Positions 1 through 64,000 of a stretch of 64,000 nt of DNA are shown here, in pieces. Origin of the DNA: Syntrophobotulus glycolicus DSM 8271 (lineage in GTDB: Bacteria > Bacillota > Desulfitobacteriia > Desulfitobacteriales > Syntrophobotulaceae); contig NC_015172.1 of NCBI RefSeq assembly GCF_000190635.1, forward strand, positions 434,001-498,000, written 5' to 3'. The translations under genes and the position numbers were made by a program. The notes beneath the pieces are model-generated. The model was given only the letters and a program-made list of their open reading frames with translations, did no database searches and was not told where the DNA came from. Position 1 is the first letter of the stretch; each line of letters opens with the position of its first letter.

Positions 1-1
1 T

Positions 2-2500
2 ACAGGAGACAGCATTGTTGTAGCTCCTTCCCAGACCCTTACGGACAGGGAATATCAGATGCTGCGCGCGGCATCATTGAAAATCATCCGTGCGCTGAAG
101 GTCAATGGAGGATGCAATGTGCAATATGCCTTGAATCCGGAAAGCCGGGAATATGTTGTGATCGAAGTCAATCCCCGGGTCAGCCGTTCCAGTGCCTTGG
201 CGTCCAAGGCCACAGGGTATCCGATTGCCAAAATGGCTGCCCTCCTGGCAGTGGGCTTTACTCTGCCTGAACTGACCAATCCGGTGACAGGCCATACCAG
301 CGCATGTTTTGAGCCGGCCTTAGATTACATTGTAATGAAGTTCCCGCGCTGGCCGTTTGATAAGTTCCCTGCTGCCGACAACAGGCTGGGCACCCAGATG
401 AAGGCGACAGGTGAGGTCATGGCCTTAGACCGTACCTTGGAGGGGTCACTTCTGAAAGCAATCAGGTCTCTGGAGATCGGAGCGGTTGGGTTGAGTATCC
501 CGGGCGCGGGCAGATGGACGGATATTGAGATAGAAGATAAGCTGTCCAATGCGGATCACGAACGTTTTTTTGCGATTGCCGAGGCTTTCCGGCGGGAGTG
601 GACAGTAACGGAGATTGAAGAATTGACCAAAATAGACCGGTTCTTCCTCCAGAAAATCAAAGGTTTGGCTGAGCTGGAAAAAAGGCTGAAAACTGAGGAG
701 TTAAAGCCACCTCTGCTGAGTGAAGCCAAAGCCAAAGGTTTTTCGGATACGGCCATAGCCAAACTGACAGGGATCAAGGAAGAGATTGTCCGAGCCCGCA
801 GAATAGAGGAGGGAATCATTCCGGTCTATAAGATGGTTGATACCTGTGCAGCTGAGTTTGTATCGGAAACCCCTTATTATTATTCCACCTATGAGGAAGA
901 AGATGAGGCAGAGGTCAAGGACGGACCGAAGATCGTTGTGCTTGGCTCCGGTCCAATCCGTATCGGCCAGGGCATCGAATTCGATTACTGCTCGGTACAT
1001 GCCTTGTGGGCACTGCAGGAAGCCGGTGTGGAATCCATCATCATCAATAATAATCCGGAAACCGTTTCCACTGATTTTGATACCGGGGACAAATTGTATT
1101 TTGAACCGTTAACAACTGAAGATGTCCTCCATGTCGTGATAAAGGAAAAAGCAGACGGGGTATTGGTCCAGTTTGGCGGCCAGACAGCAATCAACCTTGC
1201 CGAGCCTTTAAGTAAAGCCGGGGTAAAAATCTACGGGACATCTTTCAATGCCATTGATTTGGCAGAGGACAGAGAGAGATTTGCGGCAATGCTGGATGAA
1301 CTGGGAATCCTGCAGTCGGAAGGGAGAGCGGCCACAAGTGTCGAGGCAGCCAAACAAATTGCCGATGAACTTGGCTTTCCGGTTCTGGTCAGGCCTTCTT
1401 ATGTTATTGGCGGCCGGGCTATGCAGGTAGTCTCCAATCTTAAAGAGTTGGAGGATTATCTGAGACAAGCGATCAATATTTCTCCGGAACACCCTATCCT
1501 TGTGGATAAATACCTGCAAGGCAAAGAATGTGAGGTTGATGCGGTATCTGATGGAGAAACAGTTGTCATTCCCGGGGTGATGGAGCATATCGAGAGAGCC
1601 GGAGTTCATTCCGGAGACAGCCTGGCGGTTTACCCTCCGCAAAGCCTGACTCTGAATGAAATCCGCCAGATAGAGAGCATTACATGCCGGATCGCCGAAA
1701 AAATGGGGGTCCGAGGACTGATCAATATTCAGTTTGTGGTTGTACACGGCTGGGTATACGTTCTGGAGGTTAATCCCCGGGCAAGCAGGACCATCCCGAT
1801 TCTCTCCAAGGTCACAAATGTTCCGATGGTCAAACTGGCTGTTCAGGTGGCGTTAGGGAGCAAATTATCCGAACTTGGCTATAAAAATGGCTTAGTCCCT
1901 GAGGTGCCTTATGTCGTCGTCAAGGCCCCTGTCTTTTCTTTTGAAAAGCTGACAAAGGTCGAGACTTCACTTGGTCCGGAAATGAAATCGACAGGCGAGG
2001 TACTGGGTATGGATACCTGTTTTGCCCATGCGTTAGCCAAGGCTTTTGCAGGGGCACAAATAGAACTGCGGGACAAGGGACGCATCCTGGTTTCAGTCGG
2101 TCCCGACGAATTGCCGGAAGCGATGGCTGTGGCCAGAGACTTTGCCAGCCTTGGGTTTAAGCTGAAAGCTACCGCAGACTCCTGCAGAGCACTGGAGCTT
2201 TGCGGTTTGCAGGCTGAAGAAGTATCTGAAGGAAATGAAGCCCTTCAGGATGCGATCAGAAGACAAGAGTTTTCCTTTATCCTCAGCACACCCGCCAAAG
2301 GGAAATCGACCGAGCGCATGGGTTATCTTCTGAGAAGACTGGCAGCCGAACATCATGTTCCATGCTTTACTTCCATGGATACGGCCAGAGCTGTCCTCAG
2401 GGCCTTGGGTAAGCTCCGGGTCGATGTCCGCTCAGAAAATCTGACTTTACAGGAATATATAGAGACCATAGAGCAACAGTCTGGTCGGACAATGGGATAG
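2..2500 (+). CDS. carB: carbamoyl-phosphate synthase large subunit, 3' part (5' end outside window)
   Basis: The reading frame is open from the first bases, so the gene starts left of the window; about 832 codons are present of the roughly 1,070 usual for CarB, so about 240 N-terminal residues are missing. The enzyme makes carbamoyl phosphate from bicarbonate, ATP and ammonia delivered by CarA, feeding pyrimidine and arginine synthesis. The visible part holds the end of the first ATP-grasp unit ([20 protein letters not shown]), the oligomerisation domain, the second ATP-grasp unit ([17 protein letters not shown], then [11 protein letters not shown]) and a C-terminal MGS-like regulatory domain over about the last 130 residues. 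It ends just before an intrinsic terminator, so it is probably the last gene of its operon. Confidence 0.97.
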
Positions 2501-2513
2501 TCCGGTTGGAGAG

Positions 2514-2541
2514 AAAAAAACCGCCGGCAGGCGGTTTTTTT
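2514..2541 (+). terminator. intrinsic terminator after carB
   Basis: A CCGCC/GGCGG stem extended by an A-run on the left and a T-run on the right follows the carB stop codon by 13 bases. Confidence 0.9.
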
Positions 2542-2778
2542 AAGCGAATAAGCATGAAGTGTGCTTAATGGTAATTTCTTGAAATTGTTTTTTAGACTAT
2601 TTTCAATTTTATGATTTAAAAAGCTCCATATTTAACATAATTAAAGAGAGTAGAAAAGAATAAATAAAAATGCTCAACAATAATTACCTTATAAGTTAAA
2701 AACCCTTGGAATTATAGCAATCAGCCTTATTTTTTATATTATCCGGCAAATGTAGGTTGTTATTTTTAAATTTGTCGC

Positions 2779-2804
2779 TTGAACGGAATGTTTCATTGTA
2801 TAAT
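2779..2804 (+). promoter_or_regulatory. weak candidate promoter in the AT-rich carB-aminotransferase gap
   Basis: TTGAAC lies 14 bases before a consensus TATAAT. The spacer is short, so only the -10 is convincing. The rest of this 540-base gap is AT-rich and shows no long gene. Confidence 0.3.
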
Positions 2805-2930
2805 ATCATAAAAATTAAAATAAATTGTAAAAACTACATGAAATTGCAAAAAAGTTCATGGTGGAAATCAAAAAAAAGAAAGACTAAAATCGTGAAACAG
2901 CAGCCATAAAATACACAAATATGCTTATTA

Positions 2931-2949
2931 ATGCATAAATATTAGCATG
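2931..2949. promoter_or_regulatory. possible ARG-box-like site upstream of the aminotransferase
   Basis: ATGCATAAATATTAGCATG resembles the ArgR/AhrC half-palindromic consensus only loosely, with one extra base between the arms. It is listed because a better match covers the argF promoter in this window. Confidence 0.2.
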
Positions 2950-2973
2950 AAACCTTAAAAAGGGGATGAAAAA

Positions 2974-3024
2974 ATGATCAGTTTAAGGTATGATAATTTT
3001 GAACGCTGTAAACAGATGATTTGA
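2974..3024 (+). CDS. possible 16-codon leader peptide (weak)
   Basis: An ATG preceded by AAGGGGATG opens a 16-codon frame, MISLRYDNFERCKQMI, ending 65 bases before the aminotransferase start. It carries no run of one amino acid and no attenuator hairpin follows, so a leader role is only a suggestion. It may be chance. Confidence 0.15.
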   Translation: MISLRYDNFERCKQMI

Positions 3025-3089
3025 TTGAGTAAGCTATGTTTCATGATTAAGATATTGTTCAGTAAAGAAAGGAATTGAAAAGGATGAAA

Positions 3090-4274
3090 ATGTCCCAGCG
3101 TGTTCTCAGAATCAAGCCATCGGCAACGCTAGCCGTGGATGCCAAGGCCAAGGAGCTGAAACGTCAGGGGAAAAACGTGATTTCATTCGGGTCCGGGGAG
3201 CCTGACTTTACATCTCCCGCAGGAGCGATGAAATATGCGGAAGAAGCGATTAAAAGAGGCGAGACCCACTATACTCCTAATCCAGGCATTTTAGAGCTGA
3301 GAGAAGAAATATGCGCTTATTATGGGAGCCGTTTTGGTCTTACATATGAGCCCAGTCAGGTCGTTGTGGCTTCAGGGGCCAAACCCAGTATCTACGAAGC
3401 TTTAGCCGCTATTGTAGACCCCGGGGATGAAGTTGTTCTGATGGCCCCTACCTGGGTCAGTTATATTGAACAGGTGGGCTTGGTTGATGGCAAAACAGTA
3501 ATTGTAGATACCGTAAACAACGGCTTTATGCCTAAGATAGAGGATATCGAAAAAGCCCTGACAGCAAAAACGGTTGCTTTGCTTTTAAATTCACCATCTA
3601 ATCCCAGCGGCATGATGTTCAATGAGGAGATGATCCGCCAAGTCGGTAAGCTGGCGATTGAGCATGATCTATGGGTGATCTGGGATGAGATTTATGAACA
3701 ACTGGTTTATGACGGAGTCCAGCATTATAATCCGGTGCAGCTTATGCCGGAATTGAAAGATCGGACCATTATCATTAATGGAGTTAGTAAAGCTTATGCC
3801 ATGACCGGGTGGAGAATCGGCTACTCCATTGCGCCGAAAGAAGTTGCGGCCAAAATCAGCAATTTTCAAAGTCATTTGACATCCAATCCCGCCGCTGTCT
3901 CCCAGTGGGCCGCATTAGGGGCCATGAGGGAAAGCGGAGAAGATGTCATCAGGATGCGGCGGTCCTTTGAGCAAAGACGGGATCTGATCTGCAGCTTGCT
4001 GGCAGATATGCCCCACATTGAGTTTCCCAGACCTGAGGGGGCGTTTTATGTATTTGTCGATATTCGCAAATGTTTAGGTAAACAATATGCCGGCAAGGTG
4101 TTAATCGATGATTTGGCTTTTTGTGATCAGCTTCTGGATTCGGAGTTGGTTGCGGTTGTTCCGGGAAGCGCGTTTCTGACACCCGGTTATATCCGCCTTT
4201 CCTATGCTTGTTCCGAAGAAACGATTAAAGAAGGGATGAAAAGATTAAAACGTTTCCTGGAGCAAATAAAGTAA
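3090..4274 (+). CDS. aspartate-type aminotransferase, PLP-dependent class I
   Basis: The protein (394 residues from ATG 3090) matches the class Ib aspartate aminotransferase family: N-terminal RVLRIKPSATLAVDAKAKEL, the GEPDF loop, the NSPSNPSG segment and the PLP lysine in SKAYAMTGWRIGY; a C-terminal RLSYACSEE provides the substrate-carboxylate arginine. Family members move an amino group between aspartate and 2-oxoglutarate, but related enzymes accept other substrates. The start at 3090 is preferred because AAAAGG lies six bases upstream; ATG 3084 and TTG 3075 are also in frame. It stands alone, with a terminator downstream. Confidence 0.92.
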   Translation: MSQRVLRIKPSATLAVDAKAKELKRQGKNVISFGSGEPDFTSPAGAMKYAEEAIKRGETHYTPNPGILELREEICAYYGSRFGLTYEPSQVVVASGAKPSIYEALAAIVDPGDEVVLMAPTWVSYIEQVGLVDGKTVIVDTVNNGFMPKIEDIEKALTAKTVALLLNSPSNPSGMMFNEEMIRQVGKLAIEHDLWVIWDEIYEQLVYDGVQHYNPVQLMPELKDRTIIINGVSKAYAMTGWRIGYSIAPKEVAAKISNFQSHLTSNPAAVSQWAALGAMRESGEDVIRMRRSFEQRRDLICSLLADMPHIEFPRPEGAFYVFVDIRKCLGKQYAGKVLIDDLAFCDQLLDSELVAVVPGSAFLTPGYIRLSYACSEETIKEGMKRLKRFLEQIK

Positions 4275-4362
4275 ACAAACAGCAAAACCGCAAGTCAGAT
4301 AAACGGCAGAAGAAACGCGGGATAATAAACATTGAAATGAATCAGAACAGGGACAGAAAGAA

Positions 4363-4405
4363 AAGGGTTGCCTCCGGCCATGGCCGGGAGACAGCCCTTT
4401 ATTTC
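4363..4405. terminator. intrinsic terminator between convergent genes
   Basis: A long stem (AAGGGTTGCCTCCGGCC pairing with GGCCGGGAGACAGCCCTT) is followed by a T-rich stretch. It lies between the convergent aminotransferase and HicB-like genes and could serve both. Confidence 0.75.
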
Positions 4406-4421
4406 ATTATCGATCAAAGCG

Positions 4422-4628
4422 TTAGACAGGGAAACGAATGGCTGTGATAAAGACGACCGACGCACGGAGGGAAGGCTGCTCCGCTTCCAGGTATTCAGAA
4501 ACCTGTTTTTGCAGCTCGGCTAAAGCTTCTTCTACCGTGACGGCTTTGGCGGTCAGATCATAATCCTCGCAATAGGCGACATAATGACCGTCAAACTTAC
4601 TGATAAGTACATTGACTTTTATCTCCAT
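4422..4628 (-). CDS. HicB-like domain protein, orphan
   Basis: This 68-residue protein has the HicB-type fold signature: a beta-strand start (EIKVNVLISKFDGHYVAYCEDYDLTAKAVTVEEAL) followed by an amphipathic helix (AELQKQVSEYLE). HicB proteins normally neutralise the HicA mRNA-cutting toxin encoded next door. No HicA-like frame is seen on either side and no DNA-binding C-terminus is present, so this is a solitary HicB-type domain of unknown job. The start is preceded by GAGGTGGAGC. Confidence 0.7.
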   Translation of the reverse strand: MEIKVNVLISKFDGHYVAYCEDYDLTAKAVTVEEALAELQKQVSEYLEAEQPSLRASVVFITAIRFPV

Positions 4629-4723
4629 AGCTCCACCTCATCTTTGTACTGAAAACAGACCCATAATACTATATGATGAGGCAGGATTTTTTGAACGGTA
4701 GTCTAGAAAGAAAATTTTTCCCG

Positions 4724-4987
4724 CTAAAAATTGAAAGTCGGGTTTGCAGACAAGATTCCATAAGCAAATAAAGAAGCAAAAATCAGCAGCCAGATTATCG
4801 GCTTTAAGAATGAACGTTTATCAAGGAGAATAGTGGCCCCAAAGCCAATCAGGAAAAGCGGCCACAGTTTCTTGACGGAGTAAGTAAGGACATGAGCAAT
4901 AGAAAAAGAGAATAAATTCAGATTGCTGAGAAGCCAGAGCACACCAATGACAATAGCCACTATTCCTAATGGATAGTTTTTTTTCAC
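4724..4987 (-). CDS. small membrane protein, LiaF/LiaI transmembrane-region type
   Basis: The 87-residue product has three hydrophobic segments (GIVAIVIGVLWLLSNLNLF, LWPLFLIGFGATILL and PIIWLLIFASLFAYGIL), like the transmembrane part of LiaF/LiaI proteins that modulate envelope-stress signalling in Firmicutes. Its start overlaps the stop of the upstream PspC-domain gene by four bases, showing a two-gene operon with translational coupling. No soluble LiaF domain is present, so the name is by resemblance only. Confidence 0.65.
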   Translation of the reverse strand: MKKNYPLGIVAIVIGVLWLLSNLNLFSFSIAHVLTYSVKKLWPLFLIGFGATILLDKRSFLKPIIWLLIFASLFAYGILSANPTFNF

Positions 4988-5403
4988 TTGTCGGTCCTCC
5001 TCGTGCCCAGAAGCAAATAAAGGCCAAAGGCAATTAAAGCTACAGGCAGAATTAATTTCAGATTAAACCAGGCAAAGAATTCCCTGCAAAGGAAAAGCAG
5101 ACCTGAGCCCAGCAGAACAAAGGCAAAGATTTTCTTTCTTTTTTCTGAGTCCTGCTGATCCTCATCAGGGACGTTTGGGGGACCATCAGTACAGGAAAGA
5201 GAGGTTTGGTCAAGGTTGTTTTCTTCAACAGGAATTAACAGCCAGGCAATGACATAGGCAAAAAAACCTAAACCTCCGCCGAAAAAGGCCAATAATAAAA
5301 TCAGCCTGACAATGATCGGGTCAAGATCAAAGTATTCGGCAATACCTCCGCAGACACCGGCAATCATACAGTCCGTTCGTGAACGGAAAAGCTTTTTACT
5401 CAT
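4984..5403 (-). CDS. PspC domain-containing membrane protein
   Basis: The N-terminus (KLFRSRTDCMIAGVCGGIAEYFDLDPIIVRL) is the PspC domain, followed by a glycine-rich membrane helix, a hydrophilic linker and two further helices near the C-terminus. PspC-type proteins sense or buffer membrane stress at the cytoplasmic membrane. AAAGGAGGG stands upstream of the ATG. It is translated with the LiaF-like gene that overlaps its stop, a pairing that suggests an envelope-stress module without its own two-component system here. Confidence 0.85.
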   Translation of the reverse strand: MSKKLFRSRTDCMIAGVCGGIAEYFDLDPIIVRLILLLAFFGGGLGFFAYVIAWLLIPVEENNLDQTSLSCTDGPPNVPDEDQQDSEKRKKIFAFVLLGSGLLFLCREFFAWFNLKLILPVALIAFGLYLLLGTRRTDK

Positions 5404-5644
5404 ACATTTTCCCTCCTTTTGTTAGCTTATGAGGTTTAAAGCTGTTTTACTCGGACAGGTGAGGAGCGTAAAGTATTTTCTTTTTAATCTTATCATAAAA
5501 CTTTTTCAGCAACCTGCAAAGATACAATCTGAAAGATCCGGTAAAGATCAGGCGGTATGACCGGATAACGGCTTCCAGACTGCATAATTCACGGGATAAA
5601 TGGAACAATAATTCTGCCATTAAGCAAAGGAGGATTTTTCGCTT

Positions 5645-8600
5645 ATGTCAGAATTGGTTCACTTGGGGATAGATATTGGCTCAACAACCATTAAGGTTGT
5701 TGTGCTTGATGATAAAGGAGCTCTGCTTTTCAGCAGGTACCGCAGACACCTTGCCGATATTTACGGAACGCTGAAAGATATGCTGGAAGACGCGGAAGAA
5801 GTCATCGGACGGAAGAAGCTGACAGCGGCAATTACAGGATCAGGGGGAATCGCAGTTGCGGAATTACTGGAGGTTCCTTTTATTCAGGAGGTGCTCGCGG
5901 GAAATAAGGCGGTGCAAAGATTTATTCCCGGCACGGATGTGGTGATTGAGCTGGGGGGGGAAGATGCGAAAATCACTTTTTTTGATGGCAGCATTGACCA
6001 AAGAATGAATGGGATATGCGCGGGAGGAACGGGGGCTTTTATCGACCAAATGGCGGCTCTGCTTAATACTGATGCCCGGGGTCTGAATGAATTGGCCGGA
6101 GGATATCAGGTCATTTATCCGCTGGCGGCTCGCTGCGGGGTTTTCACCAAGGCAGATATCCAGCCCTTGCTGAATGACGGGGCGAGAAAAGAAGATATTG
6201 CTATTTCTATTTTCCAGGCTGTCGTGAATCAAACCATCAGCGGTTTGGCCTGTGGTCGAAAAATTGAGGGTAGAGTAGGCTTTTTGGGAGGTCCTTTGCA
6301 TTTTCTGCCCAGGCTGAGGGACCGCTTTCAGCTCACTCTCAATTTACAGGGAGAGAACATGATTGTACCGGAAAATTCTGAGCTTTATGTGGCTATGGGT
6401 GCGGCTTATGCCGGTAAAGATGAAAAAAGGCTGACGATGGACGATTTGTTTCATAGACTGAGATTGAAGACAAAGGATCTAAAGTTTGAGACAGCCAGAT
6501 TAGAGCCTCTTTTTTCTCATCTGGAAAGCTACGAGAAATTCAGACAGAGACATGCTCAGCATAAAGCCGCGCGCCAAAATTTAACGTCTTTCAGAGGCGA
6601 CAGTTTTTTAGGTCTGGATTGTGGTTCAACAACAACGAAGGCAGTCTTAATCGACGAAAAGGGGAGCTTGCTGCATAGCGTTTATGTCAGTAATGAAGGC
6701 AGCCCATTGAAAACGGTGACTAAAGTGCTGAAAGGCATCTACGCGATCATTCCTGAAGATTGTCTGATTGCCTATTCGGCAGTGACCGGTTATGGTGAAA
6801 ATTTGGTGAAGGCTGCTTTAAGAGCGGATATCGGCGAAGTTGAAACCATAGCTCATCTTATGGCTGCCGAGTTTTTTCAGCCCGGAGTGGATTTGATCTT
6901 AGATATCGGCGGTCAGGACATGAAATGCCTGAAGCTCAGAAACGGAGTGATTGAAAGCATCATGCTTAACGAAGCGTGTTCTTCGGGATGCGGATCCTTT
7001 ATCGAGACCTTTGCCCAGGCACTCCAAATGGACAGCGAGGAATTCGCCCTGGCCGGAATCAAAGCGGAGGCGCCGGTGGACCTCGGTTCCCGCTGTACCG
7101 TATTTATGAACTCCAAAGTCAAGCAGGCCCAGAAAGAAGGAATTTCCGTAGACAATATCTCTGCCGGACTGTCTTATGCCGTGATCAAAAATGCCCTGTT
7201 CAAGGTCATGAAATACAAGGAGCAAGATCATTCTGAGGATAAGATTGTCGTACAGGGAGGGACATTTTTAAATGATGCCGTATTGAGGAGCTTGGAGAAA
7301 ATCATGGGCAAAGAGGTGATCAGACCGGATATCGCCGGACTGATGGGGGCTTTTGGGGCAGCGTTGCTGGCTAAAAATGCCTGGTTCGAAAAGGATAAGC
7401 CCAAGAGTTCCCTCATTGACGAGAACGGACTAAAGAGCTTAACCGTTAAGAATGTAGCCCAAAGATGCGGAAGCTGCAGCAACAACTGCTTGCTCACGAT
7501 CAACATTTTCAATGACAAAGACAGGCATATAACCGGAAACAGGTGCGACCAGTATACAGCGAAACAAGGGGGGGAAGAGGTCCCTGATTTGTACGCCTAT
7601 AAATATCAAAAGCTGTTTTCTTATGAAGCATTGCCTCCGGAAAAAGCATCGCGAGGCTCAATCGGCATTCCAAGAGTACTTAATATGTACGAAAATTACC
7701 CGTTTTGGGCGGTTTTTTTCAGGACCCTGGGCTTCAGAGTGGAGCTTTCACCGGATTCGGACCGGCAAATATATGAAAAAGGTATGGATACCATTCCTTC
7801 CGATACCGCATGCTATCCGGCCAAGCTTGCTCATGGTCATATACAGACCCTGATCGAAAGAGGACTCAAGGTGATCTTTTACCCGTGCATCCCGAAAGAA
7901 AGAAAAGAATTCCCCGGTGCGGATAATTCATATAATTGTCCTATGGTTGGCGCTTATGCTGAAGTCATAAAAAACAACATGGATCAACTGAAACATAAGG
8001 GGGTGCTTTTTTTAAATCCCTTTATTCCGTATAACAACCGGGAGAAGTTAACAGACAGGATGTACGAGGTGCTTAAACCGTTCCGGATAAGCAGACATGA
8101 GGTTGGCCGGGCAGTTGAGGCCGGGTGGAAGGAAGAAGCCCTTTTTAAACAGGATATCCGCGGCAAGGGCGAAGAAGTACTGAAATGGCTGGAGAAAACC
8201 GGGAAGAACGGGATTGTGTTGTCGGGGCGTCCTTACCATCTTGATCCGGAAATCCATCATGGTATTCCTGGCATGATTACATCACTGGGGATGGCTGTTC
8301 TTACTGAGGATGCGGTAGCTCATCTTGGCAGTGTGAGCAGGCCGTTAAGGGTATTGGATCAGTGGATGTATCATTCAAGATTATATGAAGCGGCCGATGT
8401 TGTATCCAAAAGCGGGAACTTAGAATTGGTCCAGCTGAATTCATTCGGCTGCGGACCGGATTCTATAGCCGCTGAACAGGCCCAGGAGATTGTCGCCGGC
8501 GCCGGAAAAAACAATACACTTCTGAAAATTGATGAAGTAAGAAACCTCGGTGCGATCAGAATCAGACTCAGATCACTGCAGGCGGCCAAAGAACGGAAAA

Positions 8601-9934
8601 AACAGACAAAGCAAAAATCGTTTGAGCAAGAAAGTACGCCGGCCAATGATCAGAGGAAAACCCCTCCGGCCAAACCTGTATTCCAAAAAAGCATGAAAAA
8701 AACTCATACGATTTTAGCCCCGCAGATGGCGCCTATTCATTTTGAGTTAATTCAGGAGGCAGCCGGGAGCGAAGGGTATCAATTAGAGGTTCTGGCATCA
8801 GGAGGCCGGGAGGAAATTGAAGAAGGGCTGAAATATGTGAATCATGATTCCTGTTATCCTTCTATTATTATCATAGGACAGATCATCAGAGCTTTAAAAT
8901 CAGGAAAATATAATTTGGATAAAACAGCTGTGATGATGGCGCAGACCGGAGGTCCTTGCAGGGCAAGCAATTATCTTAGTCTTTTGCGGAAAGCGCTTCA
9001 GACAAGCGGCTATTCCCACATTCCGGTCATCTCGGCAAATTTGGCCGGATTAGAAGAACAACCCGGATTTAAAATTACTCCTTCTCTCATTCACAAAGCT
9101 GTGATGAGTTCGGTATATGGTGATTTGCTCATGAAGCTGCTTTACAGAATAAGGCCTTATGAAAAAACAGCAGGCAGTACGGAAATGGTCTTTCAGGAAT
9201 GGATGAACAGGTGCAAGGACAATATCCGGTCCGGAAGCCGCAGAGGATTCGAGGAAAATGTCGGACAGATGGTCAAACAGTTCAGCGGGATAGGAATGGT
9301 TGAGGATCGAAAACCCCGGATCGGTTTAGTCGGGGAAATTATGGTGAAATATCATCCCCTGGCCAATAACAATATGGCTGAATATGTCGAAAAGGCGGGA
9401 GGAGAACTGGTTGTGCCCGCTTTCACTGATTTTTTCCTGTTTTGTGCTTTTGAGAAAAAAGCAGCCCGCCGGGAACTGGAAGGAACGAGAAAAGCCGGCT
9501 TATTCGGCGACTTGTTTATTCGTTATGTCGAAAGCTACCGGAAAGAAGTGCGCAGGGCCTTGCGGGAAAACAACAACTTTATTCTTCCGCCAACGATCAG
9601 GGAGTTAGCGGAAAGTGTGATGCCGATGATGTCTTTGTGCAATTCCACGGGGGAAGGATGGCTTTTAACGGCGGAGATGGTGGAACTGATCAAAGAAGGA
9701 GCGGAAAATATTATCTGTATGCAGCCTTTTGCCTGTCTCCCCAATCATATTACCGGCAGAGGGATGATTAAAAAGGTCAAAGAGAACTTTCCTCAGGCCA
9801 ATATTGTCACTGTGGATTACGATCCCGGCGCGAGTGAGGTGAATCAGATCAACCGGATAAAATTGATGATGGAAAAAGCATTTGAGGAAAATAAAAAGAA
9901 ATCATATTGTCAAAAAGAGATCGTTGACAATTAG
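5645..9934 (+). CDS. 2-hydroxyacyl-CoA dehydratase activase / reductase fusion protein
   Basis: This 1,429-residue protein carries two tandem BadF/HgdC-type ATPase (ASKHA) domains, about residues 5-265 and 320-575. Each has a GSTT phosphate loop ([20 protein letters not shown]), a GG(E/Q)D motif and both cysteines that in HgdC hold a bridging [4Fe-4S] cluster (CAGGTG with ARCGVF; CSSGCG with SRCTVF). A cysteine cluster (CGSCSNNC, near residue 610), a DUF2229 domain with conserved cysteines and a C-terminal HgdB/double-cubane-like region follow. The family uses ATP to push electrons at very low potential into iron-sulfur reductases. No separate dehydratase, CoA-transferase or acyl-CoA dehydrogenase lies nearby, so the substrate is unknown. 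AAAGGAGG precedes the ATG. Confidence 0.9.
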
Positions 9935-9963
9935 CATAAACAAATATATAATATGTTTGTTTA
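9924..9963 (+). promoter_or_regulatory. consensus sigma-A promoter inside a 27-bp palindrome
   Basis: TTGACA, a 17-base spacer and TATAAT form a perfect promoter whose -35 lies in the last codons of the activase gene. The -10 sits in a palindrome at 9937-9963: TAAACAAATATAT mirrors ATATGTTTGTTTA with one mismatch. A repressor bound there would block the promoter; the downstream HTH protein is the obvious candidate. Confidence 0.7.
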
Positions 9964-10033
9964 AAATATAGATAAGCAGAAGAATAGCTCGATATATCTG
10001 ATCAAGATTATCAAATAAGAAATTTTAATTTCA

Positions 10034-10065
10034 GAAAGCAAGAAAGTGAGAAAGTGAGAAAGCGA
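10034..10065 (+). repeat. four tandem 8-bp repeats at the translation start
   Basis: GAAAGCAA, GAAAGTGA, GAAAGTGA and GAAAGCGA stand head to tail; the last A is the first base of the ATG at 10065. No other Shine-Dalgarno sequence is present, so the repeats supply it. Confidence 0.8.
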
Positions 10066-10826
10066 TGGATTTAAATGCCCTGTTTTGGAATGCCCCTCTA
10101 AATGAGATGAAGAAAGGATATATTTTTGATCAATCCACCAATACTTATCGTTGTCTGGTCTGCGGCAAAGAATTTGAACCAGGCCGCATATATCCGGTCG
10201 CTGATCTTTTGTATGAAGCAGTGAAAGCAGTTGAAGTTCATATTACTCAGGATCACGGATCAATGTTTGAATTTTTATTAAAGATGAACAAGGAATATAC
10301 AACGCTGACAGATCATCAGAAGAAGATCATGAACGATTGCTACGCCGGGCTCAGCGATAAGGAAATTTCAGCAAAACGGGGCTGCAGTCCATCTACTGTC
10401 CGCAATTACCGGTTTAATTTCAGAGAAAAAGAAAAACAGGCTAAAGTCGTATTGGCAATGATGGAAATCTTAAAAGAAAAGGACCAGACATCGCCGAAAC
10501 TGGTTGATTTTCACAGATCGGCGAAAATGGTTGATGAACGGTATGCAATTACTCAGGAAGAGTATCGGCAAATCATTCAAAAGTATTTTAAAGAAGGTGA
10601 GGAAGGCCCTTTAAGTGAATTCCCTTTGAGGGAAAAGCGGAGAGTGGCAATACTTAAGCACATTGCAAGCCGGTTCAAACCGGAAAAGAGCTATAGTGAA
10701 AAAGAGGTCAATCAAATCCTTAAAGAAATTTTCGGCGATTATGCGATCATTCGAAGATCTCTGATCGAGTACGGATTTATGGAGCGTACCCCGGATGGCA
10801 GTGCTTATTGGGTTAAGCTCTCTTGA
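10065..10826 (+). CDS. DUF2087-type transcriptional regulator with zinc ribbon and HTH
   Basis: The 253-residue protein starts with a CxxC segment (YRCLVCGKEFEPGRIYP) and a histidine-containing helix that may complete a metal site. A LuxR/sigma-region-4-like helix-turn-helix follows around residues 85-125 (LTDHQKKIMNDCYAGLSDKEISAKRGCSPSTVRNYRF in shorter pieces), then a linker and a C-terminal DUF2087 domain (REKRRVAILKHIASRF with DYAIIRRSLIEYGFMERT). Such proteins are presumed one-component regulators; the ligand is unknown. A GIY-YIG gene follows on the same strand, and a consensus promoter covered by a palindrome lies upstream, suggesting autoregulation. Confidence 0.8.
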   Translation: MDLNALFWNAPLNEMKKGYIFDQSTNTYRCLVCGKEFEPGRIYPVADLLYEAVKAVEVHITQDHGSMFEFLLKMNKEYTTLTDHQKKIMNDCYAGLSDKEISAKRGCSPSTVRNYRFNFREKEKQAKVVLAMMEILKEKDQTSPKLVDFHRSAKMVDERYAITQEEYRQIIQKYFKEGEEGPLSEFPLREKRRVAILKHIASRFKPEKSYSEKEVNQILKEIFGDYAIIRRSLIEYGFMERTPDGSAYWVKLS

Positions 10827-10892
10827 ACAAATCTGAGGGGCTTTATTCGTGAGGATCAACGGATATCGGTTCTTATGTAGAGGAGGGAGAAA

Positions 10893-11276
10893 ATGATGGA
10901 TCAGGAAAAAAAGCATAAACTAAAACAGGAATATAAACAGACGCCACAGCCAATGGGAATCTTTCGGCTTAGAAATCTAGTTAATCACAAAATACTTGTG
11001 GGAAGCAGTACAAGTCTGGACAAAAAGTTCAATGGATTGCAAATGAGTTTGGATTCAGGGGTCTATCCCAGCAAGGATTTGATCAGAGATTGGACAGAAT
11101 ATGGCCGCGAAAGCTTTGTTTTTGAAATATTGGATGAGCTTGAGCCACGAGATGTGCCGGATTATCAGGTTAAGGCCGACTTAAAAGCATTGGAAGAACT
11201 TTGGCTGGAAAAATTAAAGCCCTTTGAAGAGCGGGGCTATAATTGGAAAAATAAAAATAAGTATATGGCAAAATAA
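10893..11276 (+). CDS. GIY-YIG nuclease-like family protein
   Basis: The 127-residue protein keeps the first GIY-YIG strands as GIFRLRN and KILVGSS, followed by a conserved arginine-containing helix (DWTEYGRESFVFEILDEL) and a C-terminal helix with the family's glutamate (ALEELWLEKLKPF). The first tyrosine is replaced by phenylalanine and the YIG by LVG, so cutting activity is doubtful. AGGAGGGAG precedes the double ATG. It lies 66 bases after the DUF2087 regulator and is likely co-transcribed with it. Confidence 0.8.
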   Translation: MMDQEKKHKLKQEYKQTPQPMGIFRLRNLVNHKILVGSSTSLDKKFNGLQMSLDSGVYPSKDLIRDWTEYGRESFVFEILDELEPRDVPDYQVKADLKALEELWLEKLKPFEERGYNWKNKNKYMAK

Positions 11277-11322
11277 AAATAAATTTATCTCAAAATATGG
11301 CCAGGCAATGGGGATAGGACTA

Positions 11323-11357
11323 AAATCCCGCCTCGCAGAAAAGCGGAGCGGGATTTA
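11323..11357. terminator. bidirectional intrinsic terminator
   Basis: AAATCCCGCCTCGC pairs with GCGGAGCGGGATTT, flanked by A and T tracts, between the convergent GIY-YIG and membrane-protein genes. Confidence 0.85.
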
Positions 11358-11369
11358 GATTTTTGAGTT

Positions 11370-12371
11370 TTAAGTATCTTTATTTTCTTTATTGATTTCA
11401 GTTGGGTTTTCCTGACCGGAAGGAGCTTCTAAATCAGTTGAAGAAACGGTATTTGGCGAAAACGGTTCAGAAACAGGCTCGGGAGCATAGACCGGATCAG
11501 TAAGCTCAGGATTGATCACGAAGTCTTCTTTTTCCTGCATGAGGGTCAGGGTCCAAACAATCGGCATAAGGCTTAAAAAGGGAGAAAACAGTAAGCTGGC
11601 GATCACTTGCAATGGTTCATTCAAATAATATTGGAGGGCCAAAAAAAGCGCTGAGAAGATCACATATAACAAAACCAGCCCCCACAAAGGCGGCATGTTT
11701 TTTCGATAAAATTGCCAACTGGCCTTAAATGCCCGGTCAAACGAAAGATCATTGCGAACCTGAACATAGATTGCCCCGCATATTACCCAAGGATATAAAA
11801 AAATAGCCAAAAGGCCAAAAGCAATAAAATAAAGAACAAAAAGAATTTTGAAAGCAATGCTCATATCGCCTAAGACAAATAAAAGGATCAAACCGCACAG
11901 TGATAATAATATCGAGGAAAAGAGAATAACGATATTCCACTTTATAACACGTACGGCACCTTTTGCGGAAAAATCTTTGAAAGAAGCTTTGGCACTCAGT
12001 CCTTTGCGGGTAAGGTTAATCATCCCGGTATTGAAAATAGAGCCTGCGATCAATCCTAAAAGCATTATTCCGAAAATAAAAAGAACAAAAAAGATTAAAA
12101 AATTTGTGTTTTGCAGGATCGAATAAGGCAGGATAGAATGATCAAAGGGAAAGGCTGAAGAAGAAAGGTGTGTGACACCGGTATCCAAAGTTAAGCCGTT
12201 GGAAAAAGGTTCACCCTGAAAAAGAATAAAAAAGACGATGAAAAATGGAATCGTGGCAATAATGCTGAAGATGACGACAAGAACCAGAAAAATCAAAGTC
12301 CAAAGATATAAAGGAATAGCCACGTTTTTAAACGTTTTAAATGTCACCTTTAAACGTTCCGACCAACTCAT
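11370..12371 (-). CDS. polytopic membrane protein of unknown function
   Basis: The 333-residue protein has a short N-terminal helix (RLKVTFKTFKNVAIPLY) and about six long hydrophobic segments, then a hydrophilic acidic/proline-rich tail of some 60 residues (DPVYAPEPVSEPFSPNT). The layout resembles the glycerophosphodiester-phosphodiesterase membrane-domain/YciC type of proteins, but no catalytic domain is present. It is transcribed alone and ends at the shared terminator. No function can be assigned. Confidence 0.7.
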   Translation of the reverse strand: MSWSERLKVTFKTFKNVAIPLYLWTLIFLVLVVIFSIIATIPFFIVFFILFQGEPFSNGLTLDTGVTHLSSSAFPFDHSILPYSILQNTNFLIFFVLFIFGIMLLGLIAGSIFNTGMINLTRKGLSAKASFKDFSAKGAVRVIKWNIVILFSSILLSLCGLILLFVLGDMSIAFKILFVLYFIAFGLLAIFLYPWVICGAIYVQVRNDLSFDRAFKASWQFYRKNMPPLWGLVLLYVIFSALFLALQYYLNEPLQVIASLLFSPFLSLMPIVWTLTLMQEKEDFVINPELTDPVYAPEPVSEPFSPNTVSSTDLEAPSGQENPTEINKENKDT

Positions 12372-12536
12372 TTTTTTCCTCCTTAACTGTTGCTTTTGAT
12401 ATTAATATTTTATGATGAGCAGCAATTCAGTTATACTAGTATTGTATGAAAGGAATGAACAAAGTATTTTGTAAAATTGTAGAATGATTCCTATAATAAT
12501 ACTATTAATAAAAGAATTTTGCCATAGAAAATCATA

Positions 12537-12565
12537 TTGCATATTTATTCTTAAGTGAGTATAAT
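12537..12565 (+). promoter_or_regulatory. argF promoter overlapped by an ARG-box-like operator
   Basis: TTGCAT, 17 bases and TATAAT form the promoter. Read on the minus strand, 12537-12553 is TAAGAATAAATATGCAA, which matches the Bacillus-type ARG box (CATGAATAAAAATKCAA) at 14 of 17 positions. The operator therefore covers the -35, as expected for repression by ArgR/AhrC with arginine. Confidence 0.6.
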
Positions 12566-12612
12566 GATACAGTGGTGCTGATTAGACTTGGGGAAAGAGG
12601 AAGGGGAAGAAA

Positions 12613-13557
12613 ATGGTTGAGTTAAAAAAAGAAAGTTTTAAAGGCAGGGATTTTATTGCCTTAAATGATTTCACGTCTGAAGAAATCTTACATATGATTG
12701 ATGTGGCTGCCCGGCTGAAATCAGAAAGTAAAGCAGGGATACCGCATCATATTTTGCAGGGGAAAACTTTAGGAATGATATTTACCAAGTCCTCAACAAG
12801 GACCAGAGTGTCCTTTGAGGTTGGTATCTACCAGCTGGGCGGATACGGTTTATTTCTAAGTGACCGGGATATCCAAATCGGACGGGGTGAACCGATTCAA
12901 GATACGGCAAGGGTGCTCTCGCGAATGGTTGACGGGATCATGATCAGAACATTTAGTCATCAGGAAGTGGTCGACCTCGCAAAATACTGTGATAAACCGG
13001 TCATCAACGGACTTACGGATTATTTGCACCCTACTCAGATACTTGCAGATATGCTGACAATCAAGGAACATAAAGAAAAAATAAAGGGACTTAAGCTCGT
13101 CTACATTGGAGACGGCAACAATGTGGCAAACTCATTGCTGCTGGGGGGAACTAAAGTGGGAATGGATGTCGTCATCGCGGCGCCTCAGGGGTACAAACCT
13201 GTTCCGGAAATTATGGCTTTAGCCGCTCAGAATGCGGAGGCCAGCGGCGGAAGTGCCGCTGTGTTCGAAGACCCCTTGACGGCCGCTGAAGGAGCGGATA
13301 TTCTTTATACGGATGTTTGGGCAAGCATGGGCCAGGAAGAAGAAGCTGCTGTCAGGAGGAAAGCTTTTGCCGGGTATCAGATTAATGATACTTTGCTCAA
13401 AGCGGCCAAACCTGATGCGATTGTTCTGCATTGCCTTCCCGCCCACAGAGGCGAGGAGATTACGGAAGAAATTCTGGAAGGACCGCAATCGGTGGTTTTT
13501 GATGAAGCAGAAAACAGACTGCATGCCCATAAAGCGATTATGTCTTTAATCATGTAA
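12613..13557 (+). CDS. argF: ornithine carbamoyltransferase
   Basis: This 314-residue enzyme joins carbamoyl phosphate and ornithine to give citrulline. The carbamoyl-phosphate motif STRTR is at residues 61-65, the HPTQ motif appears in LHPTQILADM, and the ornithine-binding HCLPAHRGEE is near residue 275. Length is normal. GGAAGGGGAAG precedes the ATG. argG starts 18 bases downstream, so the two form an operon behind the ARG-box promoter. The biosynthetic rather than catabolic role follows from this context. Confidence 0.97.
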   Translation: MVELKKESFKGRDFIALNDFTSEEILHMIDVAARLKSESKAGIPHHILQGKTLGMIFTKSSTRTRVSFEVGIYQLGGYGLFLSDRDIQIGRGEPIQDTARVLSRMVDGIMIRTFSHQEVVDLAKYCDKPVINGLTDYLHPTQILADMLTIKEHKEKIKGLKLVYIGDGNNVANSLLLGGTKVGMDVVIAAPQGYKPVPEIMALAAQNAEASGGSAAVFEDPLTAAEGADILYTDVWASMGQEEEAAVRRKAFAGYQINDTLLKAAKPDAIVLHCLPAHRGEEITEEILEGPQSVVFDEAENRLHAHKAIMSLIM

Positions 13558-13575
13558 ACGGAGAGGAGCAAAACA

Positions 13576-14784
13576 ATGGAAAAAGTAGTTTTAGCCTATT
13601 CGGGAGGGCTGGATACATCGATTATCATTCCCTGGCTCAAAGAGAATTACGGTTATGAAGTGATTGCGATGGCGGCTGATTTAGGCCAGGGCGAGGAATT
13701 GGAGCCGTTAAGGGAGAAGGCCATGAAGACCGGAGCGTCCAAGATCTATATTGAAGACCTTCGCGAAGAGTTTCTTACCGAGTTTATTTATCCTACCATT
13801 AAGGCCGGAGCCAAATATGAAGGAAAATACCTGCTGGGGACTTCATTTGCCCGGCCCTTGATTGCCAAAAGGCTGGTGGAGATTGCCGCACAGGAAGGAG
13901 CTGTGGCGATTGCCCACGGTGCGACAGGCAAAGGGAATGACCAGGTGCGTTTTGAGCTGGCGGTCAAGGCTTTGAATCCTGACCTGAAAATCATTGCCCC
14001 CTGGCGGGAGTGGAAAATCAGATCCCGGGAAGAAGCAATCGAGTATGCGACCGAACGCAATATTCCGGTTCCGGTAACCAAGGCCAAGCCTTACAGCATG
14101 GACCGCAATCTCTGGCATCTCAGTCACGAAGGGGCGGACCTGGAAGATCCCTGGAATGAGGCCCAGGATGATTTATATATGCTGGGAGTTTCCCCCGAAC
14201 AGGCTCCGGATAAGCCTGCCTACCTGGAGCTTGATTTTGAACAGGGGATACCGGTGGCTCTGGACGGCAAAAAAATGAAGCCGATTGAGCTCCTGACCAA
14301 GCTGAATGAATTAGGGGGGGCGAATGGGATCGGTATCATCAGTATGGTGGAAAACCGTCTGGTAGGGATGAAGTCCCGCGGAGTTTATGAAACTCCTGGA
14401 GGCACGATTCTTTATACCGCTCATCAGGCTTTGGAAGAACTGACTTTGGACAGGATGACTCTTCACTATAAAGAACAGGTTGCGTTAAAGTATGCTGAAA
14501 TGGTCTATGACGGAGTTTGGTATTCACCGCTTAGAGAAGCTTTGGACGCCTTTGTTCAGGTTACGCAAAGGAATGTTACCGGTACGGTCAGGATCAAGCT
14601 CTATAAGGGCAATTGTACAGCTGCGGGAGCAAAAGCGCCGTATTCATTGTACAACCTGGAATTTGTAACCTTCGGTGAGGATGCGGTATATAACCAGAAG
14701 GATGCGGAAGGCTTTATCAATCTTTTCGGTTTGCCTCTCAAGGTCAGAGCTCTTATGGAAAAAAGCAGCGGTCTTAAAAAATAA
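13576..14784 (+). CDS. argG: argininosuccinate synthase
   Basis: The 402-residue enzyme condenses citrulline and aspartate with ATP to argininosuccinate. The ATP-binding AYSGGLDTS is at residues 7-15, and [13 protein letters not shown] and the [17 protein letters not shown] region are present. Spacing and GGAGAGGAG upstream show it is translated from the argF transcript. A strong hairpin follows the stop. argH is not adjacent; it lies 3.4 kb downstream under its own promoter. Confidence 0.97.
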
Positions 14785-14818
14785 GAGGTAAATCGAGAAA
14801 CCCAATGAAAACACCATT

Positions 14819-14864
14819 AACTCATGATTCAGGTTAAGCAAAAGCTTCGCCTGAATCATGAGTT
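14819..14864 (+). terminator. strong hairpin after argG
   Basis: A perfect 15-bp inverted repeat (AACTCATGATTCAGG and its complement) contains a second AAGC/GCTT pair in the loop. The following T-run is short, so termination may be partial. Confidence 0.7.
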
Positions 14865-14871
14865 CTTAATA

Positions 14872-14899
14872 TTGAAAGAATAAGACGATTTGGTATAAT
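14872..14899 (+). promoter_or_regulatory. promoter of the chromate transporter pair
   Basis: TTGAAA, 16 bases and TATAAT lie 51 bases before the first CHR gene's start and just after the argG hairpin. Confidence 0.6.
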
Positions 14900-14949
14900 G
14901 ATTGTGTTAAAAATATCTTTTAATCTGAAGTATTGAGGTGAAAAGGGAA

Positions 14950-15486
14950 TTGAAGGAATTATGGGACTTATTCGTGGGATTTTTTAGAGCCAGCAATTTG
15001 GGTTTCGGCGGGGGTCCGGCTGTCATTCCTTTACTGAAGACAGAAGCGGTTGATCACTATCATTGGATGACAAATGCCCAGTTCAGTGATGCTTATGCAG
15101 CCGCGAATGCCCTTCCCGGACCGATTGCGACCAAGATGGCCAGCTACATAGGATATCAGATCGCTTCCTGGCCTGGGGCATTGGTAGCTTTAGCCGGCAC
15201 AATTCTGCCGACTGTTTTATTGTTGATTTTTGCGGGCAAGCTTCTGGACAAATATGCCAGCTCCAGAGAGCTTAAGGCAATGTTGAAGGGAGTACGACCG
15301 GTCGTAACGGCATTGCTTGTGGTCGTTGCGCTTGATATGGCGAAAAGTGCCTTCATCATTAAAGCGCCTCTTGATCTGGCAACAGTAGGTATTGCCGCAG
15401 TGGCGGCAGCGGCGATTTATTTTCGCAATGTTCACCCGATTATCCTTATTGTATCTTCAATGATGGTGGGGTACCTTATTTGGTAA
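14950..15486 (+). CDS. chromate transporter (CHR domain), first half-size subunit
   Basis: The protein has one CHR domain: FFRASNLGFGGGPAVIPLL at the start, then the NALPGPIATKMASYIGYQ motif and several membrane helices. Short CHR proteins usually come as adjacent pairs that together form the transporter, as here. TTG 14950 is chosen because GAGGTG lies eight bases upstream and because MKELWDLF then aligns with MKTLWDLF of the partner; GTG 14938 is the longer option. The family exports chromate, but native substrates of such pairs are often unproven. Confidence 0.88.
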   Translation: MKELWDLFVGFFRASNLGFGGGPAVIPLLKTEAVDHYHWMTNAQFSDAYAAANALPGPIATKMASYIGYQIASWPGALVALAGTILPTVLLLIFAGKLLDKYASSRELKAMLKGVRPVVTALLVVVALDMAKSAFIIKAPLDLATVGIAAVAAAAIYFRNVHPIILIVSSMMVGYLIW

Positions 15487-15517
15487 TTCTGGAATTATGG
15501 TAAATGAGGTTATGAAA

Positions 15518-16057
15518 ATGAAAACGTTATGGGACTTGTTTATCGCGTTCTTTCGGGCCAGCAATTTTAGTTTCGGCGGCGGACCGGCGATGATACCTTT
15601 GATCAGGGTTGAGGTTGTAGATAAATATAAATGGATGAGCAATGAAGAGTTTGCGGATATTGTGGCCATAGCAAATTCCCTCCCCGCTCCTATTGCCACA
15701 AAGCTGGCAGGGACCATCGGTTATCGGGCAAAAGGATGGCTGGGCGCTTTGGCGGCCAATCTGGGCACGATCCTGCCGACGACCTTGATTGTCATACTGA
15801 TGGGAAGCTTAATCATGAAATATGCGGATGCGCCTGCTTTAAAGGCCATGTTAAAAGGGGTAAGACCTGTTGTTGCAGTGATGCTGGCTCAAACCGCAAT
15901 TTCCATCGGCAAAAAATCATTTGATAAAAAAAGTTACCTGACTTATGTTCTTGGAGGAGTTGCTTTGCTCATTATGCTGGTCCTGCCCAATATTCATCCG
16001 GCCTTTTTGGTAGTGGGATCAATGACCCTGGGATTTTTTCTGTTTAAAAATAAATAA
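15518..16057 (+). CDS. chromate transporter (CHR domain), second half-size subunit
   Basis: This 180-residue paralogue of the preceding gene has FFRASNFSFGGGPAMIPLI, then NSLPAPIATKLAGTIGYR, and four to six membrane helices. ATG 15518 follows GAGG by eight bases; ATG 15497 and 15512 are in frame but poorly placed. The gene begins 31 bases after its partner's stop. The two proteins probably insert in opposite orientation to make one transporter. Confidence 0.88.
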   Translation: MKTLWDLFIAFFRASNFSFGGGPAMIPLIRVEVVDKYKWMSNEEFADIVAIANSLPAPIATKLAGTIGYRAKGWLGALAANLGTILPTTLIVILMGSLIMKYADAPALKAMLKGVRPVVAVMLAQTAISIGKKSFDKKSYLTYVLGGVALLIMLVLPNIHPAFLVVGSMTLGFFLFKNK

Positions 16058-16131
16058 ACGAATAAGATGAAGCAAACCCTTTATGGATCTGATGAAAAAT
16101 GAAACTTGAACAAAGGGCATAAATTGCTCAT

Positions 16132-16178
16132 AAAAAAAGGAAGGCGATCACCCTAAGTTTGGCGATCACCTTTTTTTA
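16132..16178. terminator. probable bidirectional terminator between CHR pair and htpX
   Basis: An A7GG run pairs with a CCT7 run around an inner GATC/GATC pair. The inner GGCGATCACC units are direct repeats rather than arms, so the inner part of the stem is imperfect. Confidence 0.5.
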
Positions 16179-16194
16179 TACAATCCCTGTTCTT

Positions 16195-17049
16195 TTAAGA
16201 TCCGGAAAGGCTGTTTAATCTTTTAACCCGCTCCGCAATCGGGGGGTGAGTACTGAACAAGGAAACAAGCTTTTGGGCATTTAACGGGTTAACGATGAAC
16301 ATATGGCTGGCAGCCGGGTTGACGTTCATCGGAACCATTCGGGAACCCTGCTCTAGTTTCAGCAGGGCCTGAGCCAGTCCTTGAGGATTACCGGCAATTT
16401 TGGCACCGGTTGTGTCAGCCATAAACTCACGGGAGCGGGACACGGCCATTTGGACGAGCATAGCGGCTAATGGTCCTAAAATAATTAGAGGAAGAGCAGC
16501 TAGACCGCTTCCTTCGTCATCATCACCGCTTAAGCCGCCAAACATGAAGGCGAATTGCGCCCAGTGGGCGATCGTGGTAATGACTCCGGCCATCACGGCG
16601 GCCAGGGTGCCGATCAGGATATCTCTGTTTTTTACATGAGCAAGCTCATGAGCGATTACTCCCTCTAACTCTTCTTCGTTGAGAAGCCGCAGCAAACCTT
16701 CGGTCACAGCTACCGCCGCATGAGAAGGATTGCGTCCGGTGGCAAAGGCGTTTGGCTGGGCGGATTGGCTGAGATAGAGCTTTGGCATAGGCAGGCCGGC
16801 ATGAGAAGACAGTCGTTCAACCATAGAGTACAACTGCGGGTTTTCTTCCTTGCTTAAAGGACGGGAACGGGTCATCCTTAACGCAATTTTGTCACTGAAC
16901 CAATAGCTGCCGAAATTCATGACCATGGCAAAAACAAAAGCGATGACCATACCGCCTTCATTGCCTAAAGCAGAACCGATAAGGATCACCAGAACAGTCA
17001 GAAAGGCCATTAAAGCAACAGTTTTCAATTGATTTCCAAGGTTATTCAT
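16195..17049 (-). CDS. htpX: membrane zinc metalloprotease HtpX
   Basis: The 284-residue protein has two N-terminal membrane helices, the zinc-binding HELAH at residues 134-138 and a downstream glutamate in SREFMADTTGAKI. It is an M48 peptidase that degrades misfolded membrane proteins, with the active site facing the cytoplasm. Length is normal. GGAAGTGATGATTA precedes the ATG. It is a single-gene unit ending at a shared terminator. Confidence 0.95.
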   Translation of the reverse strand: MNNLGNQLKTVALMAFLTVLVILIGSALGNEGGMVIAFVFAMVMNFGSYWFSDKIALRMTRSRPLSKEENPQLYSMVERLSSHAGLPMPKLYLSQSAQPNAFATGRNPSHAAVAVTEGLLRLLNEEELEGVIAHELAHVKNRDILIGTLAAVMAGVITTIAHWAQFAFMFGGLSGDDDEGSGLAALPLIILGPLAAMLVQMAVSRSREFMADTTGAKIAGNPQGLAQALLKLEQGSRMVPMNVNPAASHMFIVNPLNAQKLVSLFSTHPPIAERVKRLNSLSGS

Positions 17050-17149
17050 TAATCATCACTTCCTCTTATTGATTTATATTTTCATGTTGAGTATCTTATG
17101 GACAATTCCAAGCGTTTTCAGATATTTCAGAGTTGGTCAAAACCTAGTG

Positions 17150-17827
17150 TTAAGTGATTATTCTGTTCCTTTGTATTTTTTTTAGCTTCCCCGCAATGAG
17201 TACTCCGATGATAATGAAAGCTAAAAAGATGAATTGCAAAGATGGATAAGGAGCCAACAGGCTTTTCACGAATGATTCGTGTGTGATCATGGTCCCGGCA
17301 GTATGAGCAATGACGGCCGAGCCGATGTAAATGATCAAAGGGAAATGCTCAATAAGTCTGATCACTATTGTACTTCCGAAAACAATGAGGGGAATGCTGA
17401 TCAGCAAGCCGAGGACCACGACCATGAAATTGTTTTGAGCCGTACCGGCAATTGCCAGGATATTGTCCAATCCCATAGCGAAATCAGCAACAATAATTGT
17501 GATGATGGCTGTTTTGAAGTCCGTGCATTCCTTGGCCTCGTGATCTTTTTTCTCATCAGTCAGAAGTTTATAGGCCATCCAGATCAATACAAGCCCCCCT
17601 GCCAGCTGGAGACCGGGAATACGCAACAGAAATACAACAAGAAAAGTGGCTAAGATACGGATCGCAATAGCCCCTGCCGTTCCCCAGAAAATCACTTTTT
17701 TCTGTATTTGCTTGGGAAGATTCCGGGCGGCAAGACCAATGACAATGGCATTATCTCCTCCAAGCACCAAGTCAATCAGGATAACGGACAGAACAGCCGA
17801 AACAATACCGGGAACCATAAAGTCCAT
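17150..17827 (-). CDS. TerC-family membrane protein, probable manganese exporter
   Basis: The protein (225 residues from ATG 17827) has seven to eight membrane helices and the TerC/YkoY acidic motifs LGGDNAIVIGLAARNLP and FAMGLDNILAIAGTA. Members such as YceF/YkoY move manganese out of the cell or load it into exported proteins. GGAAGGAG lies before this ATG; an upstream in-frame ATG at 17884 falls inside the riboswitch terminator and is rejected. A yybP-ykoY manganese riboswitch in the leader strongly supports a manganese role. Confidence 0.9.
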   Translation of the reverse strand: MDFMVPGIVSAVLSVILIDLVLGGDNAIVIGLAARNLPKQIQKKVIFWGTAGAIAIRILATFLVVFLLRIPGLQLAGGLVLIWMAYKLLTDEKKDHEAKECTDFKTAIITIIVADFAMGLDNILAIAGTAQNNFMVVVLGLLISIPLIVFGSTIVIRLIEHFPLIIYIGSAVIAHTAGTMITHESFVKSLLAPYPSLQFIFLAFIIIGVLIAGKLKKIQRNRIIT

Positions 17828-17849
17828 TTCGAAACTCCTTCCAATAGAA

Positions 17850-17888
17850 AAAATAAAAAAACCCTTCACCAATGAATTGGACAAAAGG
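17850..17888 (-). terminator. expression platform terminator of the manganese riboswitch
   Basis: On the minus strand CCAAT/ATTGG and CCTT/AAGG arms are followed by T7ATTTTTT, between the aptamer and the terC ribosome-binding site. Manganese binding would favour readthrough. Confidence 0.75.
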
Positions 17889-17980
17889 TCTTGCTTACAA
17901 CGAAAGCGTTGCCAACAAAGCCGAGGATCTTACGAGCCCGTGATGACGACTTTGCTGTAGTAGCTACTCCCCTAATACAA
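17887..17980 (-). promoter_or_regulatory. yybP-ykoY manganese riboswitch
   Basis: On the minus strand the leader contains the signature blocks of this riboswitch in order: GGGGAGTAGC, GTCGTCATCACGGGCTCG, CCTCGGC and TTGGCAACGCTT. These form the two stacked helices with L1 and L3 that clamp Mn2+. It precedes a TerC gene, the most common target of the class, with an intrinsic terminator between. Confidence 0.9.
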
Positions 17981-18068
17981 ATGTTAGAAATTAATCTTAC
18001 GATAAAAATTATAATTCAAATCAGACAGGACGTCAACAAATATTTCTTTTCTGAAGCATTGTTTTGAT

Positions 18069-18096
18069 TTTACATCACTCTAATTTCAAGTATACT
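18069..18096 (+). promoter_or_regulatory. argH promoter
   Basis: TTTACA, 16 bases and TATACT lie about 90 bases before the argH start. No clear ARG box overlaps it. Confidence 0.5.
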
Positions 18097-18187
18097 TATA
18101 GATAGTATTGAATTAGAAGGATGAGAGAAGATTATCCGGCTAAGCTTGTACTTAATTCAGCGTGATGGAAAGGGGACCATTATTCAA

Positions 18188-19567
18188 ATGAAACTATGGG
18201 GCGGACGTTTTGAGAAAGAAACAAGCGCTTTGGTCGAGGATTTTCACTCGTCTATTTCCTTTGACCAGAGAATGTATAAACAGGATATCAAGGGTAGTAT
18301 TGCCCATGCCCGGATGTTGGGGGATAAGGAGATTATCAGGCCGGAAGAAGCTAAACAAATTATTGAGGGCTTAGAGAATATCCTGAAAGAGATTGAGAGC
18401 GGCCAGGTGCAATTTGAAATCGGGGCTGAAGATATTCACATGAATATCGAAAAACTTCTGACAGAAAAAATTGGTTCGGCCGGAAAAAAACTGCATACGG
18501 GACGCAGCCGCAATGACCAGGTGGCAGTAGATTTCAGATTGTACATAAGGGAAGAGACCGATGCGATAAAGGATTTGCTGGGACAATTAATATCGGCCTT
18601 ATTAGATATTGCGGAAGAACACGTGAAAACCTGGATGCCGGGCTATACACATCTCCAGAAGGCTCAGCCGATAACCTTGGCCCATCATCTTCTGGCCTAT
18701 GTTCAGATGTTTCTGCGTGATATGGGCAGGATAGAAGATACCCGCAAGAGGCTGAATGTTTCCCCGCTCGGTTCCGGAGCTCTGGCGGCAACCACTTTTT
18801 CCCTGGACAGAGAAGCCGTGGCGGTGGAGCTTGGTTTTGCCGGAGTGACGTTGAACAGCCTGGACGGAGTAAGCGACAGGGACTTCGCTTTGGAGTTTCT
18901 CGGTGCGGCCTCGATTATCATGATGCATCTCAGTCGTTTGTGTGAAGAAATCATTATTTGGTCCAGTGGAGAATTTGGTTTTATTGTGTTGGATGATGGG
19001 TTTTCTACGGGTTCCAGTATCATGCCTCAAAAGAAGAATCCGGATGTGGCAGAGCTGATGAGAGGAAAGACAGGACGGGTATACGGCGATCTCGTCGCTT
19101 TACTGACTGTGATGAAAGGGCTGCCCCTCGCATACAATAAAGACATGCAGGAAGATAAAGAAAGTGTTTTCGACGCCATTGATACAGTGAAGAAATCCTT
19201 GATCGTGATGGAACCGATGCTGAGGACAATGCAAGTCCAAAAAGAAAAGATGTATTTAGAAGCTAAAGCAGGGTTCACCAATGCAACAGATCTCGCGGAT
19301 TATCTGGCAAAAAAGAATGTGCCTTTCCGGGAAGCTCATGAGATAGTTGGAAGGCTGGTTCTGGAATGTACCCGGAGGGGATGCGGTTTGGAGGATTTAA
19401 GCATCGAGGAGCTGCGCGAAGTGTCGGGGGTTTTTGATCCTGATCTTTATGAAGCGATCAGAATTGAGACCTGTGTAAATTCGCGTAGGATAACAGGAGG
19501 TCCGGCACCGGAAACAGCTTTGGAAGCGATAGGGCTATGCCGGAGAATTTTGCAGGCTAAAGTTTAA
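18188..19567 (+). CDS. argH: argininosuccinate lyase
   Basis: The enzyme splits argininosuccinate into arginine and fumarate. Starting at ATG 18188 the protein is 459 residues and begins [13 protein letters not shown], the usual N-terminus. [17 protein letters not shown] and the superfamily signature [16 protein letters not shown] are present. A TTG at 18146 would add 14 residues not found in the family. AAAGGGG lies 12 bases upstream, a long spacing. It completes arginine synthesis begun by argF-argG but is a separate unit. Confidence 0.96.
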
Positions 19568-19781
19568 AAAAGATGAAAAAAGGCGAGATTTTAATCTTTT
19601 TTAAAAATAATGACAAAAATGTAATGATAAGATAACAATAAGAAGATTTGAAAATAAAAAGAATAATTAATGGATAATTATTATGTTTGGTGAAAAATAT
19701 TTGTTTTATTTAACGAAAAAGCTTTATGCCAACAAAAAATTTACAAAGATTTAACGATAAAATGCAATCAAAATTAAAAAA

Positions 19782-19811
19782 TGTGGATAAGCTTGTGGAT
19801 ACTGTGGATTA
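19782..19811 (+). promoter_or_regulatory. cluster of three DnaA boxes
   Basis: TGTGGATAA (19782-19790), TGTGGATAC (19794-19802) and TGTGGATTA (19803-19811) stand in one orientation; the first is the perfect DnaA box (TTATCCACA on the other strand). A strongly AT-rich stretch of about 200 bases lies upstream. No dnaA or dnaN gene is near. Confidence 0.75.
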
Positions 19812-19889
19812 ACAGCTAAAGAATGATAGGAATTTTACAAATCTATGCTAAAATATCCTAAATAATAATGTTAGGCGGGTGAAAAACGG

Positions 19890-20444
19890 TTGAGAATAGG
19901 CCTTGATATCGATGGAGTTGTAGCGGACAGCTTTCCGGTATTTTTAAGGGAGCTGAATAAGCATTTTGACAAAAAATTAGAAAAAATTGACAATTATGAT
20001 ATGGCAAAATTATATGGTGTTGACTGGGAAGTGATGAGCAAATTTTTTGACGACCATATGGAATTTCTGTTCAGTGAACCAATGCCGATGCCGGGGGCCG
20101 TGGAGGGAATAACCGAGCTGATGGACAAAGGGAATGAAATTATTTATGTTACGGCCCGGAACCCGGGGGGGGAAGAAGAAGCCACCATTAAATGGATGAA
20201 TCAAAAAAGCATTCCCTATGACAAAGTTATTTTCATGGGGAATGCCTGCAAGACATCGGCAGTCAAAGAATATGAACTGGATGTTTTTGTGGAGGACCAT
20301 TCAGGCAATGCGTTAAAAATTTTTAATTCCGGTATTGGTGTTTTCCTGTTTGATGCTCCATATAACAGAATTCAGCTGCCTTCAGGGATTACACGCTGTT
20401 ATAATTGGACTGAGCTAACAAAAGAGATTACCACACTCAAATAA
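19890..20444 (+). CDS. HAD-superfamily 5'-nucleotidase-like phosphatase
   Basis: The 184-residue protein starts GLDIDGVVADSF, the HAD DxDGxxxD motif with the nucleophilic aspartate, then VTARNP (motif II) and a late VFVEDHSGNALK (motif III/IV). The family is the NT5C/YqfW-type 5'(3')-deoxyribonucleotidase group, which removes phosphate from nucleotides; the real substrate is unproven. The start is TTG 19890 with GGCGGGTGA upstream. It stands alone after the DnaA-box region. Confidence 0.8.
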   Translation: MRIGLDIDGVVADSFPVFLRELNKHFDKKLEKIDNYDMAKLYGVDWEVMSKFFDDHMEFLFSEPMPMPGAVEGITELMDKGNEIIYVTARNPGGEEEATIKWMNQKSIPYDKVIFMGNACKTSAVKEYELDVFVEDHSGNALKIFNSGIGVFLFDAPYNRIQLPSGITRCYNWTELTKEITTLK

Positions 20445-20468
20445 TAAGGACGATAATTCTTTCAGGAT

Positions 20469-21830
20469 TTAAGAGATAAGAACTTGGCCAACCTTATAAA
20501 TATCCCCGGCACCCAAAGTGATCACTAAATCCCCTTCTTGAAGGGTTTGCCCCAGATAGGAGCTTATTTCATCAAGAGTAGGGAAATATTTTGTGTCAAT
20601 CCCTTTTTGGTTAATCAGAGTTGCTAAATTGGACGAGGAAACCGTACTGTCGCAAGTCTTATTTTCTCGCGCCGAAGAAAAAATATCAGCTAAAACCACC
20701 TCATCAGCCAGGGAAAAGGCTTCGGAAAATTCATAAAGAAGCTTTTCTGTCCGGCTAAAGGTATGAGGCTGAAAAACTGCCCTTATCCTCCGGTCAGGAA
20801 AGCAGAGCCGCACCCCATCCAGAGTAGTTTGGATTTCTGTGGGATGATGAGCATAATCATCAAAGATGACCGCCCCGTTTTTGGTTCCCAAGCGTTCAAA
20901 ACGTCTTTTCGTTCCATCAAAACCGGAAAGGGACCGGATAATTTCGGAGGGAGCTATGCCCAGCCGGAAAGCCAGGGCGATCGCGGCCAGAGCATCAAGG
21001 ATATTATGCTTTCCGGCTACCGGAAGCATTAATGTACCGATGCTTTCTTTATTGATCACAACGCTGAAAATACTGCCGCCATTACTGTAGACAATGTTTT
21101 CAGCCTTGATATCAGCATCTTCAGAAAAACCATAAGTAGTGATCGGAGCTTTGGTTTGGATTTGTGTCCGGTTTGGATCTTCCTGCCAAATAATTAAGTT
21201 GCCGTTTGCGGGCAGCTTCCCGGTCAGAGATTGAAATGCTGCAATGACGTCATGGATATCCTTGTAATAATCAGGATGATCAAATTCGATGTTGGTAACA
21301 ACTAAATGCTGAGGCGAATAGTTTAAGAAATGTCTTCTGTATTCGCAGGACTCTGCTACGAAATAGTTGCCTTTTCCGGCCCGGGCATTGCCTCCGATGC
21401 TTGGAACACTGCTTCCGACTACAATAGACGGGTCAATACCGGAATCAACCAATATTTTGCCGATCATTGCGGTTGTTGTGGTCTTACCGTGCGTACCGGA
21501 AATGCATATTCCACATTTTTTGGACATTAAGAGCCCCAGAAATTGAGGATAAGAATAAATCGGAATATTTAATTCTTTGGCACGGGCTATTTCAGGGTGG
21601 TGATCATCATAAGCGGCTGAAGCGACTATCATATCAGCGTTTTCCACATTTATCGGATCAAATTCTTTTACCGTTATGCCGGCTTTTTCTAAAAGCTCAT
21701 CGGTGAAAAACTTCTGAGGAACATCAGAACCGGTAATCACTGAGTTCTCCAGAAGACAAGCTATTTGCGCAAGTGCGCTCATTCCGGTACCTTTTATGCC
21801 GACAAAATGAATGTGCAAACTCAAAGTCAT
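20469..21830 (-). CDS. murC: UDP-N-acetylmuramate-L-alanine ligase
   Basis: The enzyme adds the first amino acid to UDP-MurNAc in peptidoglycan synthesis, in the cytoplasm. The protein (453 residues from ATG 21830) shows the N-terminal GIKGTGMSALA loop, the ATP loop SGTHGKTTTT at about 111-120, and the C-terminal domain signature DDYAHHPTEI. GGAAGG precedes ATG 21830; the frame extends to 21890 but lacks a second ribosome-binding site. It is a single gene, away from the mur/dcw cluster. Confidence 0.95.
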   Translation of the reverse strand: MTLSLHIHFVGIKGTGMSALAQIACLLENSVITGSDVPQKFFTDELLEKAGITVKEFDPINVENADMIVASAAYDDHHPEIARAKELNIPIYSYPQFLGLLMSKKCGICISGTHGKTTTTAMIGKILVDSGIDPSIVVGSSVPSIGGNARAGKGNYFVAESCEYRRHFLNYSPQHLVVTNIEFDHPDYYKDIHDVIAAFQSLTGKLPANGNLIIWQEDPNRTQIQTKAPITTYGFSEDADIKAENIVYSNGGSIFSVVINKESIGTLMLPVAGKHNILDALAAIALAFRLGIAPSEIIRSLSGFDGTKRRFERLGTKNGAVIFDDYAHHPTEIQTTLDGVRLCFPDRRIRAVFQPHTFSRTEKLLYEFSEAFSLADEVVLADIFSSARENKTCDSTVSSSNLATLINQKGIDTKYFPTLDEISSYLGQTLQEGDLVITLGAGDIYKVGQVLIS

Positions 21831-22021
21831 CAGTTCCTTCCAGTATACTTTATACGTTAATCCATTAACATTATACCCATATCTAAGCAAAATGGTATCA
21901 TTGATCTTAGAAATATTTAATCAAATCTAATTGGATAGGAATCACCTAAGGAGAACAGTTTTCATAAACCCAGTCTATCATACCATAAAAATTCACCGGT
22001 AAAAAAACAAATCATAAACAG

Positions 22022-22050
22022 AAAAAAAAGCCCTCCACAAGGAAGGGTTA
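22022..22050 (-). terminator. minus-strand intrinsic terminator in a gene-poor stretch
   Basis: On the minus strand CCCTTCC, TTGT and GGAGGG are followed by CTTTTTTTTC. It lies 330 bases beyond the previous minus-strand gene and its own terminator, so it may end a separate short transcript. Confidence 0.6.
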
Positions 22051-22221
22051 AAGAGAGTAAACTAAATGAATAAAATAAAGGAGACATCTTTATCATAAAA
22101 TATTAATATTCCAAATACAATTCAAAATAATAACCAAAATAACCAAGAACGACCATAAAACATAAATCTATCTTGCAATATTGTTATATTCTTAGCCGGA
22201 CCTTATAAAAATTCTTTGAGT

Positions 22222-22240
22222 TTTAACTATGATAGTTTAA
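22222..22240. promoter_or_regulatory. palindrome, possible operator
   Basis: TTTAACTATGATAGTTTAA is an almost perfect palindrome (inner AACTAT-G-ATAGTT exact) in the otherwise featureless AT-rich region between murC and the zinc-ribbon gene. Confidence 0.35.
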
Positions 22241-22328
22241 CATTTTTGTTTATTGAAGAAAGATTGATAAAAAAATAAAACTGCAAAGAAAAATCCTTGA
22301 AAGTGAGAGAACAAAAAGAAAAACTGGA

Positions 22329-22369
22329 CAAGTGAAGCCGGATGCAGATACTGCATCCGGCTTCACTTG
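22329..22369 (-). terminator. strong intrinsic terminator of the zinc-ribbon gene
   Basis: A perfect 19-bp stem (arm AAGTGAAGCCGGATGCAG plus one base) with loop ATA lies 10 bases after the gene's stop; on the minus strand a T-rich stretch follows. Confidence 0.85.
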
Positions 22370-22378
22370 GAATAAAAC

Positions 22379-22600
22379 TTAAATCAAACGATATTTCAAC
22401 TCGTCCTCTGAAAAGGTCCCTTCAAATTTCTTATCATCAATGACTTTATTAATTACCGCCGAGTCAGTAATAAAACAGCCATTTTCACATTCGCCAAATC
22501 CTTCATGCTTAACATGAAGCGTATAGCTGCCGCACTCCGGGCAAAGATATCTTCTGATTCTGATTTCCGGATCATTTTCCAATTTTTGCCATAATGCCAT
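22379..22600 (-). CDS. small zinc-ribbon-like protein of unknown function
   Basis: The 73-residue protein has CPECGS and, fifteen residues later, CENGC, a four-cysteine metal-binding arrangement, and a charged C-terminus (DDKKFEGTFSEDELKYRLI). ATG 22600 is chosen because GGGAGAGGAT lies upstream; the frame continues to 22684 without a ribosome-binding site. It is monocistronic with a very strong terminator. No function is recognised. Confidence 0.7.
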   Translation of the reverse strand: MALWQKLENDPEIRIRRYLCPECGSYTLHVKHEGFGECENGCFITDSAVINKVIDDKKFEGTFSEDELKYRLI

Positions 22601-22758
22601 ATTACAATCCTCTCCCAGTTGTTTTTTTTTCATTATACGCTTGTCGCAGAATATAGGCAAGAAAAGAGAAGACTGGAAAACCACCTCAAAGATAAGATCA
22701 ATGTAAAAATAGGATGTATTTTTATTGCCTTTCTGAGAAAAATAAAATCAGGGAAAAA

Positions 22759-22840
22759 GGAATTGCCCATCGCAATCCTCCCAAAGGATGCCGCTCTGTT
22801 GCGGTTTAGCCCGGTAAAGAAATAACCTTTGCCGGGTATT
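22759..22840 (+). ncRNA. structured leader or small RNA of unknown class
   Basis: Three consecutive hairpins can be drawn: GGAATTGC/GCAATCC, CCGC-TCTGTT-GCGG, and CCCGGTAAAG/CTTTGCCGGG followed by TATTTAAAAT. Short TCC/GGA pairing bridges the first two. It lies 80 bases before the CoA-binding gene. I could not match it to a riboswitch class I know. The last hairpin could act as a terminator, giving either a cis-regulator or a short RNA. Confidence 0.4.
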
Positions 22841-22919
22841 TAAAATTGATCCGATAGTTTACAAAAGTATGTTATGATAAAGAAAACATCCTATTGCATT
22901 TAGAGAGGGAGTGTTGGAA

Positions 22920-23315
22920 TTGACTTCATTGGAACAGGAAAAAAATAACTTTTTGCAGCTTAGGAAGATTGCTGTTGTAGGGGCTTCAAATAACAGGGGA
23001 AAGTATGGCAATATTGTTTTTCGAAAATTAAAGGATAAAGGATATGAGGTATATGGCTTAAATCCTCATACAGATACGATTGAAGGGGATAAATGCTACC
23101 ATAACTTCTGTGACCTCCCCTCCAATGTTGAGGGAGCGGTTTTCGTTGTCCCTCCTGAGGCGACACAAGAAGCTGTCAAAAAGGCCTATGAATCTGGAAT
23201 CAGATCGTTTTGGATGCAGCCCGGAGCCGAAGAAAATCAGGCGATAAACTTTTGCAGTCAAAATGGGGCCAGCTGTATCAGCGGAAGCTGTATTCTAGTT
23301 GCCCTGAATAAATAA
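22920..23315 (+). CDS. CoA-binding domain protein (YccU/CoA_binding_2 type)
   Basis: The protein of about 131 residues is a single Rossmann-like domain: KIAVVGASNNRGKYGNIVFRKL, then GYEVYGLNPHT and the conserved AVFVVPPEATQEAVKKA and FWMQPGAEE segments. The family binds CoA or a related nucleotide; its role is not settled. TTG 22920 is preferred because GAGGGAG ends eight bases upstream and would overlap the alternative GTG at 22911. An unassigned structured RNA lies in the upstream region. Confidence 0.85.
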   Translation: MTSLEQEKNNFLQLRKIAVVGASNNRGKYGNIVFRKLKDKGYEVYGLNPHTDTIEGDKCYHNFCDLPSNVEGAVFVVPPEATQEAVKKAYESGIRSFWMQPGAEENQAINFCSQNGASCISGSCILVALNK

Positions 23316-23403
23316 ATTACTTTTGACTATTTCTTTTAAAAAATGGCAATAAATATGAATGATTGTGAAAATGAGGCTAATCATTAATTGGAGTGAATAA
23401 GAT

Positions 23404-23970
23404 TTGAGACTAATCCGTGCACTTGTCAGTTGGTCAGCTTCCATAACTTTTGCCGTAATCATCGCTTTTGCCCTAATCATCTTTGTATTTCAACCAACGA
23501 CGGTTGTAGGAAGTTCAATGGAATCAACGTTACATAATGGGGATTTGCTGATTATGAACAAATTTAGCCATACAATGGGAATCATCCCCCAATATGGTGA
23601 TATTGTTATGCTTGACAGCAATATTGATGAACCTCGGGGAATGAAAGAAGATATTCAAGATGTATTCTTTAATAATGTGCTTAGTTTGATGATCACAAAC
23701 AAAAAGAATGATGCATTTTGGGTAAAAAGAGTCATCGGCAAACCTGGTGATGTTATTGAAATTAAAGATGGCAGGGTGATTAGGAATAACATAATCATAG
23801 AAGAACCTTATCTGAAAGAACAAATGATTAAAGCAAAAGATCAAAAAATTATTGTCCCTGATAAAAATGTCTTTGTCATGGGGGATAACAGAAACAATAG
23901 TAAGGACAGCAGGATAATCGGCTGCATACCGATAGATCACATATTGGGAAAATATGCATTCAAACTTTAA
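23404..23970 (+). CDS. lepB: signal peptidase I
   Basis: The 188-residue protein has one N-terminal membrane anchor (ITFAVIIAFALIIFVF), the catalytic serine S38 in GSSMEST, the catalytic lysine K108 in WVKRVIGKPGD and the box E motif GDNRNNSKDSR. It removes signal peptides outside the membrane. The expected SMxPT is SMEST here, a mild departure. It starts at TTG 23404, with GGAGTG upstream. Confidence 0.93.
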   Translation: MRLIRALVSWSASITFAVIIAFALIIFVFQPTTVVGSSMESTLHNGDLLIMNKFSHTMGIIPQYGDIVMLDSNIDEPRGMKEDIQDVFFNNVLSLMITNKKNDAFWVKRVIGKPGDVIEIKDGRVIRNNIIIEEPYLKEQMIKAKDQKIIVPDKNVFVMGDNRNNSKDSRIIGCIPIDHILGKYAFKL

Positions 23971-24050
23971 AAAATATTTCAGCGAATACAGAATTTCAAG
24001 GAAAAATATATTATAATAAGGAGCATCTATAGCGGCAGAGGAGAAAACAA

Positions 24051-24305
24051 ATGCTTCAAATGCTTAAAAATAATCAGAAGAAATTAGAATGGATAGGTTT
24101 TATTCTTTGTATGGTGATTGCGACATACAGGCCGGTCTGGGGTTTCTTTCTGGGGATTGCTTATGTCGTCGTAGTTTCTATTTATCGGGTTGTGGGAAGA
24201 AGAAAAGGCCTTTCTCAAACGAGTGAGGAAATAGAGAGTATCCAGCCTGTCGCCAAGAAAAGTATTCCGGTAAAAAAGAAAAAGAAAAAGAATCCAAGAA
24301 AATAA
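24051..24305 (+). CDS. small membrane protein with lysine-rich tail, unknown function
   Basis: The 84-residue product has two hydrophobic segments in its first half (WIGFILCMVIATYRPVWGFF and LGIAYVVVVSIYRVV) and ends in a run of lysines (KKKKKKNPRK). AGAGGAGAAAACAA precedes the ATG. It sits between lepB and another unknown gene on the same strand. The basic tail should lie in the cytoplasm. No family is recognised. Confidence 0.65.
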   Translation: MLQMLKNNQKKLEWIGFILCMVIATYRPVWGFFLGIAYVVVVSIYRVVGRRKGLSQTSEEIESIQPVAKKSIPVKKKKKKNPRK

Positions 24306-24358
24306 CCGGCATTGATCAAATATTCGCTGTGAATAATGTAGGAAAGAAGGCTTAAGAA

Positions 24359-24877
24359 TTGCTCGAAGAAAATAAAATCGCGGTAACTCCGGAAAAAATG
24401 GGATCGATTCTTTTTGATTTGGCCTTTTCAAGAACGGAAGAGTTTGTTTCTGATAAGGATATGCTCAATGAATTGGGACTGGGAAGGACCATGGTCAGTC
24501 AATTGAACGTGGAAATGATCATTACCAGCATGTTTCTGATTATTAAGCAAGTTACCAAGTGGGAATCAAATGAAGAGATTTATGGTCAAGTGCTTGATCA
24601 TATGCATTTTCTTCTTTTTCATCAGCTTAAAACAAATCAATTTTATAACGATAAAGAAATTGAAACATTTCACAATTACATGTTTTACAGGTATTCCGAA
24701 TACGGTGACAATATTGAAAAAGCCGGTCCAAAATGGATGATTGAACTAGCAAGAGCTGTTCTGGCCAATATGAACAGTCAGGTTGAATTTGACCAGATGG
24801 GGGTATTTATGTTTTCCGAGCAGCTTTCGGCACATTATCAGACGACGGCTCTTTTTCTTGACAGGTATGAGATCTAA
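24359..24877 (+). CDS. conserved-looking soluble protein of unknown function
   Basis: The 172-residue protein is mainly helical, without membrane segments or recognised motifs; it includes LFDLAFSRTEEFVSDKDML and a histidine-rich stretch HMHFLLFHQ. It starts at TTG 24359, with AAGAAGG upstream. It may be co-transcribed with the small membrane protein 53 bases before it. The 214 bases after it hold only a short palindrome. Confidence 0.6.
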   Translation: MLEENKIAVTPEKMGSILFDLAFSRTEEFVSDKDMLNELGLGRTMVSQLNVEMIITSMFLIIKQVTKWESNEEIYGQVLDHMHFLLFHQLKTNQFYNDKEIETFHNYMFYRYSEYGDNIEKAGPKWMIELARAVLANMNSQVEFDQMGVFMFSEQLSAHYQTTALFLDRYEI

Positions 24878-25050
24878 AAGGAGTAAGGAATAGTGATCAA
24901 CCCTTCTTTATGATTCCCGTCATATCCTAGAAGGATATTCCAATTGATTTCTCCAAAGTTTGAATAGAATTCCTTGTATCTTTGTCTTATCTGAAAAATT
25001 TGATCAAACATTTCACGCAAATGTATAAAATTTATATTTTTAAGCAAGAT

Positions 25051-25068
25051 AAAGTATTGAAATACTTT
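25051..25068. promoter_or_regulatory. 18-bp palindrome before the DUF378 gene
   Basis: AAAGTATT-GA-AATACTTT lies just upstream of the ribosome-binding site; it could be an operator or an mRNA hairpin. Confidence 0.35.
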
Positions 25069-25091
25069 TTCAATCTAAGGAGGATTCTATC

Positions 25092-25325
25092 ATGAATATT
25101 TGGCAGAGGATAGCATTGGTTCTGGTCATCATAGGAGCACTGAACTGGGGTATGATCGGGATATTCGGTATTGACTTCATATCCGCCATATTTGGAGGAA
25201 TGTACTCTGTTGCGTCACGAATAATCTTTACATTGGTTGGGATTTGCGGCCTATATTTAATTTCCCTCTTCTTCTTGACAGAAAGGGAAGGCGATACGGA
25301 AAGCAGAATGCATCCTGTTTCTTAG
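25092..25325 (+). CDS. DUF378 domain membrane protein
   Basis: The 77-residue protein starts with the DUF378 signature ALVLVIIGALNWGMIG followed by a second helix (RIIFTLVGICGLYLISLFFL) and a short charged tail. Function of the family is unknown; members are inner-membrane proteins common in spore-formers. AAGGAGG precedes the ATG, and an intrinsic terminator follows. Confidence 0.85.
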   Translation: MNIWQRIALVLVIIGALNWGMIGIFGIDFISAIFGGMYSVASRIIFTLVGICGLYLISLFFLTEREGDTESRMHPVS

Positions 25326-25376
25326 TTCGCCAAGAACAAAAGATCAAGACAGCTTAAAAATTTCATCATGAAATCC

Positions 25377-25410
25377 AAAAAAAAGGGGCCATTTATCGTG
25401 GTCCCTTTTT
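25377..25410. terminator. bidirectional intrinsic terminator after the DUF378 gene
   Basis: AAAAAGGGGCCA pairs with TGGTCCCTTTTT around a seven-base loop; both strands have T-runs. Before the IS insertion it may also have served the cis-prenyltransferase gene on the other strand. Confidence 0.85.
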
Positions 25411-25438
25411 CAGCTTGCTTTTTATCCTCCGAGGGTAA

Positions 25439-25639
25439 TATCCTGAGAATTATACCAATCAATTGCTTGATAGAAATGTTCCGGGCGGAAATCCGGCCGG
25501 TAGTGTCAATGATCTTTCGCAAATTTCTGCTTGGCAGGTTGTTTTCTATTTTGACCCCAGAGCAAGACTTGATATGGGGGTGCTGGATGCTACCCTTAAG
25601 ATCGGGATGGGGCTTACTCCAAAAGAAGACATCATTTGA
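25439..25639 (+). pseudogene. start-less open fragment, possible gene remnant
   Basis: A frame of 66 codons opens right after a stop and has no good start. Its translation contains PGGNPAGSVNDLSQISAWQ and FYFDPRARLDMGVLDATL, which reads like the end of a real protein. It lies between a terminator and the IS256 transposase, and partly inside the likely IS. It could be a C-terminal remnant, or chance (open frames of this size are not rare at this GC). I do not recognise the family. Confidence 0.25.
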
Positions 25640-27006
25640 GCCACATCCCGCGACCCATTGAAGCATCCGGCGCAGGGTCCCATGTCAAGTCTACCCCAGA
25701 GATGATTTGTTTTTATCCGACCACAAGATTGTTGTCTTTATTCATTTCCTCCAGATGTTTCATACTCATATACATCTTGGTTCCCCAGGTTTTACTTGCT
25801 ACATGCCTAAGCCGGGCGCAAACCAGCATCAGTGCCGAGTTGCCGTCTGGGAAGGCCCCCACAACACGGGTTCTGCGTCTGATCTCCCGATTCAGTCTTT
25901 CAATAACATTATTGCTCCGGAGTTTTGACCAGTGCACCTGCGGGAAATCCATGTAAGTCAGGGTTTCCTGGATACTGTCTTCAATCTTCTTGGCTGCTTC
26001 TTTCAGCTTCATGTCCCGCAGTTTATTAACGACAGCAACTGCTTTTTCTTTGGCTGCTGCTTTGTCTTCTTGGGCATGGATTGCCTTGAGCATAGCCGCG
26101 ACTTCTTTCATCTTCGAACGCGGTGTAACGGAGAATACATTTCGGTAAAAATGTACGCTGCAGCGCTGAAATTTGGCGTTAGGGAAGGTTTCATTGACGG
26201 CTTCCATCAGCCCCAGGCATTTGTCCCCGATGAATAGCTGCGTTCCAGTGAGTCCTCGTTCTTTTAAGCTTTTCAGGAATTCCTGCCAACTTGCTTTGTC
26301 TTCTTTCATGCCTTCGCCGGCGCCGATGACTTCTCTGTATCCGTCTTCGTTAACGGCCATGGCAATAAGTATTGCCACGTTCTCATATTCGCCGCCCCAG
26401 TTTCGTTTGAGGTAAATTCCGTCGACGTATACATACGGATATTTGCTCTGCAGAGGTCGGCTGCGCCAAGTATCGATGTGTCCGTATACTTTTTTGTTCA
26501 GATTGCTCACGGTCCCGGCCGACACTTTGGTTCCCCATAACGCTTCGGTGATGTCCTCTACCCGGCGAACCGAAACACCGGCTAAGTACATTTCGATCAG
26601 GGCTTCTTCCACGGAGCTTTCCCGCCGCCGATAGCGTTCGATGATGGCTGTTTCAAAAGCTACGCCTTTTAGCTTCGGCACTTTTAGCTTCACCTCTCCA
26701 GAAGTGGTGATCAGGTTTCTCTGATAGTGGCCAGACCTGTATCCTTTTCGTTCTTCCGAACGTTCATACCGCCCGGCCTCAATCAGCGCGGCGGCTTCCT
26801 GGTCGAGCAAGTCGTTCAATGTTTCTTCCACACTATGGCGTACTAATTCCTTCAATTCCTGCTTTATTGCACCTTCGTTTAAGTGTATAATTTTCTCAGA
26901 CATATTCGCAATTCCTCCTTGGTAGATTTGGTGTGGTAACTTTATCTTACCAAGCAGTTGCGTTTATGTCTTTATTCATAAACACTCATTTTCAATTTGC
27001 GAAATT
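25457..27006 (-). mobile_element. IS256-family insertion sequence
   Basis: The element holds one intact transposase gene. Two sets of ends are possible. A 9-bp direct repeat AATTATACC (25448-25456 and 27007-27015) would be a target duplication of the size typical of IS256. An 11-bp inverted repeat TTTCGCAAATT (25515-25525 and 26994-27004) suggests a left end 58 bases further in. The right end agrees in both. It abuts the stop of the cis-prenyltransferase gene. Confidence 0.6.
25713..26903 (-). CDS. IS256-family transposase
   Basis: The 396-residue protein is full length and uninterrupted. DDE residues can be placed in VYVDGIYLKRNWGG (first D), FIGDKCLGL (second D) and SNNVIERLNREIRRRTRVVGAFPD (E), with the family's CSVHFYRN between. 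The N-terminal part (LNEGAIKQELKELVRHSVEETLNDLL) is the usual helical DNA-binding region. AAGGAGGAATTGCG precedes the ATG. It lies downstream of and on the same strand as the cis-prenyltransferase gene, so readthrough could feed it. Confidence 0.95.
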   Translation of the reverse strand: MSEKIIHLNEGAIKQELKELVRHSVEETLNDLLDQEAAALIEAGRYERSEERKGYRSGHYQRNLITTSGEVKLKVPKLKGVAFETAIIERYRRRESSVEEALIEMYLAGVSVRRVEDITEALWGTKVSAGTVSNLNKKVYGHIDTWRSRPLQSKYPYVYVDGIYLKRNWGGEYENVAILIAMAVNEDGYREVIGAGEGMKEDKASWQEFLKSLKERGLTGTQLFIGDKCLGLMEAVNETFPNAKFQRCSVHFYRNVFSVTPRSKMKEVAAMLKAIHAQEDKAAAKEKAVAVVNKLRDMKLKEAAKKIEDSIQETLTYMDFPQVHWSKLRSNNVIERLNREIRRRTRVVGAFPDGNSALMLVCARLRHVASKTWGTKMYMSMKHLEEMNKDNNLVVG

Positions 27007-27008
27007 AA

Positions 27009-27593
27009 TTATACCTTATCATCCGGCCAGTAGTCGTCCAGGATGAAGAAATCTGCATAAACAGATTGAGCAGGCAGAAAACCGCTTAAGCGGCGGCGGC
27101 CTCCCCAGCGGATGACCAGATCGATACGGGAGATATCATTGGACTTCAGGCCGCTGATAATGCCTGATTCCTGAGCTGAATCCCGGAGTAAATTCGCTAA
27201 GTCCCATTCCCATCCGTAATTGACGAGAAAATTTACTTTCATTCCTCCCTGACCGAAAATTTTCCTTTCGGTCAAAGGCATAAGCTCCCGGGGGAACATC
27301 TTCGATTCAGTATTGCCAATGACCAGTAAAGAAACGTCCTCGTCGGCAATACAGTGAATGGCTTCGATGCATGCTTGCTGAAAGGCTTTGGTCTGATTTG
27401 CCGGTCTTTTCGTATTATCCACAGTAAAACCATAAAATGTAAGCTCTTTAACGCCAAGCTTTTGGGAAAGGCGCAGGAGCTCCAGGCCAGGATGTAAACC
27501 ATAGGCATAGCCCTTCTCCTTAGAAAGCCCTTTACCCTGAGCCCATCGCCTGTTGCCGTCCGGGATTATCCCAATATGGTTAGGAATTCTCAT
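27009..27593 (-). CDS. short undecaprenyl diphosphate synthase-family protein
   Basis: The protein keeps cis-prenyltransferase signatures: IPDGNRRWAQ at the start, FYGFTVDNTKRP, VNYGWEWDL and, near the end, RWGGRRRLSGFLPAQSVYAD with a final WPD. At 194 residues it is 40-50 shorter than typical UppS, and the usual RT(G/S)GE is RWGGR, lacking the acidic residue. It is more likely a specialised relative than the essential UppS. It stops against the right end of the IS element, which supplies or displaces its last codons. Confidence 0.8.
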   Translation of the reverse strand: MRIPNHIGIIPDGNRRWAQGKGLSKEKGYAYGLHPGLELLRLSQKLGVKELTFYGFTVDNTKRPANQTKAFQQACIEAIHCIADEDVSLLVIGNTESKMFPRELMPLTERKIFGQGGMKVNFLVNYGWEWDLANLLRDSAQESGIISGLKSNDISRIDLVIRWGGRRRLSGFLPAQSVYADFFILDDYWPDDKV

Positions 27594-27675
27594 GATGGTT
27601 ATCTCCTTGAAGTTGTTTGACCTGAATATATTATTGGCAGCTTATGTCTATTAAATTCTCCAGTCATGAAATAAA

Positions 27676-27707
27676 AAGAAAACCCCTTTTTCAGAGGCTT
27701 TCTTTCC
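27676..27707 (-). terminator. intrinsic terminator of the minus-strand aminotransferase
   Basis: On the minus strand GAAAGCCTC pairs with GGGGTTTTC across a short A-rich loop, followed by TTTTTATTTC. Confidence 0.65.
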
Positions 27708-27732
27708 CAAACAATCGATCGCTTTTCCATCA

Positions 27733-28917
27733 CTATTTTAGAAAATCCCTGGCTAAGGCTTCAAAGGCGGGCAAAGAATCCTGGATAGTTTTGAGGCTTA
27801 CACAATAAGAAAGCCGGAAATAGCCGGGACAATAAAAGCCTGTCCCGGGAACAATAAGGATATTATATTTAAGAGCATGGTTTTTAAATTCAATATCATT
27901 TTCGATAAAAGATTTAGGGAACAAATAGAAAGCTCCCTGGGGTTTGACACATTCATACCCCATAGATATGAGCTGATGATAAAGAAGATCACGACGCTCA
28001 CGGTAAATCTCAATATCGACAGCTTCATCCAAGGATTCAGCAATCACTTTTTGAAAAAGAGCCGGAGCATTCACATAGCCCAGAGTACGGTTACAATAAA
28101 TTAAGCCGTTCATAAGCAGATCGATATCGGCAATCCCAGGATTGGCCGCAATATAGCCGATCCTCTCTCCCGGTATGGAAAGCGATTTACTGAAAGAGTC
28201 AACCATAATGGAGTTTCTGAATATTTTCAGGACACTGGGCAGCTCATCATGATCATAGACCAGTTTTCGGTAAGGTTCATCGGAGATGACATAAATGACC
28301 GTATGGAATTCTTTTTCTTTGAGTTCAAGTAACTCATCCAACTTTATCAGGATATCCTCCTGATAAAGCACTCCGGTCGGATTATTGGGAGAGTTGATGA
28401 TGATCGCTTTGGTTTTGGAAGTTATGGCGGCTTCGATTGCTTCAAGGTCAGGCTGAAAAGAGTCTTTTTTGGTTGGAACCACAACTCCGATCCCCTGATG
28501 ATTATCAATGTAAGTCAGATACTCCACAAAAAACGGGGAAAGGACGACCACCTCTTCGCCTGGGTTAAGCAAGGTTTTCAGGATAACATTTAAGGCCCCG
28601 CCGGCGCCGCAAGTCATCACAATATGTTGACCGCTAAGGGTTACACCGGCTGTTTCCTGCAGTGAGGAAGCAATCTTTGCCCGGACATCGGGATAACCGG
28701 CGTTTGGCATATATCCGTGGAGACGGGGGGGATCTTCCAAAATAATTTGCTTTAAAGCGCTTTTTACTTTAACTGGCGGTTCAGGATCAGGATTCCCAAG
28801 AGAAAAGTCGAAAACATGTTCAGGACCGTAAATTTTGCGCAGCTTTTCTCCTTCTTCAAACATAGCCCTGATCCAAGAAGACTTGCCCAGATTTGTGATA
28901 ATCTTTTCTGAGAACAT
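27733..28917 (-). CDS. PLP-dependent aminotransferase, class I/II
   Basis: The 394-residue protein shows the fold-type I motifs: FSLGNPDPEPP, CGAGGALNVILKTLLNPGEEV, NSPNNPTGV, and the PLP lysine in SFSKSLSIPGERIGY; GYFRLSYCVS carries the carboxylate arginine. Unlike the aminotransferase at 3.1 kb it belongs to the group annotated simply as pyridoxal phosphate-dependent aminotransferase in Clostridia; the substrate is not predictable. GGAGTGTT precedes the ATG. It is a single transcription unit with its own terminator. Confidence 0.9.
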   Translation of the reverse strand: MFSEKIITNLGKSSWIRAMFEEGEKLRKIYGPEHVFDFSLGNPDPEPPVKVKSALKQIILEDPPRLHGYMPNAGYPDVRAKIASSLQETAGVTLSGQHIVMTCGAGGALNVILKTLLNPGEEVVVLSPFFVEYLTYIDNHQGIGVVVPTKKDSFQPDLEAIEAAITSKTKAIIINSPNNPTGVLYQEDILIKLDELLELKEKEFHTVIYVISDEPYRKLVYDHDELPSVLKIFRNSIMVDSFSKSLSIPGERIGYIAANPGIADIDLLMNGLIYCNRTLGYVNAPALFQKVIAESLDEAVDIEIYRERRDLLYHQLISMGYECVKPQGAFYLFPKSFIENDIEFKNHALKYNILIVPGTGFYCPGYFRLSYCVSLKTIQDSLPAFEALARDFLK

Positions 28918-29018
28918 GAAAACACTCCCTTTTAAGATACAATCAGAGATAGCTTGGTGTCTTCATCATTATATCATTATATTAATGTGTTATTTCTAAT
29001 TACGATCATTTTATTTTT

Positions 29019-29047
29019 ACCCACTAAAATGATTTGAATTTGACGTA
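29019..29047 (+). promoter_or_regulatory. SigI-type promoter upstream of sigI
   Basis: ACCCAC, a 19-base spacer and CGTA; the -35 is preceded by a T-run and followed by TAAAA. The site 1.9 kb downstream has the same layout, supporting autoregulation by SigI. Confidence 0.5.
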
Positions 29048-29074
29048 TATACAAGGTAGGAGAAATAAAGAAAA

Positions 29075-29782
29075 ATGTCTGAGTCAGAAAATCAACTGAG
29101 CTGGAAAACAATAAAAACAGAAACACAGGCAAAGGAAGATTTTATTCGGGAATCTCAGCCCTTTATTCGTCATGTGGCCGGCCAGGCTGTTCAGCGTCTC
29201 CTGGAATGGGGAAGAGATGAAGAACTGTCCGAAGCTCTCTTGGCTTTTAATGAAGCAATAAACCACTTTGATGAAGAGCGAAATGTCCCATTTTTGGCCT
29301 ATGCCAGGGTTGTGATCAAGAGACGCCTGATTGATTTTTACCGCAGGGAGAAAAAAAAAAGCACGTTGTCTTTGGATGAAGGGGAGTGCGGTCGAGGTGC
29401 CGAGATTCATTATAGTTTAAGTGAATTTAGCGAACAGGAGCAAAACAAAGAAAGGGCACTGGAGATTCAGGAATTTGCCACCAGACTTGCAGAATATCAA
29501 TTAAGCTTTAATGATTTAGCGGAGAATTGTCCCAAACATCAGGATTCTCGCTGCACGCTGCTCGAAGTGGCCCAATCACTTGCGAAGGATCAGGAAATGT
29601 GGCAGCACGTCATCAAAAAGAAAAGGATTCCCATGCAGGCTCTGAATATCAAAACCCAAGTGCATCTTAAGGTGCTTGAGCGGAGAAGAAAATATATCTT
29701 GGCAGTTGCTCTGCTGATTGCCAATGAACATGATTTTATTTACTTGCGGGAATACGTCATGCCAAAGGAAAGGAAGGGATAA
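29075..29782 (+). CDS. sigI: RNA polymerase sigma-I factor
   Basis: The 235-residue protein fits SigI: a region-2-like N-terminal part (FIRHVAGQAVQRLLEWGRDEELSEALLAFNEAI, then FLAYARVVIKRRLIDFYRREKKK) and a SigI-type C-terminal domain ending in a basic helix (HLKVLERRRKYILAVALLIAN). SigI factors answer heat, envelope or substrate signals through the membrane anti-sigma RsgI, encoded two bases downstream. GGTAGGAG lies upstream of the ATG. A SigI-type promoter suggests it switches on its own operon. Confidence 0.92.
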   Translation: MSESENQLSWKTIKTETQAKEDFIRESQPFIRHVAGQAVQRLLEWGRDEELSEALLAFNEAINHFDEERNVPFLAYARVVIKRRLIDFYRREKKKSTLSLDEGECGRGAEIHYSLSEFSEQEQNKERALEIQEFATRLAEYQLSFNDLAENCPKHQDSRCTLLEVAQSLAKDQEMWQHVIKKKRIPMQALNIKTQVHLKVLERRRKYILAVALLIANEHDFIYLREYVMPKERKG

Positions 29783-29784
29783 AG

Positions 29785-30876
29785 ATGAATCAATTCAAAG
29801 CTGTGGTTTTGCAAAAAGAAGGCCGATTCATTACCATTCTTTTGGCTGACGGCTCATTCAGAAAAATTTATTACCGGGAGCCCGTGGAAATCGGCGTGGA
29901 GATAACTGTTGATCCGACCAAAGGACTGTCCTTATTGAGCAAGCTTACTCCTCCCCGCTGGAAGAAAATGATCAGTATTGCCGCTATATTCTTATTGGTT
30001 TTTCTCGGGGTCACAGGCTGGAACCTTTATGAGGCGTCAATAGTGAAAGCAATGATCTCAATTGATGCCCAATCAAGTATTCAGCTCATGATTAATGGTC
30101 AGGGAAAAGTACTTGATGTTCAAACATTGAATGAAGAAGCCGTCAATCTGCTTGGGGAAAGGCCCCTTACAGGCTTACCCTGGCAGGAAGCGGTCTCCAA
30201 TATTATGGAAAGATCCGTTGATTTTGAATACTTAAAGGAGGATGATCCTCTGGTTCTTCTCGGATATTTCCAGATGACAGCACAGAATGAGCAGACAAAT
30301 GGGATTACTTCTGAAAAATTGGCTCAGGAGGTAACGGATAATATCGTCAAGCATGGCATTAATGCGCATGTTTTGGCTTATGATATGACTTCTGATGAAC
30401 AAACAAAAGCGGCACAGGAGGGACTTACTCTCGGTGAATATGCCTTATTAAACACCGCGAATAAGGCCGGAATCCCGGTCCGTTCGGGTGAAATCAAAGA
30501 AAGCGCCGTCCGCAGTGAAGTTTTTAAGGAACAGGCCGTTCAAGAACAGATAAAGAGGGACAGCGGCCTGGGGGTAGTAAGTACCAAGGTTCAAATAAGT
30601 GATCGGCAGAACGGGGAAAAAAGCAGGACGAACACACAGTCCCAAAATCAGGGACAGGGAAAAGGCAAGACAAATAACCAGTTCAAAGCTCAGGAGTGGG
30701 GAAAAAACAGGAAGAATAATCAGGCTGAAGACCAGGAGCGGGGAAGAAGCAAAACAAACAACCGGCCTAAAAATCAGGAACAGGGCAAAAACAAGACGGA
30801 TAAGCAGTTTAATGCTCAGGATGGAGGAAAAAACATGAGGAACAATCAATCCAAAGATCAGAAAAAATACAGATAA
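29785..30876 (+). CDS. rsgI: anti-sigma-I factor RsgI with tandem-repeat tail
   Basis: The N-terminal 50 residues form the RsgI-N domain (KAVVLQKEGRFITILLADGSFRK) that holds SigI, followed by one membrane helix at about residues 62-80 and an extracytoplasmic DUF-type domain (residues 85-240). The tail at residues 290-359 consists of five tandem 14-residue units with consensus xxGKxKxNNQxxxQ, basic and glutamine/asparagine-rich. In cellulolytic clostridia this tail is replaced by carbohydrate-binding modules; here it could bind an anionic wall polymer. The gene starts two bases after sigI. Confidence 0.92.
   Translation: MNQFKAVVLQKEGRFITILLADGSFRKIYYREPVEIGVEITVDPTKGLSLLSKLTPPRWKKMISIAAIFLLVFLGVTGWNLYEASIVKAMISIDAQSSIQLMINGQGKVLDVQTLNEEAVNLLGERPLTGLPWQEAVSNIMERSVDFEYLKEDDPLVLLGYFQMTAQNEQTNGITSEKLAQEVTDNIVKHGINAHVLAYDMTSDEQTKAAQEGLTLGEYALLNTANKAGIPVRSGEIKESAVRSEVFKEQAVQEQIKRDSGLGVVSTKVQISDRQNGEKSRTNTQSQNQGQGKGKTNNQFKAQEWGKNRKNNQAEDQERGRSKTNNRPKNQEQGKNKTDKQFNAQDGGKNMRNNQSKDQKKYR
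30652..30861 (+). repeat. five tandem 42-bp coding repeats in rsgI
   Basis: Each unit encodes 14 residues, for example EQGKNKTDKQFNAQ and DGGKNMRNNQSKDQ. The DNA copies differ at many positions, so they are old rather than freshly amplified. Confidence 0.75.
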
Positions 30877-30885
30877 AGAGAGAAG

Positions 30886-30914
30886 ACCCCCTAAAAACCG
30901 GATTTTCATTCGAA
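30886..30914 (+). promoter_or_regulatory. SigI-type promoter of the DUF5667 gene
   Basis: ACCCCC, a 19-base spacer and CGAA match the published SigI elements of Bacillus exactly in both boxes, and the spacer equals that of the site before sigI. It starts ten bases after the rsgI stop. Confidence 0.65.
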
Positions 30915-30977
30915 ATAAGAAATAGAACCTGCACAACAGGTGGGAAAAATTAGGAAAAATGGAGTGGGGAAAAGAGA

Positions 30978-31889
30978 ATGAGAAAGATATTGATCACACT
31001 GGCTCTAATGACAGCAATGGCAGTTCAACCAATGATGGCCTATGCCCAGACAACATCCGACAGTACGGCAGCGACCGGTACGACGACCACGGACAGTGAA
31101 CAGACGACAGTGACCGATGAGAATGGAGAAGAAGTGGATCCAGGGACCCTTCCTGATTCTCCGTTCTATTGGCTCACAGATTTCATTGAAAAGCTGCAAG
31201 TCGCTTTGGCCCTTGACCCTGTAAAAAAGGCCGAATATGAAAAAGGACAGGCCTTAAAAAAATTGGCAGCTGCCCATCAAATGTGTGAGAAAGGAAATAA
31301 TGAGCTGGCGGAAAAGTGCTTAAATCAATACTATGGCAAGCTTGAAAAAGCCAAGCAATTCCTTTCTTCTGTAGAGGACCCTGATTCTGAGGAAAGGCAG
31401 AAGCTGATTCAAGCAATGGAAAATACAAATGCGGAAAATATTGAAACACTGGGAGCCCTGTTAGAGAAACTGCCACCCCAAGCTTCAGCCAGAGTGGCCT
31501 TGAATATCGTTCGTACGATGGAAAAATCAGTTGACCAATTAACAGCTGAGCAGCAGGAGAATATTGAAAAACAAGTAGAGAACGCTGCAAAAAGAATTGA
31601 AAAACAGCAGTTAAAAGAAGAAACCAAAAAGGCGATGAATGAATTCAGAGAATCCTTGAATGTGAAGAAAAATGAGTTGAACGCAGAAGAACAAAAAGCA
31701 GAGAAGCAAAAAGTGTCTGTTCAGAATAAAGATAAGGACAAAAACAAAGATAAAAACAAGGCTGCGGAAAAGAAGAAAATGAAAGATAAGAAGATCAGAA
31801 AGGATCAGAATACTACCGTCATTAACAAAAATGATCATAAAGAAAAAGGAATACCCGAGACAAAAAATTATCCGAATTCTTGGCTCTAG
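30978..31889 (+). CDS. secreted DUF5667 protein
   Basis: The 303-residue protein has a cleavable signal peptide (RKILITLALMTAMAVQ, cut near AYAQ), a Thr/Ser-rich linker and a DUF5667 domain (LPDSPFYWLTDFIEKLQVAL, then KLAAAHQMCEKGNNELAEKCL), a helical bundle often encoded beside sigma/anti-sigma genes. The C-terminal third is coiled-coil and extremely lysine-rich. It follows rsgI but has its own SigI-type promoter, so it is the likely main product of SigI activity. GTGGGGAAAAGAG precedes the ATG. Confidence 0.85.
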   Translation: MRKILITLALMTAMAVQPMMAYAQTTSDSTAATGTTTTDSEQTTVTDENGEEVDPGTLPDSPFYWLTDFIEKLQVALALDPVKKAEYEKGQALKKLAAAHQMCEKGNNELAEKCLNQYYGKLEKAKQFLSSVEDPDSEERQKLIQAMENTNAENIETLGALLEKLPPQASARVALNIVRTMEKSVDQLTAEQQENIEKQVENAAKRIEKQQLKEETKKAMNEFRESLNVKKNELNAEEQKAEKQKVSVQNKDKDKNKDKNKAAEKKKMKDKKIRKDQNTTVINKNDHKEKGIPETKNYPNSWL

Positions 31890-31909
31890 GCAAGTATTCG
31901 GTTCAAAAT

Positions 31910-31952
31910 AAAGGGCTGCCGTACAAACCTCGTTTAGTACGGCAGCCTTTTT
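31910..31952 (+). terminator. intrinsic terminator of the sigI cluster
   Basis: AAAGGGCTGCCGTAC pairs perfectly with GTACGGCAGCCTTT, followed by TT. Confidence 0.9.
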
Positions 31953-31991
31953 ATCATTCATTTTAGACCAAAATAGGATGATGAAGGGACC

Positions 31992-32411
31992 TCATTTTTC
32001 TTCTGACCGGAGAACAGATTTTGCTTTGTTGATCACATCAATTAAAGAATCGGCAGTTTTGACCACAATAGCATCCTTTTTGATGATACCCTGAGAATAC
32101 TTTTCCTGAAAAGTATATTGGACCTTCAGGGCTTTGTATTCTAAATCGCTGATCAGATCCTGGGTGTTCTTTTCAACCTTTTCCTGAGCATTGCTTATTT
32201 TATCCAGGGCTTGATCTTTAGTTTTGTCATAAATATCTTTTGATTTAGATTCAATGAAGTCCAAACGTTCATCAATAACTGCTTCCATGTCATTGATCCT
32301 GGCATTTACATCACTTTTAATTTCGTTAATTCCCTCGGTTGTTTCTGACTTGACAATGCTTGCCAATTCGGCCAGCTTATTTCTGATTTTTGAAAGGTGT
32401 TCTTTTTCCAT
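31992..32411 (-). CDS. coiled-coil protein of unknown function
   Basis: The 139-residue protein is almost wholly helical with heptad-like repeats (IRNKLAELASIVKSETTEGINEIK, IDERLDFIESKSKDIYDKTKD in parts), no cysteines and no membrane segment. It resembles apolipoprotein-like or LEA-like stress proteins in composition. ATG 32411 has AAAGGAGG nine bases upstream; the TTG at 32420 directly abuts that site and is rejected. It may be stress or sporulation linked, but nothing proves it. Confidence 0.7.
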   Translation of the reverse strand: MEKEHLSKIRNKLAELASIVKSETTEGINEIKSDVNARINDMEAVIDERLDFIESKSKDIYDKTKDQALDKISNAQEKVEKNTQDLISDLEYKALKVQYTFQEKYSQGIIKKDAIVVKTADSLIDVINKAKSVLRSEEK

Positions 32412-32590
32412 AATAATCAACCTCCTTTCGATCTTAGGTATATTATGAATAGTAAATAATGATTTGACAAGTATGATTATGGCTAAAAGGTTTTAAACTT
32501 TATTTCTTATACTTTGTTAGGGGAAAGGCGAGAAAGACTGGTAATTGAACAAATATTATTTTATAATAACTTTAAAGAAGGAGGTATATT

Positions 32591-32995
32591 ATGGCAAGCT
32601 TATTTACAGAGAATTTATTAGTGAATGTAAAAACGATTGATGATCAGCACAGGAAACTTTTTGAGGCAGTTGAGGAATTTCATACTTCATGTAAAAGCGC
32701 CAAAGGAAAGGAACAAATCCCTGCTTTATTTGACTTTTTGGCAGGTTATACCATAAATCACTTTAAAAATGAAGAAAACTATATGGACAAGTTTTCTTAT
32801 CCGGAAGTGGCTGATCATAAAAAACAACATAAGGATTTTATTGATAAAATTACTTCCCTAGAATCTACGGTTAAAGACGGCCAAGTTCCATTACCTACAT
32901 TAATTGAGATTAATGGTTTCCTGACAAAGTGGTTGATTAACCATATTTCCAAAACGGATAAGAAGCTCGGGGCTTTTTTAAAGGATAAAGTCTGA
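32591..32995 (+). CDS. bacteriohemerythrin
   Basis: The 134-residue protein has the hemerythrin di-iron ligands in order: IDDQHRKLFE, YTINHFKNEENYM, VADHKKQHKDF and WLINHISKTDKK. It binds oxygen reversibly at a non-haem di-iron centre; in anaerobes this serves oxygen scavenging or delivery. AAGGAGGTATATT precedes the ATG. It stands alone with a strong terminator. Confidence 0.95.
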   Translation: MASLFTENLLVNVKTIDDQHRKLFEAVEEFHTSCKSAKGKEQIPALFDFLAGYTINHFKNEENYMDKFSYPEVADHKKQHKDFIDKITSLESTVKDGQVPLPTLIEINGFLTKWLINHISKTDKKLGAFLKDKV

Positions 32996-33040
32996 TACAT
33001 CTTATATTCTGATTTGGCTTGATGAGCCAGATATTTTAGT

Positions 33041-33083
33041 TCAGGAGCACACTCAACAACATTGAGCGTGCTCCTGATTTTTA
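33041..33083 (+). terminator. intrinsic terminator after hemerythrin
   Basis: CAGGAGCACACTCAA pairs with TTGAGCGTGCTCCTG, then ATTTTTA. Confidence 0.9.
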
Positions 33084-33184
33084 TAGAAAAATTTCCCTGA
33101 TTAAGTCACGCAATAGAAAAAGTAACATAATATAGGGATGTAACGAATTCCAAATATTACCACAAAGGAGAGGTGAAGGTAATC

Positions 33185-33298
33185 ATGGCAATAGGTGGAG
33201 TTTCTGAAGGTGCTTTCGGCGGAAGCAAATGCTTCTGCGGAATCGCTATCGTAGTTGTAATCATTCTGCTCTTAATTGCATTGGGTATTGTTTTCTAA
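33185..33298 (+). CDS. YjcZ-family small hydrophobic sporulation protein
   Basis: The 37-residue peptide starts MAIGGVSEGAFGGSKCFCG and ends in one hydrophobic helix of valine, isoleucine and leucine (VVVIILLLIALGIVF). This is the YjcZ-type pattern of tiny glycine-plus-helix proteins made in sporulating cells. AAAGGAGAGGTGAAGG lies before the ATG. A second member follows 55 bases downstream. The assignment rests on pattern and composition. Confidence 0.75.
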   Translation: MAIGGVSEGAFGGSKCFCGIAIVVVIILLLIALGIVF

Positions 33299-33353
33299 TA
33301 GATGTGTAATGTTTGATCATATGAATTGCTTACCTTAGAAAGGGGGTCTACTC

Positions 33354-33500
33354 ATGTATCGTGCCGGTGGTTTTTGCGGAGTCCCTGCTCCCACTCCTGC
33401 TCTTTTACCTGTTCAAACAGGAGGTGTCGGTGCTGGCGCTGGTGCTGCCATTATTGCAATTGCAATTTTGATTTTAATCGCGCTTGCAGTAATTTTCTAA
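33354..33500 (+). CDS. second YjcZ-like small hydrophobic peptide
   Basis: The 48-residue peptide has a glycine/proline/alanine-rich first half (GGFCGVPAPTPALLPVQTGG) and a terminal helix IIAIAIILILIALAVIF-like, the same layout as its neighbour. AAAGGGGG precedes the ATG. It is probably co-transcribed with the first peptide and ends at an intrinsic terminator. Likely a membrane-inserted sporulation protein. Confidence 0.7.
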   Translation: MYRAGGFCGVPAPTPALLPVQTGGVGAGAGAAIIAIAILILIALAVIF

Positions 33501-33559
33501 ATCATATTGACGGAAAGATTATTCGTTTAAATTTCGATCAATCATTCAGCTGAAAAAAT

Positions 33560-33600
33560 AAAAAAAGCTTTGTCCTGATTAATTTAGGGCAAAGCTTTTT
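33560..33600. terminator. bidirectional terminator between the YjcZ pair and modC
   Basis: AAAAAAGCTTTG pairs with CAAAGCTTTTT; T-runs exist on both strands. It overlaps the modC stop by two bases. Confidence 0.85.
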
Positions 33601-34681
33601 AATTAAAAATCAGCAATTTATCCGGAGATATCTTGATCCGCCAGGGTAGAGGCTTACTTTTCAGGTTTTGCCAGGTCGTCTCAGGCAATTCCCAAAACAG
33701 ATTGTAATCGTCTTTATCTGCGGGCTTTTTGCCGATAGAGAGGTAGATTGTAACTTTAAACGGACTTTCAATGATCGTGCTGGGCCAACATTCAAAGACA
33801 TTGTCGTCGTCAGAAAAATCATCATGGTGACTTTCTGCGGCTTCTCTTAGATGATAAGCCTGAATCCCTGCGTAATTAAAATTCAGAGGCAAGTTTTTTT
33901 TGACCCTGAGGGTGATTCCCCAGTCGGAAGCCAAACATTCATGGTCGGAGAGATATTCGGCCCGGGAGATGTTTTTACACCCGGTCAATTGCGCAACATT
34001 TAATGTAGGAGGATTCTGAAACAATTGGTTATTTTCACCGGACGCCTCGATTTCACCGTCCTTAAGCACCAGCATTTTAGGGCATATCCGGTAAGCCTCA
34101 TCCATATTGTGAGTGACGAACAAGGTAACACCAGAGTAGGCGGCCAGTGTATCCATGAGCTGCCGGCCAAGATGGTTCCGGAGGTGATCATCCAACGCCG
34201 AGAAAGGTTCGTCCAGCAGCAAGACCTCCGGTTCGATGGCTAAAGCTCTGGCCAGAGCCGTTCTTTGCTGCTGGCCCCCCGAAAGCTGAGAGGGATATCT
34301 TTTTTCCAGTCCTTCAAGTTTGATGATCTGTAAGATATTTTTCACCCTGGAAAGCCGTTGCTCTCTAGGCAGTTGCCCAAGAGCAAAGCCAATGTTTTCC
34401 TCGACAGTCATATGGGGAAAAAGGGCGTAGTTTTGAAAAAGATAACCCACTTTGCGCAGTCTGCTCGGCACATTGATTCCCTCTGCGGAATCAAACAAGG
34501 TACGCCCGTTAAGAATGATTCTGCCTTTATCAGGTGTCTCGATACCTGCGATACACCTCAGAGTCATACTTTTACCGGAACCCGAGACACCCAACAAGCC
34601 TGTAATCTCTGTATCAGTAGTAAAATTGACATTAAGGGTAAAATCAGAAAGGGTTTTACAGATATCTACGTGCAATTCCAT
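33599..34681 (-). CDS. modC: molybdate ABC transporter ATP-binding protein
   Basis: The 360-residue ATPase has the P-loop GVSGSGKS, Q-loop FQNYALFPH, signature LSGGQQQRTALARALA, Walker B LLLDEPFSALD and a C-terminal extension of about 120 residues that replaces the canonical mop domain with a less conserved region. It powers uptake of molybdate (possibly tungstate) through ModB. One base separates it from modB, so it is the last gene of modABC. Confidence 0.9.
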   Translation of the reverse strand: MELHVDICKTLSDFTLNVNFTTDTEITGLLGVSGSGKSMTLRCIAGIETPDKGRIILNGRTLFDSAEGINVPSRLRKVGYLFQNYALFPHMTVEENIGFALGQLPREQRLSRVKNILQIIKLEGLEKRYPSQLSGGQQQRTALARALAIEPEVLLLDEPFSALDDHLRNHLGRQLMDTLAAYSGVTLFVTHNMDEAYRICPKMLVLKDGEIEASGENNQLFQNPPTLNVAQLTGCKNISRAEYLSDHECLASDWGITLRVKKNLPLNFNYAGIQAYHLREAAESHHDDFSDDDNVFECWPSTIIESPFKVTIYLSIGKKPADKDDYNLFWELPETTWQNLKSKPLPWRIKISPDKLLIFN

Positions 34682-34682
34682 A

Positions 34683-35378
34683 TTATTTCCTCTTAGCTGC
34701 AGGGATCAGCCTTTTCTGGTATTCAGTCCAATAATTCATTAAAGTCATGACAAACAGCGAAACAGCAAAGATCAGGATAACCCAGACAAGGGCCTTAGTC
34801 ATTTCGCCGCCTTCAGCCTCAAAGAAGATGGCAACAGGTATGGTCTGTGTTTTGCCCGGTATATTTCCGGCGACCATCAGGGTAGCTCCAAACTCGCCGA
34901 GCGAGCGGGCAAAGGCCAGGACAGTGCCCGCAGCGATTCCCGGCCAGGAGAGAGGAACGGCTATCCGCCAGAAAATTTTCCATTCGGTCAGGCCAAGTGT
35001 GCGGGCAGCATGCAGCAAGTTTTCGTCAATTAGTTCAAATGCGCCGCGCGCTGTCTTATACATGAGAGGGAAGGATACGACTGCAGCCGCGATGACAGCT
35101 GCAGTCCAGGAAAAAATAATTTGAATGTCCAGAGCACGGAGAAGATCGCCGAAGGGGCCCTTTTTGCCTAAGAGCACCAAAAGGAAGAAACCGACAACAG
35201 TCGGGGGCAGGACCATGGGCAAAGTAAGGACACTATCAATGAGACCTTTGAACTTTCCCTTATTTCTTGCCACGAACCACGCTGCGGCAATACCCAGAAA
35301 AAAGGTCAGAAAAGTCGCGGTAAATGCAGTTCTGGCTGATATCCACAGGGGGGACAAATCAAATTCCACAGTGATCAC
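34683..35378 (-). CDS. modB: molybdate ABC transporter permease
   Basis: The 231-residue protein has five to six membrane helices and the permease EAA loop (ENLLHAARTLGLTEWKIFWRIAVPLSWPGIAAG). It forms the channel for molybdate at the cytoplasmic membrane. It lies between modA (67 bases upstream) and modC (one base downstream) in one operon. Confidence 0.94.
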   Translation of the reverse strand: MITVEFDLSPLWISARTAFTATFLTFFLGIAAAWFVARNKGKFKGLIDSVLTLPMVLPPTVVGFFLLVLLGKKGPFGDLLRALDIQIIFSWTAAVIAAAVVSFPLMYKTARGAFELIDENLLHAARTLGLTEWKIFWRIAVPLSWPGIAAGTVLAFARSLGEFGATLMVAGNIPGKTQTIPVAIFFEAEGGEMTKALVWVILIFAVSLFVMTLMNYWTEYQKRLIPAAKRK

Positions 35379-35445
35379 TCCAAATATGAATAAAGCAGGC
35401 TGTTTTGATTATTTTACCCAAAAACTGGTGAATGAGGACAGTTTA

Positions 35446-36237
35446 TTATTCCGTAATAAAGGTAAAACCGTATTTTTCAAATACAGCTTTCGTTTTATCG
35501 CTGTAAAGATAATTAATGAAATCCTTGGCGGCATCAACATTTTTACTGGCTTTAATGACTGCCGCGGGATATAGGATAGGCTTATGAGAATCTTCAGGGG
35601 CGACAACCGCTACTTCCGCTTTTTCTGATGCTTTGGCATCTGTAGCATAGACAAAGCCCGCATCGGCATTTCCAGTCTCAACCCAAGTCAGGACTTCTTT
35701 TACGTCCTTGGCATAGACAATCTTATTTTTCAAAGAATCAAGAAGGTTCAGCTTTGTTAAAGTTTCTTCCGCGTATTGGCCGGCGGGAACACTTTTTGGT
35801 TCGCCCAAAGCTATCCGCTTAATTTTTTCATCGGCAAGGCCATTGATACTCGATATGGGGTCAGAGCCTTTGGGTGTTACAAGCACCAATTGGTTGGCAA
35901 GAAAATTTTTCCTTGTTTCATCTAACAGAAGACCTTTGTCGGCCAGAGCATCCATCTGTTTAGTAGCGGCCGAAACGAAAACATCCACATCAGCCCCGTT
36001 CTCAATTTGCTGCTGCAGAGCCCCGGATCCGCCAAAACTATAATTAATCGTGATAGTTGATTTTTCCTGAGCGTAATTGGTCTGGATTTCTTCCATAGCG
36101 TCCTTGAGGCTCGCGGCCGCGGAGACAGTTAACGTTACCGGTGCCGCTTGCTGATCGGCAGTTTTGGTACAGCCTGTAGCAGACAGAATCAAAAGAAGAG
36201 CGATAATCAGTCCCAAAAATGATTTTTTGTTTTTCAT
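35446..36237 (-). CDS. modA: molybdate-binding lipoprotein
   Basis: From ATG 36237 the 263-residue protein has a lipoprotein signal peptide with lipobox SATGC (C23) and the ModA pattern LTVSAAASLKDAMEEI, FGGSGALQQQIENGADVDVF and AGFVYATDA. It captures molybdate outside the membrane for ModBC. GGGAGG stands before this ATG; the frame runs 44 codons further upstream without another site. It is first in modABC, divergent from an HTH-PBP regulator gene. Confidence 0.94.
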   Translation of the reverse strand: MKNKKSFLGLIIALLLILSATGCTKTADQQAAPVTLTVSAAASLKDAMEEIQTNYAQEKSTITINYSFGGSGALQQQIENGADVDVFVSAATKQMDALADKGLLLDETRKNFLANQLVLVTPKGSDPISSINGLADEKIKRIALGEPKSVPAGQYAEETLTKLNLLDSLKNKIVYAKDVKEVLTWVETGNADAGFVYATDAKASEKAEVAVVAPEDSHKPILYPAAVIKASKNVDAAKDFINYLYSDKTKAVFEKYGFTFITE

Positions 36238-36280
36238 TATGTAACCTCCCTTGTTTATTAAAAAGCCTGAAATATATAAA

Positions 36281-36338
36281 ATGATGAAATCATAACACTT
36301 GATCCGGGATGTTACAATCTCATCATTGAGTATTTGAA
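36281..36338. promoter_or_regulatory. small inverted repeats in the modA leader region
   Basis: ATGAT-GAA-ATCAT (36281-36293) and CTCA-TCAT-TGAG lie between modA and the divergent regulator. They are short; the 370-base gap otherwise holds AT-rich sequence with TATAAT-like hexamers. Confidence 0.25.
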
Positions 36339-36619
36339 AGATTTTATTAATAAAGACATGATAAAACAAGGCGAAAAGCGTTTAAACATCAAATTAAGAC
36401 TTATTTTCACTTTGTTTTGTAATGTTATAATACGTTTAAATTATAAATCCTCCTTATCACAAAATCAATAACAAGATAAGTGATTTAGAGCAATTATCTT
36501 GTATATTTTTCAAAATTTTAAAATAAATCATACTTCAGAATTTCTATTTATTCATGTCGTGTATTATAATTGAGATATCTTTTAAATGTATAATATAGGT
36601 AAGAAATCAGGTGAACAAT

Positions 36620-37540
36620 GTGGATGATTCAGCCTTGACTCCCCAGGAAGTCGCGGATATCTTAAAAATAGCTAAAAATACAGTATATGAATTGATTAAA
36701 AGAGAGGAACTCAATTCCTATCGCGTTGGCAAAAAAGTCAGGGTTGATATGAGTGATGTCCTGGCTTATAAAAATCGTACAAAAAGCAGGAAAGAGACCG
36801 TTGGGTCAAAATTACCTTTGTCACAGGAAAATCAGAGAAAAAACGGTTTTGTCTTATGCGGGCAGGATGTTATTCTTGATATCTTGTCAAGATATCTCGA
36901 GCTTCATCCCCATGGAATACAGACATTCCGATCCTATGTAGGCAGTTATGGGGGTTTATATGCCTTATATCAGGGCAGTGTACAGCTTGCCACGGCCCAT
37001 TTGTGGGACGGAGACACCGGTGAATATAATATCCCCTTTGTACGGAGAATGCTGCCCGGCATTCCCGCAGCAGTTATCCATCTCGCATGTCGGCAGCAGG
37101 GGTTCTATGTTGTCAAAGGTAACCTTAAGTCAGTAAAAGGATGGGAAGACCTGAAACGCGAGGATTTAACAATTGTAAACCGTGAAAAAGGAAGCGGAAC
37201 CAGAATTCTTTTGGATGAACACCTGAGGATACTGGGGATCGATTCTGCAAAAATAAAAGGCTACGGGAACGAATGCACGACCCATCTGGCAGTGGCCAGT
37301 GCGGTAGCGCGGGGGACGGCCGATTTGGGCTTGGGAAATGAAAAATCGGCCGGTCAGGTGAAGGATATAGATTTTATTCCGATGCAAACAGAAAAATACG
37401 AGCTAGTCATGAAAAAAGAGGATATGAACAAGCCCCCTTTCCAGGCTGTACTTGAAATCTTGCGTTCGCCCGAATTCAGAATGGAGATAGAGGGAATAGG
37501 GGGCTATGATTTAAAAGACATGGGAAAAATAAGACAATAG
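36620..37540 (+). CDS. one-component regulator: excisionase-type HTH fused to a PBP-like domain
   Basis: An N-terminal MerR/excisionase-type HTH (LTPQEVADILKIAKNTVYELIKREEL, then YRVGKKVRV) is followed by a periplasmic-binding-protein-like domain from about residue 75 (YVGSYGGLYALYQGSVQLATAHLWD; VNREKGSGTRILLDEHL; GTADLGLG). Such PBP domains also occur in molybdate-linked regulators of anaerobes. Being divergent from modABC, it probably senses molybdate or a related oxyanion and controls that operon. GTG 36620 follows AGGTGA by five bases; GTG 36611 is the longer option. Confidence 0.85.
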   Translation: MDDSALTPQEVADILKIAKNTVYELIKREELNSYRVGKKVRVDMSDVLAYKNRTKSRKETVGSKLPLSQENQRKNGFVLCGQDVILDILSRYLELHPHGIQTFRSYVGSYGGLYALYQGSVQLATAHLWDGDTGEYNIPFVRRMLPGIPAAVIHLACRQQGFYVVKGNLKSVKGWEDLKREDLTIVNREKGSGTRILLDEHLRILGIDSAKIKGYGNECTTHLAVASAVARGTADLGLGNEKSAGQVKDIDFIPMQTEKYELVMKKEDMNKPPFQAVLEILRSPEFRMEIEGIGGYDLKDMGKIRQ

Positions 37541-37635
37541 TTTCAGGAATTATTCAGGAAGCTATCAGCGATAATTCAGAATGAGGAGTTATCATATAAG
37601 TAATGTATTTCTTTTTTCTTTACCCCTTTTTTATT

Positions 37636-37663
37636 ACCCGGAATAAGCTCCGGGTATTTTTTT
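37636..37663 (+). terminator. intrinsic terminator
   Basis: ACCCGGA and TCCGGGT flank a six-base loop, followed by ATTTTTTT. Confidence 0.9.
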
Positions 37664-37752
37664 ATGGAGAATCCTTTCGGCAGTGGCCATTTTTCTCTTC
37701 CTTGCTTTAACATAACCTACTCTTTGATACTATGATAAGTAAGGGGGTAGAA

Positions 37753-37950
37753 ATGCTCATAAAGAAAAGTCCATTGGACAAAGATGATCTGTGTCTGTTT
37801 TTTAACGAATCAATGGTTAAAATCATTCAGAATATTGAAGCCAGAAACGGAAGATTAAAAGCTTTTGATCTTAGCTTTAATTTTGAAAAATCAAGGTTTA
37901 CCCTGACAGAGAAGGACATAAGAGCATATAGAACAAGATATAAAGATTAA
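37753..37950 (+). CDS. small protein of unknown function
   Basis: The 65-residue product is soluble and charged (LIKKSPLDKDDLCLFFNESMVK, ending EKDIRAYRTRYKD). ATG 37753 has AAGGGGG five bases upstream; an earlier in-frame ATG at 37732 lacks one. No family is recognised. The following 300 bases hold no gene, only a terminator hairpin. Confidence 0.5.
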   Translation: MLIKKSPLDKDDLCLFFNESMVKIIQNIEARNGRLKAFDLSFNFEKSRFTLTEKDIRAYRTRYKD

Positions 37951-38107
37951 AGTAACCAGTTTCCTACTCAATCACGAATATCCGGCATCCGAAAAAGTTA
38001 TTTGCTGCCTGCGCTTAGAAAGAGTGTAGGTTTTTTGTTGCGAGGATCAGTCGTCAAAATGAATTGAGATCTGATGAGATCAAGATTATAGTTTGCATAA
38101 TTTGCCA

Positions 38108-38145
38108 AAAATTAGGTCTCCTGTATTTCTCAGGAGACTTTTTAG
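38108..38145. terminator. bidirectional terminator before the Gly/Trp-rich peptide gene
   Basis: GTCTCCTG pairs with CAGGAGAC, with TTTTT on the plus strand and a T-rich flank on the minus strand. Confidence 0.8.
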
Positions 38146-38267
38146 AATTTCTGACGGCGATAATAAAATAAGATCTTTTTTCTGCTTCAACTATAGCTTT
38201 CAATAGATGCTTGCACCGCAAATACCGTACATGATTTTCATTTCTTACATATGATCTTGAAAAAAAA

Positions 38268-38501
38268 TTAATACCCCCATCCGGGACCATAATTGCCTGG
38301 ACCATACCCGCCCGGACCGAAGCCCCCAGGACCAAAACCTCCGCCCCAGCCGCCCCAGCCACAGGCAAAGAAGAAAAAGATGATGATAATGATGATCCAC
38401 CACCACCAGCCTCCGCCCCAGCCCCAGTCACCAAATCCGTCGTAGTAGCCGGTTCCGCCGAAACCTCCGAAATTACCTCCCGCTCCACCGAAGAGAGCCA
38501 T
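38268..38501 (-). CDS. Gly/Trp/Tyr-rich small membrane peptide with homopolymer core
   Basis: The 77-residue peptide has a glycine-rich head, a core WWWWIIIIIIFFFF at residues 32-45, and a C-terminal tail built from repeated GPGG(F/Y) units. AAAGGAGG lies seven bases before the ATG, so it is very probably translated. The hydrophobic core is long enough to dip into or cross a membrane. It resembles YjcZ-type sporulation peptides in size and glycine content but not in sequence. It may be a coat or surface component. Confidence 0.75.
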   Translation of the reverse strand: MALFGGAGGNFGGFGGTGYYDGFGDWGWGGGWWWWIIIIIIFFFFACGWGGWGGGFGPGGFGPGGYGPGNYGPGWGY

Positions 38502-38687
38502 GACATATCCTCCTTTCGATTAAAAGGTGATTAAAGCTATCATTATTTTATGAAAAAAATTGGGAAAAGTTTCCTCTGAATCATTAGGAAGTGACAGAAC
38601 CTGCACAAAGGGTTAAGGTCACTTTTGTAGAACTCTATACATAAAGGAATGTATTTCAAATAAAAACCGTGAAGAAAGGGAAAGTTC

Positions 38688-38753
38688 AAAGCCGACGATA
38701 TCACCGGATCGATGATTCCAGTTGACGGAGGTTATTCATGCAGCAAGGAATAA
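38688..38753 (+). pseudogene. 3' remnant of a short-chain dehydrogenase/reductase gene
   Basis: In one frame the sequence reads ADDITGSMIPVDGGYSCSKE and then stops. TG-x-x-IPVDGG is the conserved C-terminal signature of SDR enzymes. A stop lies six codons upstream and no start or body is present, so only the last 21 codons survive. Confidence 0.6.
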
Positions 38754-38842
38754 CGGGAATCCGTTTTTAAGGCGAGAAGTAAATCTTTACGGATGATTAG
38801 GATTGCTACAGTTGGCTGTTAAAATTTTGAGAGGAATCAAAA

Positions 38843-39730
38843 ATGAAGTCTTATTTAAAATATACGATTGCAGAAGAACATCAAGGCCTGACAGTTGAGG
38901 AGTACTTGAAAAAGGCGTTGCAGATCTCAGGCAGAAAGATTCAGAAATTAACCAGATTAACAGGGATACTCCTTAATGGAAAGAAAGTGTTCCTGCAGAA
39001 AAAGCTTCGAGCAGGGGACCTGCTCAGTGTTTTAAGCCTGCAGGACCGCTCTTACGGGGTTAATCCCGAAGCCGGAGCAATAGATATCCTCTACGAAGAT
39101 GAATCCCTTATTGTTTTGAATAAACCCGCCGGTTTGCTGGTACATCCGGCAGGGATGACCACAAGCGGCACCCTGGCCAATTATCTTGCAGATTATTTTC
39201 GACAGCTTGGAGTGATTTGTACGATTCGGCCATTACACCGCCTGGATCGGGATACTTCGGGATGTCTTGTTTTTGCCAAGGGACCGGTTGTTCAGAGCAA
39301 AATGGAAGACCTGTTGGCAGCAGGAAAAATCAAACGTACTTATCTGGCGCTGGCGGAAGGGCTGATCATCCCTGCGGAAGGCACGATTAGCGCTCCTATT
39401 GCTTCAGATCCGGCAAAGCCCAACCGGCGCATGGTCAGTGAAAAAGGTTCTCAGGCAATCACACACTATCGTAAGCTGAAAACTTTTGGCCAAAACTCTC
39501 TTGTCGAACTGAATTTGGAGACCGGAAGGACCCATCAGATCAGGGTCCATTTAGCCTATCTTGGTCATCCGATCCTCGGGGACAGGATGTACGGAAGAAA
39601 GTCTCCCCTGATTTCAAGACAAGCCCTCCATGCGGTAAAGATAAGCTTTCAGCATCCTGTTAAAGAGACGGAAATTTGTCTTGAGGCAAAACTGCCCGGG
39701 GATTTTTTAAAGTGTCTGGAAATGAGTTAA
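38843..39730 (+). CDS. RluA-family rRNA/tRNA pseudouridine synthase
   Basis: The 295-residue protein has an S4-like N-terminal part (ISGRKIQKLTRLTGILLNGKKV) and the catalytic domain with HRLDRDTSG, the nucleophilic aspartate being D135; later RTHQIRVHLAYLGHPILGD completes the RluA signature. It isomerises uridines in RNA. GAGAGGAATC precedes the ATG. Target site (RluB/C/D type) cannot be told from sequence. Convergent with msrAB. Confidence 0.92.
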   Translation: MKSYLKYTIAEEHQGLTVEEYLKKALQISGRKIQKLTRLTGILLNGKKVFLQKKLRAGDLLSVLSLQDRSYGVNPEAGAIDILYEDESLIVLNKPAGLLVHPAGMTTSGTLANYLADYFRQLGVICTIRPLHRLDRDTSGCLVFAKGPVVQSKMEDLLAAGKIKRTYLALAEGLIIPAEGTISAPIASDPAKPNRRMVSEKGSQAITHYRKLKTFGQNSLVELNLETGRTHQIRVHLAYLGHPILGDRMYGRKSPLISRQALHAVKISFQHPVKETEICLEAKLPGDFLKCLEMS

Positions 39731-39739
39731 CGCTTATCG

Positions 39740-40690
39740 TTATTTTATCAGCCCCAGCAGGTACCCGTAACCCTCCCGTTCCATGTCCTTTTTGGGAACA
39801 AACCGCAAAGAGGCGCTGTTGATGCAATAGCGCAGACCACCGGATTCCCTTGGGCCGTCCTGAAACAGATGTCCGAGATGGGCGTCCCCCACACGGCTGC
39901 GAACCTCAGTTCTTATCATGCCATGGGAACGGTCCGGCTTTTCACGAATGACATTAGGATCAATCGGAGCGGAAAAGCTTGGCCATCCGCAGCCGGACTG
40001 AAATTTATCCGACGAAACAAAAAGTGGTTCGCCTGTGGTAATATCGACATATATGCCGGGTTCAAAATGATCGAAGTATTCATTGCGAAACGGCGATTCA
40101 GTGGCACTGTTTTGCGTCACCTCATATTGAGTTTTGGTCAGGGACTGATGCAAAAGTTCGGTATCCGAAAGATAATAGCTGGCAGGGTTTACCATCGCCT
40201 GAGCGGCTTTTCTGAACTTATCGGGTGCAATATGGCAGTACCCGCCCGGATTTTTATCGAGGTATTTTTGATGGTATTCTTCCGCGGGGTAAAAGTTGTC
40301 CAAAGGTTTTACCTCGATAGCAAGGGGAGTATCGTATCGTTTCTGCAGCTTTAGAATTGAGCGTTCGATCAGCGGACGGTCTTGTTCATCCACATAATAA
40401 ATCCCGGTTCGGTATTGGACGCCCCGATCTCCACCCTGCCGGTTTACCGAGGTTGGGTCAACCGCCTCAAAATAGAGTTCCAAAAGAAATTCAAGCGGTA
40501 AAATTTCGGGATCATAATGCACATAAACTGTCTCTGCATGGCCGGTATGATCATGACAGACCTCTTCATAAGAAGGGTGTTCGGTATGCCCGTTTGCATA
40601 GCCCGTCTGTGTAGAAATGACACCGCGAACAGACGCAAGATATTTCTCCATCCCCCAAAAGCAGCCGCCGGCGAGATAAAGATCAGACAT
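39740..40690 (-). CDS. msrAB: peptide methionine sulfoxide reductase MsrA-MsrB fusion
   Basis: The 316-residue protein joins MsrA (GGCFWG, catalytic C10) and MsrB ([16 protein letters not shown] and catalytic C289 in [11 protein letters not shown]). It repairs both epimers of methionine sulfoxide. The MsrB part lacks the two CxxC pairs that hold zinc in many homologues. ATG 40690 follows GGGAGG; the frame reaches 40705. No signal peptide, so cytoplasmic. Confidence 0.95.
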
Positions 40691-40807
40691 GCTTATTCCT
40701 CCCAATTCGCTGTTTTTACTATTCTATCATGTGCAATTTTGTAACAGGTATCCCCGATTTTGCATGAAGGGAAAAAATCCTGCAATTCCTGAACATCAAT
40801 AATACGG

Positions 40808-42040
40808 TTATCCAAGAGGGATTCTTACGATAAATGTCGTACCGTCCTGTCCATTGCTTTCCGCGGAGATCCCCCCTCCATGGCTCTCGACAATAGTCTG
40901 GGCAATGGAAAGCCCCAGACCATAACCGCCCTGTTTGCGGATTCTGGAACTGTCGGCCCGGTAAAAACGTTTGAAAACATGTTCCAGATGTTCGATAGGG
41001 ATAGGCTCCCCGGTATTGTTAACTGAGAGGAGAGCTTGATCCTTATCGTTTTTTAAGGTTAAAGTTACTTTGCCGTTCTGCCCCGCATATTTGCACGCGT
41101 TATCCAATAATATTGCTACCAGCTGTTTAAGCTGCCCGGCATCACCATTCAGGCTGATGTCCGGATCAATCTCGCTGCTGACCTCTATTCCTTGTTCATA
41201 AGCAATTGGCTCAAAGGGGAGCAGGCTGCTCCAAACGATATCGCTGAAATTAAGCTCGGTTTGCTGAACCGGCTTTTGAACTGCGTCCAGCTTGGCCAGG
41301 AAGAGTAAATCATCGACCAGTTTCTTCATGCGCGATGCTTCAGCCTGGGTATTTTCAACCCATTTGTATTGCTTTTCAATGGTGTCTTTGCGGTGAGAAA
41401 GCAAGATCCCTATATTAGCCAGAATCACGGTTAACGGAGTCCTGAGCTCGTGTGAGGCGTCGGCCACAAACCGCTTTTGTTGTTCCCAGGCTTTTTCCAC
41501 GGGGCGCAAAGCCAGGTTGGCGAGAAAAATGCTGATTGCCCAAAAAGCGATCAGGCCTCCCGCCCCTCCTGCCAGAAGAATCATGATCTGATTTGTTAAT
41601 TGCTCGATTTCTCTGCTCATGTCAGCAAAAGCAATTTTTTTTCCTTCCGCGGTATCCTTGATCAGAAACCTCAGCTGCTTGTTCAGCATCATTCCTTCCG
41701 TTTTGCCTGAAGCCAATGCTTTATCAGTGACTTCCTGAATCACATTGTCAGAAATAAGCACGTTTTCTTTTAAATTCGAAAGTACCTGTCCATCCCCATC
41801 CACTGTGACGCTGAAGACCGGGAGCATAGGAACTGGTTTGCGCGGTGGGCCGTCACCGATTTCCAGAACCGGACGTTCTGAGCCAGACTTGTTTTCAAGA
41901 GCCCTCTGCATAACTTGGTAACTCTCATTGCGCATCCGTTCATAGCCGGAAATACAGATGGAGGTAAAAATAATCAGCATGACTAAGCTGACTAAAGACA
42001 TATTAATCAGCACAAATTTCCTGCGCAGTTTTTTCATCAT
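40808..42040 (-). CDS. sensor histidine kinase
   Basis: The 410-residue protein has two membrane helices (about 10-31 and 152-175) around a short outside domain of 120 residues, then HisKA with H197 in DASHELRTPL, N box DNACKYAGQNG and G boxes (KQGGYGLGLSIA). It belongs to the OmpR-partner class. It overlaps the response-regulator gene upstream by four bases. The pair is divergent from the VTC operon and probably controls it. The signal is unknown. Confidence 0.94.
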   Translation of the reverse strand: MMKKLRRKFVLINMSLVSLVMLIIFTSICISGYERMRNESYQVMQRALENKSGSERPVLEIGDGPPRKPVPMLPVFSVTVDGDGQVLSNLKENVLISDNVIQEVTDKALASGKTEGMMLNKQLRFLIKDTAEGKKIAFADMSREIEQLTNQIMILLAGGAGGLIAFWAISIFLANLALRPVEKAWEQQKRFVADASHELRTPLTVILANIGILLSHRKDTIEKQYKWVENTQAEASRMKKLVDDLLFLAKLDAVQKPVQQTELNFSDIVWSSLLPFEPIAYEQGIEVSSEIDPDISLNGDAGQLKQLVAILLDNACKYAGQNGKVTLTLKNDKDQALLSVNNTGEPIPIEHLEHVFKRFYRADSSRIRKQGGYGLGLSIAQTIVESHGGGISAESNGQDGTTFIVRIPLG

Positions 42041-42714
42041 GGCTCTTCCGTCTCCAATCGATAGCCTACCTTGCGCACAGTGCTGATATTGACCTTCGAG
42101 CCCAGGTAGAAGAACTTCTTGCGCAAAAAGGAAATGTATGCTTCGACATTATTGTCCTCTGCATTGGACTCTATTCCCCAGACTTTAATGATTAAATCCT
42201 CTTTCAGGACAATGACTTTGGGATTGGACATCAGTATTTTTAAAACCTCGTACTCTTTATATCCCAGGCGCACTGACTTAGGGCCGCAGACAAGAGTATA
42301 CGCAGCCAGATTTAAGGTCAGATCAGCAAAAGAAAGCTCTTCCAGGATAACTTCCCCATGCCTGCGGGACAGAGCCCGGATACGAGCCAGCAATTCTTCG
42401 GGAACAAAAGGTTTTGTCATATAATCGTCAGCGCCAAAATCCAATCCCATAATTTTATCGTTAACCTCGTCTCTGGCTGTCAGGAGAAGAATCGGCGTTG
42501 TGATTTTTGCTGTCCGCAGCTCATTAACGATCTCATAACCGTTTTTCTTAGGCAGCATAATATCCAGAACAATAACATCATATAAACCGCTCCTGGCATA
42601 GTCCAGACCTGCCGCCCCATCATGAACGGCATCAACAGAATATTTTTCCTGACGCATGATCTGGGTCAGCGCCTCAGCTAAACGGATTTCATCTTCGACG
42701 ATTAATATACGCAT
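42037..42714 (-). CDS. OmpR/PhoB-family response regulator
   Basis: The 225-residue protein has a receiver domain (acidic pocket VEDE, phospho-acceptor D51 in VIVLDIMLPKKNG, lysine in TKPF) and a winged-helix effector domain (GYKEYEVLKILM; NNVEAYISFLRKKF). It is encoded directly before its kinase. CTGAAA half-sites in direct repeat lie 100 bases upstream, as expected for this family. Confidence 0.95.
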   Translation of the reverse strand: MRILIVEDEIRLAEALTQIMRQEKYSVDAVHDGAAGLDYARSGLYDVIVLDIMLPKKNGYEIVNELRTAKITTPILLLTARDEVNDKIMGLDFGADDYMTKPFVPEELLARIRALSRRHGEVILEELSFADLTLNLAAYTLVCGPKSVRLGYKEYEVLKILMSNPKVIVLKEDLIIKVWGIESNAEDNNVEAYISFLRKKFFYLGSKVNISTVRKVGYRLETEEP

Positions 42715-42817
42715 ACCGCACTTCCTCTCCGTCTAATCATCTGACAAGCTTATCATACCAGCTTTTTCTTTTTTATTGCAGCAGTTTTCTTCATTGCCCT
42801 AACTTTAGCATGGAAAT

Positions 42818-42873
42818 CTGAAATTAGTCTGAAATGGTTTTTTCAGGCTAATTTCAGTGAGGGTCTGTATGAT
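42818..42873 (+). promoter_or_regulatory. OmpR-type repeat array and promoter of the VTC operon
   Basis: CTGAAATTAGTCTGAAA (42818-42834) mirrors TTTCAGGCTAATTTCAG (42841-42857) with one mismatch. Each arm holds two direct half-sites in an 11-bp period, the spacing of OmpR/PhoB proteins. TATGAT (-10) starts ten bases after the right arm, the geometry of PhoB-type activation. Confidence 0.65.
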
Positions 42874-42905
42874 TGGAGTATGCCAGATGCGAAGGAGGAA
42901 TTTAT

Positions 42906-43631
42906 ATGGCGCAAGCCAAGGAAGTTTTTCAAAGATATGAAAAAAAATACATGCTTAGTGCCCGCCAACAACAACTTTTAATGGAGAAGTTAGCCGGGTA
43001 TATGAACGTGGATCAGTACGGCCTGCACACCATCAGCAATATTTATTATGACACCGATAATTATGAGCTGATCCGTACGTCCATCGAGAGGCCGATCTAC
43101 AAAGAGAAGCTCCGTTTGCGGGCCTACGGCACCCCCGGAGAAGAGGATTTCGTATTCCTGGAGATCAAAAAGAAGTTCAAAGGGATTGTCTATAAAAGAC
43201 GTGTACAGCTCAAGCTCAGAGAGGCCCGGTATTACCTTCAGGAAGGGGAACAGCCGGAAAATTCCGGTCAGATCCTGCGCGAGATTGACTGGGTTTGGAA
43301 CAAATATCATCTGGTGCCAAAGGTTCTCATCGCGTATGACCGGTTAGCCCTTTTTGGCAAAGAAGACGAAAATCTGCGCATCACCTTTGATCAAAACATT
43401 CGTTTCCGTGAATCCGTATTGGATCTTTCCAAAGGACCGTGGGGTTATCCCCTTTTAGATCCTGAGCGCTTTTTGATGGAAATTAAAATTCCGGATGCCA
43501 TGCCCTTATGGCTCAGCAAGCTCTTGAATGAGCAAAGGATCTTTCCTGCCTCATATTCAAAATATGGACAGTGCTACAAGGAATATTTGATTGACCGTCA
43601 ATATAAGAAAGGAGGAGTGACTTGTGCTTGA
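42906..43631 (+). CDS. VTC-domain (polyphosphate polymerase-like) protein
   Basis: The 241-residue protein is a single VTC/CYTH-type tunnel-fold domain: FQRYEKKYMLS at the start, IYYDTDNYELI, EKLRLRAYG, FLEIKKKFKGIVYKRRVQ and FLMEIKIPDAMP. The basic residues in these strands line a tunnel that in yeast Vtc4 polymerises polyphosphate from ATP. AAGGAGG precedes ATG 42906. The next gene, a DUF4956 membrane protein, overlaps it by eight bases, so the two probably form a complex. Confidence 0.9.
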   Translation: MAQAKEVFQRYEKKYMLSARQQQLLMEKLAGYMNVDQYGLHTISNIYYDTDNYELIRTSIERPIYKEKLRLRAYGTPGEEDFVFLEIKKKFKGIVYKRRVQLKLREARYYLQEGEQPENSGQILREIDWVWNKYHLVPKVLIAYDRLALFGKEDENLRITFDQNIRFRESVLDLSKGPWGYPLLDPERFLMEIKIPDAMPLWLSKLLNEQRIFPASYSKYGQCYKEYLIDRQYKKGGVTCA

Positions 43632-44301
43632 GAGTATTCTTAGTACGTTTATTAATAGTTCAATCACGGTTGATCAACTGCTGATTTGTACCTTAGCTTC
43701 TATTGTCTTAGGATTAGGCGTTGCCGCCGTTTATATGTACCGTAACACTTACAGTAAAAATTTTGTCGTCACTTTGGCTTTGCTTCCCGCAATGGTTCAA
43801 TTGGTGATTATGGTGGTCAATGGCAATCTGGGTGCGGGAGTCGCCGTTATGGGCGCCTTCAGCCTGGTTCGTTTCCGTTCGATCCCCGGCAGCGCCAAGG
43901 AAATTGGCAATATCTTTTTCGCTATGGCGGTCGGTCTGGCTACCGGTATGGGATATATCGCGATAGCCTTCCTCTTTCTGTTTATTGTCGGTGCAATGTC
44001 CCTTCTCCTGAATACGGTAAGATTCGGCGAGAATAAAAAGGCTGACAAGGAGCTGAAAATTACCATCCCCGAAAACCTGGAGTATGAGGGTATTTTCGAT
44101 GATGTGTTTGCCAAGTATACGCAACAAGCCGAGCTGATTCGTGTGAAAACAACGAATATGGGCAGCTTGTATGAGCTTCATTATCGTATCGTATTGAACG
44201 GGACAGGCATCGAAAAAGGGTTCTTGGATGAGCTCCGCTGCCGCAATGGCAATCTGAACATTATATGCGGCCGTGTCCCTTCCGTCCATGAGGAGCTGTA
44301 A
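43624..44301 (+). CDS. DUF4956 membrane protein
   Basis: The 225-residue protein has four membrane helices in its first 130 residues (LGLGVAAVYMYRN, GAGVAVMGAFSLVRFRSIPG, AMAVGLATGMGYIAIAFLFLF) with the conserved SLVRFRS loop, then a cytoplasmic domain. GTG 43624 has AAAGGAGG upstream inside the VTC gene. DUF4956 genes recur next to VTC-domain genes, so it is the probable membrane partner for polymer synthesis or export. Function unproven. Confidence 0.88.
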   Translation: MLESILSTFINSSITVDQLLICTLASIVLGLGVAAVYMYRNTYSKNFVVTLALLPAMVQLVIMVVNGNLGAGVAVMGAFSLVRFRSIPGSAKEIGNIFFAMAVGLATGMGYIAIAFLFLFIVGAMSLLLNTVRFGENKKADKELKITIPENLEYEGIFDDVFAKYTQQAELIRVKTTNMGSLYELHYRIVLNGTGIEKGFLDELRCRNGNLNIICGRVPSVHEEL

Positions 44302-44395
44302 AGCATTATACAAGGTTTTAAAGAATTAAGGACAGATATGCGGTTAAAGGTATTCCGCAGTTTTCAATTACAATTTTCTTAAGGAGCGAAACAAT

Positions 44396-46285
44396 ATGGT
44401 CAAAAAACACAAACGATTTCTTCCCTTACTCATCGTGCCGGTACTTACCCTAAGCTTGATTGCCGGATGCGGTACGACAGATTCATCGGCGGATTCGTCC
44501 GGTTCTTCTGCTTCCGTAACAGATGTGTCGCCGATTTCAGTGACGTATTCAACAGAAGATACGGACAGCAGCTGGGATGCTTCAAACGCGACAAATATCA
44601 CCTTAAACGGTGATTCAATAACAGTGAGCGGCTCCGGAGCCTCTTCATCAGGCAGTGTTCTGACCATCCAGAACTCCGGGACCTATGTCATCAGCGGCAC
44701 AATTTCCGACGGGCAGGTTGTTGTCAGCGCCGGTGAAGAGGATATTGTGCGTATCGTGCTCAACGGCGCATCTGTTACTTCATCAGACAATGCCGCTATT
44801 TACGCCCGTCAGGCGAAGAAGGTGATTTTAACCTTAGCCGCAAGCGGCAATACCATTGAGGACGGTTCGGCCTACACCGGCACCTCTGATGATGAACCTA
44901 ATGCGGCAATATTCAGTAAAGGTAATTTGACGATTAACGGGGCAGGCTCTCTGACAGTCAAAGGCAACCATAAAAACGGTATTGCCACAAAGGATGACCT
45001 GGTGATCACAGGGGGGGATATTACGGTTGATGCCGTTAACGACGGTCTGCGCGGCCGGGATTCGATTGCAATCAGCAGCGGGATCTTTAATATTACAGCC
45101 GGAGGGGATGCTCTTCAATCGAACAATGATGAGGATACCAGTAAGGGCTGGGTATCGATTGACGGCGGGTCATTTACGATAGCAGCCGGCAATGACGGCC
45201 TGCAGGCTGAAACGATACTTCAAGTGACAAACGGAAATATTGCGATGAAGACCGGCGGAGGCAGCGCAAATACCGTCACAAAAAATAAGGAACAGGCTCA
45301 GCCTGGCGGGAGCCGGCAAGACCCTGCTCAGGCTTCTGTAAGTACGACAGAGGAGGATTCTGCGTCGGCTAAGGGCCTTAAGGCAAAAACAGGCATCTTA
45401 ATAACCGGGGGAGTATTCTCAATTGACTCTTCGGATGATTCGATCCACGCTAACGGCGCCGTCAAAATTCAAGACGGAGAGTTTGCGATTTCTTCCGGAG
45501 ACGACGGAATTCATGCGGATTCCGCTCTGATGGTCAACGGCGGCACAATCAAGATCAGCAAAAGTTACGAAGGTCTGGAGAGCGCCAATATCACGGTAAC
45601 CAACGGAACGATACACGTGAAGGCAAGTGACGACGGGCTCAATGCCGCCGGAGGTAACGATGGCTCATCTCAGAATGGCCGGCCGGGTCAAAACACGATT
45701 AGTACAGACAGTTCCTATTTTATTAAAATAGCCGGCGGTTATATCTCGATTGACTCCGGCGGAGACGGAATTGACTCTAATGGCGCTGTGTATATCAGTG
45801 GAGGAACCATACTTGTTAACGGCCCGACGAATGACGGGAATGGTCCTTTGGATTATGACGGCACGTGTGAGGTCTCAGGCGGAATACTGGCGATGGCCGG
45901 CAGCTCCGGTATGGCCCAGGCGCCGGGCAGCACCTCTGCCCAGAACTCTTTGCTGGTCAAATTCACCGCTAAGCAGGAAGCCGGGACTATGGTCACTCTG
46001 ACGGACGACAGCGGAAATCCGATCATGGCGTTCGCTCCATCTAAAGCCTACCAGTCGATCGTGATCAGTTCTCCTGATATGATGCAGGGCAAAACGTATA
46101 CCCTGTCCACAGGGGGGACCTCCAGTACACAGCTTGTTGATGGAATGTTAACCGGCGGCACCGTTTCCGGCAGCACCAAACTAACCGATATCACGATTTC
46201 CGGCAACGTAACCAGCATCGATGAAAACGGCTCTCCGGTTAGCAGCGGCATGGGCGGTCCGGGGCAGGGAGGCCAGCCCAGATAA
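44396..46285 (+). CDS. large surface lipoprotein, DUF4353/Cthe_2159-type beta-helix
   Basis: The 629-residue protein has a lipoprotein signal (LSLIAGC), a Ser/Asp-rich linker and a long right-handed beta-helix from repeats such as ITINGAGSLTVKGNHKNGI, ITGGDITVDAVNDGL and IDGGSFTIAAGNDGL, each with Asp/Asn turns suited to Ca2+. The family prototype Cthe_2159 binds acidic sugars and cellulose. A Gly/Ser tail ends in GGPGQGGQPR. It is third in the VTC operon, so it may hold or bind the polymer made by the first two proteins. Confidence 0.85.
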   Translation: MVKKHKRFLPLLIVPVLTLSLIAGCGTTDSSADSSGSSASVTDVSPISVTYSTEDTDSSWDASNATNITLNGDSITVSGSGASSSGSVLTIQNSGTYVISGTISDGQVVVSAGEEDIVRIVLNGASVTSSDNAAIYARQAKKVILTLAASGNTIEDGSAYTGTSDDEPNAAIFSKGNLTINGAGSLTVKGNHKNGIATKDDLVITGGDITVDAVNDGLRGRDSIAISSGIFNITAGGDALQSNNDEDTSKGWVSIDGGSFTIAAGNDGLQAETILQVTNGNIAMKTGGGSANTVTKNKEQAQPGGSRQDPAQASVSTTEEDSASAKGLKAKTGILITGGVFSIDSSDDSIHANGAVKIQDGEFAISSGDDGIHADSALMVNGGTIKISKSYEGLESANITVTNGTIHVKASDDGLNAAGGNDGSSQNGRPGQNTISTDSSYFIKIAGGYISIDSGGDGIDSNGAVYISGGTILVNGPTNDGNGPLDYDGTCEVSGGILAMAGSSGMAQAPGSTSAQNSLLVKFTAKQEAGTMVTLTDDSGNPIMAFAPSKAYQSIVISSPDMMQGKTYTLSTGGTSSTQLVDGMLTGGTVSGSTKLTDITISGNVTSIDENGSPVSSGMGGPGQGGQPR

Positions 46286-46297
46286 TATAGATTTGAA

Positions 46298-46344
46298 GGA
46301 AAGAGGCTGCAGCAAATTTTCGTTTTGCTGCAGCCTCTTTGTGT
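46298..46344 (+). terminator. intrinsic terminator of the VTC operon
   Basis: AAAGAGGCTGCAGCAAA pairs with TTTTGCTGCAGCCTCTTT, ending close to the tRNA 3' end on the other strand. Confidence 0.85.
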
Positions 46345-46351
46345 TTTCCTG

Positions 46352-46426
46352 TGGAGCCGATGGTCGGAATCGAACCGACGACCTGCTCATTACGAGTGAG
46401 CTGCTCTACCCCTGAGCCACATCGGC
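46352..46426 (-). tRNA. tRNA-Thr (anticodon CGT)
   Basis: On the minus strand a full cloverleaf folds: acceptor GCCGATG/CATCGGC, D arm GCTC/GAGC, anticodon stem GCTCA/TGAGC with loop CTCGTAA, T arm GTCGG-TTCGATT-CCGAC, and an encoded CCA end. The anticodon CGT reads ACG codons. Confidence 0.97.
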
Positions 46427-46605
46427 ATAGTCTGATTTGGCAAGACCAAATCCGTCTTTTGACAAAAATAAATATACCACAAGACAAATGGTTTGTTAAG
46501 ACCTAATAATCCGGATTTACAGCAATGAAGCAAAGATAGGGCAATAAAGGAGCGAATATCAATGAAAATCCGGTCATATAGAGAGGATAAAAAATTATCA
46601 AACAA

Positions 46606-46634
46606 TTCACTCTAGTCAGAAAATATTGTATAAT
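46606..46634 (+). promoter_or_regulatory. promoter of the acetyltransferase gene
   Basis: TTCACT, 17 bases and TATAAT lie 32 bases before the start. Confidence 0.6.
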
Positions 46635-46665
46635 ATCAATAAGCGGCTGAAAGGAGTTGATCCTG

Positions 46666-47175
46666 ATGACGATGACAATATCCGGATTGGAAGAGCTTCT
46701 ACAGCATGAAAAGATGGAAGAGATCCTGGGGATTGAAAATGATGGCTGCAAAGCTGAGATCAGGCGGCTTTCTGATTCAGAGGAGATCATTGATTATCAT
46801 GGCAGGACCAGGCGAATCAAAATGCGCTACAAGTTAAACCCGGACCAAAGAAACGATCGGTTTTCTTTTCTTCAGGGCCCGGTCTTTGAAATTATGCATT
46901 TCTGTGTGAGTCCGCAAAATTTTGGTTACGGGACAAAGTTTATGTCCCATCTGATAAAGCATTTTCAGGAAGTGGGAATCAAAAGCATTGTCTTGCAGGC
47001 TACAAATTCTCGGGCGGCCAGGTTTTGGGGCAGATTGGGATTTTTGCCTCACCCGTTGGCCAGTGATGAAAAATTACTGATGTACCGGGTCAGCGATTCT
47101 GATCAATTATTAATGACTAATTCCAGACCAGGCTTTTCTATTGACGCTCACGAGAGAAATCATGTTATGCATTAA
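46666..47175 (+). CDS. GNAT-family N-acetyltransferase
   Basis: The 169-residue protein shows the acetyl-CoA site FCVSPQNFGYGTKFMSHLIKHF and the later strand-helix IVLQATNSRAARFWGRLGFLPH. GNAT enzymes transfer acetyl groups to amines; the acceptor is unknown. ATG 46666 has AAAGGAG nine bases upstream; TTG 46657 abuts it and is rejected. It is monocistronic with a promoter and terminator visible. Confidence 0.88.
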   Translation: MTMTISGLEELLQHEKMEEILGIENDGCKAEIRRLSDSEEIIDYHGRTRRIKMRYKLNPDQRNDRFSFLQGPVFEIMHFCVSPQNFGYGTKFMSHLIKHFQEVGIKSIVLQATNSRAARFWGRLGFLPHPLASDEKLLMYRVSDSDQLLMTNSRPGFSIDAHERNHVMH

Positions 47176-47196
47176 AAATAAGGTTCAGCTGAAAAA

Positions 47197-47226
47197 TAGA
47201 AACTCCCGCGTCCGGGAGTTTCTTTG
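47197..47226 (+). terminator. intrinsic terminator after the acetyltransferase gene
   Basis: AGAAACTCCCG pairs with CGGGAGTTTCT over a four-base loop, then TTT. Confidence 0.9.
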
Positions 47227-47501
47227 GAGTAAATGCACACTGTCTAAAATGTATGTATTTACCATGATACTTTACCATGTCTGAAATATTCGGTCAACTC
47301 AAAAAAAGACGGAAAAGGTCTAGTTATTTGCAAAGTTGTCGTGCAGACTGTGTATTTGTCGAGTTTTTGTGGAATGTTCATAAAATTTTGGCTTAATCGT
47401 TTTTTTCAGAAAGCTTTGAGAGGATGTAAAAAAATTGGACTGTTCAAAAATAAAATGTATAATATAGGATGGGGAAAATATTTAGGCGTATTTCCTATTA
47501 A

Positions 47502-47720
47502 CTGGAACGGCAGGACGTTTTTTCGACAAACCAGGTTGTGCTTAAATACTGTCCGTGTTATGAAAATGCGGAAGGTGATCATACCCATATCCAAAATGAG
47601 ACCCATACCTTGATGACGTTTACCGGAGCGGTGAAGGTTTTATTTGGAGTTATTCCAGGATGTCCCCGTAAAGCAGTGGACATCAACAGGCCGTTTCTGG
47701 GAAGAATGTTATTCAGGTGA
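47502..47720 (+). pseudogene. remnant of a DUF362-family gene
   Basis: A start-less frame of 72 codons includes THTLMTFTGAVKVLFGVIPG, the conserved DUF362 segment (usually KTHxLTxFTGAxKNLFGxIPG), then drifts and stops. No N-terminal half or ferredoxin domain is present, and the 270 bases before it hold no other recognisable coding sequence. Its end overlaps the MazG gene's 3' end, showing decay or deletion. Confidence 0.6.
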
Positions 47721-48032
47721 TTTTTTCGTCCAGCGGTCACTGTCTCTTAAACGGTATTTTTCCATCATTCTGGCAAAAGCATCTTCCAGATCAATATTCA
47801 TGGAGTTTGCCATGCAGATGATAATAAAGAGGATATCAGCCATTTCAAGGGCCAAATCTCCTTCCGGCTCGCTGGGTTTTTTCGGTTTTTGTCCATATTG
47901 ATGATTGATCTCTCTGGCCAGTTCTCCGAGCTCTTCAGTCAAACGCAGCATCATGGAGGACGGAGACCAGTATCCTTCTTCAAATTGAGATATCCAATCA
48001 TCAACTTGTTTTTGCCATTCTTTGATTTCCAT
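47709..48032 (-). CDS. MazG-family nucleotide pyrophosphohydrolase
   Basis: The 107-residue protein is one MazG-like helical domain: RLTEELGELAREINHQYG gives the EExxE metal site and LALEMADILFIIICMANSM the second ExxD pair. It hydrolyses nucleoside triphosphates to monophosphate and pyrophosphate, often cleaning damaged dNTPs. ATG 48032 follows GGAG by seven bases; the frame reaches 48098 without a site. Single-domain MazG proteins of this length are common in Firmicutes. Confidence 0.88.
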   Translation of the reverse strand: MEIKEWQKQVDDWISQFEEGYWSPSSMMLRLTEELGELAREINHQYGQKPKKPSEPEGDLALEMADILFIIICMANSMNIDLEDAFARMMEKYRLRDSDRWTKKSPE

Positions 48033-48168
48033 TTGTCTGCTCCTCAGAGGTGTATCCTGATTGCAAATAATTTTAAGACAATCATAGCAGGAAGGCAAGG
48101 GGATTTTTCACTGGATGTAGAATCATATTTTATGTTTTGTGACGTACTATTGTAAATGAGGTGAGACC

Positions 48169-48996
48169 GTGACGGAATTTTTGAGCCAATTCAGTAATTT
48201 AGTCTGGCGTGATATCATTGACATCGCGCTTGTTGCGGTCATCTTATATCAAATCCTGATGTGGATTAAAGGGACGCGGGCTGTTCAGCTGGTCAAAGGA
48301 TTGCTGGTCCTGCTTGCAGTTTCTTCTTTCTCCGAATATTTTAATTTTCAGACCATGACCTGGATGCTGGATAAAGTATGGACGATGTTGCTTGTTGCTC
48401 TGCCGGTGGTTTTTCAGCCGGAATTAAGACGCGCTTTGGAGCAGATCGGAAACGGCAGGTTTTTATCTATGCATCCGTCATCTGCCGGAACTGAAGAATT
48501 GAAAAAAATGGTTGAAGAATTGATCAAATGTATTCAGGTGCTTTCTCAAAATCAAATTGGTGCTCTTATTGTGCTTGAGAAAAAAACAGGAATTCAGGAG
48601 TTCGTTGAAACCGGAGTAAAGATAGACGGCGTTGTTTCTTCTGAATTTTTAATCAATATTTTTATCCCCAAATCCCCTTTGCATGACGGAGCAGTGATTT
48701 TGAGAAGCGACAGGGTTGCGGCAGCCGGATGTTTTTTGCCGCTGAGCCAGGACAACAGGCTGCAGAAAGATTTGGGGACCAGACACCGCGCCGGGTTAGG
48801 GATTTCTGAAGTGTCGGATGCTGTGGTCATCATCGTATCCGAAGAAACGGGGATTATTTCAACAGCCCAAAATGGAATGTTAAAGAGGTTCCATGATGAA
48901 AAAAGTTTGCGTGATTTGCTGAAAAATGAAATACTGGTGGAAAAAGCGGCAATATCATTTCCTGCGTTCCGAAGATTCGGAGGTGGCGGAGAATGA
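48169..48996 (+). CDS. cdaA: diadenylate cyclase CdaA
   Basis: The 275-residue enzyme has three N-terminal membrane helices and a DAC domain with DGA (173-175) and RHR (205-207) motifs. It makes the second messenger c-di-AMP from two ATP. It starts at GTG 48169 after GAGGTGAGACC and overlaps cdaR by four bases. cdaA-cdaR-glmM order is the Firmicutes standard, here with one FAD-protein gene inserted before glmM. c-di-AMP controls potassium and osmolyte uptake, genes for which lie 8-14 kb downstream. Confidence 0.96.
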   Translation: MTEFLSQFSNLVWRDIIDIALVAVILYQILMWIKGTRAVQLVKGLLVLLAVSSFSEYFNFQTMTWMLDKVWTMLLVALPVVFQPELRRALEQIGNGRFLSMHPSSAGTEELKKMVEELIKCIQVLSQNQIGALIVLEKKTGIQEFVETGVKIDGVVSSEFLINIFIPKSPLHDGAVILRSDRVAAAGCFLPLSQDNRLQKDLGTRHRAGLGISEVSDAVVIIVSEETGIISTAQNGMLKRFHDEKSLRDLLKNEILVEKAAISFPAFRRFGGGGE

Positions 48997-50303
48997 AGGA
49001 TATTTTGCGGCGCAATCTTGGCTATAAGATGATATCGGTTTTGTGCGCCATATTATTCTGGGCATGGATCACCAACCTGAACAGCGGGTCCAGTTTTTTT
49101 GGCCAGCAAACCTACAATATGACTCCTAAAATGATTAATCAGCCTTCCGGTTTGGTTGTGATATCAAATATCCAGACGGTAACAGTTCGCCTGGCCCAAA
49201 ACAATCCCGGAGTAAGCAGTAATGACCTGAGTGCTTATGTGGACCTTCAGGGCGCGGTTGCCGGAGAAAATACATTTGAGGTTAAAGTGAACGCTCCCGT
49301 AGGAGTTGTAATTGAGGATGTCAGTCCGCGCAATGTGGTATTGAATCTAGATGTGGTTAAAGATAAAACCTTATCCGTTGTAGTTCAGGTTACAGGGAAA
49401 CCGGCGGCGGGGATGGCCAGCGGCCAGCCTATTGTTTCCCCTTCCGTGGTCAATGTCCGCGGAGCGGCCTCCGTTTTGGAAAAAATGAATAATGTGGTCG
49501 TGGAAGCAAGCGTTGAGGGAGCACGGGAAAGCTTGCGGATGTCCCGTCCGGTTACCTTTAAGGATTTGGAAAGCAAGGGGGTTTTTGCGGCCAATCTTGA
49601 CCAGAATAGTTTAAAAATCCAACCGGAGACTGTGGATATTATTGTCCCGATTTATTCCCAGGGCACGGTAACCAAATCTGTTCCGCTGAAAGTGACAACT
49701 TCCGGAACCCCGGCCAGTGGCTATGCTGTTCGCTTGGTCTCTCCTATTCCGGCAAGTGTGGAACTCCAGGGCACTGATGAGCTGCTGAAAAGCATTCAGG
49801 AGATCAATCTTGGCACAGTAGATGTCAATGGGCTTAGCCAGAATAAAGTGATCGATTATTCCCTGGATAAGATACCTGTTCCGGAAGGCGTAAAAATTGC
49901 CGAGGGGACGAAGATCAGTGTTATGGTTTATGTTGGCGCGGATGCCCAGCAAAAGGATATCACGGCTCTGCCTGTGGAGGTCCATAATTTAGGACAGGGC
50001 TTGACAGCGGAAACGATAGAGGCTGTGGATATCACGGTGAGCGGTTATCAGGAAGTACTGAACAAGCTTAATTCAGCGGACATTTCCCTGTGGGTTGATG
50101 CTTCCGGATTGAAAGAAGGGACTTACGAGGACTTGGATATCTATTGGAAGCTGCCTGAAGGGGTAAATATGGTGAAAACACCTAAGGTTAAGCTTGTTCT
50201 GCATAATAATGTTCAAACCGGGCCCACTACCCAAAGCAGTGGTCAGAATTCCGGAGGGTTTTCCCTGCCGGCTCCGATCATCAATATTTTTGATGGGAAG
50301 TAA
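48993..50303 (+). CDS. cdaR: CdaR, YbbR-domain regulator of CdaA
   Basis: The 436-residue protein has one N-terminal membrane helix (MISVLCAILFWAWITNL) and four YbbR repeats outside, spaced about 85 residues (for example VTVRLAQNNPGV, PSVVNVRGAASVLEKM, ASVELQGTDELLKSI, VDITVSGYQEVLNKL). It modulates CdaA in the membrane. The tail after residue 410 is a low-complexity Gln/Ser stretch. Translational coupling to cdaA is shown by the ATGA overlap. Confidence 0.95.
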   Translation: MKDILRRNLGYKMISVLCAILFWAWITNLNSGSSFFGQQTYNMTPKMINQPSGLVVISNIQTVTVRLAQNNPGVSSNDLSAYVDLQGAVAGENTFEVKVNAPVGVVIEDVSPRNVVLNLDVVKDKTLSVVVQVTGKPAAGMASGQPIVSPSVVNVRGAASVLEKMNNVVVEASVEGARESLRMSRPVTFKDLESKGVFAANLDQNSLKIQPETVDIIVPIYSQGTVTKSVPLKVTTSGTPASGYAVRLVSPIPASVELQGTDELLKSIQEINLGTVDVNGLSQNKVIDYSLDKIPVPEGVKIAEGTKISVMVYVGADAQQKDITALPVEVHNLGQGLTAETIEAVDITVSGYQEVLNKLNSADISLWVDASGLKEGTYEDLDIYWKLPEGVNMVKTPKVKLVLHNNVQTGPTTQSSGQNSGGFSLPAPIINIFDGK

Positions 50304-50335
50304 ACAGGTATTAATATTTATAGGATGGATTAACA

Positions 50336-51943
50336 GTGGATATCATTTGGCCGGACCTGAAAATCTCGATTGATGAAGATGAGGCTCAATTGCCTGATTT
50401 TATAGGACATAAATTGGGCATCGCTGATGATCGAATATCAAATTTCCGTGTGCTTCGACGAGCTGTTGACGCCAGGAAGAAACCCAGTATTTATTTTGTA
50501 TATACCGTTGGCTTTACACTGGAAGGCAGCAAGCAGGAATTGCGGCGGATATTATCACGCAATTCTCATTTGCGTAAAAATGTGTCAGAACCCGAAAAGA
50601 AAACAGAACATAAGCCGGAGAAAAAGCTCCTTCATCGTCCCGTTGTGATTGGGGCTGGGCCAGCCGGCTATTTTGCGGCTTTGGCCCTTGCTGAAGCCGG
50701 GTATAAGCCGTTGGTTCTGGAACGGGGAGAAGCTGTCGAAAACCGCGGAAAAAGTGTTCAGAGGTTCTGGCAGGAAGGCAGGCTGAATCTCGAATCCAAT
50801 GTTCAGTTTGGCGAAGGCGGAGCGGGGACGTTTTCTGACGGAAAGCTGACCACCAGAATACATGACGATCGGACCAGATATGTTTTAGATACCTTTGTTC
50901 AATTTGGAGCTTCACCGGAAATCCTGTTTCAGGCCAAGCCCCATATCGGCACAGATGTGCTGACAAGTATTGTTAAAAATATGCGGAAAAGAATTCAGGA
51001 ATTGCAGGGAGAAGTGCGATTTGAAACTAAGGTTACCGGATTAAGCTTTCGTGATGGCCGGCTTTATGCCGTAATGGCCGGAGGAGAAGCCATACCGGCG
51101 GAAGCAGTAATCTTGGCTGTCGGCAATAGTGCCCGGGATGTGTACGGATTTCTTTTCAAAGCCGGAGTGATGATTGAACGGAAACCTTTTGCGATTGGCC
51201 TTAGAATTGAGCATGACCAAAGTTTTATCAACTGGTCTCAATATGGGATGGAAAGCCACCCTCGTCTTGGAGCGGCAGAATACCAGCTGACCTATAAAGA
51301 TTCATCAACAGGCAGAGGCGCTTATTCATTTTGTATGTGTCCGGGGGGCAGAGTGATTGCCTCGTCCTCTGAAGAGTTTGGCGTAGTCACGAATGGGATG
51401 AGCGAATGGGCCAGAGACAGCGGAGTAGCAAACAGTGCAATTGTTGTTACGGTCCGGCCTGAAGACTTTTCTTCTGAACACCCCTTGGCAGGCGTAGAAT
51501 TTCAAAGATCCTGGGAACACCGTGCCTTTCTCCTGGGAGGGGAGAGCTACCGGGCCCCGGCCCAAAACACCATGGATTTTATCAATAATAAGCTGACCGG
51601 TGAGCTGTCGGGGAAATATACGTATGCTCCCGGAGTGGTTCCGGCCAATCTTCGCCAAACCTTACCGCCGGAAATCGGAGAAGTGCTGGCAAGATCTTTT
51701 TTAGACTTCGACCGGAAGATCAAGGGTTTCCTAAAAGATTCGGTACTGACCGGAGTTGAAACCAGAACCAGTGCTCCTGTCAGAATATTGAGAGACGAAA
51801 CGGGCCAGTCCCCAAGTGCGAAAGGCCTTTTTCCGGCAGGAGAAGGCGCGGGATATGCGGGCGGCATTATGAGTTCGGCTGTAGATGGTTTGCGTATGGC
51901 CGAAAAGCTGATTTCAATGTATACTGTATCATATAGAGAATGA
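50336..51943 (+). CDS. FAD-dependent oxidoreductase-like protein (COG2509 type)
   Basis: The 535-residue protein has an N-terminal domain of about 95 residues, an FAD-binding loop VVIGAGPAGYFAALALAEAG near residue 100, a second FAD contact GGAGTFSDGKLTTR and the C-terminal FPAGEGAGYAGGIMSSAVDGLRMAE. The family is widespread and conserved in Firmicutes, but its reaction is not known. It starts at GTG 50336 and lies between cdaR and glmM, likely in the same transcript. Confidence 0.85.
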   Translation: MDIIWPDLKISIDEDEAQLPDFIGHKLGIADDRISNFRVLRRAVDARKKPSIYFVYTVGFTLEGSKQELRRILSRNSHLRKNVSEPEKKTEHKPEKKLLHRPVVIGAGPAGYFAALALAEAGYKPLVLERGEAVENRGKSVQRFWQEGRLNLESNVQFGEGGAGTFSDGKLTTRIHDDRTRYVLDTFVQFGASPEILFQAKPHIGTDVLTSIVKNMRKRIQELQGEVRFETKVTGLSFRDGRLYAVMAGGEAIPAEAVILAVGNSARDVYGFLFKAGVMIERKPFAIGLRIEHDQSFINWSQYGMESHPRLGAAEYQLTYKDSSTGRGAYSFCMCPGGRVIASSSEEFGVVTNGMSEWARDSGVANSAIVVTVRPEDFSSEHPLAGVEFQRSWEHRAFLLGGESYRAPAQNTMDFINNKLTGELSGKYTYAPGVVPANLRQTLPPEIGEVLARSFLDFDRKIKGFLKDSVLTGVETRTSAPVRILRDETGQSPSAKGLFPAGEGAGYAGGIMSSAVDGLRMAEKLISMYTVSYRE

Positions 51944-51969
51944 GGACAGGGAAGGGGTAAGAAAACAAA

Positions 51970-53319
51970 TTGGGAAGACTGTTTGGAACGGACGGAGTAA
52001 GAGGGATAGCGAATAAAGAACTGACAACTGAGCTTGCTTTTCAGTTAGGAAGGGCAGGCGCGTATATATTAGGTAAAAATAAGAAAAAAGTCAGAATTGT
52101 AATCGGGAAAGATACCAGGATATCCGGAGACATGCTGGAGGCCGCTTTAACTGCGGGGATCTGTTCCTTAGGGGCGGATGTTCTTAAAGTCGGGGTGCTG
52201 CCCACGCCGGGCATTGCTTATCTCACCAGGACCCTGCGCGCCGATGCGGGGATTGTAATTTCGGCATCACATAATCCCGCTCAGGATAACGGCATAAAGT
52301 TCTTTTCCCGTACAGGCTATAAACTGCCTGATCATTTGGAAGATGAAATAGAAGCTGCCTTGAATGGCATAGAGGATATTGATTTGCCTGCGGGTGGTGA
52401 TGTGGGCAGGGTGATTGAAGTAGAATATCCCAGGGGACGTTATGGCGAATATCTGAAGACTACGGCAGTAAGTCTGGAAGGATTAAAGGTGGTCATTGAC
52501 TGTGCCAATGGGGCTGCTTCGGAAGTCGCGCCCCGGGTCATGACTGAGTTGGGGGCCGAACTGGTGCCGATCTATCATTACCCAAATGGTGTGAATATCA
52601 ATGTGAATTGTGGCTCAACTCATCCCGAAGCTCTGATTCAGGCAGTTCTGGAAAACAAAGCGGATATCGGCTTGGCTTTCGACGGAGACGCCGACAGGGT
52701 GATCGCTGTTGATGAGAAGGGAAACATCGTTGATGGCGACTGTATCATGGTCATTTGCGCGTTATACCTCAAAGCCAAAGGCCAGCTGAAAGAAGATTCC
52801 GTAACAGTAACGGTGATGAGCAATATGGGGTTGCATAAGGTATTGCGAGAAGCCGGTATTAAGGTATATGAAACAAAGGTCGGGGACCGGTATGTGATGG
52901 AGAAGCTTTTGGAAACAGGCACAGTTTTAGGCGGGGAGCAGTCGGGACATATCATTTTCCGCAATCTCAATACAACCGGGGATGGGATTCTTTCCGCACT
53001 CCAATTGTTAAGAGTCATGAATGAACAGCAAAAGAGTCTTTCCGTACTCGCCACACAAATGAAAAGGTATCCCCAAGTGCTTGTCAATACAAAAGTCCAT
53101 AACAAAGAAAAAGTACTGAACCATGCCGGTTTGGCTGGGAAGATTTCAGAGATAGAGTCCATTCTGGGGGATGACGGAAGGATTCTGGTCCGGCCTTCCG
53201 GTACCGAGCCTTTGATTAGAGTGATGATGGAAGGTTCCGATTCGGAAAAATTGGAAAAACTGGCCGGGGAGGTCATTGACGTGATCTCAAAGATTGATTG
53301 TAAGGAGAAGCAATCCTGA
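51970..53319 (+). CDS. glmM: phosphoglucosamine mutase
   Basis: The 449-residue enzyme converts glucosamine-6-phosphate to glucosamine-1-phosphate for UDP-GlcNAc. The phospho-serine S100 lies in ISASHNP, the Mg2+ site in DGDADR, and [12 protein letters not shown] ends the protein. It starts at TTG 51970 ([12 protein letters not shown]). GlmM is known to bind and restrain CdaA, matching its operon position. A possible promoter and a ribozyme separate it from glmS. Confidence 0.96.
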
Positions 53320-53365
53320 GATTGGAACAGATTGACAAATCATGCATAGACTATTTACATCTTAA

Positions 53366-53431
53366 TGTCCGGTATGGCATAAAATGCCGAATGATCACAA
53401 TTTCCCGGCATACAATGTATTGTACCGGACA
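53366..53431 (+). repeat. nested inverted repeats between glmM and glmS
   Basis: TGTCCGGTA (53366-53374) mirrors TACCGGACA (53423-53431). Inside lie GGCAT-AAA-ATGCC and the palindrome TACAATGTATTGTA. The right arm overlaps the -35 of the candidate glmS promoter. Confidence 0.6.
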
Positions 53432-53449
53432 GTGAGAGTGAATTATAAT
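53420..53449 (+). promoter_or_regulatory. candidate glmS promoter
   Basis: TTGTAC, 18 bases and TATAAT lie about 125 bases before the ribozyme cleavage site. Confidence 0.5.
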
Positions 53450-53575
53450 AGTAAAGAATATCATCAAGCAAAAATGAAAAGTAAAGGAGATGATGCTTAA
53501 AGGAAGAAGATAGGCAGCGGCTAGCAAAAAAAAATGCGGTGTAAAAAGATTTGGAAATAAAACAAGAAAAATATA

Positions 53576-53740
53576 GCGCCAGAACCTTATCAGGTTGACG
53601 AGGAAGAGGTTAATCGAAAATTTCGGCGGATGCCTCTCGGTGGCTTGTCATCGACAGATCGGTTCCAAAACCGAAAAGTAATTTTTGGGACAAAAGCCGG
53701 TCAGCAAGAGAACGGGACAGTTATGCCTGTTTCCGCTTAT
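53576..53740 (+). ncRNA. glmS ribozyme (glucosamine-6-phosphate-activated)
   Basis: The conserved blocks appear in order: GCGCCAGAAC right after the cleavage site (A53575/G53576), GGTTGACGAGGAAGAGG, ATCGAAAATTTCGGCGGATG and CCTCTCGG, then P3/P4 elements (CCGAAAAG, CGGGACAG). Glucosamine-6-phosphate acts as cofactor for self-cleavage, lowering glmS expression. The 3' limit is approximate. Confidence 0.93.
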
Positions 53741-53803
53741 TATCGGTATACATATTTATGGATTACCGATATTTGCTTAATGATTTTATTTCTTTGTCTT
53801 TGA

Positions 53804-53838
53804 AACCGCCATATACGAAGGCGGTTATTTTATTTTTT
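53804..53838 (+). terminator. intrinsic terminator between ribozyme and glmS
   Basis: AACCGCC and GGCGGTT flank a nine-base loop, followed by ATTTTATTTTTT. It lies 36 bases before the glmS start codon, on the coding strand, so glmS needs readthrough or a promoter downstream. Confidence 0.75.
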
Positions 53839-53874
53839 GATGAAGAATGAGATGTAAAGAGGAGAGAGACTAAT

Positions 53875-55698
53875 ATGTGCGGTATCGTAGGTTATATCGG
53901 GAAACGCCAGGCTGTGCCTGTGCTGATAGACGGTCTGAAAAAGCTTGAATACAGGGGATATGATTCAGCCGGGATCGCGGTTCTTGAGCCTGAAGGGATC
54001 AGATTAGCCAAAAGCGTGGGAAAGCTGGCTGCATTAGAGGAAAGGATCGCCAACAAGACTTTTGATTCTTGTATTGGGATTGGGCATACGCGCTGGGCGA
54101 CACATGGTAAGCCTTCAGATCAAAATGCCCATCCTCATCTGGATTGTAAGGGCAATTTTGCTGTCGTGCATAATGGTATCATTGAAAACTACCTCGAGCT
54201 TCGGGAATGGCTTATCGACAGAGGGCACAGTTTTGTCTCGGAAACAGATACCGAGGTATTGTCCCATCTTGTAGAGGAATATGATGGAGGAGATCTAGAA
54301 GAGGCTGTCCGCAAAACAATTGCCCGGATAGAAGGGTCTTTTGCCATGGTTGTGATGAGCCGGAACAATCCGGGGTGTCTCGTCGCGGCGCGTAAAGCCA
54401 GTCCGATGGTTGTCGGCATTGGTGAAGAAGAATACTTTATTGCCAGTGATATCCCCGCTATCTTAAATCACACTCGCGATACCTATATTATGGAGGACGG
54501 CGAAATTGTGATCATCTCAGACAGCGGCATAAGGTTTACTGACTTTAAAGGCGGGCACAGGGAAAAAATAGTCTTTCAAGTAAGCTGGGACCCTATCTCT
54601 GCTGAAAAAGGCGGATATGAGCATTTTATGCTGAAAGAGATTTTCGAACAGCCCAAAGCGTTGAAGGATACTCTTTCCGGAAGGCTGCAGGATGGTGAGG
54701 TAATCCTGCAGGAAGTAGATCTTACGCCTGAGGACATTCATAATTTTAACAAAGTAGCTATTGTTGCTTGCGGAACCGCTTACCATGCCGGGTTAATTGG
54801 GCGCAAGCTCATTGAAAAATGGGTGAGAATACCGGTCGAAGTGGATATCGCCTCAGAATTCAGGTACAGGGCCCCACTCATCGATGACCGGACCCTGGTC
54901 ATTGTAATCAGTCAATCGGGAGAAACGGCTGATACATTGGCTGCACTCAAGGAATCCAAGCGGCTGGGGGCAAGAGTAATCGCCATAACCAATGTTGTCG
55001 GCAGTTCAGTGGCCAGAGAAGCGGACGATGTGATCTATACCTGGGCTGGTCCGGAAATAGCCGTGGCTTCAACCAAAGCATATACTACCCAGATCGAGGG
55101 AATCGTCCTGCTGGCGTTATACCTGACACAGTCCAAAGGGACCATGCCTGAGGAATGGATAGGAGAGATCATCGGCGAACTGAGAAAAATCCCTGAAAAA
55201 GCGGAAGAAATATTAAAAAATGCTCAGGCGATTGAACAGATGGTCAGTTTGTTTGATGATGTGACAAGTGCGTTTTTCCTGGGAAGGGGCCTTGACTGGT
55301 CAGTTGCGCTGGAAGGGGCGCTGAAGCTCAAGGAAATATCCTATATTCATGCCGAGGCTTATGCGGCAGGGGAACTGAAACATGGTACTCTTGCCCTGAT
55401 TACTGAGCAAACACCGGTTATTGCCCTGGCAACCCAACGCGACCTTTATGAGAAGACTTTGTCCAATATCATTGAAGTAAAGGCCCGTGACGCCAAGGTA
55501 ATCGGGTTTACCTTTGCAGGCAACAGCTCATTTGAAAAAACCGTGGATCAGGTCTTTTTCCTGCCTGATACAGTGAATGAACTCGCCCCACTATTGATGG
55601 TTATCCCTCTGCAGCTTTTATCCTATTATGTGTCGGTAGCAAGGGACAATGATGTGGATAAGCCAAGGAATCTGGCCAAGAGTGTGACGGTGGAGTAA
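53875..55698 (+). CDS. glmS: glutamine-fructose-6-phosphate aminotransferase (isomerizing)
   Basis: The 607-residue enzyme makes glucosamine-6-phosphate, the first step to UDP-GlcNAc. It begins MCGIVGYIGKRQAVP with C2 as glutaminase nucleophile, contains GHTRWATHG, two SIS sugar-isomerase domains (VACGTAYHAG; SQSGETADTLAAL; FLGRGLDWSVALEGALKLKE) and ends in KSVTVE. AGAGGAGAGAG precedes the ATG. Its leader carries a glmS ribozyme and an intrinsic terminator. Confidence 0.97.
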   Translation: MCGIVGYIGKRQAVPVLIDGLKKLEYRGYDSAGIAVLEPEGIRLAKSVGKLAALEERIANKTFDSCIGIGHTRWATHGKPSDQNAHPHLDCKGNFAVVHNGIIENYLELREWLIDRGHSFVSETDTEVLSHLVEEYDGGDLEEAVRKTIARIEGSFAMVVMSRNNPGCLVAARKASPMVVGIGEEEYFIASDIPAILNHTRDTYIMEDGEIVIISDSGIRFTDFKGGHREKIVFQVSWDPISAEKGGYEHFMLKEIFEQPKALKDTLSGRLQDGEVILQEVDLTPEDIHNFNKVAIVACGTAYHAGLIGRKLIEKWVRIPVEVDIASEFRYRAPLIDDRTLVIVISQSGETADTLAALKESKRLGARVIAITNVVGSSVAREADDVIYTWAGPEIAVASTKAYTTQIEGIVLLALYLTQSKGTMPEEWIGEIIGELRKIPEKAEEILKNAQAIEQMVSLFDDVTSAFFLGRGLDWSVALEGALKLKEISYIHAEAYAAGELKHGTLALITEQTPVIALATQRDLYEKTLSNIIEVKARDAKVIGFTFAGNSSFEKTVDQVFFLPDTVNELAPLLMVIPLQLLSYYVSVARDNDVDKPRNLAKSVTVE

Positions 55699-55737
55699 AA
55701 TACCCGATGATGATAACAGAAAGGTAAACCAGATCGG

Positions 55738-55766
55738 AAAAGAGGCATTAGGCGTGCCTCTTTTTG
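55738..55766 (+). terminator. intrinsic terminator after glmS
   Basis: AAAAGAGGC pairs with GCCTCTTTTT around a short loop. Confidence 0.9.
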
Positions 55767-55842
55767 GTTATTCATGCTCTTATAAATGATATAAAATAAC
55801 CCCTCTATAACAATAAACTGACAACTTAAATGGATGTAAGAG

Positions 55843-55871
55843 TTGTTTGATAAGTAAAAAAATGCTATAAT
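55843..55871 (+). promoter_or_regulatory. promoter of the glycine betaine transporter operon
   Basis: TTGTTT, 17 bases and TATAAT lie 72 bases before the first gene. Confidence 0.55.
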
Positions 55872-55943
55872 ATTTAAATAAAGAATTAAAGTCCAGTAAT
55901 AGGAAAATAATAAATTGTGCCAATCTGAAACAAGGAGGAGTAA

Positions 55944-57149
55944 ATGGCGGAAAACGATAAGATTGTTGTGAAAAACTTGATTAAAATATTTCAGAACTAT
56001 CCCCAGAAGGTTTTGAATCTCATTGAAAAAGGAAAGAGTAAAGAACAGATTCTTGAAGAAACCGGACAGACAGTAGGAATCAACAATGTCAGCTTTACCG
56101 TTAAACATGGTGAGATCTTTGTAGTCATGGGTCTTTCGGGGAGTGGCAAATCGACCATCTTACGATGTATCAACAGGTTGATTAAGCCTAGCTTTGGAGA
56201 AATATTTATTGATGACATAGATATTACAAAGCTTAAACACAAGGAACTTCGAAGATTTCGGCAGGAAAAGATCGCAATGGTCTTTCAACAGTTTGCCTTA
56301 CTGCCGCACCGGACAGTTTTGCAAAATACGGTTTATGGTCTGGAGATCAAAGGGATTGCGAAAAAGGACCGTGAAGCGAAAGCCCTTGCGGTTCTGAATA
56401 TGGTTGGATTAAAAGGCTGGGAAAATAAATACCCTTCGCAATTGAGCGGGGGGATGAAACAGCGTGTCGGCTTAGCCAGAGCCCTGACAAATAATACGGA
56501 TATTTTATTGATGGATGAGGCTTTTAGTGCTCTGGATCCTTTGATCCGAGAAGAAATGCAGGATGAGCTGTTAAGCCTTCAGCAGAAAATGAATAAAACG
56601 ATTGTCTTTATTACGCATGACTTGAATGAGGCGCTTAAATTAGGAGACAGGATAGCCTTTTTAAAAGACGGGGAATTGATCCAGGTAGGCACGCCTGAGG
56701 AAATCATTACAAATCCCGGTGATGATTATGTTGAAAAATTTGTGAGGGGAGTTGACCGGAGCAAGCTTCTTACAGCTGTGGATGTCATGAACAAACCGCA
56801 TCCATTAGTCACAAGGCGGGACGGGCCGAGCGTTGTGTTGAGGATCATGAAAGAATATGGGATATCCAGTGTATTTGTGGTGGACAGAGAAAAACGTCTT
56901 CAGGGGATTATTACTGCCGAAGAAGCGATTACGGCTAAAAATTCCGGAATATCCAGTTTGAATGAATATGAACTGGTTCAGGGCTTAGTTGTTGAAGAAG
57001 ATACCCCGATTCAAGAGATTATGGATTTACTTGTAGACAGCAAACTGCCGATAGCTGTAATTGATAAGGAAAACAAGATGCAGGGAATTATTATCAGAGG
57101 ATCTGTTCTTGCCGCGCTCTCTTCGAAAGGAGGCGGGGCGAATGACTAA
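55944..57149 (+). CDS. opuAA: glycine betaine/proline ABC transporter ATP-binding protein
   Basis: The 401-residue ATPase has the OpuAA-type N-terminus (KNLIKIFQNYPQKVLNLIEKG), P-loop GLSGSGKST at 63-71, signature LSGGMKQRVGLARAL, Walker B ILLMDEAFSALD and two C-terminal CBS domains from about residue 280. CBS domains of this transporter type sense ionic strength or c-di-AMP. AAGGAGGAG precedes the ATG. It overlaps the permease gene by eight bases. Confidence 0.93.
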   Translation: MAENDKIVVKNLIKIFQNYPQKVLNLIEKGKSKEQILEETGQTVGINNVSFTVKHGEIFVVMGLSGSGKSTILRCINRLIKPSFGEIFIDDIDITKLKHKELRRFRQEKIAMVFQQFALLPHRTVLQNTVYGLEIKGIAKKDREAKALAVLNMVGLKGWENKYPSQLSGGMKQRVGLARALTNNTDILLMDEAFSALDPLIREEMQDELLSLQQKMNKTIVFITHDLNEALKLGDRIAFLKDGELIQVGTPEEIITNPGDDYVEKFVRGVDRSKLLTAVDVMNKPHPLVTRRDGPSVVLRIMKEYGISSVFVVDREKRLQGIITAEEAITAKNSGISSLNEYELVQGLVVEEDTPIQEIMDLLVDSKLPIAVIDKENKMQGIIIRGSVLAALSSKGGGAND

Positions 57150-57981
57150 GATCCCGATAGCTGAGCTGGTTGATCAGGGAGTAAAAGACTTACAATATCA
57201 TTACGGCGAGATTTTGGACACTTTTGCCAAAGAAATCAACAGCTGGATCAAAACCCTCGGCCAGTTATTGCTGCTCATTCCATGGTGGGCGCTTATTGTG
57301 GTATTCGCTCTAGTGGCTTGGCGGGCAAAGGGGTGGAAGCTTGCAGCCGGAACGGCAGCCGGTTTGGGCCTGATTTATAATCTGAATTTATGGCCGGCTT
57401 TTCTGGATACACTTATCCTCGTGATGATTTCGGCGCTTGTATCGATGGCGGTCGGGATACCATTAGGTATACTGGCGGCGAAAAACGACAAGTTCAATTG
57501 GCTGATTTCCCCGGTCTTGGATTTTATGCAGACGATGCCTGCTTATGTCTACCTTATTCCGGCCCTCCTGTTTTTTGGCATAGGAAAGGTTCCGGCCGTG
57601 TTTGCTACGGTAGTATTTTCCATGCCTCCGGCAATAAGGCTGACCAATTTAGGTATTCGGCAGGTGCCGGTGGAATTGGTGGAGGTCGGAGAGGCTTTCG
57701 GTTCAAAACCCGGGCAGCTCCTTTTGAAGATTCAATTGCCTGTAGCTTTGCCGACAATTATGGCAGGGATTAATCAAACGATGATGCTTTCACTGTCAAT
57801 GGTGGTCATATCGTCCATGATTGGAGCGGGAGGGCTTGGCGGGGGAGTATTGGAGGCTATTTCACAGCTGAAAATCGGAATGGGATTTGAATATGGCGTT
57901 GCCGTTGTGATTATGGCCATTATTTTAGATCGAATTTCTCAGGGAATCGGACGTTCTTTAAGAACGGAAGACAATAAATAA
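57142..57981 (+). CDS. opuAB: glycine betaine/proline ABC transporter permease
   Basis: The 279-residue protein has six to seven membrane helices and the permease loop (LGIRQVPVELVEVGEAFGSKPGQLLLKIQLPVALP). ATG 57142 follows AAAGGAGG and overlaps the ATPase gene by eight bases. It imports compatible solutes in osmotic stress. Unlike some Opu permeases it has no fused binding domain; that is encoded next. Confidence 0.93.
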   Translation: MTKIPIAELVDQGVKDLQYHYGEILDTFAKEINSWIKTLGQLLLLIPWWALIVVFALVAWRAKGWKLAAGTAAGLGLIYNLNLWPAFLDTLILVMISALVSMAVGIPLGILAAKNDKFNWLISPVLDFMQTMPAYVYLIPALLFFGIGKVPAVFATVVFSMPPAIRLTNLGIRQVPVELVEVGEAFGSKPGQLLLKIQLPVALPTIMAGINQTMMLSLSMVVISSMIGAGGLGGGVLEAISQLKIGMGFEYGVAVVIMAIILDRISQGIGRSLRTEDNK

Positions 57982-58002
57982 AAATAAGGGGGAACCGGGA
58001 GT

Positions 58003-58890
58003 ATGAGAAGGCACAATGGATGGAAGAGGCTGATCCTGACAGGAATGATTGCCGTGCTGATGATTAGCCTGATGGCAGGGTGTTCAACAGATCAGAGCAA
58101 TAAGCCCGCGGAGGGGAAAGGCACAGTTAATATCGGTTATGTGAATTGGGCAGAATGCATAGCAGCAAGTAATCTCTGGAAAGTAATTTTAGAAGACCAA
58201 AATTATACGGTTAACCTCACACAGCTTGATGTCGCCCCGCTCTTTGTGGGACTGAACAAAGGGGATATCGATGTATTTATGGATGCCTGGCTGCCGATTA
58301 CACACCAAACTTATTGGAACGAATACAAAGATACGCTTGAGGATTATGGGATATGGTATCAGGAACCAGCCAAAATAGGTATTGTTGTCCCGAAATATGT
58401 AACCCTTGATTCCATTGCCCAGCTTAAAGAGAATGGGGATAAATTCGAGAAAAAGATCATCGGTATTGATGCAGGAGCGGGTATTATGAAGGCAGCTGCG
58501 GCGGCAAATAAAAAATATGCTCTCGGTTTTGATGTCGTACAGGGAAGCGAACCCGCCATGATGGCCGCTCTGGACAACGCCTACGCAAAAAATGAATGGA
58601 TCGCTGTTACCGGGTGGAGTCCGCACTGGATGTTCGCAAAATATAGTCTGAAATATTTGGACGATCCGGAAAAAGAATTCGGAGAAGCCGAAGAAATCCA
58701 TATTGTTGCCAATAATCAATTTAGCGGTAAGCAACCGGATGTTGCGGCCATGTTGAAGAAGTTTAAGATGACAGATGCCCAGATCGGCACCCTGGAGGAT
58801 TTTATTAATAATGGAATGCAGCCGTCTGAAGCGGCAAAGAAATGGATAGCAGAAAATAAAGATACCGTTGATGAATGGATAAAGGAATAA
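58003..58890 (+). CDS. opuAC: glycine betaine-binding lipoprotein
   Basis: The 295-residue protein has a lipobox LMAGC (C27) and an OpuAC-type binding domain (IGYVNWAECIAASNLWKVIL, DVFMDAWLPITHQTYW, VTGWSPHWMFAKY) whose tryptophans form the aromatic cage for quaternary amines. It delivers betaine to the permease. Gene spacing of 21 bases shows one operon. Confidence 0.94.
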   Translation: MRRHNGWKRLILTGMIAVLMISLMAGCSTDQSNKPAEGKGTVNIGYVNWAECIAASNLWKVILEDQNYTVNLTQLDVAPLFVGLNKGDIDVFMDAWLPITHQTYWNEYKDTLEDYGIWYQEPAKIGIVVPKYVTLDSIAQLKENGDKFEKKIIGIDAGAGIMKAAAAANKKYALGFDVVQGSEPAMMAALDNAYAKNEWIAVTGWSPHWMFAKYSLKYLDDPEKEFGEAEEIHIVANNQFSGKQPDVAAMLKKFKMTDAQIGTLEDFINNGMQPSEAAKKWIAENKDTVDEWIKE

Positions 58891-58944
58891 AAATCTGAGC
58901 GGCGAGACCTTGTTAGAAAACATTAATCAGTAAATTCCGAATGG

Positions 58945-58988
58945 TATGCTCCCCTTGAGCTGAGATTGATCGCTCTGAGGGGAGCATA
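58945..58988 (+). terminator. hairpin after the betaine transporter operon
   Basis: TATGCTCCCCT pairs perfectly with AGGGGAGCATA; the T-run is weak (TAATATAATATG). Confidence 0.6.
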
Positions 58989-59142
58989 TAATATAATATG
59001 TTCGGATCTTTTTTATTGTTAAAGGATGAGAGAGGAAATGTCCCCTTAGTGTTGCTGGGAAATAAAAAAGTCTTTGGTCTGAAATATTAAATTCAATGAT
59101 ATAATGATATCCAGACAATACATTGCTGGAGATTATTTTTTT

Positions 59143-60708
59143 ATGATACAAAAGATCGGCATATTTGCCCTTTTTAAACAGGATTTCCGTCTGAAATTGT
59201 TTTGGGAAGGGACCATAATCGGCATATTTGTAGGAATTCTTATTGTAGGGTTTCGTCTGGCACTGGAAAAAGCAGAGATATTTCGGGAGCAAATATATAT
59301 TTTTTTAAAAACACAGGGAGCATATGGCCTGTTGCTTTTGTTTTCGATGTTAATTTTGATCGGCTTGTTTTTATCTTATATCGTAGATAAAGTTCCTTTG
59401 GTTGGCGGCAGTGGGATCCCGCAAGTCAAGGGAGTGATACAACGAGAGTTTAAGGTTAATCACCCTGTCCTTTTAATCGCGGGTAAATTCTCGGGAGGGA
59501 TACTCGGCATAGGCGCGGGCTTGTCTCTGGGCAGAGAAGGCCCCTCGATTCAATTGGGAGCTGCCATGGGACAATTGATCAGCAGGAATCTGGGGAGATT
59601 AAAAATTGAGGAAAAGTATCTAATTACATGCGGAGCAAGCGCAGGACTCGCGGCGGCGTTTAATGCTCCTTTGGCAGGTGTCGTTTTTGCTCTGGAAGAA
59701 GTACACAAGAATTTCTCACCGTCGATATTGATCTCAGTCATGGCGGCTTCCATTAGCGCGGATGTCGTAACCCAAAATTTTTTTGGACAGCATCCGGTAT
59801 TTGACTTTCAAGATATCCAGATATTCCCGCTGAACTACTTGGTTTGTCTAATTGGACTGGGGATAATCTGTGGTTTATGCGGTGCATTGTTCAACCTCTC
59901 TCTGATAAAATCCATGGAATTGTATAAAATGACCAAAATACCTCAAAAGATATATCCCGTGATCCCGTTGCTGGCCGCAGGGGTGATAGGACTGTTTTTG
60001 CCCGAGGTATTAGGGGGCGGAAATAATTTAGTCCAAACACTAAGTCAGTCGGATATTCCAATGAACACGATCATGCTTCTTTTGACAGTAAAATTTATTT
60101 TCACAATGCTGAGCTACGGATCTGGTGTTCCCGGAGGAATCTTTTTGCCTTTGCTTGTATTAGGAGCGTTAACAGGAAATATCTATGGACATTATGTGAT
60201 AAATATCATGCATGGAAATATGGTTTATCTCGATAATTTTACGGTTTATGCCATGGCCGCTTATTTCACGGCGATCGTGAAAGCACCGGTAACAGGGAGC
60301 ATACTGATTACAGAAATGACAGGTTCATTTCACCATTTGCTTCCGTTAATACTTGTTTCTATGACTGCATATATCGCAGCAGATCTTTTAAAATCAAAAC
60401 CTGTTTATGATCTGCTTTATCATCGAATGATTGCACGGGAGAAGCGATCAGAAATAAAAAAAGAGCCGTCCGGCAAGGACGTTCATGAATTTGTAGTATG
60501 TCTTGGCTCGCCTCTTGATGGAAAAAAAATAAAAGAGATATCCTGGCCGGAAGACTGTTTGCTGATCAGTATTAAGCGAGGGGAGCTTGATATCATTCCA
60601 AGCGGCAATACGAGAATCAAGGCCGGCGACTATTTTTATGTGTTGGTCGAGGAGGGAGGGATAATAAAATACGAAAAGTTGTTAAAACTGAGCGGAGGAG
60701 AAGTGTGA
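59143..60708 (+). CDS. ClC-family chloride channel/transporter with TrkA-C domain
   Basis: The 521-residue protein (from ATG 59143) has the ClC filter motifs GSGIPQ (89-94), GREGP (130-134, the gating glutamate that marks proton-coupled members) and GSGVPGGIFLPLLVLGA, with about 18 membrane segments, and a C-terminal RCK/TrkA-C domain (VVCLGSPLDGKKIKEISWPEDCLLI). TrkA-C domains bind c-di-AMP in several Firmicutes transporters. An in-frame ATG at 59104 falls inside a TATAAT and lacks a ribosome-binding site. Confidence 0.9.
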   Translation: MIQKIGIFALFKQDFRLKLFWEGTIIGIFVGILIVGFRLALEKAEIFREQIYIFLKTQGAYGLLLLFSMLILIGLFLSYIVDKVPLVGGSGIPQVKGVIQREFKVNHPVLLIAGKFSGGILGIGAGLSLGREGPSIQLGAAMGQLISRNLGRLKIEEKYLITCGASAGLAAAFNAPLAGVVFALEEVHKNFSPSILISVMAASISADVVTQNFFGQHPVFDFQDIQIFPLNYLVCLIGLGIICGLCGALFNLSLIKSMELYKMTKIPQKIYPVIPLLAAGVIGLFLPEVLGGGNNLVQTLSQSDIPMNTIMLLLTVKFIFTMLSYGSGVPGGIFLPLLVLGALTGNIYGHYVINIMHGNMVYLDNFTVYAMAAYFTAIVKAPVTGSILITEMTGSFHHLLPLILVSMTAYIAADLLKSKPVYDLLYHRMIAREKRSEIKKEPSGKDVHEFVVCLGSPLDGKKIKEISWPEDCLLISIKRGELDIIPSGNTRIKAGDYFYVLVEEGGIIKYEKLLKLSGGEV

Positions 60709-60758
60709 ACAGCCGGAGTCTATTCTGAGGGGAGACTTTTGGAATATGATCATATCTT

Positions 60759-61415
60759 TTATTTTGGTAAACTCCTGATATCTTTATTGGAACCAATCAT
60801 GATCAGAATGTCTCCCTGGCGGATGACGGAGTCAGCTCCCGGTCCGGCAATAATTTCCTCCTGGCTTTTTATGGCAATAACGCTTATTCCATACCTGGCT
60901 CTTAAATTGAGCCTGCCTAAAGTTTTGTTAATAAATTCTTTGGGAGCAAACAGCTCGAAGATACTGTACTCCGGGGATATTTCGATAAAATCCAGGAAAT
61001 CATTCGTTGAAGTCAAGCTGTGCGCCAGCTTAATCCCCATGTCTCTTTCCGGGTAAATCACCCGGTCCACACCGACTTTTTCTAAAACTCTGCCGTGCAA
61101 GGCATCTTTGGCTTTGGAAATTACAGTGGGAACACCCAATTCTTTAAGCATTACGGAAACCAAAATATTTGATTGGATATCATCTCCGATCGCAACAATA
61201 GCAATATCAAAGTTGCGAATGCCGAGTTTTTTTAACGTATCTTCATCACGGGCATCAAGTTGAACCGCATGAGTGACCTCGTCGGCAATATCTTGAATTT
61301 CTTTTTCGGAATGATCAATGACCATCACTTCATATCCGGAATTGTATAGAGTGGTGGCGACACTCCGGCCGAAACGCCCAATACCGATGACGACAAATTG
61401 TTTATCTTTACCCAT
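60759..61415 (-). CDS. potassium uptake regulatory protein, TrkA/KtrA type
   Basis: The 218-residue protein has an RCK-N Rossmann domain (VVIGIGRFGRSVATTLYNSGYEV, then VVDxD-type VMVIDHSEKE) and an RCK-C domain (FAPKEFINKTLGRLNLRARYGISVIAI). It gates the TrkH/KtrB channel encoded just upstream, binding ATP/ADP and, in Bacillus relatives, c-di-AMP. Nine bases separate it from that gene. Confidence 0.94.
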   Translation of the reverse strand: MGKDKQFVVIGIGRFGRSVATTLYNSGYEVMVIDHSEKEIQDIADEVTHAVQLDARDEDTLKKLGIRNFDIAIVAIGDDIQSNILVSVMLKELGVPTVISKAKDALHGRVLEKVGVDRVIYPERDMGIKLAHSLTSTNDFLDFIEISPEYSIFELFAPKEFINKTLGRLNLRARYGISVIAIKSQEEIIAGPGADSVIRQGDILIMIGSNKDIRSLPK

Positions 61416-61424
61416 TTTGCACTC

Positions 61425-62789
61425 CTATCCAACCATAATTTTCGTTTCCGGATATTTTGCCTGATTTCCTGCCACCCGTCTTTTCCCGATGGCAAAAGCC
61501 AGGGTCAGGAAGCCTACTCTTCCGATAAACATAGTAAGAATCAATAATAACTTTCCTATATCCGAGAGGTTCGCGGTAATGCCCAAAGAAAGACCAACCG
61601 TACTGAAGGCTGAGACCGTCTCAAAAAGCAAGGGCAGAAAATCCGACCTTTCTGTCAAAGTCAGCAAGCCGGTGACCAGAATGATCCACATTATGGCTAA
61701 AGCGGCGAGGGCAACAGCTTTTTCAGTCGTCTCTTTGGCCAGGGCCCGGCCGCGGATCGTGATTTGGCGTTTGTTTTTTAGTGTACAAAAAATAGAAATG
61801 AGAATTGCGACAAAAGTCGTTGTTTTAATACCTCCGCCGGTTGAGCCGGGCGAGGTCCCAATAAACATCAGGACAATTAAGAGGAGTTTAGCCGTATCCC
61901 CCAGAGAAGAGATGTCTACCGTACTGAAGCCTGCCGATCTCGGTGTAACCGACTGAAAGAGAGAAGATAAAAGCTTGTCTTGAATACTGAGATTTCCAAG
62001 AGTGTTCGTGTTATTGAATTCCAGGAGAAAAAAGATAATCGCACCTGCTAAGATCAGGATTCCTGTTGTTCTTAAGACAAGCCAGGAATGCAGACTGATC
62101 TTCCGAAAACGCTTGGAATAGATTTCAGAGATGACGGCAAAACCAAGACCGCCGATAATAATCAGAGTCATTATGGTGAGATTGATCACGATGTCGTGAT
62201 GAAAATCCATCAAACTATTTCCCAATAAATCGAATCCGGCATTATTAAACGCTGAGATCGCATGAAAGAGGGAAAAATAGAGGGCCTTCCCAAAGCTCAT
62301 GTAGGAGGACCATCTGAGAAAAAGAATGATGACCGCTATCCCTTCAAGGATAAAGGCAAACAAAAAAACATATTTGGCCAGCTTGACAATGCCTTCCAAG
62401 GAAGACTGGTTGTAAGCTTCTTGAAGGATCATTCTTTCTTTGAGATTAATTTTTCTGCCCAGGAGAATAGCAAAAAAAGAGGCGATTGTCATAAAGCCCA
62501 GACCGCCGATCTGCATCAAAACCATCAGGACGATTTGGCCAAAAACGGAAAAAACAGCGCTTGTGTCCACAACAGCCAAACCGGTGACACAGACGGCAGA
62601 TGTTGAAGTAAATAACGCATCAAGAAAAGTCAGCCCCAGATGATCTGCGGTAGATACAGGTAAAGTAAGTAAAAAAGTCCCGATCAGAATAACGGACAGG
62701 AAACCCAAGGCTAGGATTTGCGCGGGAGATCTGCCTTGTTTTTTTGGCGTTGCTGCTGATCTGTCAGTGATTTTAAATATCTCACTCAT
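61425..62789 (-). CDS. potassium transporter TrkH/KtrB family
   Basis: The 454-residue protein has four M1-P-M2 repeats with filter-like segments (TSTSAVCVTGLAV, HAISAFNNAGFDL, VTPRSAGFSTV, ETVSAFSTVGLSLG). It forms the sodium- or proton-linked potassium channel of a KtrAB system. ATG 62789 follows AAGGAG; the frame runs to 62831. It is translated with the TrkA-type gene downstream. Confidence 0.95.
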   Translation of the reverse strand: MSEIFKITDRSAATPKKQGRSPAQILALGFLSVILIGTFLLTLPVSTADHLGLTFLDALFTSTSAVCVTGLAVVDTSAVFSVFGQIVLMVLMQIGGLGFMTIASFFAILLGRKINLKERMILQEAYNQSSLEGIVKLAKYVFLFAFILEGIAVIILFLRWSSYMSFGKALYFSLFHAISAFNNAGFDLLGNSLMDFHHDIVINLTIMTLIIIGGLGFAVISEIYSKRFRKISLHSWLVLRTTGILILAGAIIFFLLEFNNTNTLGNLSIQDKLLSSLFQSVTPRSAGFSTVDISSLGDTAKLLLIVLMFIGTSPGSTGGGIKTTTFVAILISIFCTLKNKRQITIRGRALAKETTEKAVALAALAIMWIILVTGLLTLTERSDFLPLLFETVSAFSTVGLSLGITANLSDIGKLLLILTMFIGRVGFLTLAFAIGKRRVAGNQAKYPETKIMVG

Positions 62790-63073
62790 ACCATTCTCCT
62801 TAGGGAAAAAGAATAGATTTTGATGATTCAAATCTCGTCCTTAGTCTATTAAATATTAACAAAAAAAGATCAAGGAATCCAGGGAGAGCAGGAGAATAAT
62901 CATCATGATCATCTTGCGGCTGCAACAATATTCAGATTGTGCTCTTATCATTTGATTTGGGATATGCTACATTAAAGAGAGGTTTCTTCTCGGATTTGGG
63001 ATATTGCAGATGGAAATACCTTAATGAAAGTGTTGAGATTTGGATGATTATCATTTGAAAAGGAGAGTCGTCG

Positions 63074-63691
63074 ATGAAAATAGTGCCTGCTTCATTTGAA
63101 ATTCTTGACAATATTAACGGAGAGGAAATGTTAAAACAAATCGAGCTTATCGGAAGAGTATGCTATAAGAGTGAAGATAGAATTACGGCCGATTCTTCGA
63201 AAAGCTTTGTTTCGAGAATATTAAAAAGTGGGCATGAATCTGTGATTGAGCATGCGAAGGTTTCGGTCAGAATCATTTGTGACCGAGGGATTACTCATGA
63301 AATCGTTCGTCACCGAATTGCCAGCTACAGTCAGGAAAGTACCCGCTACTGCAATTATGCTCAAAATAAGTTTGGAAACGAGCTGGCATTTATCAGGCCT
63401 GTGTTCTGGAAGGAAGATGAATCGAAATACCATATTTGGGTAGAGACCATGAAGCAGATAGAAATCAATTACAATACATTAATAGAAATGGGGGCTAAGC
63501 CGGAAGAGGCTAGAAGTATTCTGCCCAACAGCCTGAAGACGGAAATCGTCATGACCATGAATCTGCGCGAGTGGAGACATTTCTTCAAGCTTAGAGCTTC
63601 CACCAGGGCCCATCCCCAGCTGAGGGAAATCTCTATTCCCTTGTTGAATCAATTTAAGGGAATTTTTCCCGTAATATTTGACGACCTATAG
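63074..63691 (+). CDS. thyX: FAD-dependent thymidylate synthase
   Basis: The 205-residue enzyme carries the ThyX signature RHRIASYSQESTR at residues 79-91 (RHRxxSxxxxSxR). It makes dTMP from dUMP with methylene-tetrahydrofolate, FAD and NADPH, without producing dihydrofolate. AAAGGAGAG precedes the ATG. A strong terminator follows. No thyA is seen in the window. Confidence 0.96.
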   Translation: MKIVPASFEILDNINGEEMLKQIELIGRVCYKSEDRITADSSKSFVSRILKSGHESVIEHAKVSVRIICDRGITHEIVRHRIASYSQESTRYCNYAQNKFGNELAFIRPVFWKEDESKYHIWVETMKQIEINYNTLIEMGAKPEEARSILPNSLKTEIVMTMNLREWRHFFKLRASTRAHPQLREISIPLLNQFKGIFPVIFDDL

Positions 63692-63721
63692 TTTACTGTC
63701 TGCTCTGACTTTGACCATTAG

Positions 63722-63764
63722 ACAAAAACCGTTTTCAAGCTTGCCGCTTGAAAACGGTTTTTGA
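63722..63764. terminator. bidirectional terminator between thyX and the VanW gene
   Basis: CAAAAACCGTTTTCAAGC pairs perfectly with its complement over TTGCC; T-runs on both strands. Confidence 0.95.
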
Positions 63765-63777
63765 AACTGATCTGTTT

Positions 63778-64000
63778 CTAATTTTCATAAATCCGCAAGG
63801 TCAAGGTATTCTCTTTAACCAGACTGCGGATGAGAAGAGGAAAGGGCTTGCTGTTTCTGAATTTAAAATCAAGATCAGGAAAGCTGACCGTGGCATCCTG
63901 ACCCGGGGGGACATAGCTTACGGGCAGGGAATGATGATGTCTTTCCAGTATGTCCAATTGAGCGAGATTCACTGCGTTGTATAAAGTGGAAGAAACCTGG
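63778..64000 (-). CDS. VanW-family protein, C-terminal part (5' end outside window)
   Basis: The minus-strand frame is open to the window edge and reads QVSSTLYNAVNLAQL, then ERHHHSLPVSYVPPGQDATV and LDFKFRNSKPFPLLI, the conserved VanW block. The family is found with peptidoglycan-binding and G5 domains on the surface of Gram-positives; its function is unknown. About 73 C-terminal residues are visible. It converges on thyX across a shared terminator. Confidence 0.9.
   Translation of the reverse strand, partial: QVSSTLYNAVNLAQLDILERHHHSLPVSYVPPGQDATVSFPDLDFKFRNSKPFPLLIRSLVKENTLTLRIYEN

Follow-up and report, generated by a model that had tools for sequence, protein, structure and literature searches.

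A predicted cleavage-gated transcription attenuator at the glmS ribozyme of Syntrophobotulus glycolicus

The glmS leader of Syntrophobotulus glycolicus is best explained, and probably correctly so, as a cleavage-gated transcription attenuator. A predicted intrinsic terminator lies between the glmS ribozyme and glmS, a cell-wall gene. A leader strand on the other side of the ribozyme cleavage site is complementary to the linker and the 5′ arm of this terminator, and the predicted helix between them is termed P0. The complementarity has coevolved in the class to which S. glycolicus belongs, and the two strands of P0 stand across the cleavage site from each other. In its wider form the reading holds that a self-cleaving ribozyme cuts off its own antiterminator, giving an irreversible, timer-like attenuator that is conserved class-wide and may have evolved anew in other parts of the phylum. 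We favour this wider form a shade less strongly. The glmS ribozyme is a textbook riboswitch said to act solely by mRNA cleavage and decay. If it works as predicted, the arrangement would be a second and apparently undescribed off-route for this ribozyme.

Ribozyme, terminator and leader strand in S. glycolicus

The window is a 64,000-nucleotide stretch of the S. glycolicus DSM 8271 genome (NC_015172.1), and all positions refer to it (Table 1). The ribozyme matches Rfam family RF00234 at 53564–53712 (+) over the full length of the model (positions 1–167 of 167). The match scores 104.4 bits (E = 2e-23), above the curated cut-off of 37 bits, lies 5′ of glmS and carries the conserved GCGCC context, all of which place it in the glmS ribozyme family. 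Self-cleavage in response to GlcN6P is predicted from this membership. The cleavage position, 53575/53576, is one that we take from established knowledge of glmS ribozymes. The original prediction had the ribozyme run from 53576 to about 53740. Its start stands, 53576 being the G of the cleavage site, and its end was generous: the Rfam model stops at 53712, and P3.1 takes the ribozyme to about 53722.

Table 1. Features of the glmM–glmS region, in window coordinates
Feature	Position	Strand	Basis or remark
glmM, gene 5′ of the leader	51970..53319	+	ORF, 449 aa; function from sequence recognition, no family search
Probable sigma-A promoter, TTGTAC-18-TATAAT	53420..53449	+	p 0.02–0.07 vs shuffles
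SD-like element AAAGGAGATGAT	53483..53494	+	Leader sequence read directly
Antiterminator (AT) strand, 5′ strand of predicted helix P0	53536..53564	+	23 bp with 53781–53809, -23.0 kcal/mol
Ribozyme cleavage site A|G (GCGCC)	53575..53576	+	Rfam alignment; between AT strand and ribozyme
glmS ribozyme	53576..53722	+	RF00234 match plus P3.1 strand; P3.1 end (~53722) by eye
Post-ribozyme hairpin H1, GGGACAG/CTGTTTC	53714..53733	+	Hairpin prediction; same-place hairpin recurs in relatives
Linker hairpin H2, TATCGGTA/TACCGATA	53741..53771	+	Hairpin prediction
P0, 3′ strand: linker and the ACCGC (5 nt) of the terminator 5′ arm	53781..53809	+	Duplex prediction
Predicted intrinsic terminator	53804..53838	+	Stem 53804–53810/53820–53826, U-tract 53827–53838
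glmS Shine-Dalgarno AAAGAGGAG	53856..53864	+	Read directly
glmS, 607 aa	53875..55698	+	ORF beginning MCGIVGYIGK; ATG at 53875

The hairpin and T-run that had been noted in front of glmS are borne out. The arms, AACCGCC and GGCGGTT, enclose a loop of 9 nt and are followed by ATTTTATTTTTT up to 53838. The hairpin has a predicted energy of -11.1 kcal/mol (z -2.9), and dinucleotide shuffling of this gap yields an equally good terminator, by a d'Aubenton-Carafa-type score, in 3 of 400 cases. With the hairpin directly before the U-tract and a score that beats shuffles, this is a good predicted intrinsic terminator. A terminator scan with a loop limit of 8 misses it because its loop is one of 9 nt. 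The distance of 36 nt to the gene is likewise as first described, from 53838 to the ATG at 53875.

Going by the position of the promoter, the leader probably begins at about 53456. TATAAT is kept in relatives of the same family, 94–180 nt 5′ of the cleavage site, with a TGTACC/TATACC-like -35 element at 17 nt; exact TATAAT occurs in 27 of 37 leaders, against 8.3 expected. An interrupted inverted repeat, CCGGTATGGCATAAAATGCCG / CGGCATACAATGTATTGTACCGG, at 53368–53430 overlaps the -35 region of this promoter and is a possible operator. Shortly 3′ of the promoter, ~50–100 nt before the cleavage site, a sequence like AAAGGAGGTGAT, almost the entire complement of the 16S 3′ end, recurs in class leaders, with near-matches (p ≤ 0.02) in 16 of 39. 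It resembles a STAB-SD that may protect the 5′ end of the leader, or may be the start of a cryptic leader peptide; no convincing ORF follows the S. glycolicus copy (53483–53494). At the other end of the locus a strong ordinary terminator, GAAAAGAGGCATTAGGCGTGCCTCTTTTT, stands 3′ of glmS at 55737–55765, consistent with glmS as the end of the transcription unit.

One role for the terminator before glmS would be to block only read-through from glmM, with glmS served by its own promoter 3′ of the terminator. Some relatives have more than 100 nt between terminator and ATG, and a few of them have promoter-like sites there. In S. glycolicus, by contrast, 36 nt remain and no convincing promoter is found in them (best score 1.2, p 0.77); several relatives have 32–40 nt. 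A promoter there had been named at the outset as one of the findings that would refute the added layer. It would also bypass the ribozyme, yet the ribozyme is kept. We regard this explanation as highly improbable.

The AT strand sits 5′ of the cleavage site, and P0 brackets the ribozyme with the cleavage site just inside. P0 is built of the segments GCGGU/ACCGC, AAAGAU/GUCUUU, GGAAAUAAAA/UUUUAUUUCU and CA/UG. Its significance in this one leader depends on the target window (p 0.002–0.10) against shuffled leaders, and lies at p 0.001–0.03 against shuffled targets. P0 shares five nucleotides with the terminator 5′ arm (53805–53809), so that conflict between the two helices is confined to GCGGU/ACCGC, and the other 18 of its 23 pairs can form alongside the terminator.

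The original prediction also offered coupling of ribozyme folding to readthrough. This part is not upheld: neither terminator arm shows excess complementarity to the ribozyme, to H1 or to the linker, and an antiterminator in these places was rejected. The overlap of aptamer and expression platform that marks a conventional riboswitch is likewise absent from the ribozyme and terminator arms. An extended H1 that overlaps the P3.1 strand, seen by eye in Desulfosporosinus-like members, is not class-wide and was dropped. Comparison of the leaders of sister species, the check that had been suggested for an antiterminator, did turn up a predicted one, and it lies 5′ of the cleavage site rather than in the ribozyme. 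Coupling would therefore run through cleavage, not folding.

Conservation of the terminator and of helix P0

The comparison covered the whole GTDB class with 82 genomes, 65 of which have the ribozyme. A terminator follows the ribozyme in 62 of 65 leaders. The first batch, made up of leaders with a recognised glmS start codon, has a terminator (score >0) in 59 of 62 ribozyme–glmS gaps, where shuffles lead one to expect 4.0; the three members added later (3/3) have an altered GlmS start. In four ribozyme-less genomes of a sister genus the terminator is absent too, and glmM and glmS are spaced by ~25 nt. In the rest of the phylum 16 of 99 leaders have a terminator (2.4 expected), most gaps there being merely 20–60 nt. 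The stems vary by genus (TAGCCGTC/GACGGCTA, GTCGTCC/GGGCGGC, CCGCTT/AAGCGG, CGCC/GGCG and others), and position and pairing are kept. In a Desulfosporosinus-like genus (g12, name inferred) the distance from ribozyme to terminator is 64.4 nt (sd 2.4) and that from terminator to ATG is 123 nt (sd 51). The first is fixed and the second variable, which makes the terminator part of the ribozyme module and not of the start codon. The S. glycolicus hairpin is modest, with 7 bp and a 9-nt loop, as a chance hairpin without a role might be. Against this stand the class-wide count and the shuffles of its own gap, and we give chance next to no credence.

Across the class, it is the leader 5′ of the ribozyme to which the terminator 5′ arm shows excess complementarity, with the best pairing sites clustered 15–55 nt before the cleavage site. 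Examples are leader GTGGTTTGAA with TTCAAACCGC (G034), TTAGAGAAAATTTTGGC with GCCAAGATTTTTTCTAA (G027), CGGTTGATCA with TGGTCGACCG (G035), CGTTGTTTCAG with CTGAAACAACG (G025) and TAAAACGGCG with TGCCGTTTTG (G081). The strand sequences are unrelated from genus to genus, and the pairing is preserved. When leader positions -60 to -5 are paired with the linker and 5′ arm, the class mean z is -2.41, with 45 of 64 leaders at p ≤ 0.05. The same leader gives a mean z of -0.16 with an equal stretch 3′ of the terminator and of -0.03 with the ribozyme, and terminator-bearing leaders outside the class also give -0.03. Leader and target windows were picked after the pattern was visible; the negative controls, in identical windows, are clean.

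By genus, cognate leaders pair better than shuffled leaders (Wilcoxon 9.5e-7; a second genus-level Wilcoxon gives 6.7e-6) and better than the leaders of other genera (4e-4). They also exceed DNA farther upstream in the same genome in 57 of 61 cases. Coevolution was assessed with one member drawn at random from each genus, in a double-centred 21 x 21 energy matrix. The cognate excess is -4.7 kcal/mol, with a permutation p of 5e-5 in all ten draws, and the terminator 5′ arm alone gives a median p of 0.004. Taken part by part, complementarity to the leader holds for the 5′ arm in 19 of 21 genera (p 2.6e-5), fails for the 3′ arm (p 0.7) and is of borderline significance for the linker on its own (p 0.05). 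Of 64 leaders, 63 have a P0 that occupies 3 nt or more of the arm, and in 61 P0 exceeds the terminator hairpin in stability.

The signal is uneven. The family of S. glycolicus (f1) is mixed, being strong in G000, G007, G008 and some of g3 and near zero in g2, G005, g7 and G003. In at least four g12 members (L006, L015, L030 and L130) the strong part of P0 ends short of the terminator arm, and in L002 P0 has no overlap with it. A wide-window duplex test (80-nt leader, 45-nt target) was diluted, with a class mean z of -0.71 and no signal in f1, and was superseded by the tighter windows with their controls. A test of the longest uninterrupted helix gave a weak signal because P0 has internal loops. 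RNAalifold on the concatenated strands yielded no usable consensus. An R-scape-like test of pair-level covariation in 36 aligned sequences found nothing below E = 1; the known ribozyme helices failed it too, hence it had no power.

Outside the class, the 5′ arm alone shows some complementarity (mean z -0.74, n = 20), which reflects a test bias or else additional cases. In three leaders there the terminator 5′ arm finds a partner directly 5′ of the cleavage site: L202 (G377, p 0.010), L232 (G115, p 0.007) and L220 (G156, p 0.04). These leaders are possible independent cases of the same architecture.

Together, a terminator that is conserved in the class and missing where the ribozyme is missing, and a coevolving antiterminator, lend good support to the added layer of attenuation first proposed for this leader. 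As in an attenuator, the predicted antiterminator pairing shares nucleotides with the terminator 5′ arm and is kept by coevolution. With its AT strand 5′ of the cleavage site, this predicted attenuator would be of a cleavage-gated kind.

Predicted folding and the cleavage-gated model

Folding was modelled as pseudoknot-free secondary structure with a placeholder hairpin in place of the ribozyme. Under this model the probability of the terminator in S. glycolicus is 0.63 in uncut RNA, 0.99 in cut RNA and 0.98 in uncut RNA with a shuffled leader. At the stage when the 3′ arm is still to be transcribed, P0 takes up 80% of the 5′ arm, against 40% with shuffled leaders. The terminator probability averages 0.66 uncut and 0.93 cut in the class, and 0.72 and 0.74 in leaders outside it. 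A fold of the whole leader in class members, with no constraints on the ribozyme, which was thus free to misfold, gives 0.67 with the native and 0.88 with a shuffled leader. P0 and terminator are near-isoenergetic in S. glycolicus, the energies of the two competing states being -54.0 and -54.8 kcal/mol, 0.8 apart. The antiterminator is strong in some relatives and weak in others. At equilibrium the terminator still prevails in the uncut RNA of many members, so the switch would need to be kinetic.

The cleavage-gated model would work as follows. The leader with its AT strand, immediately 5′ of the cleavage site, would be transcribed first. When GlcN6P is low, the ribozyme would remain uncut, and the leader strand would capture the emerging linker and terminator 5′ arm. 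The P0 so formed would hinder the terminator hairpin, and RNA polymerase would enter glmS. When GlcN6P is high, the ribozyme would cut co-transcriptionally, ahead of linker synthesis. This would detach the 5′ fragment with the AT strand, leaving the terminator unopposed, and transcription would stop before glmS. Messages that escape, or that are cut later, would still decay by the known route. The leader (strand 2) and the 3′ arm (strand 4) would compete for the linker and 5′ arm (strand 3), and the ribozyme could remove strand 2. We infer that P0 lowers termination, that cleavage outpaces linker synthesis and that control has this sign.

A late cut would leave at least 20 bp holding the fragment, and the decision must therefore be kinetic, with the cut made before the linker emerges. 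Here the linker strand lies ~60 nt beyond the ribozyme end. The B. subtilis glmS ribozyme, as reviewed, cleaves at ~80 per min, starting before its own synthesis is complete (PMC11476745), and at such a rate the timing would be feasible.

The same features could instead belong to an attenuator that is constitutive and partly leaky and fixes basal glmS expression. It would act in series with the ribozyme but uncoupled from it, and P0 would close off the leader/ribozyme domain as a helix that insulates it or lends it stability. The many P0 pairs that tolerate the terminator in S. glycolicus, the placing of P0 mostly in the linker in several members and the frequent preference for the terminator at equilibrium all fit such a device. 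It does not account for complementarity of the 5′ arm, and not the 3′ arm, to the leader in nearly all genera, for a P0 that takes three or more arm nucleotides in all leaders save one, or for a native leader that lowers predicted termination inside the class and not outside it. We judge it unlikely, and the weightiest of the alternatives.

Termination might also be controlled otherwise, by an RNase J1 'torpedo' that chases the polymerase after cleavage, or by a protein or RNA factor on H1 or the SD-like element. RNase J1 does attack the cleaved glmS message in B. subtilis (PMC11476745), and most members have a hairpin 3′ of the ribozyme. Neither version predicts that a terminator arm should be complementary to the leader 5′ of the cleavage site, and we hold both very unlikely.

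Known systems and variants among relatives

The S. glycolicus ribozyme shares family, gene and place in the mRNA leader with the B. subtilis glmS ribozyme (RF00234). There, cleavage is followed by RNase J1 decay, whereas here a terminator and a predicted antiterminator strand flank the ribozyme. As in classical attenuators (trp-type 2:3 versus 3:4, and transcriptional riboswitch platforms), one strand would choose between an upstream partner, giving readthrough, and its own terminator hairpin. In known riboswitches, however, the ligand refolds an aptamer that shares the switch nucleotides; the aptamer here shares none, and the predicted AT strand would be cut off by the ribozyme. The Clostridioides difficile c-di-GMP/group I intron tandem is another case of metabolite-controlled RNA cutting with effects beyond decay. 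Splicing there changes the translation start, unlike the self-cleavage here, which would remove an antiterminator.

TaRTLEt reports no termination at B. subtilis glmS (PMC12121620). A high-throughput survey that used covariation to study the expression platforms of riboswitches (NAR 2026) noted terminators 3′ of glmS aptamers, found no overlap of aptamer and terminator at glmS and judged such control uncommon (PMC13273304). The accession that the survey gives for glmS, RF00083, is GlmZ_SraJ. Its alignment, as described, held the aptamer plus 30–100 nt downstream (PMC13273304), which puts an upstream strand beyond its scope. We found no earlier report of an antiterminator 5′ of the glmS cleavage site in the open-access literature, the main subscription glmS papers lying outside that scope.

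If the model is true, the cut also decides termination in one lineage, which would tighten the off-state, and fast co-transcriptional cleavage becomes the regulatory decision. A pre-folded aptamer could then drive an expression platform without ligand-induced refolding, in a form invisible to downstream-only surveys. It would also offer a design rule for synthetic switches, with an antiterminator strand 5′ of any self-cleaving ribozyme and a terminator 3′ of it.

GlmS relatives are up to 68% identical to the S. glycolicus protein over the full length. In L127 (the second copy of G005), L007 (G008) and L029 (G006), and probably in L150, GlmS begins MGVFGYIG, not MCGIVGYIG. These proteins lack Cys1, the catalytic residue of the glutaminase domain, and are possibly ammonia-dependent; the gene still stands behind a glmS ribozyme and terminator. 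G005 (L002 and L127) has two glmS ribozymes with two glmS-like genes, and each is followed by a terminator of its own. In L062 and L067 (Peptoclostridium, name inferred) the glmS Shine-Dalgarno lies inside a hairpin, TCTCCTTAAA...TTTAAGGAGGA, just 3′ of the ribozyme, which suggests a translational layer there.
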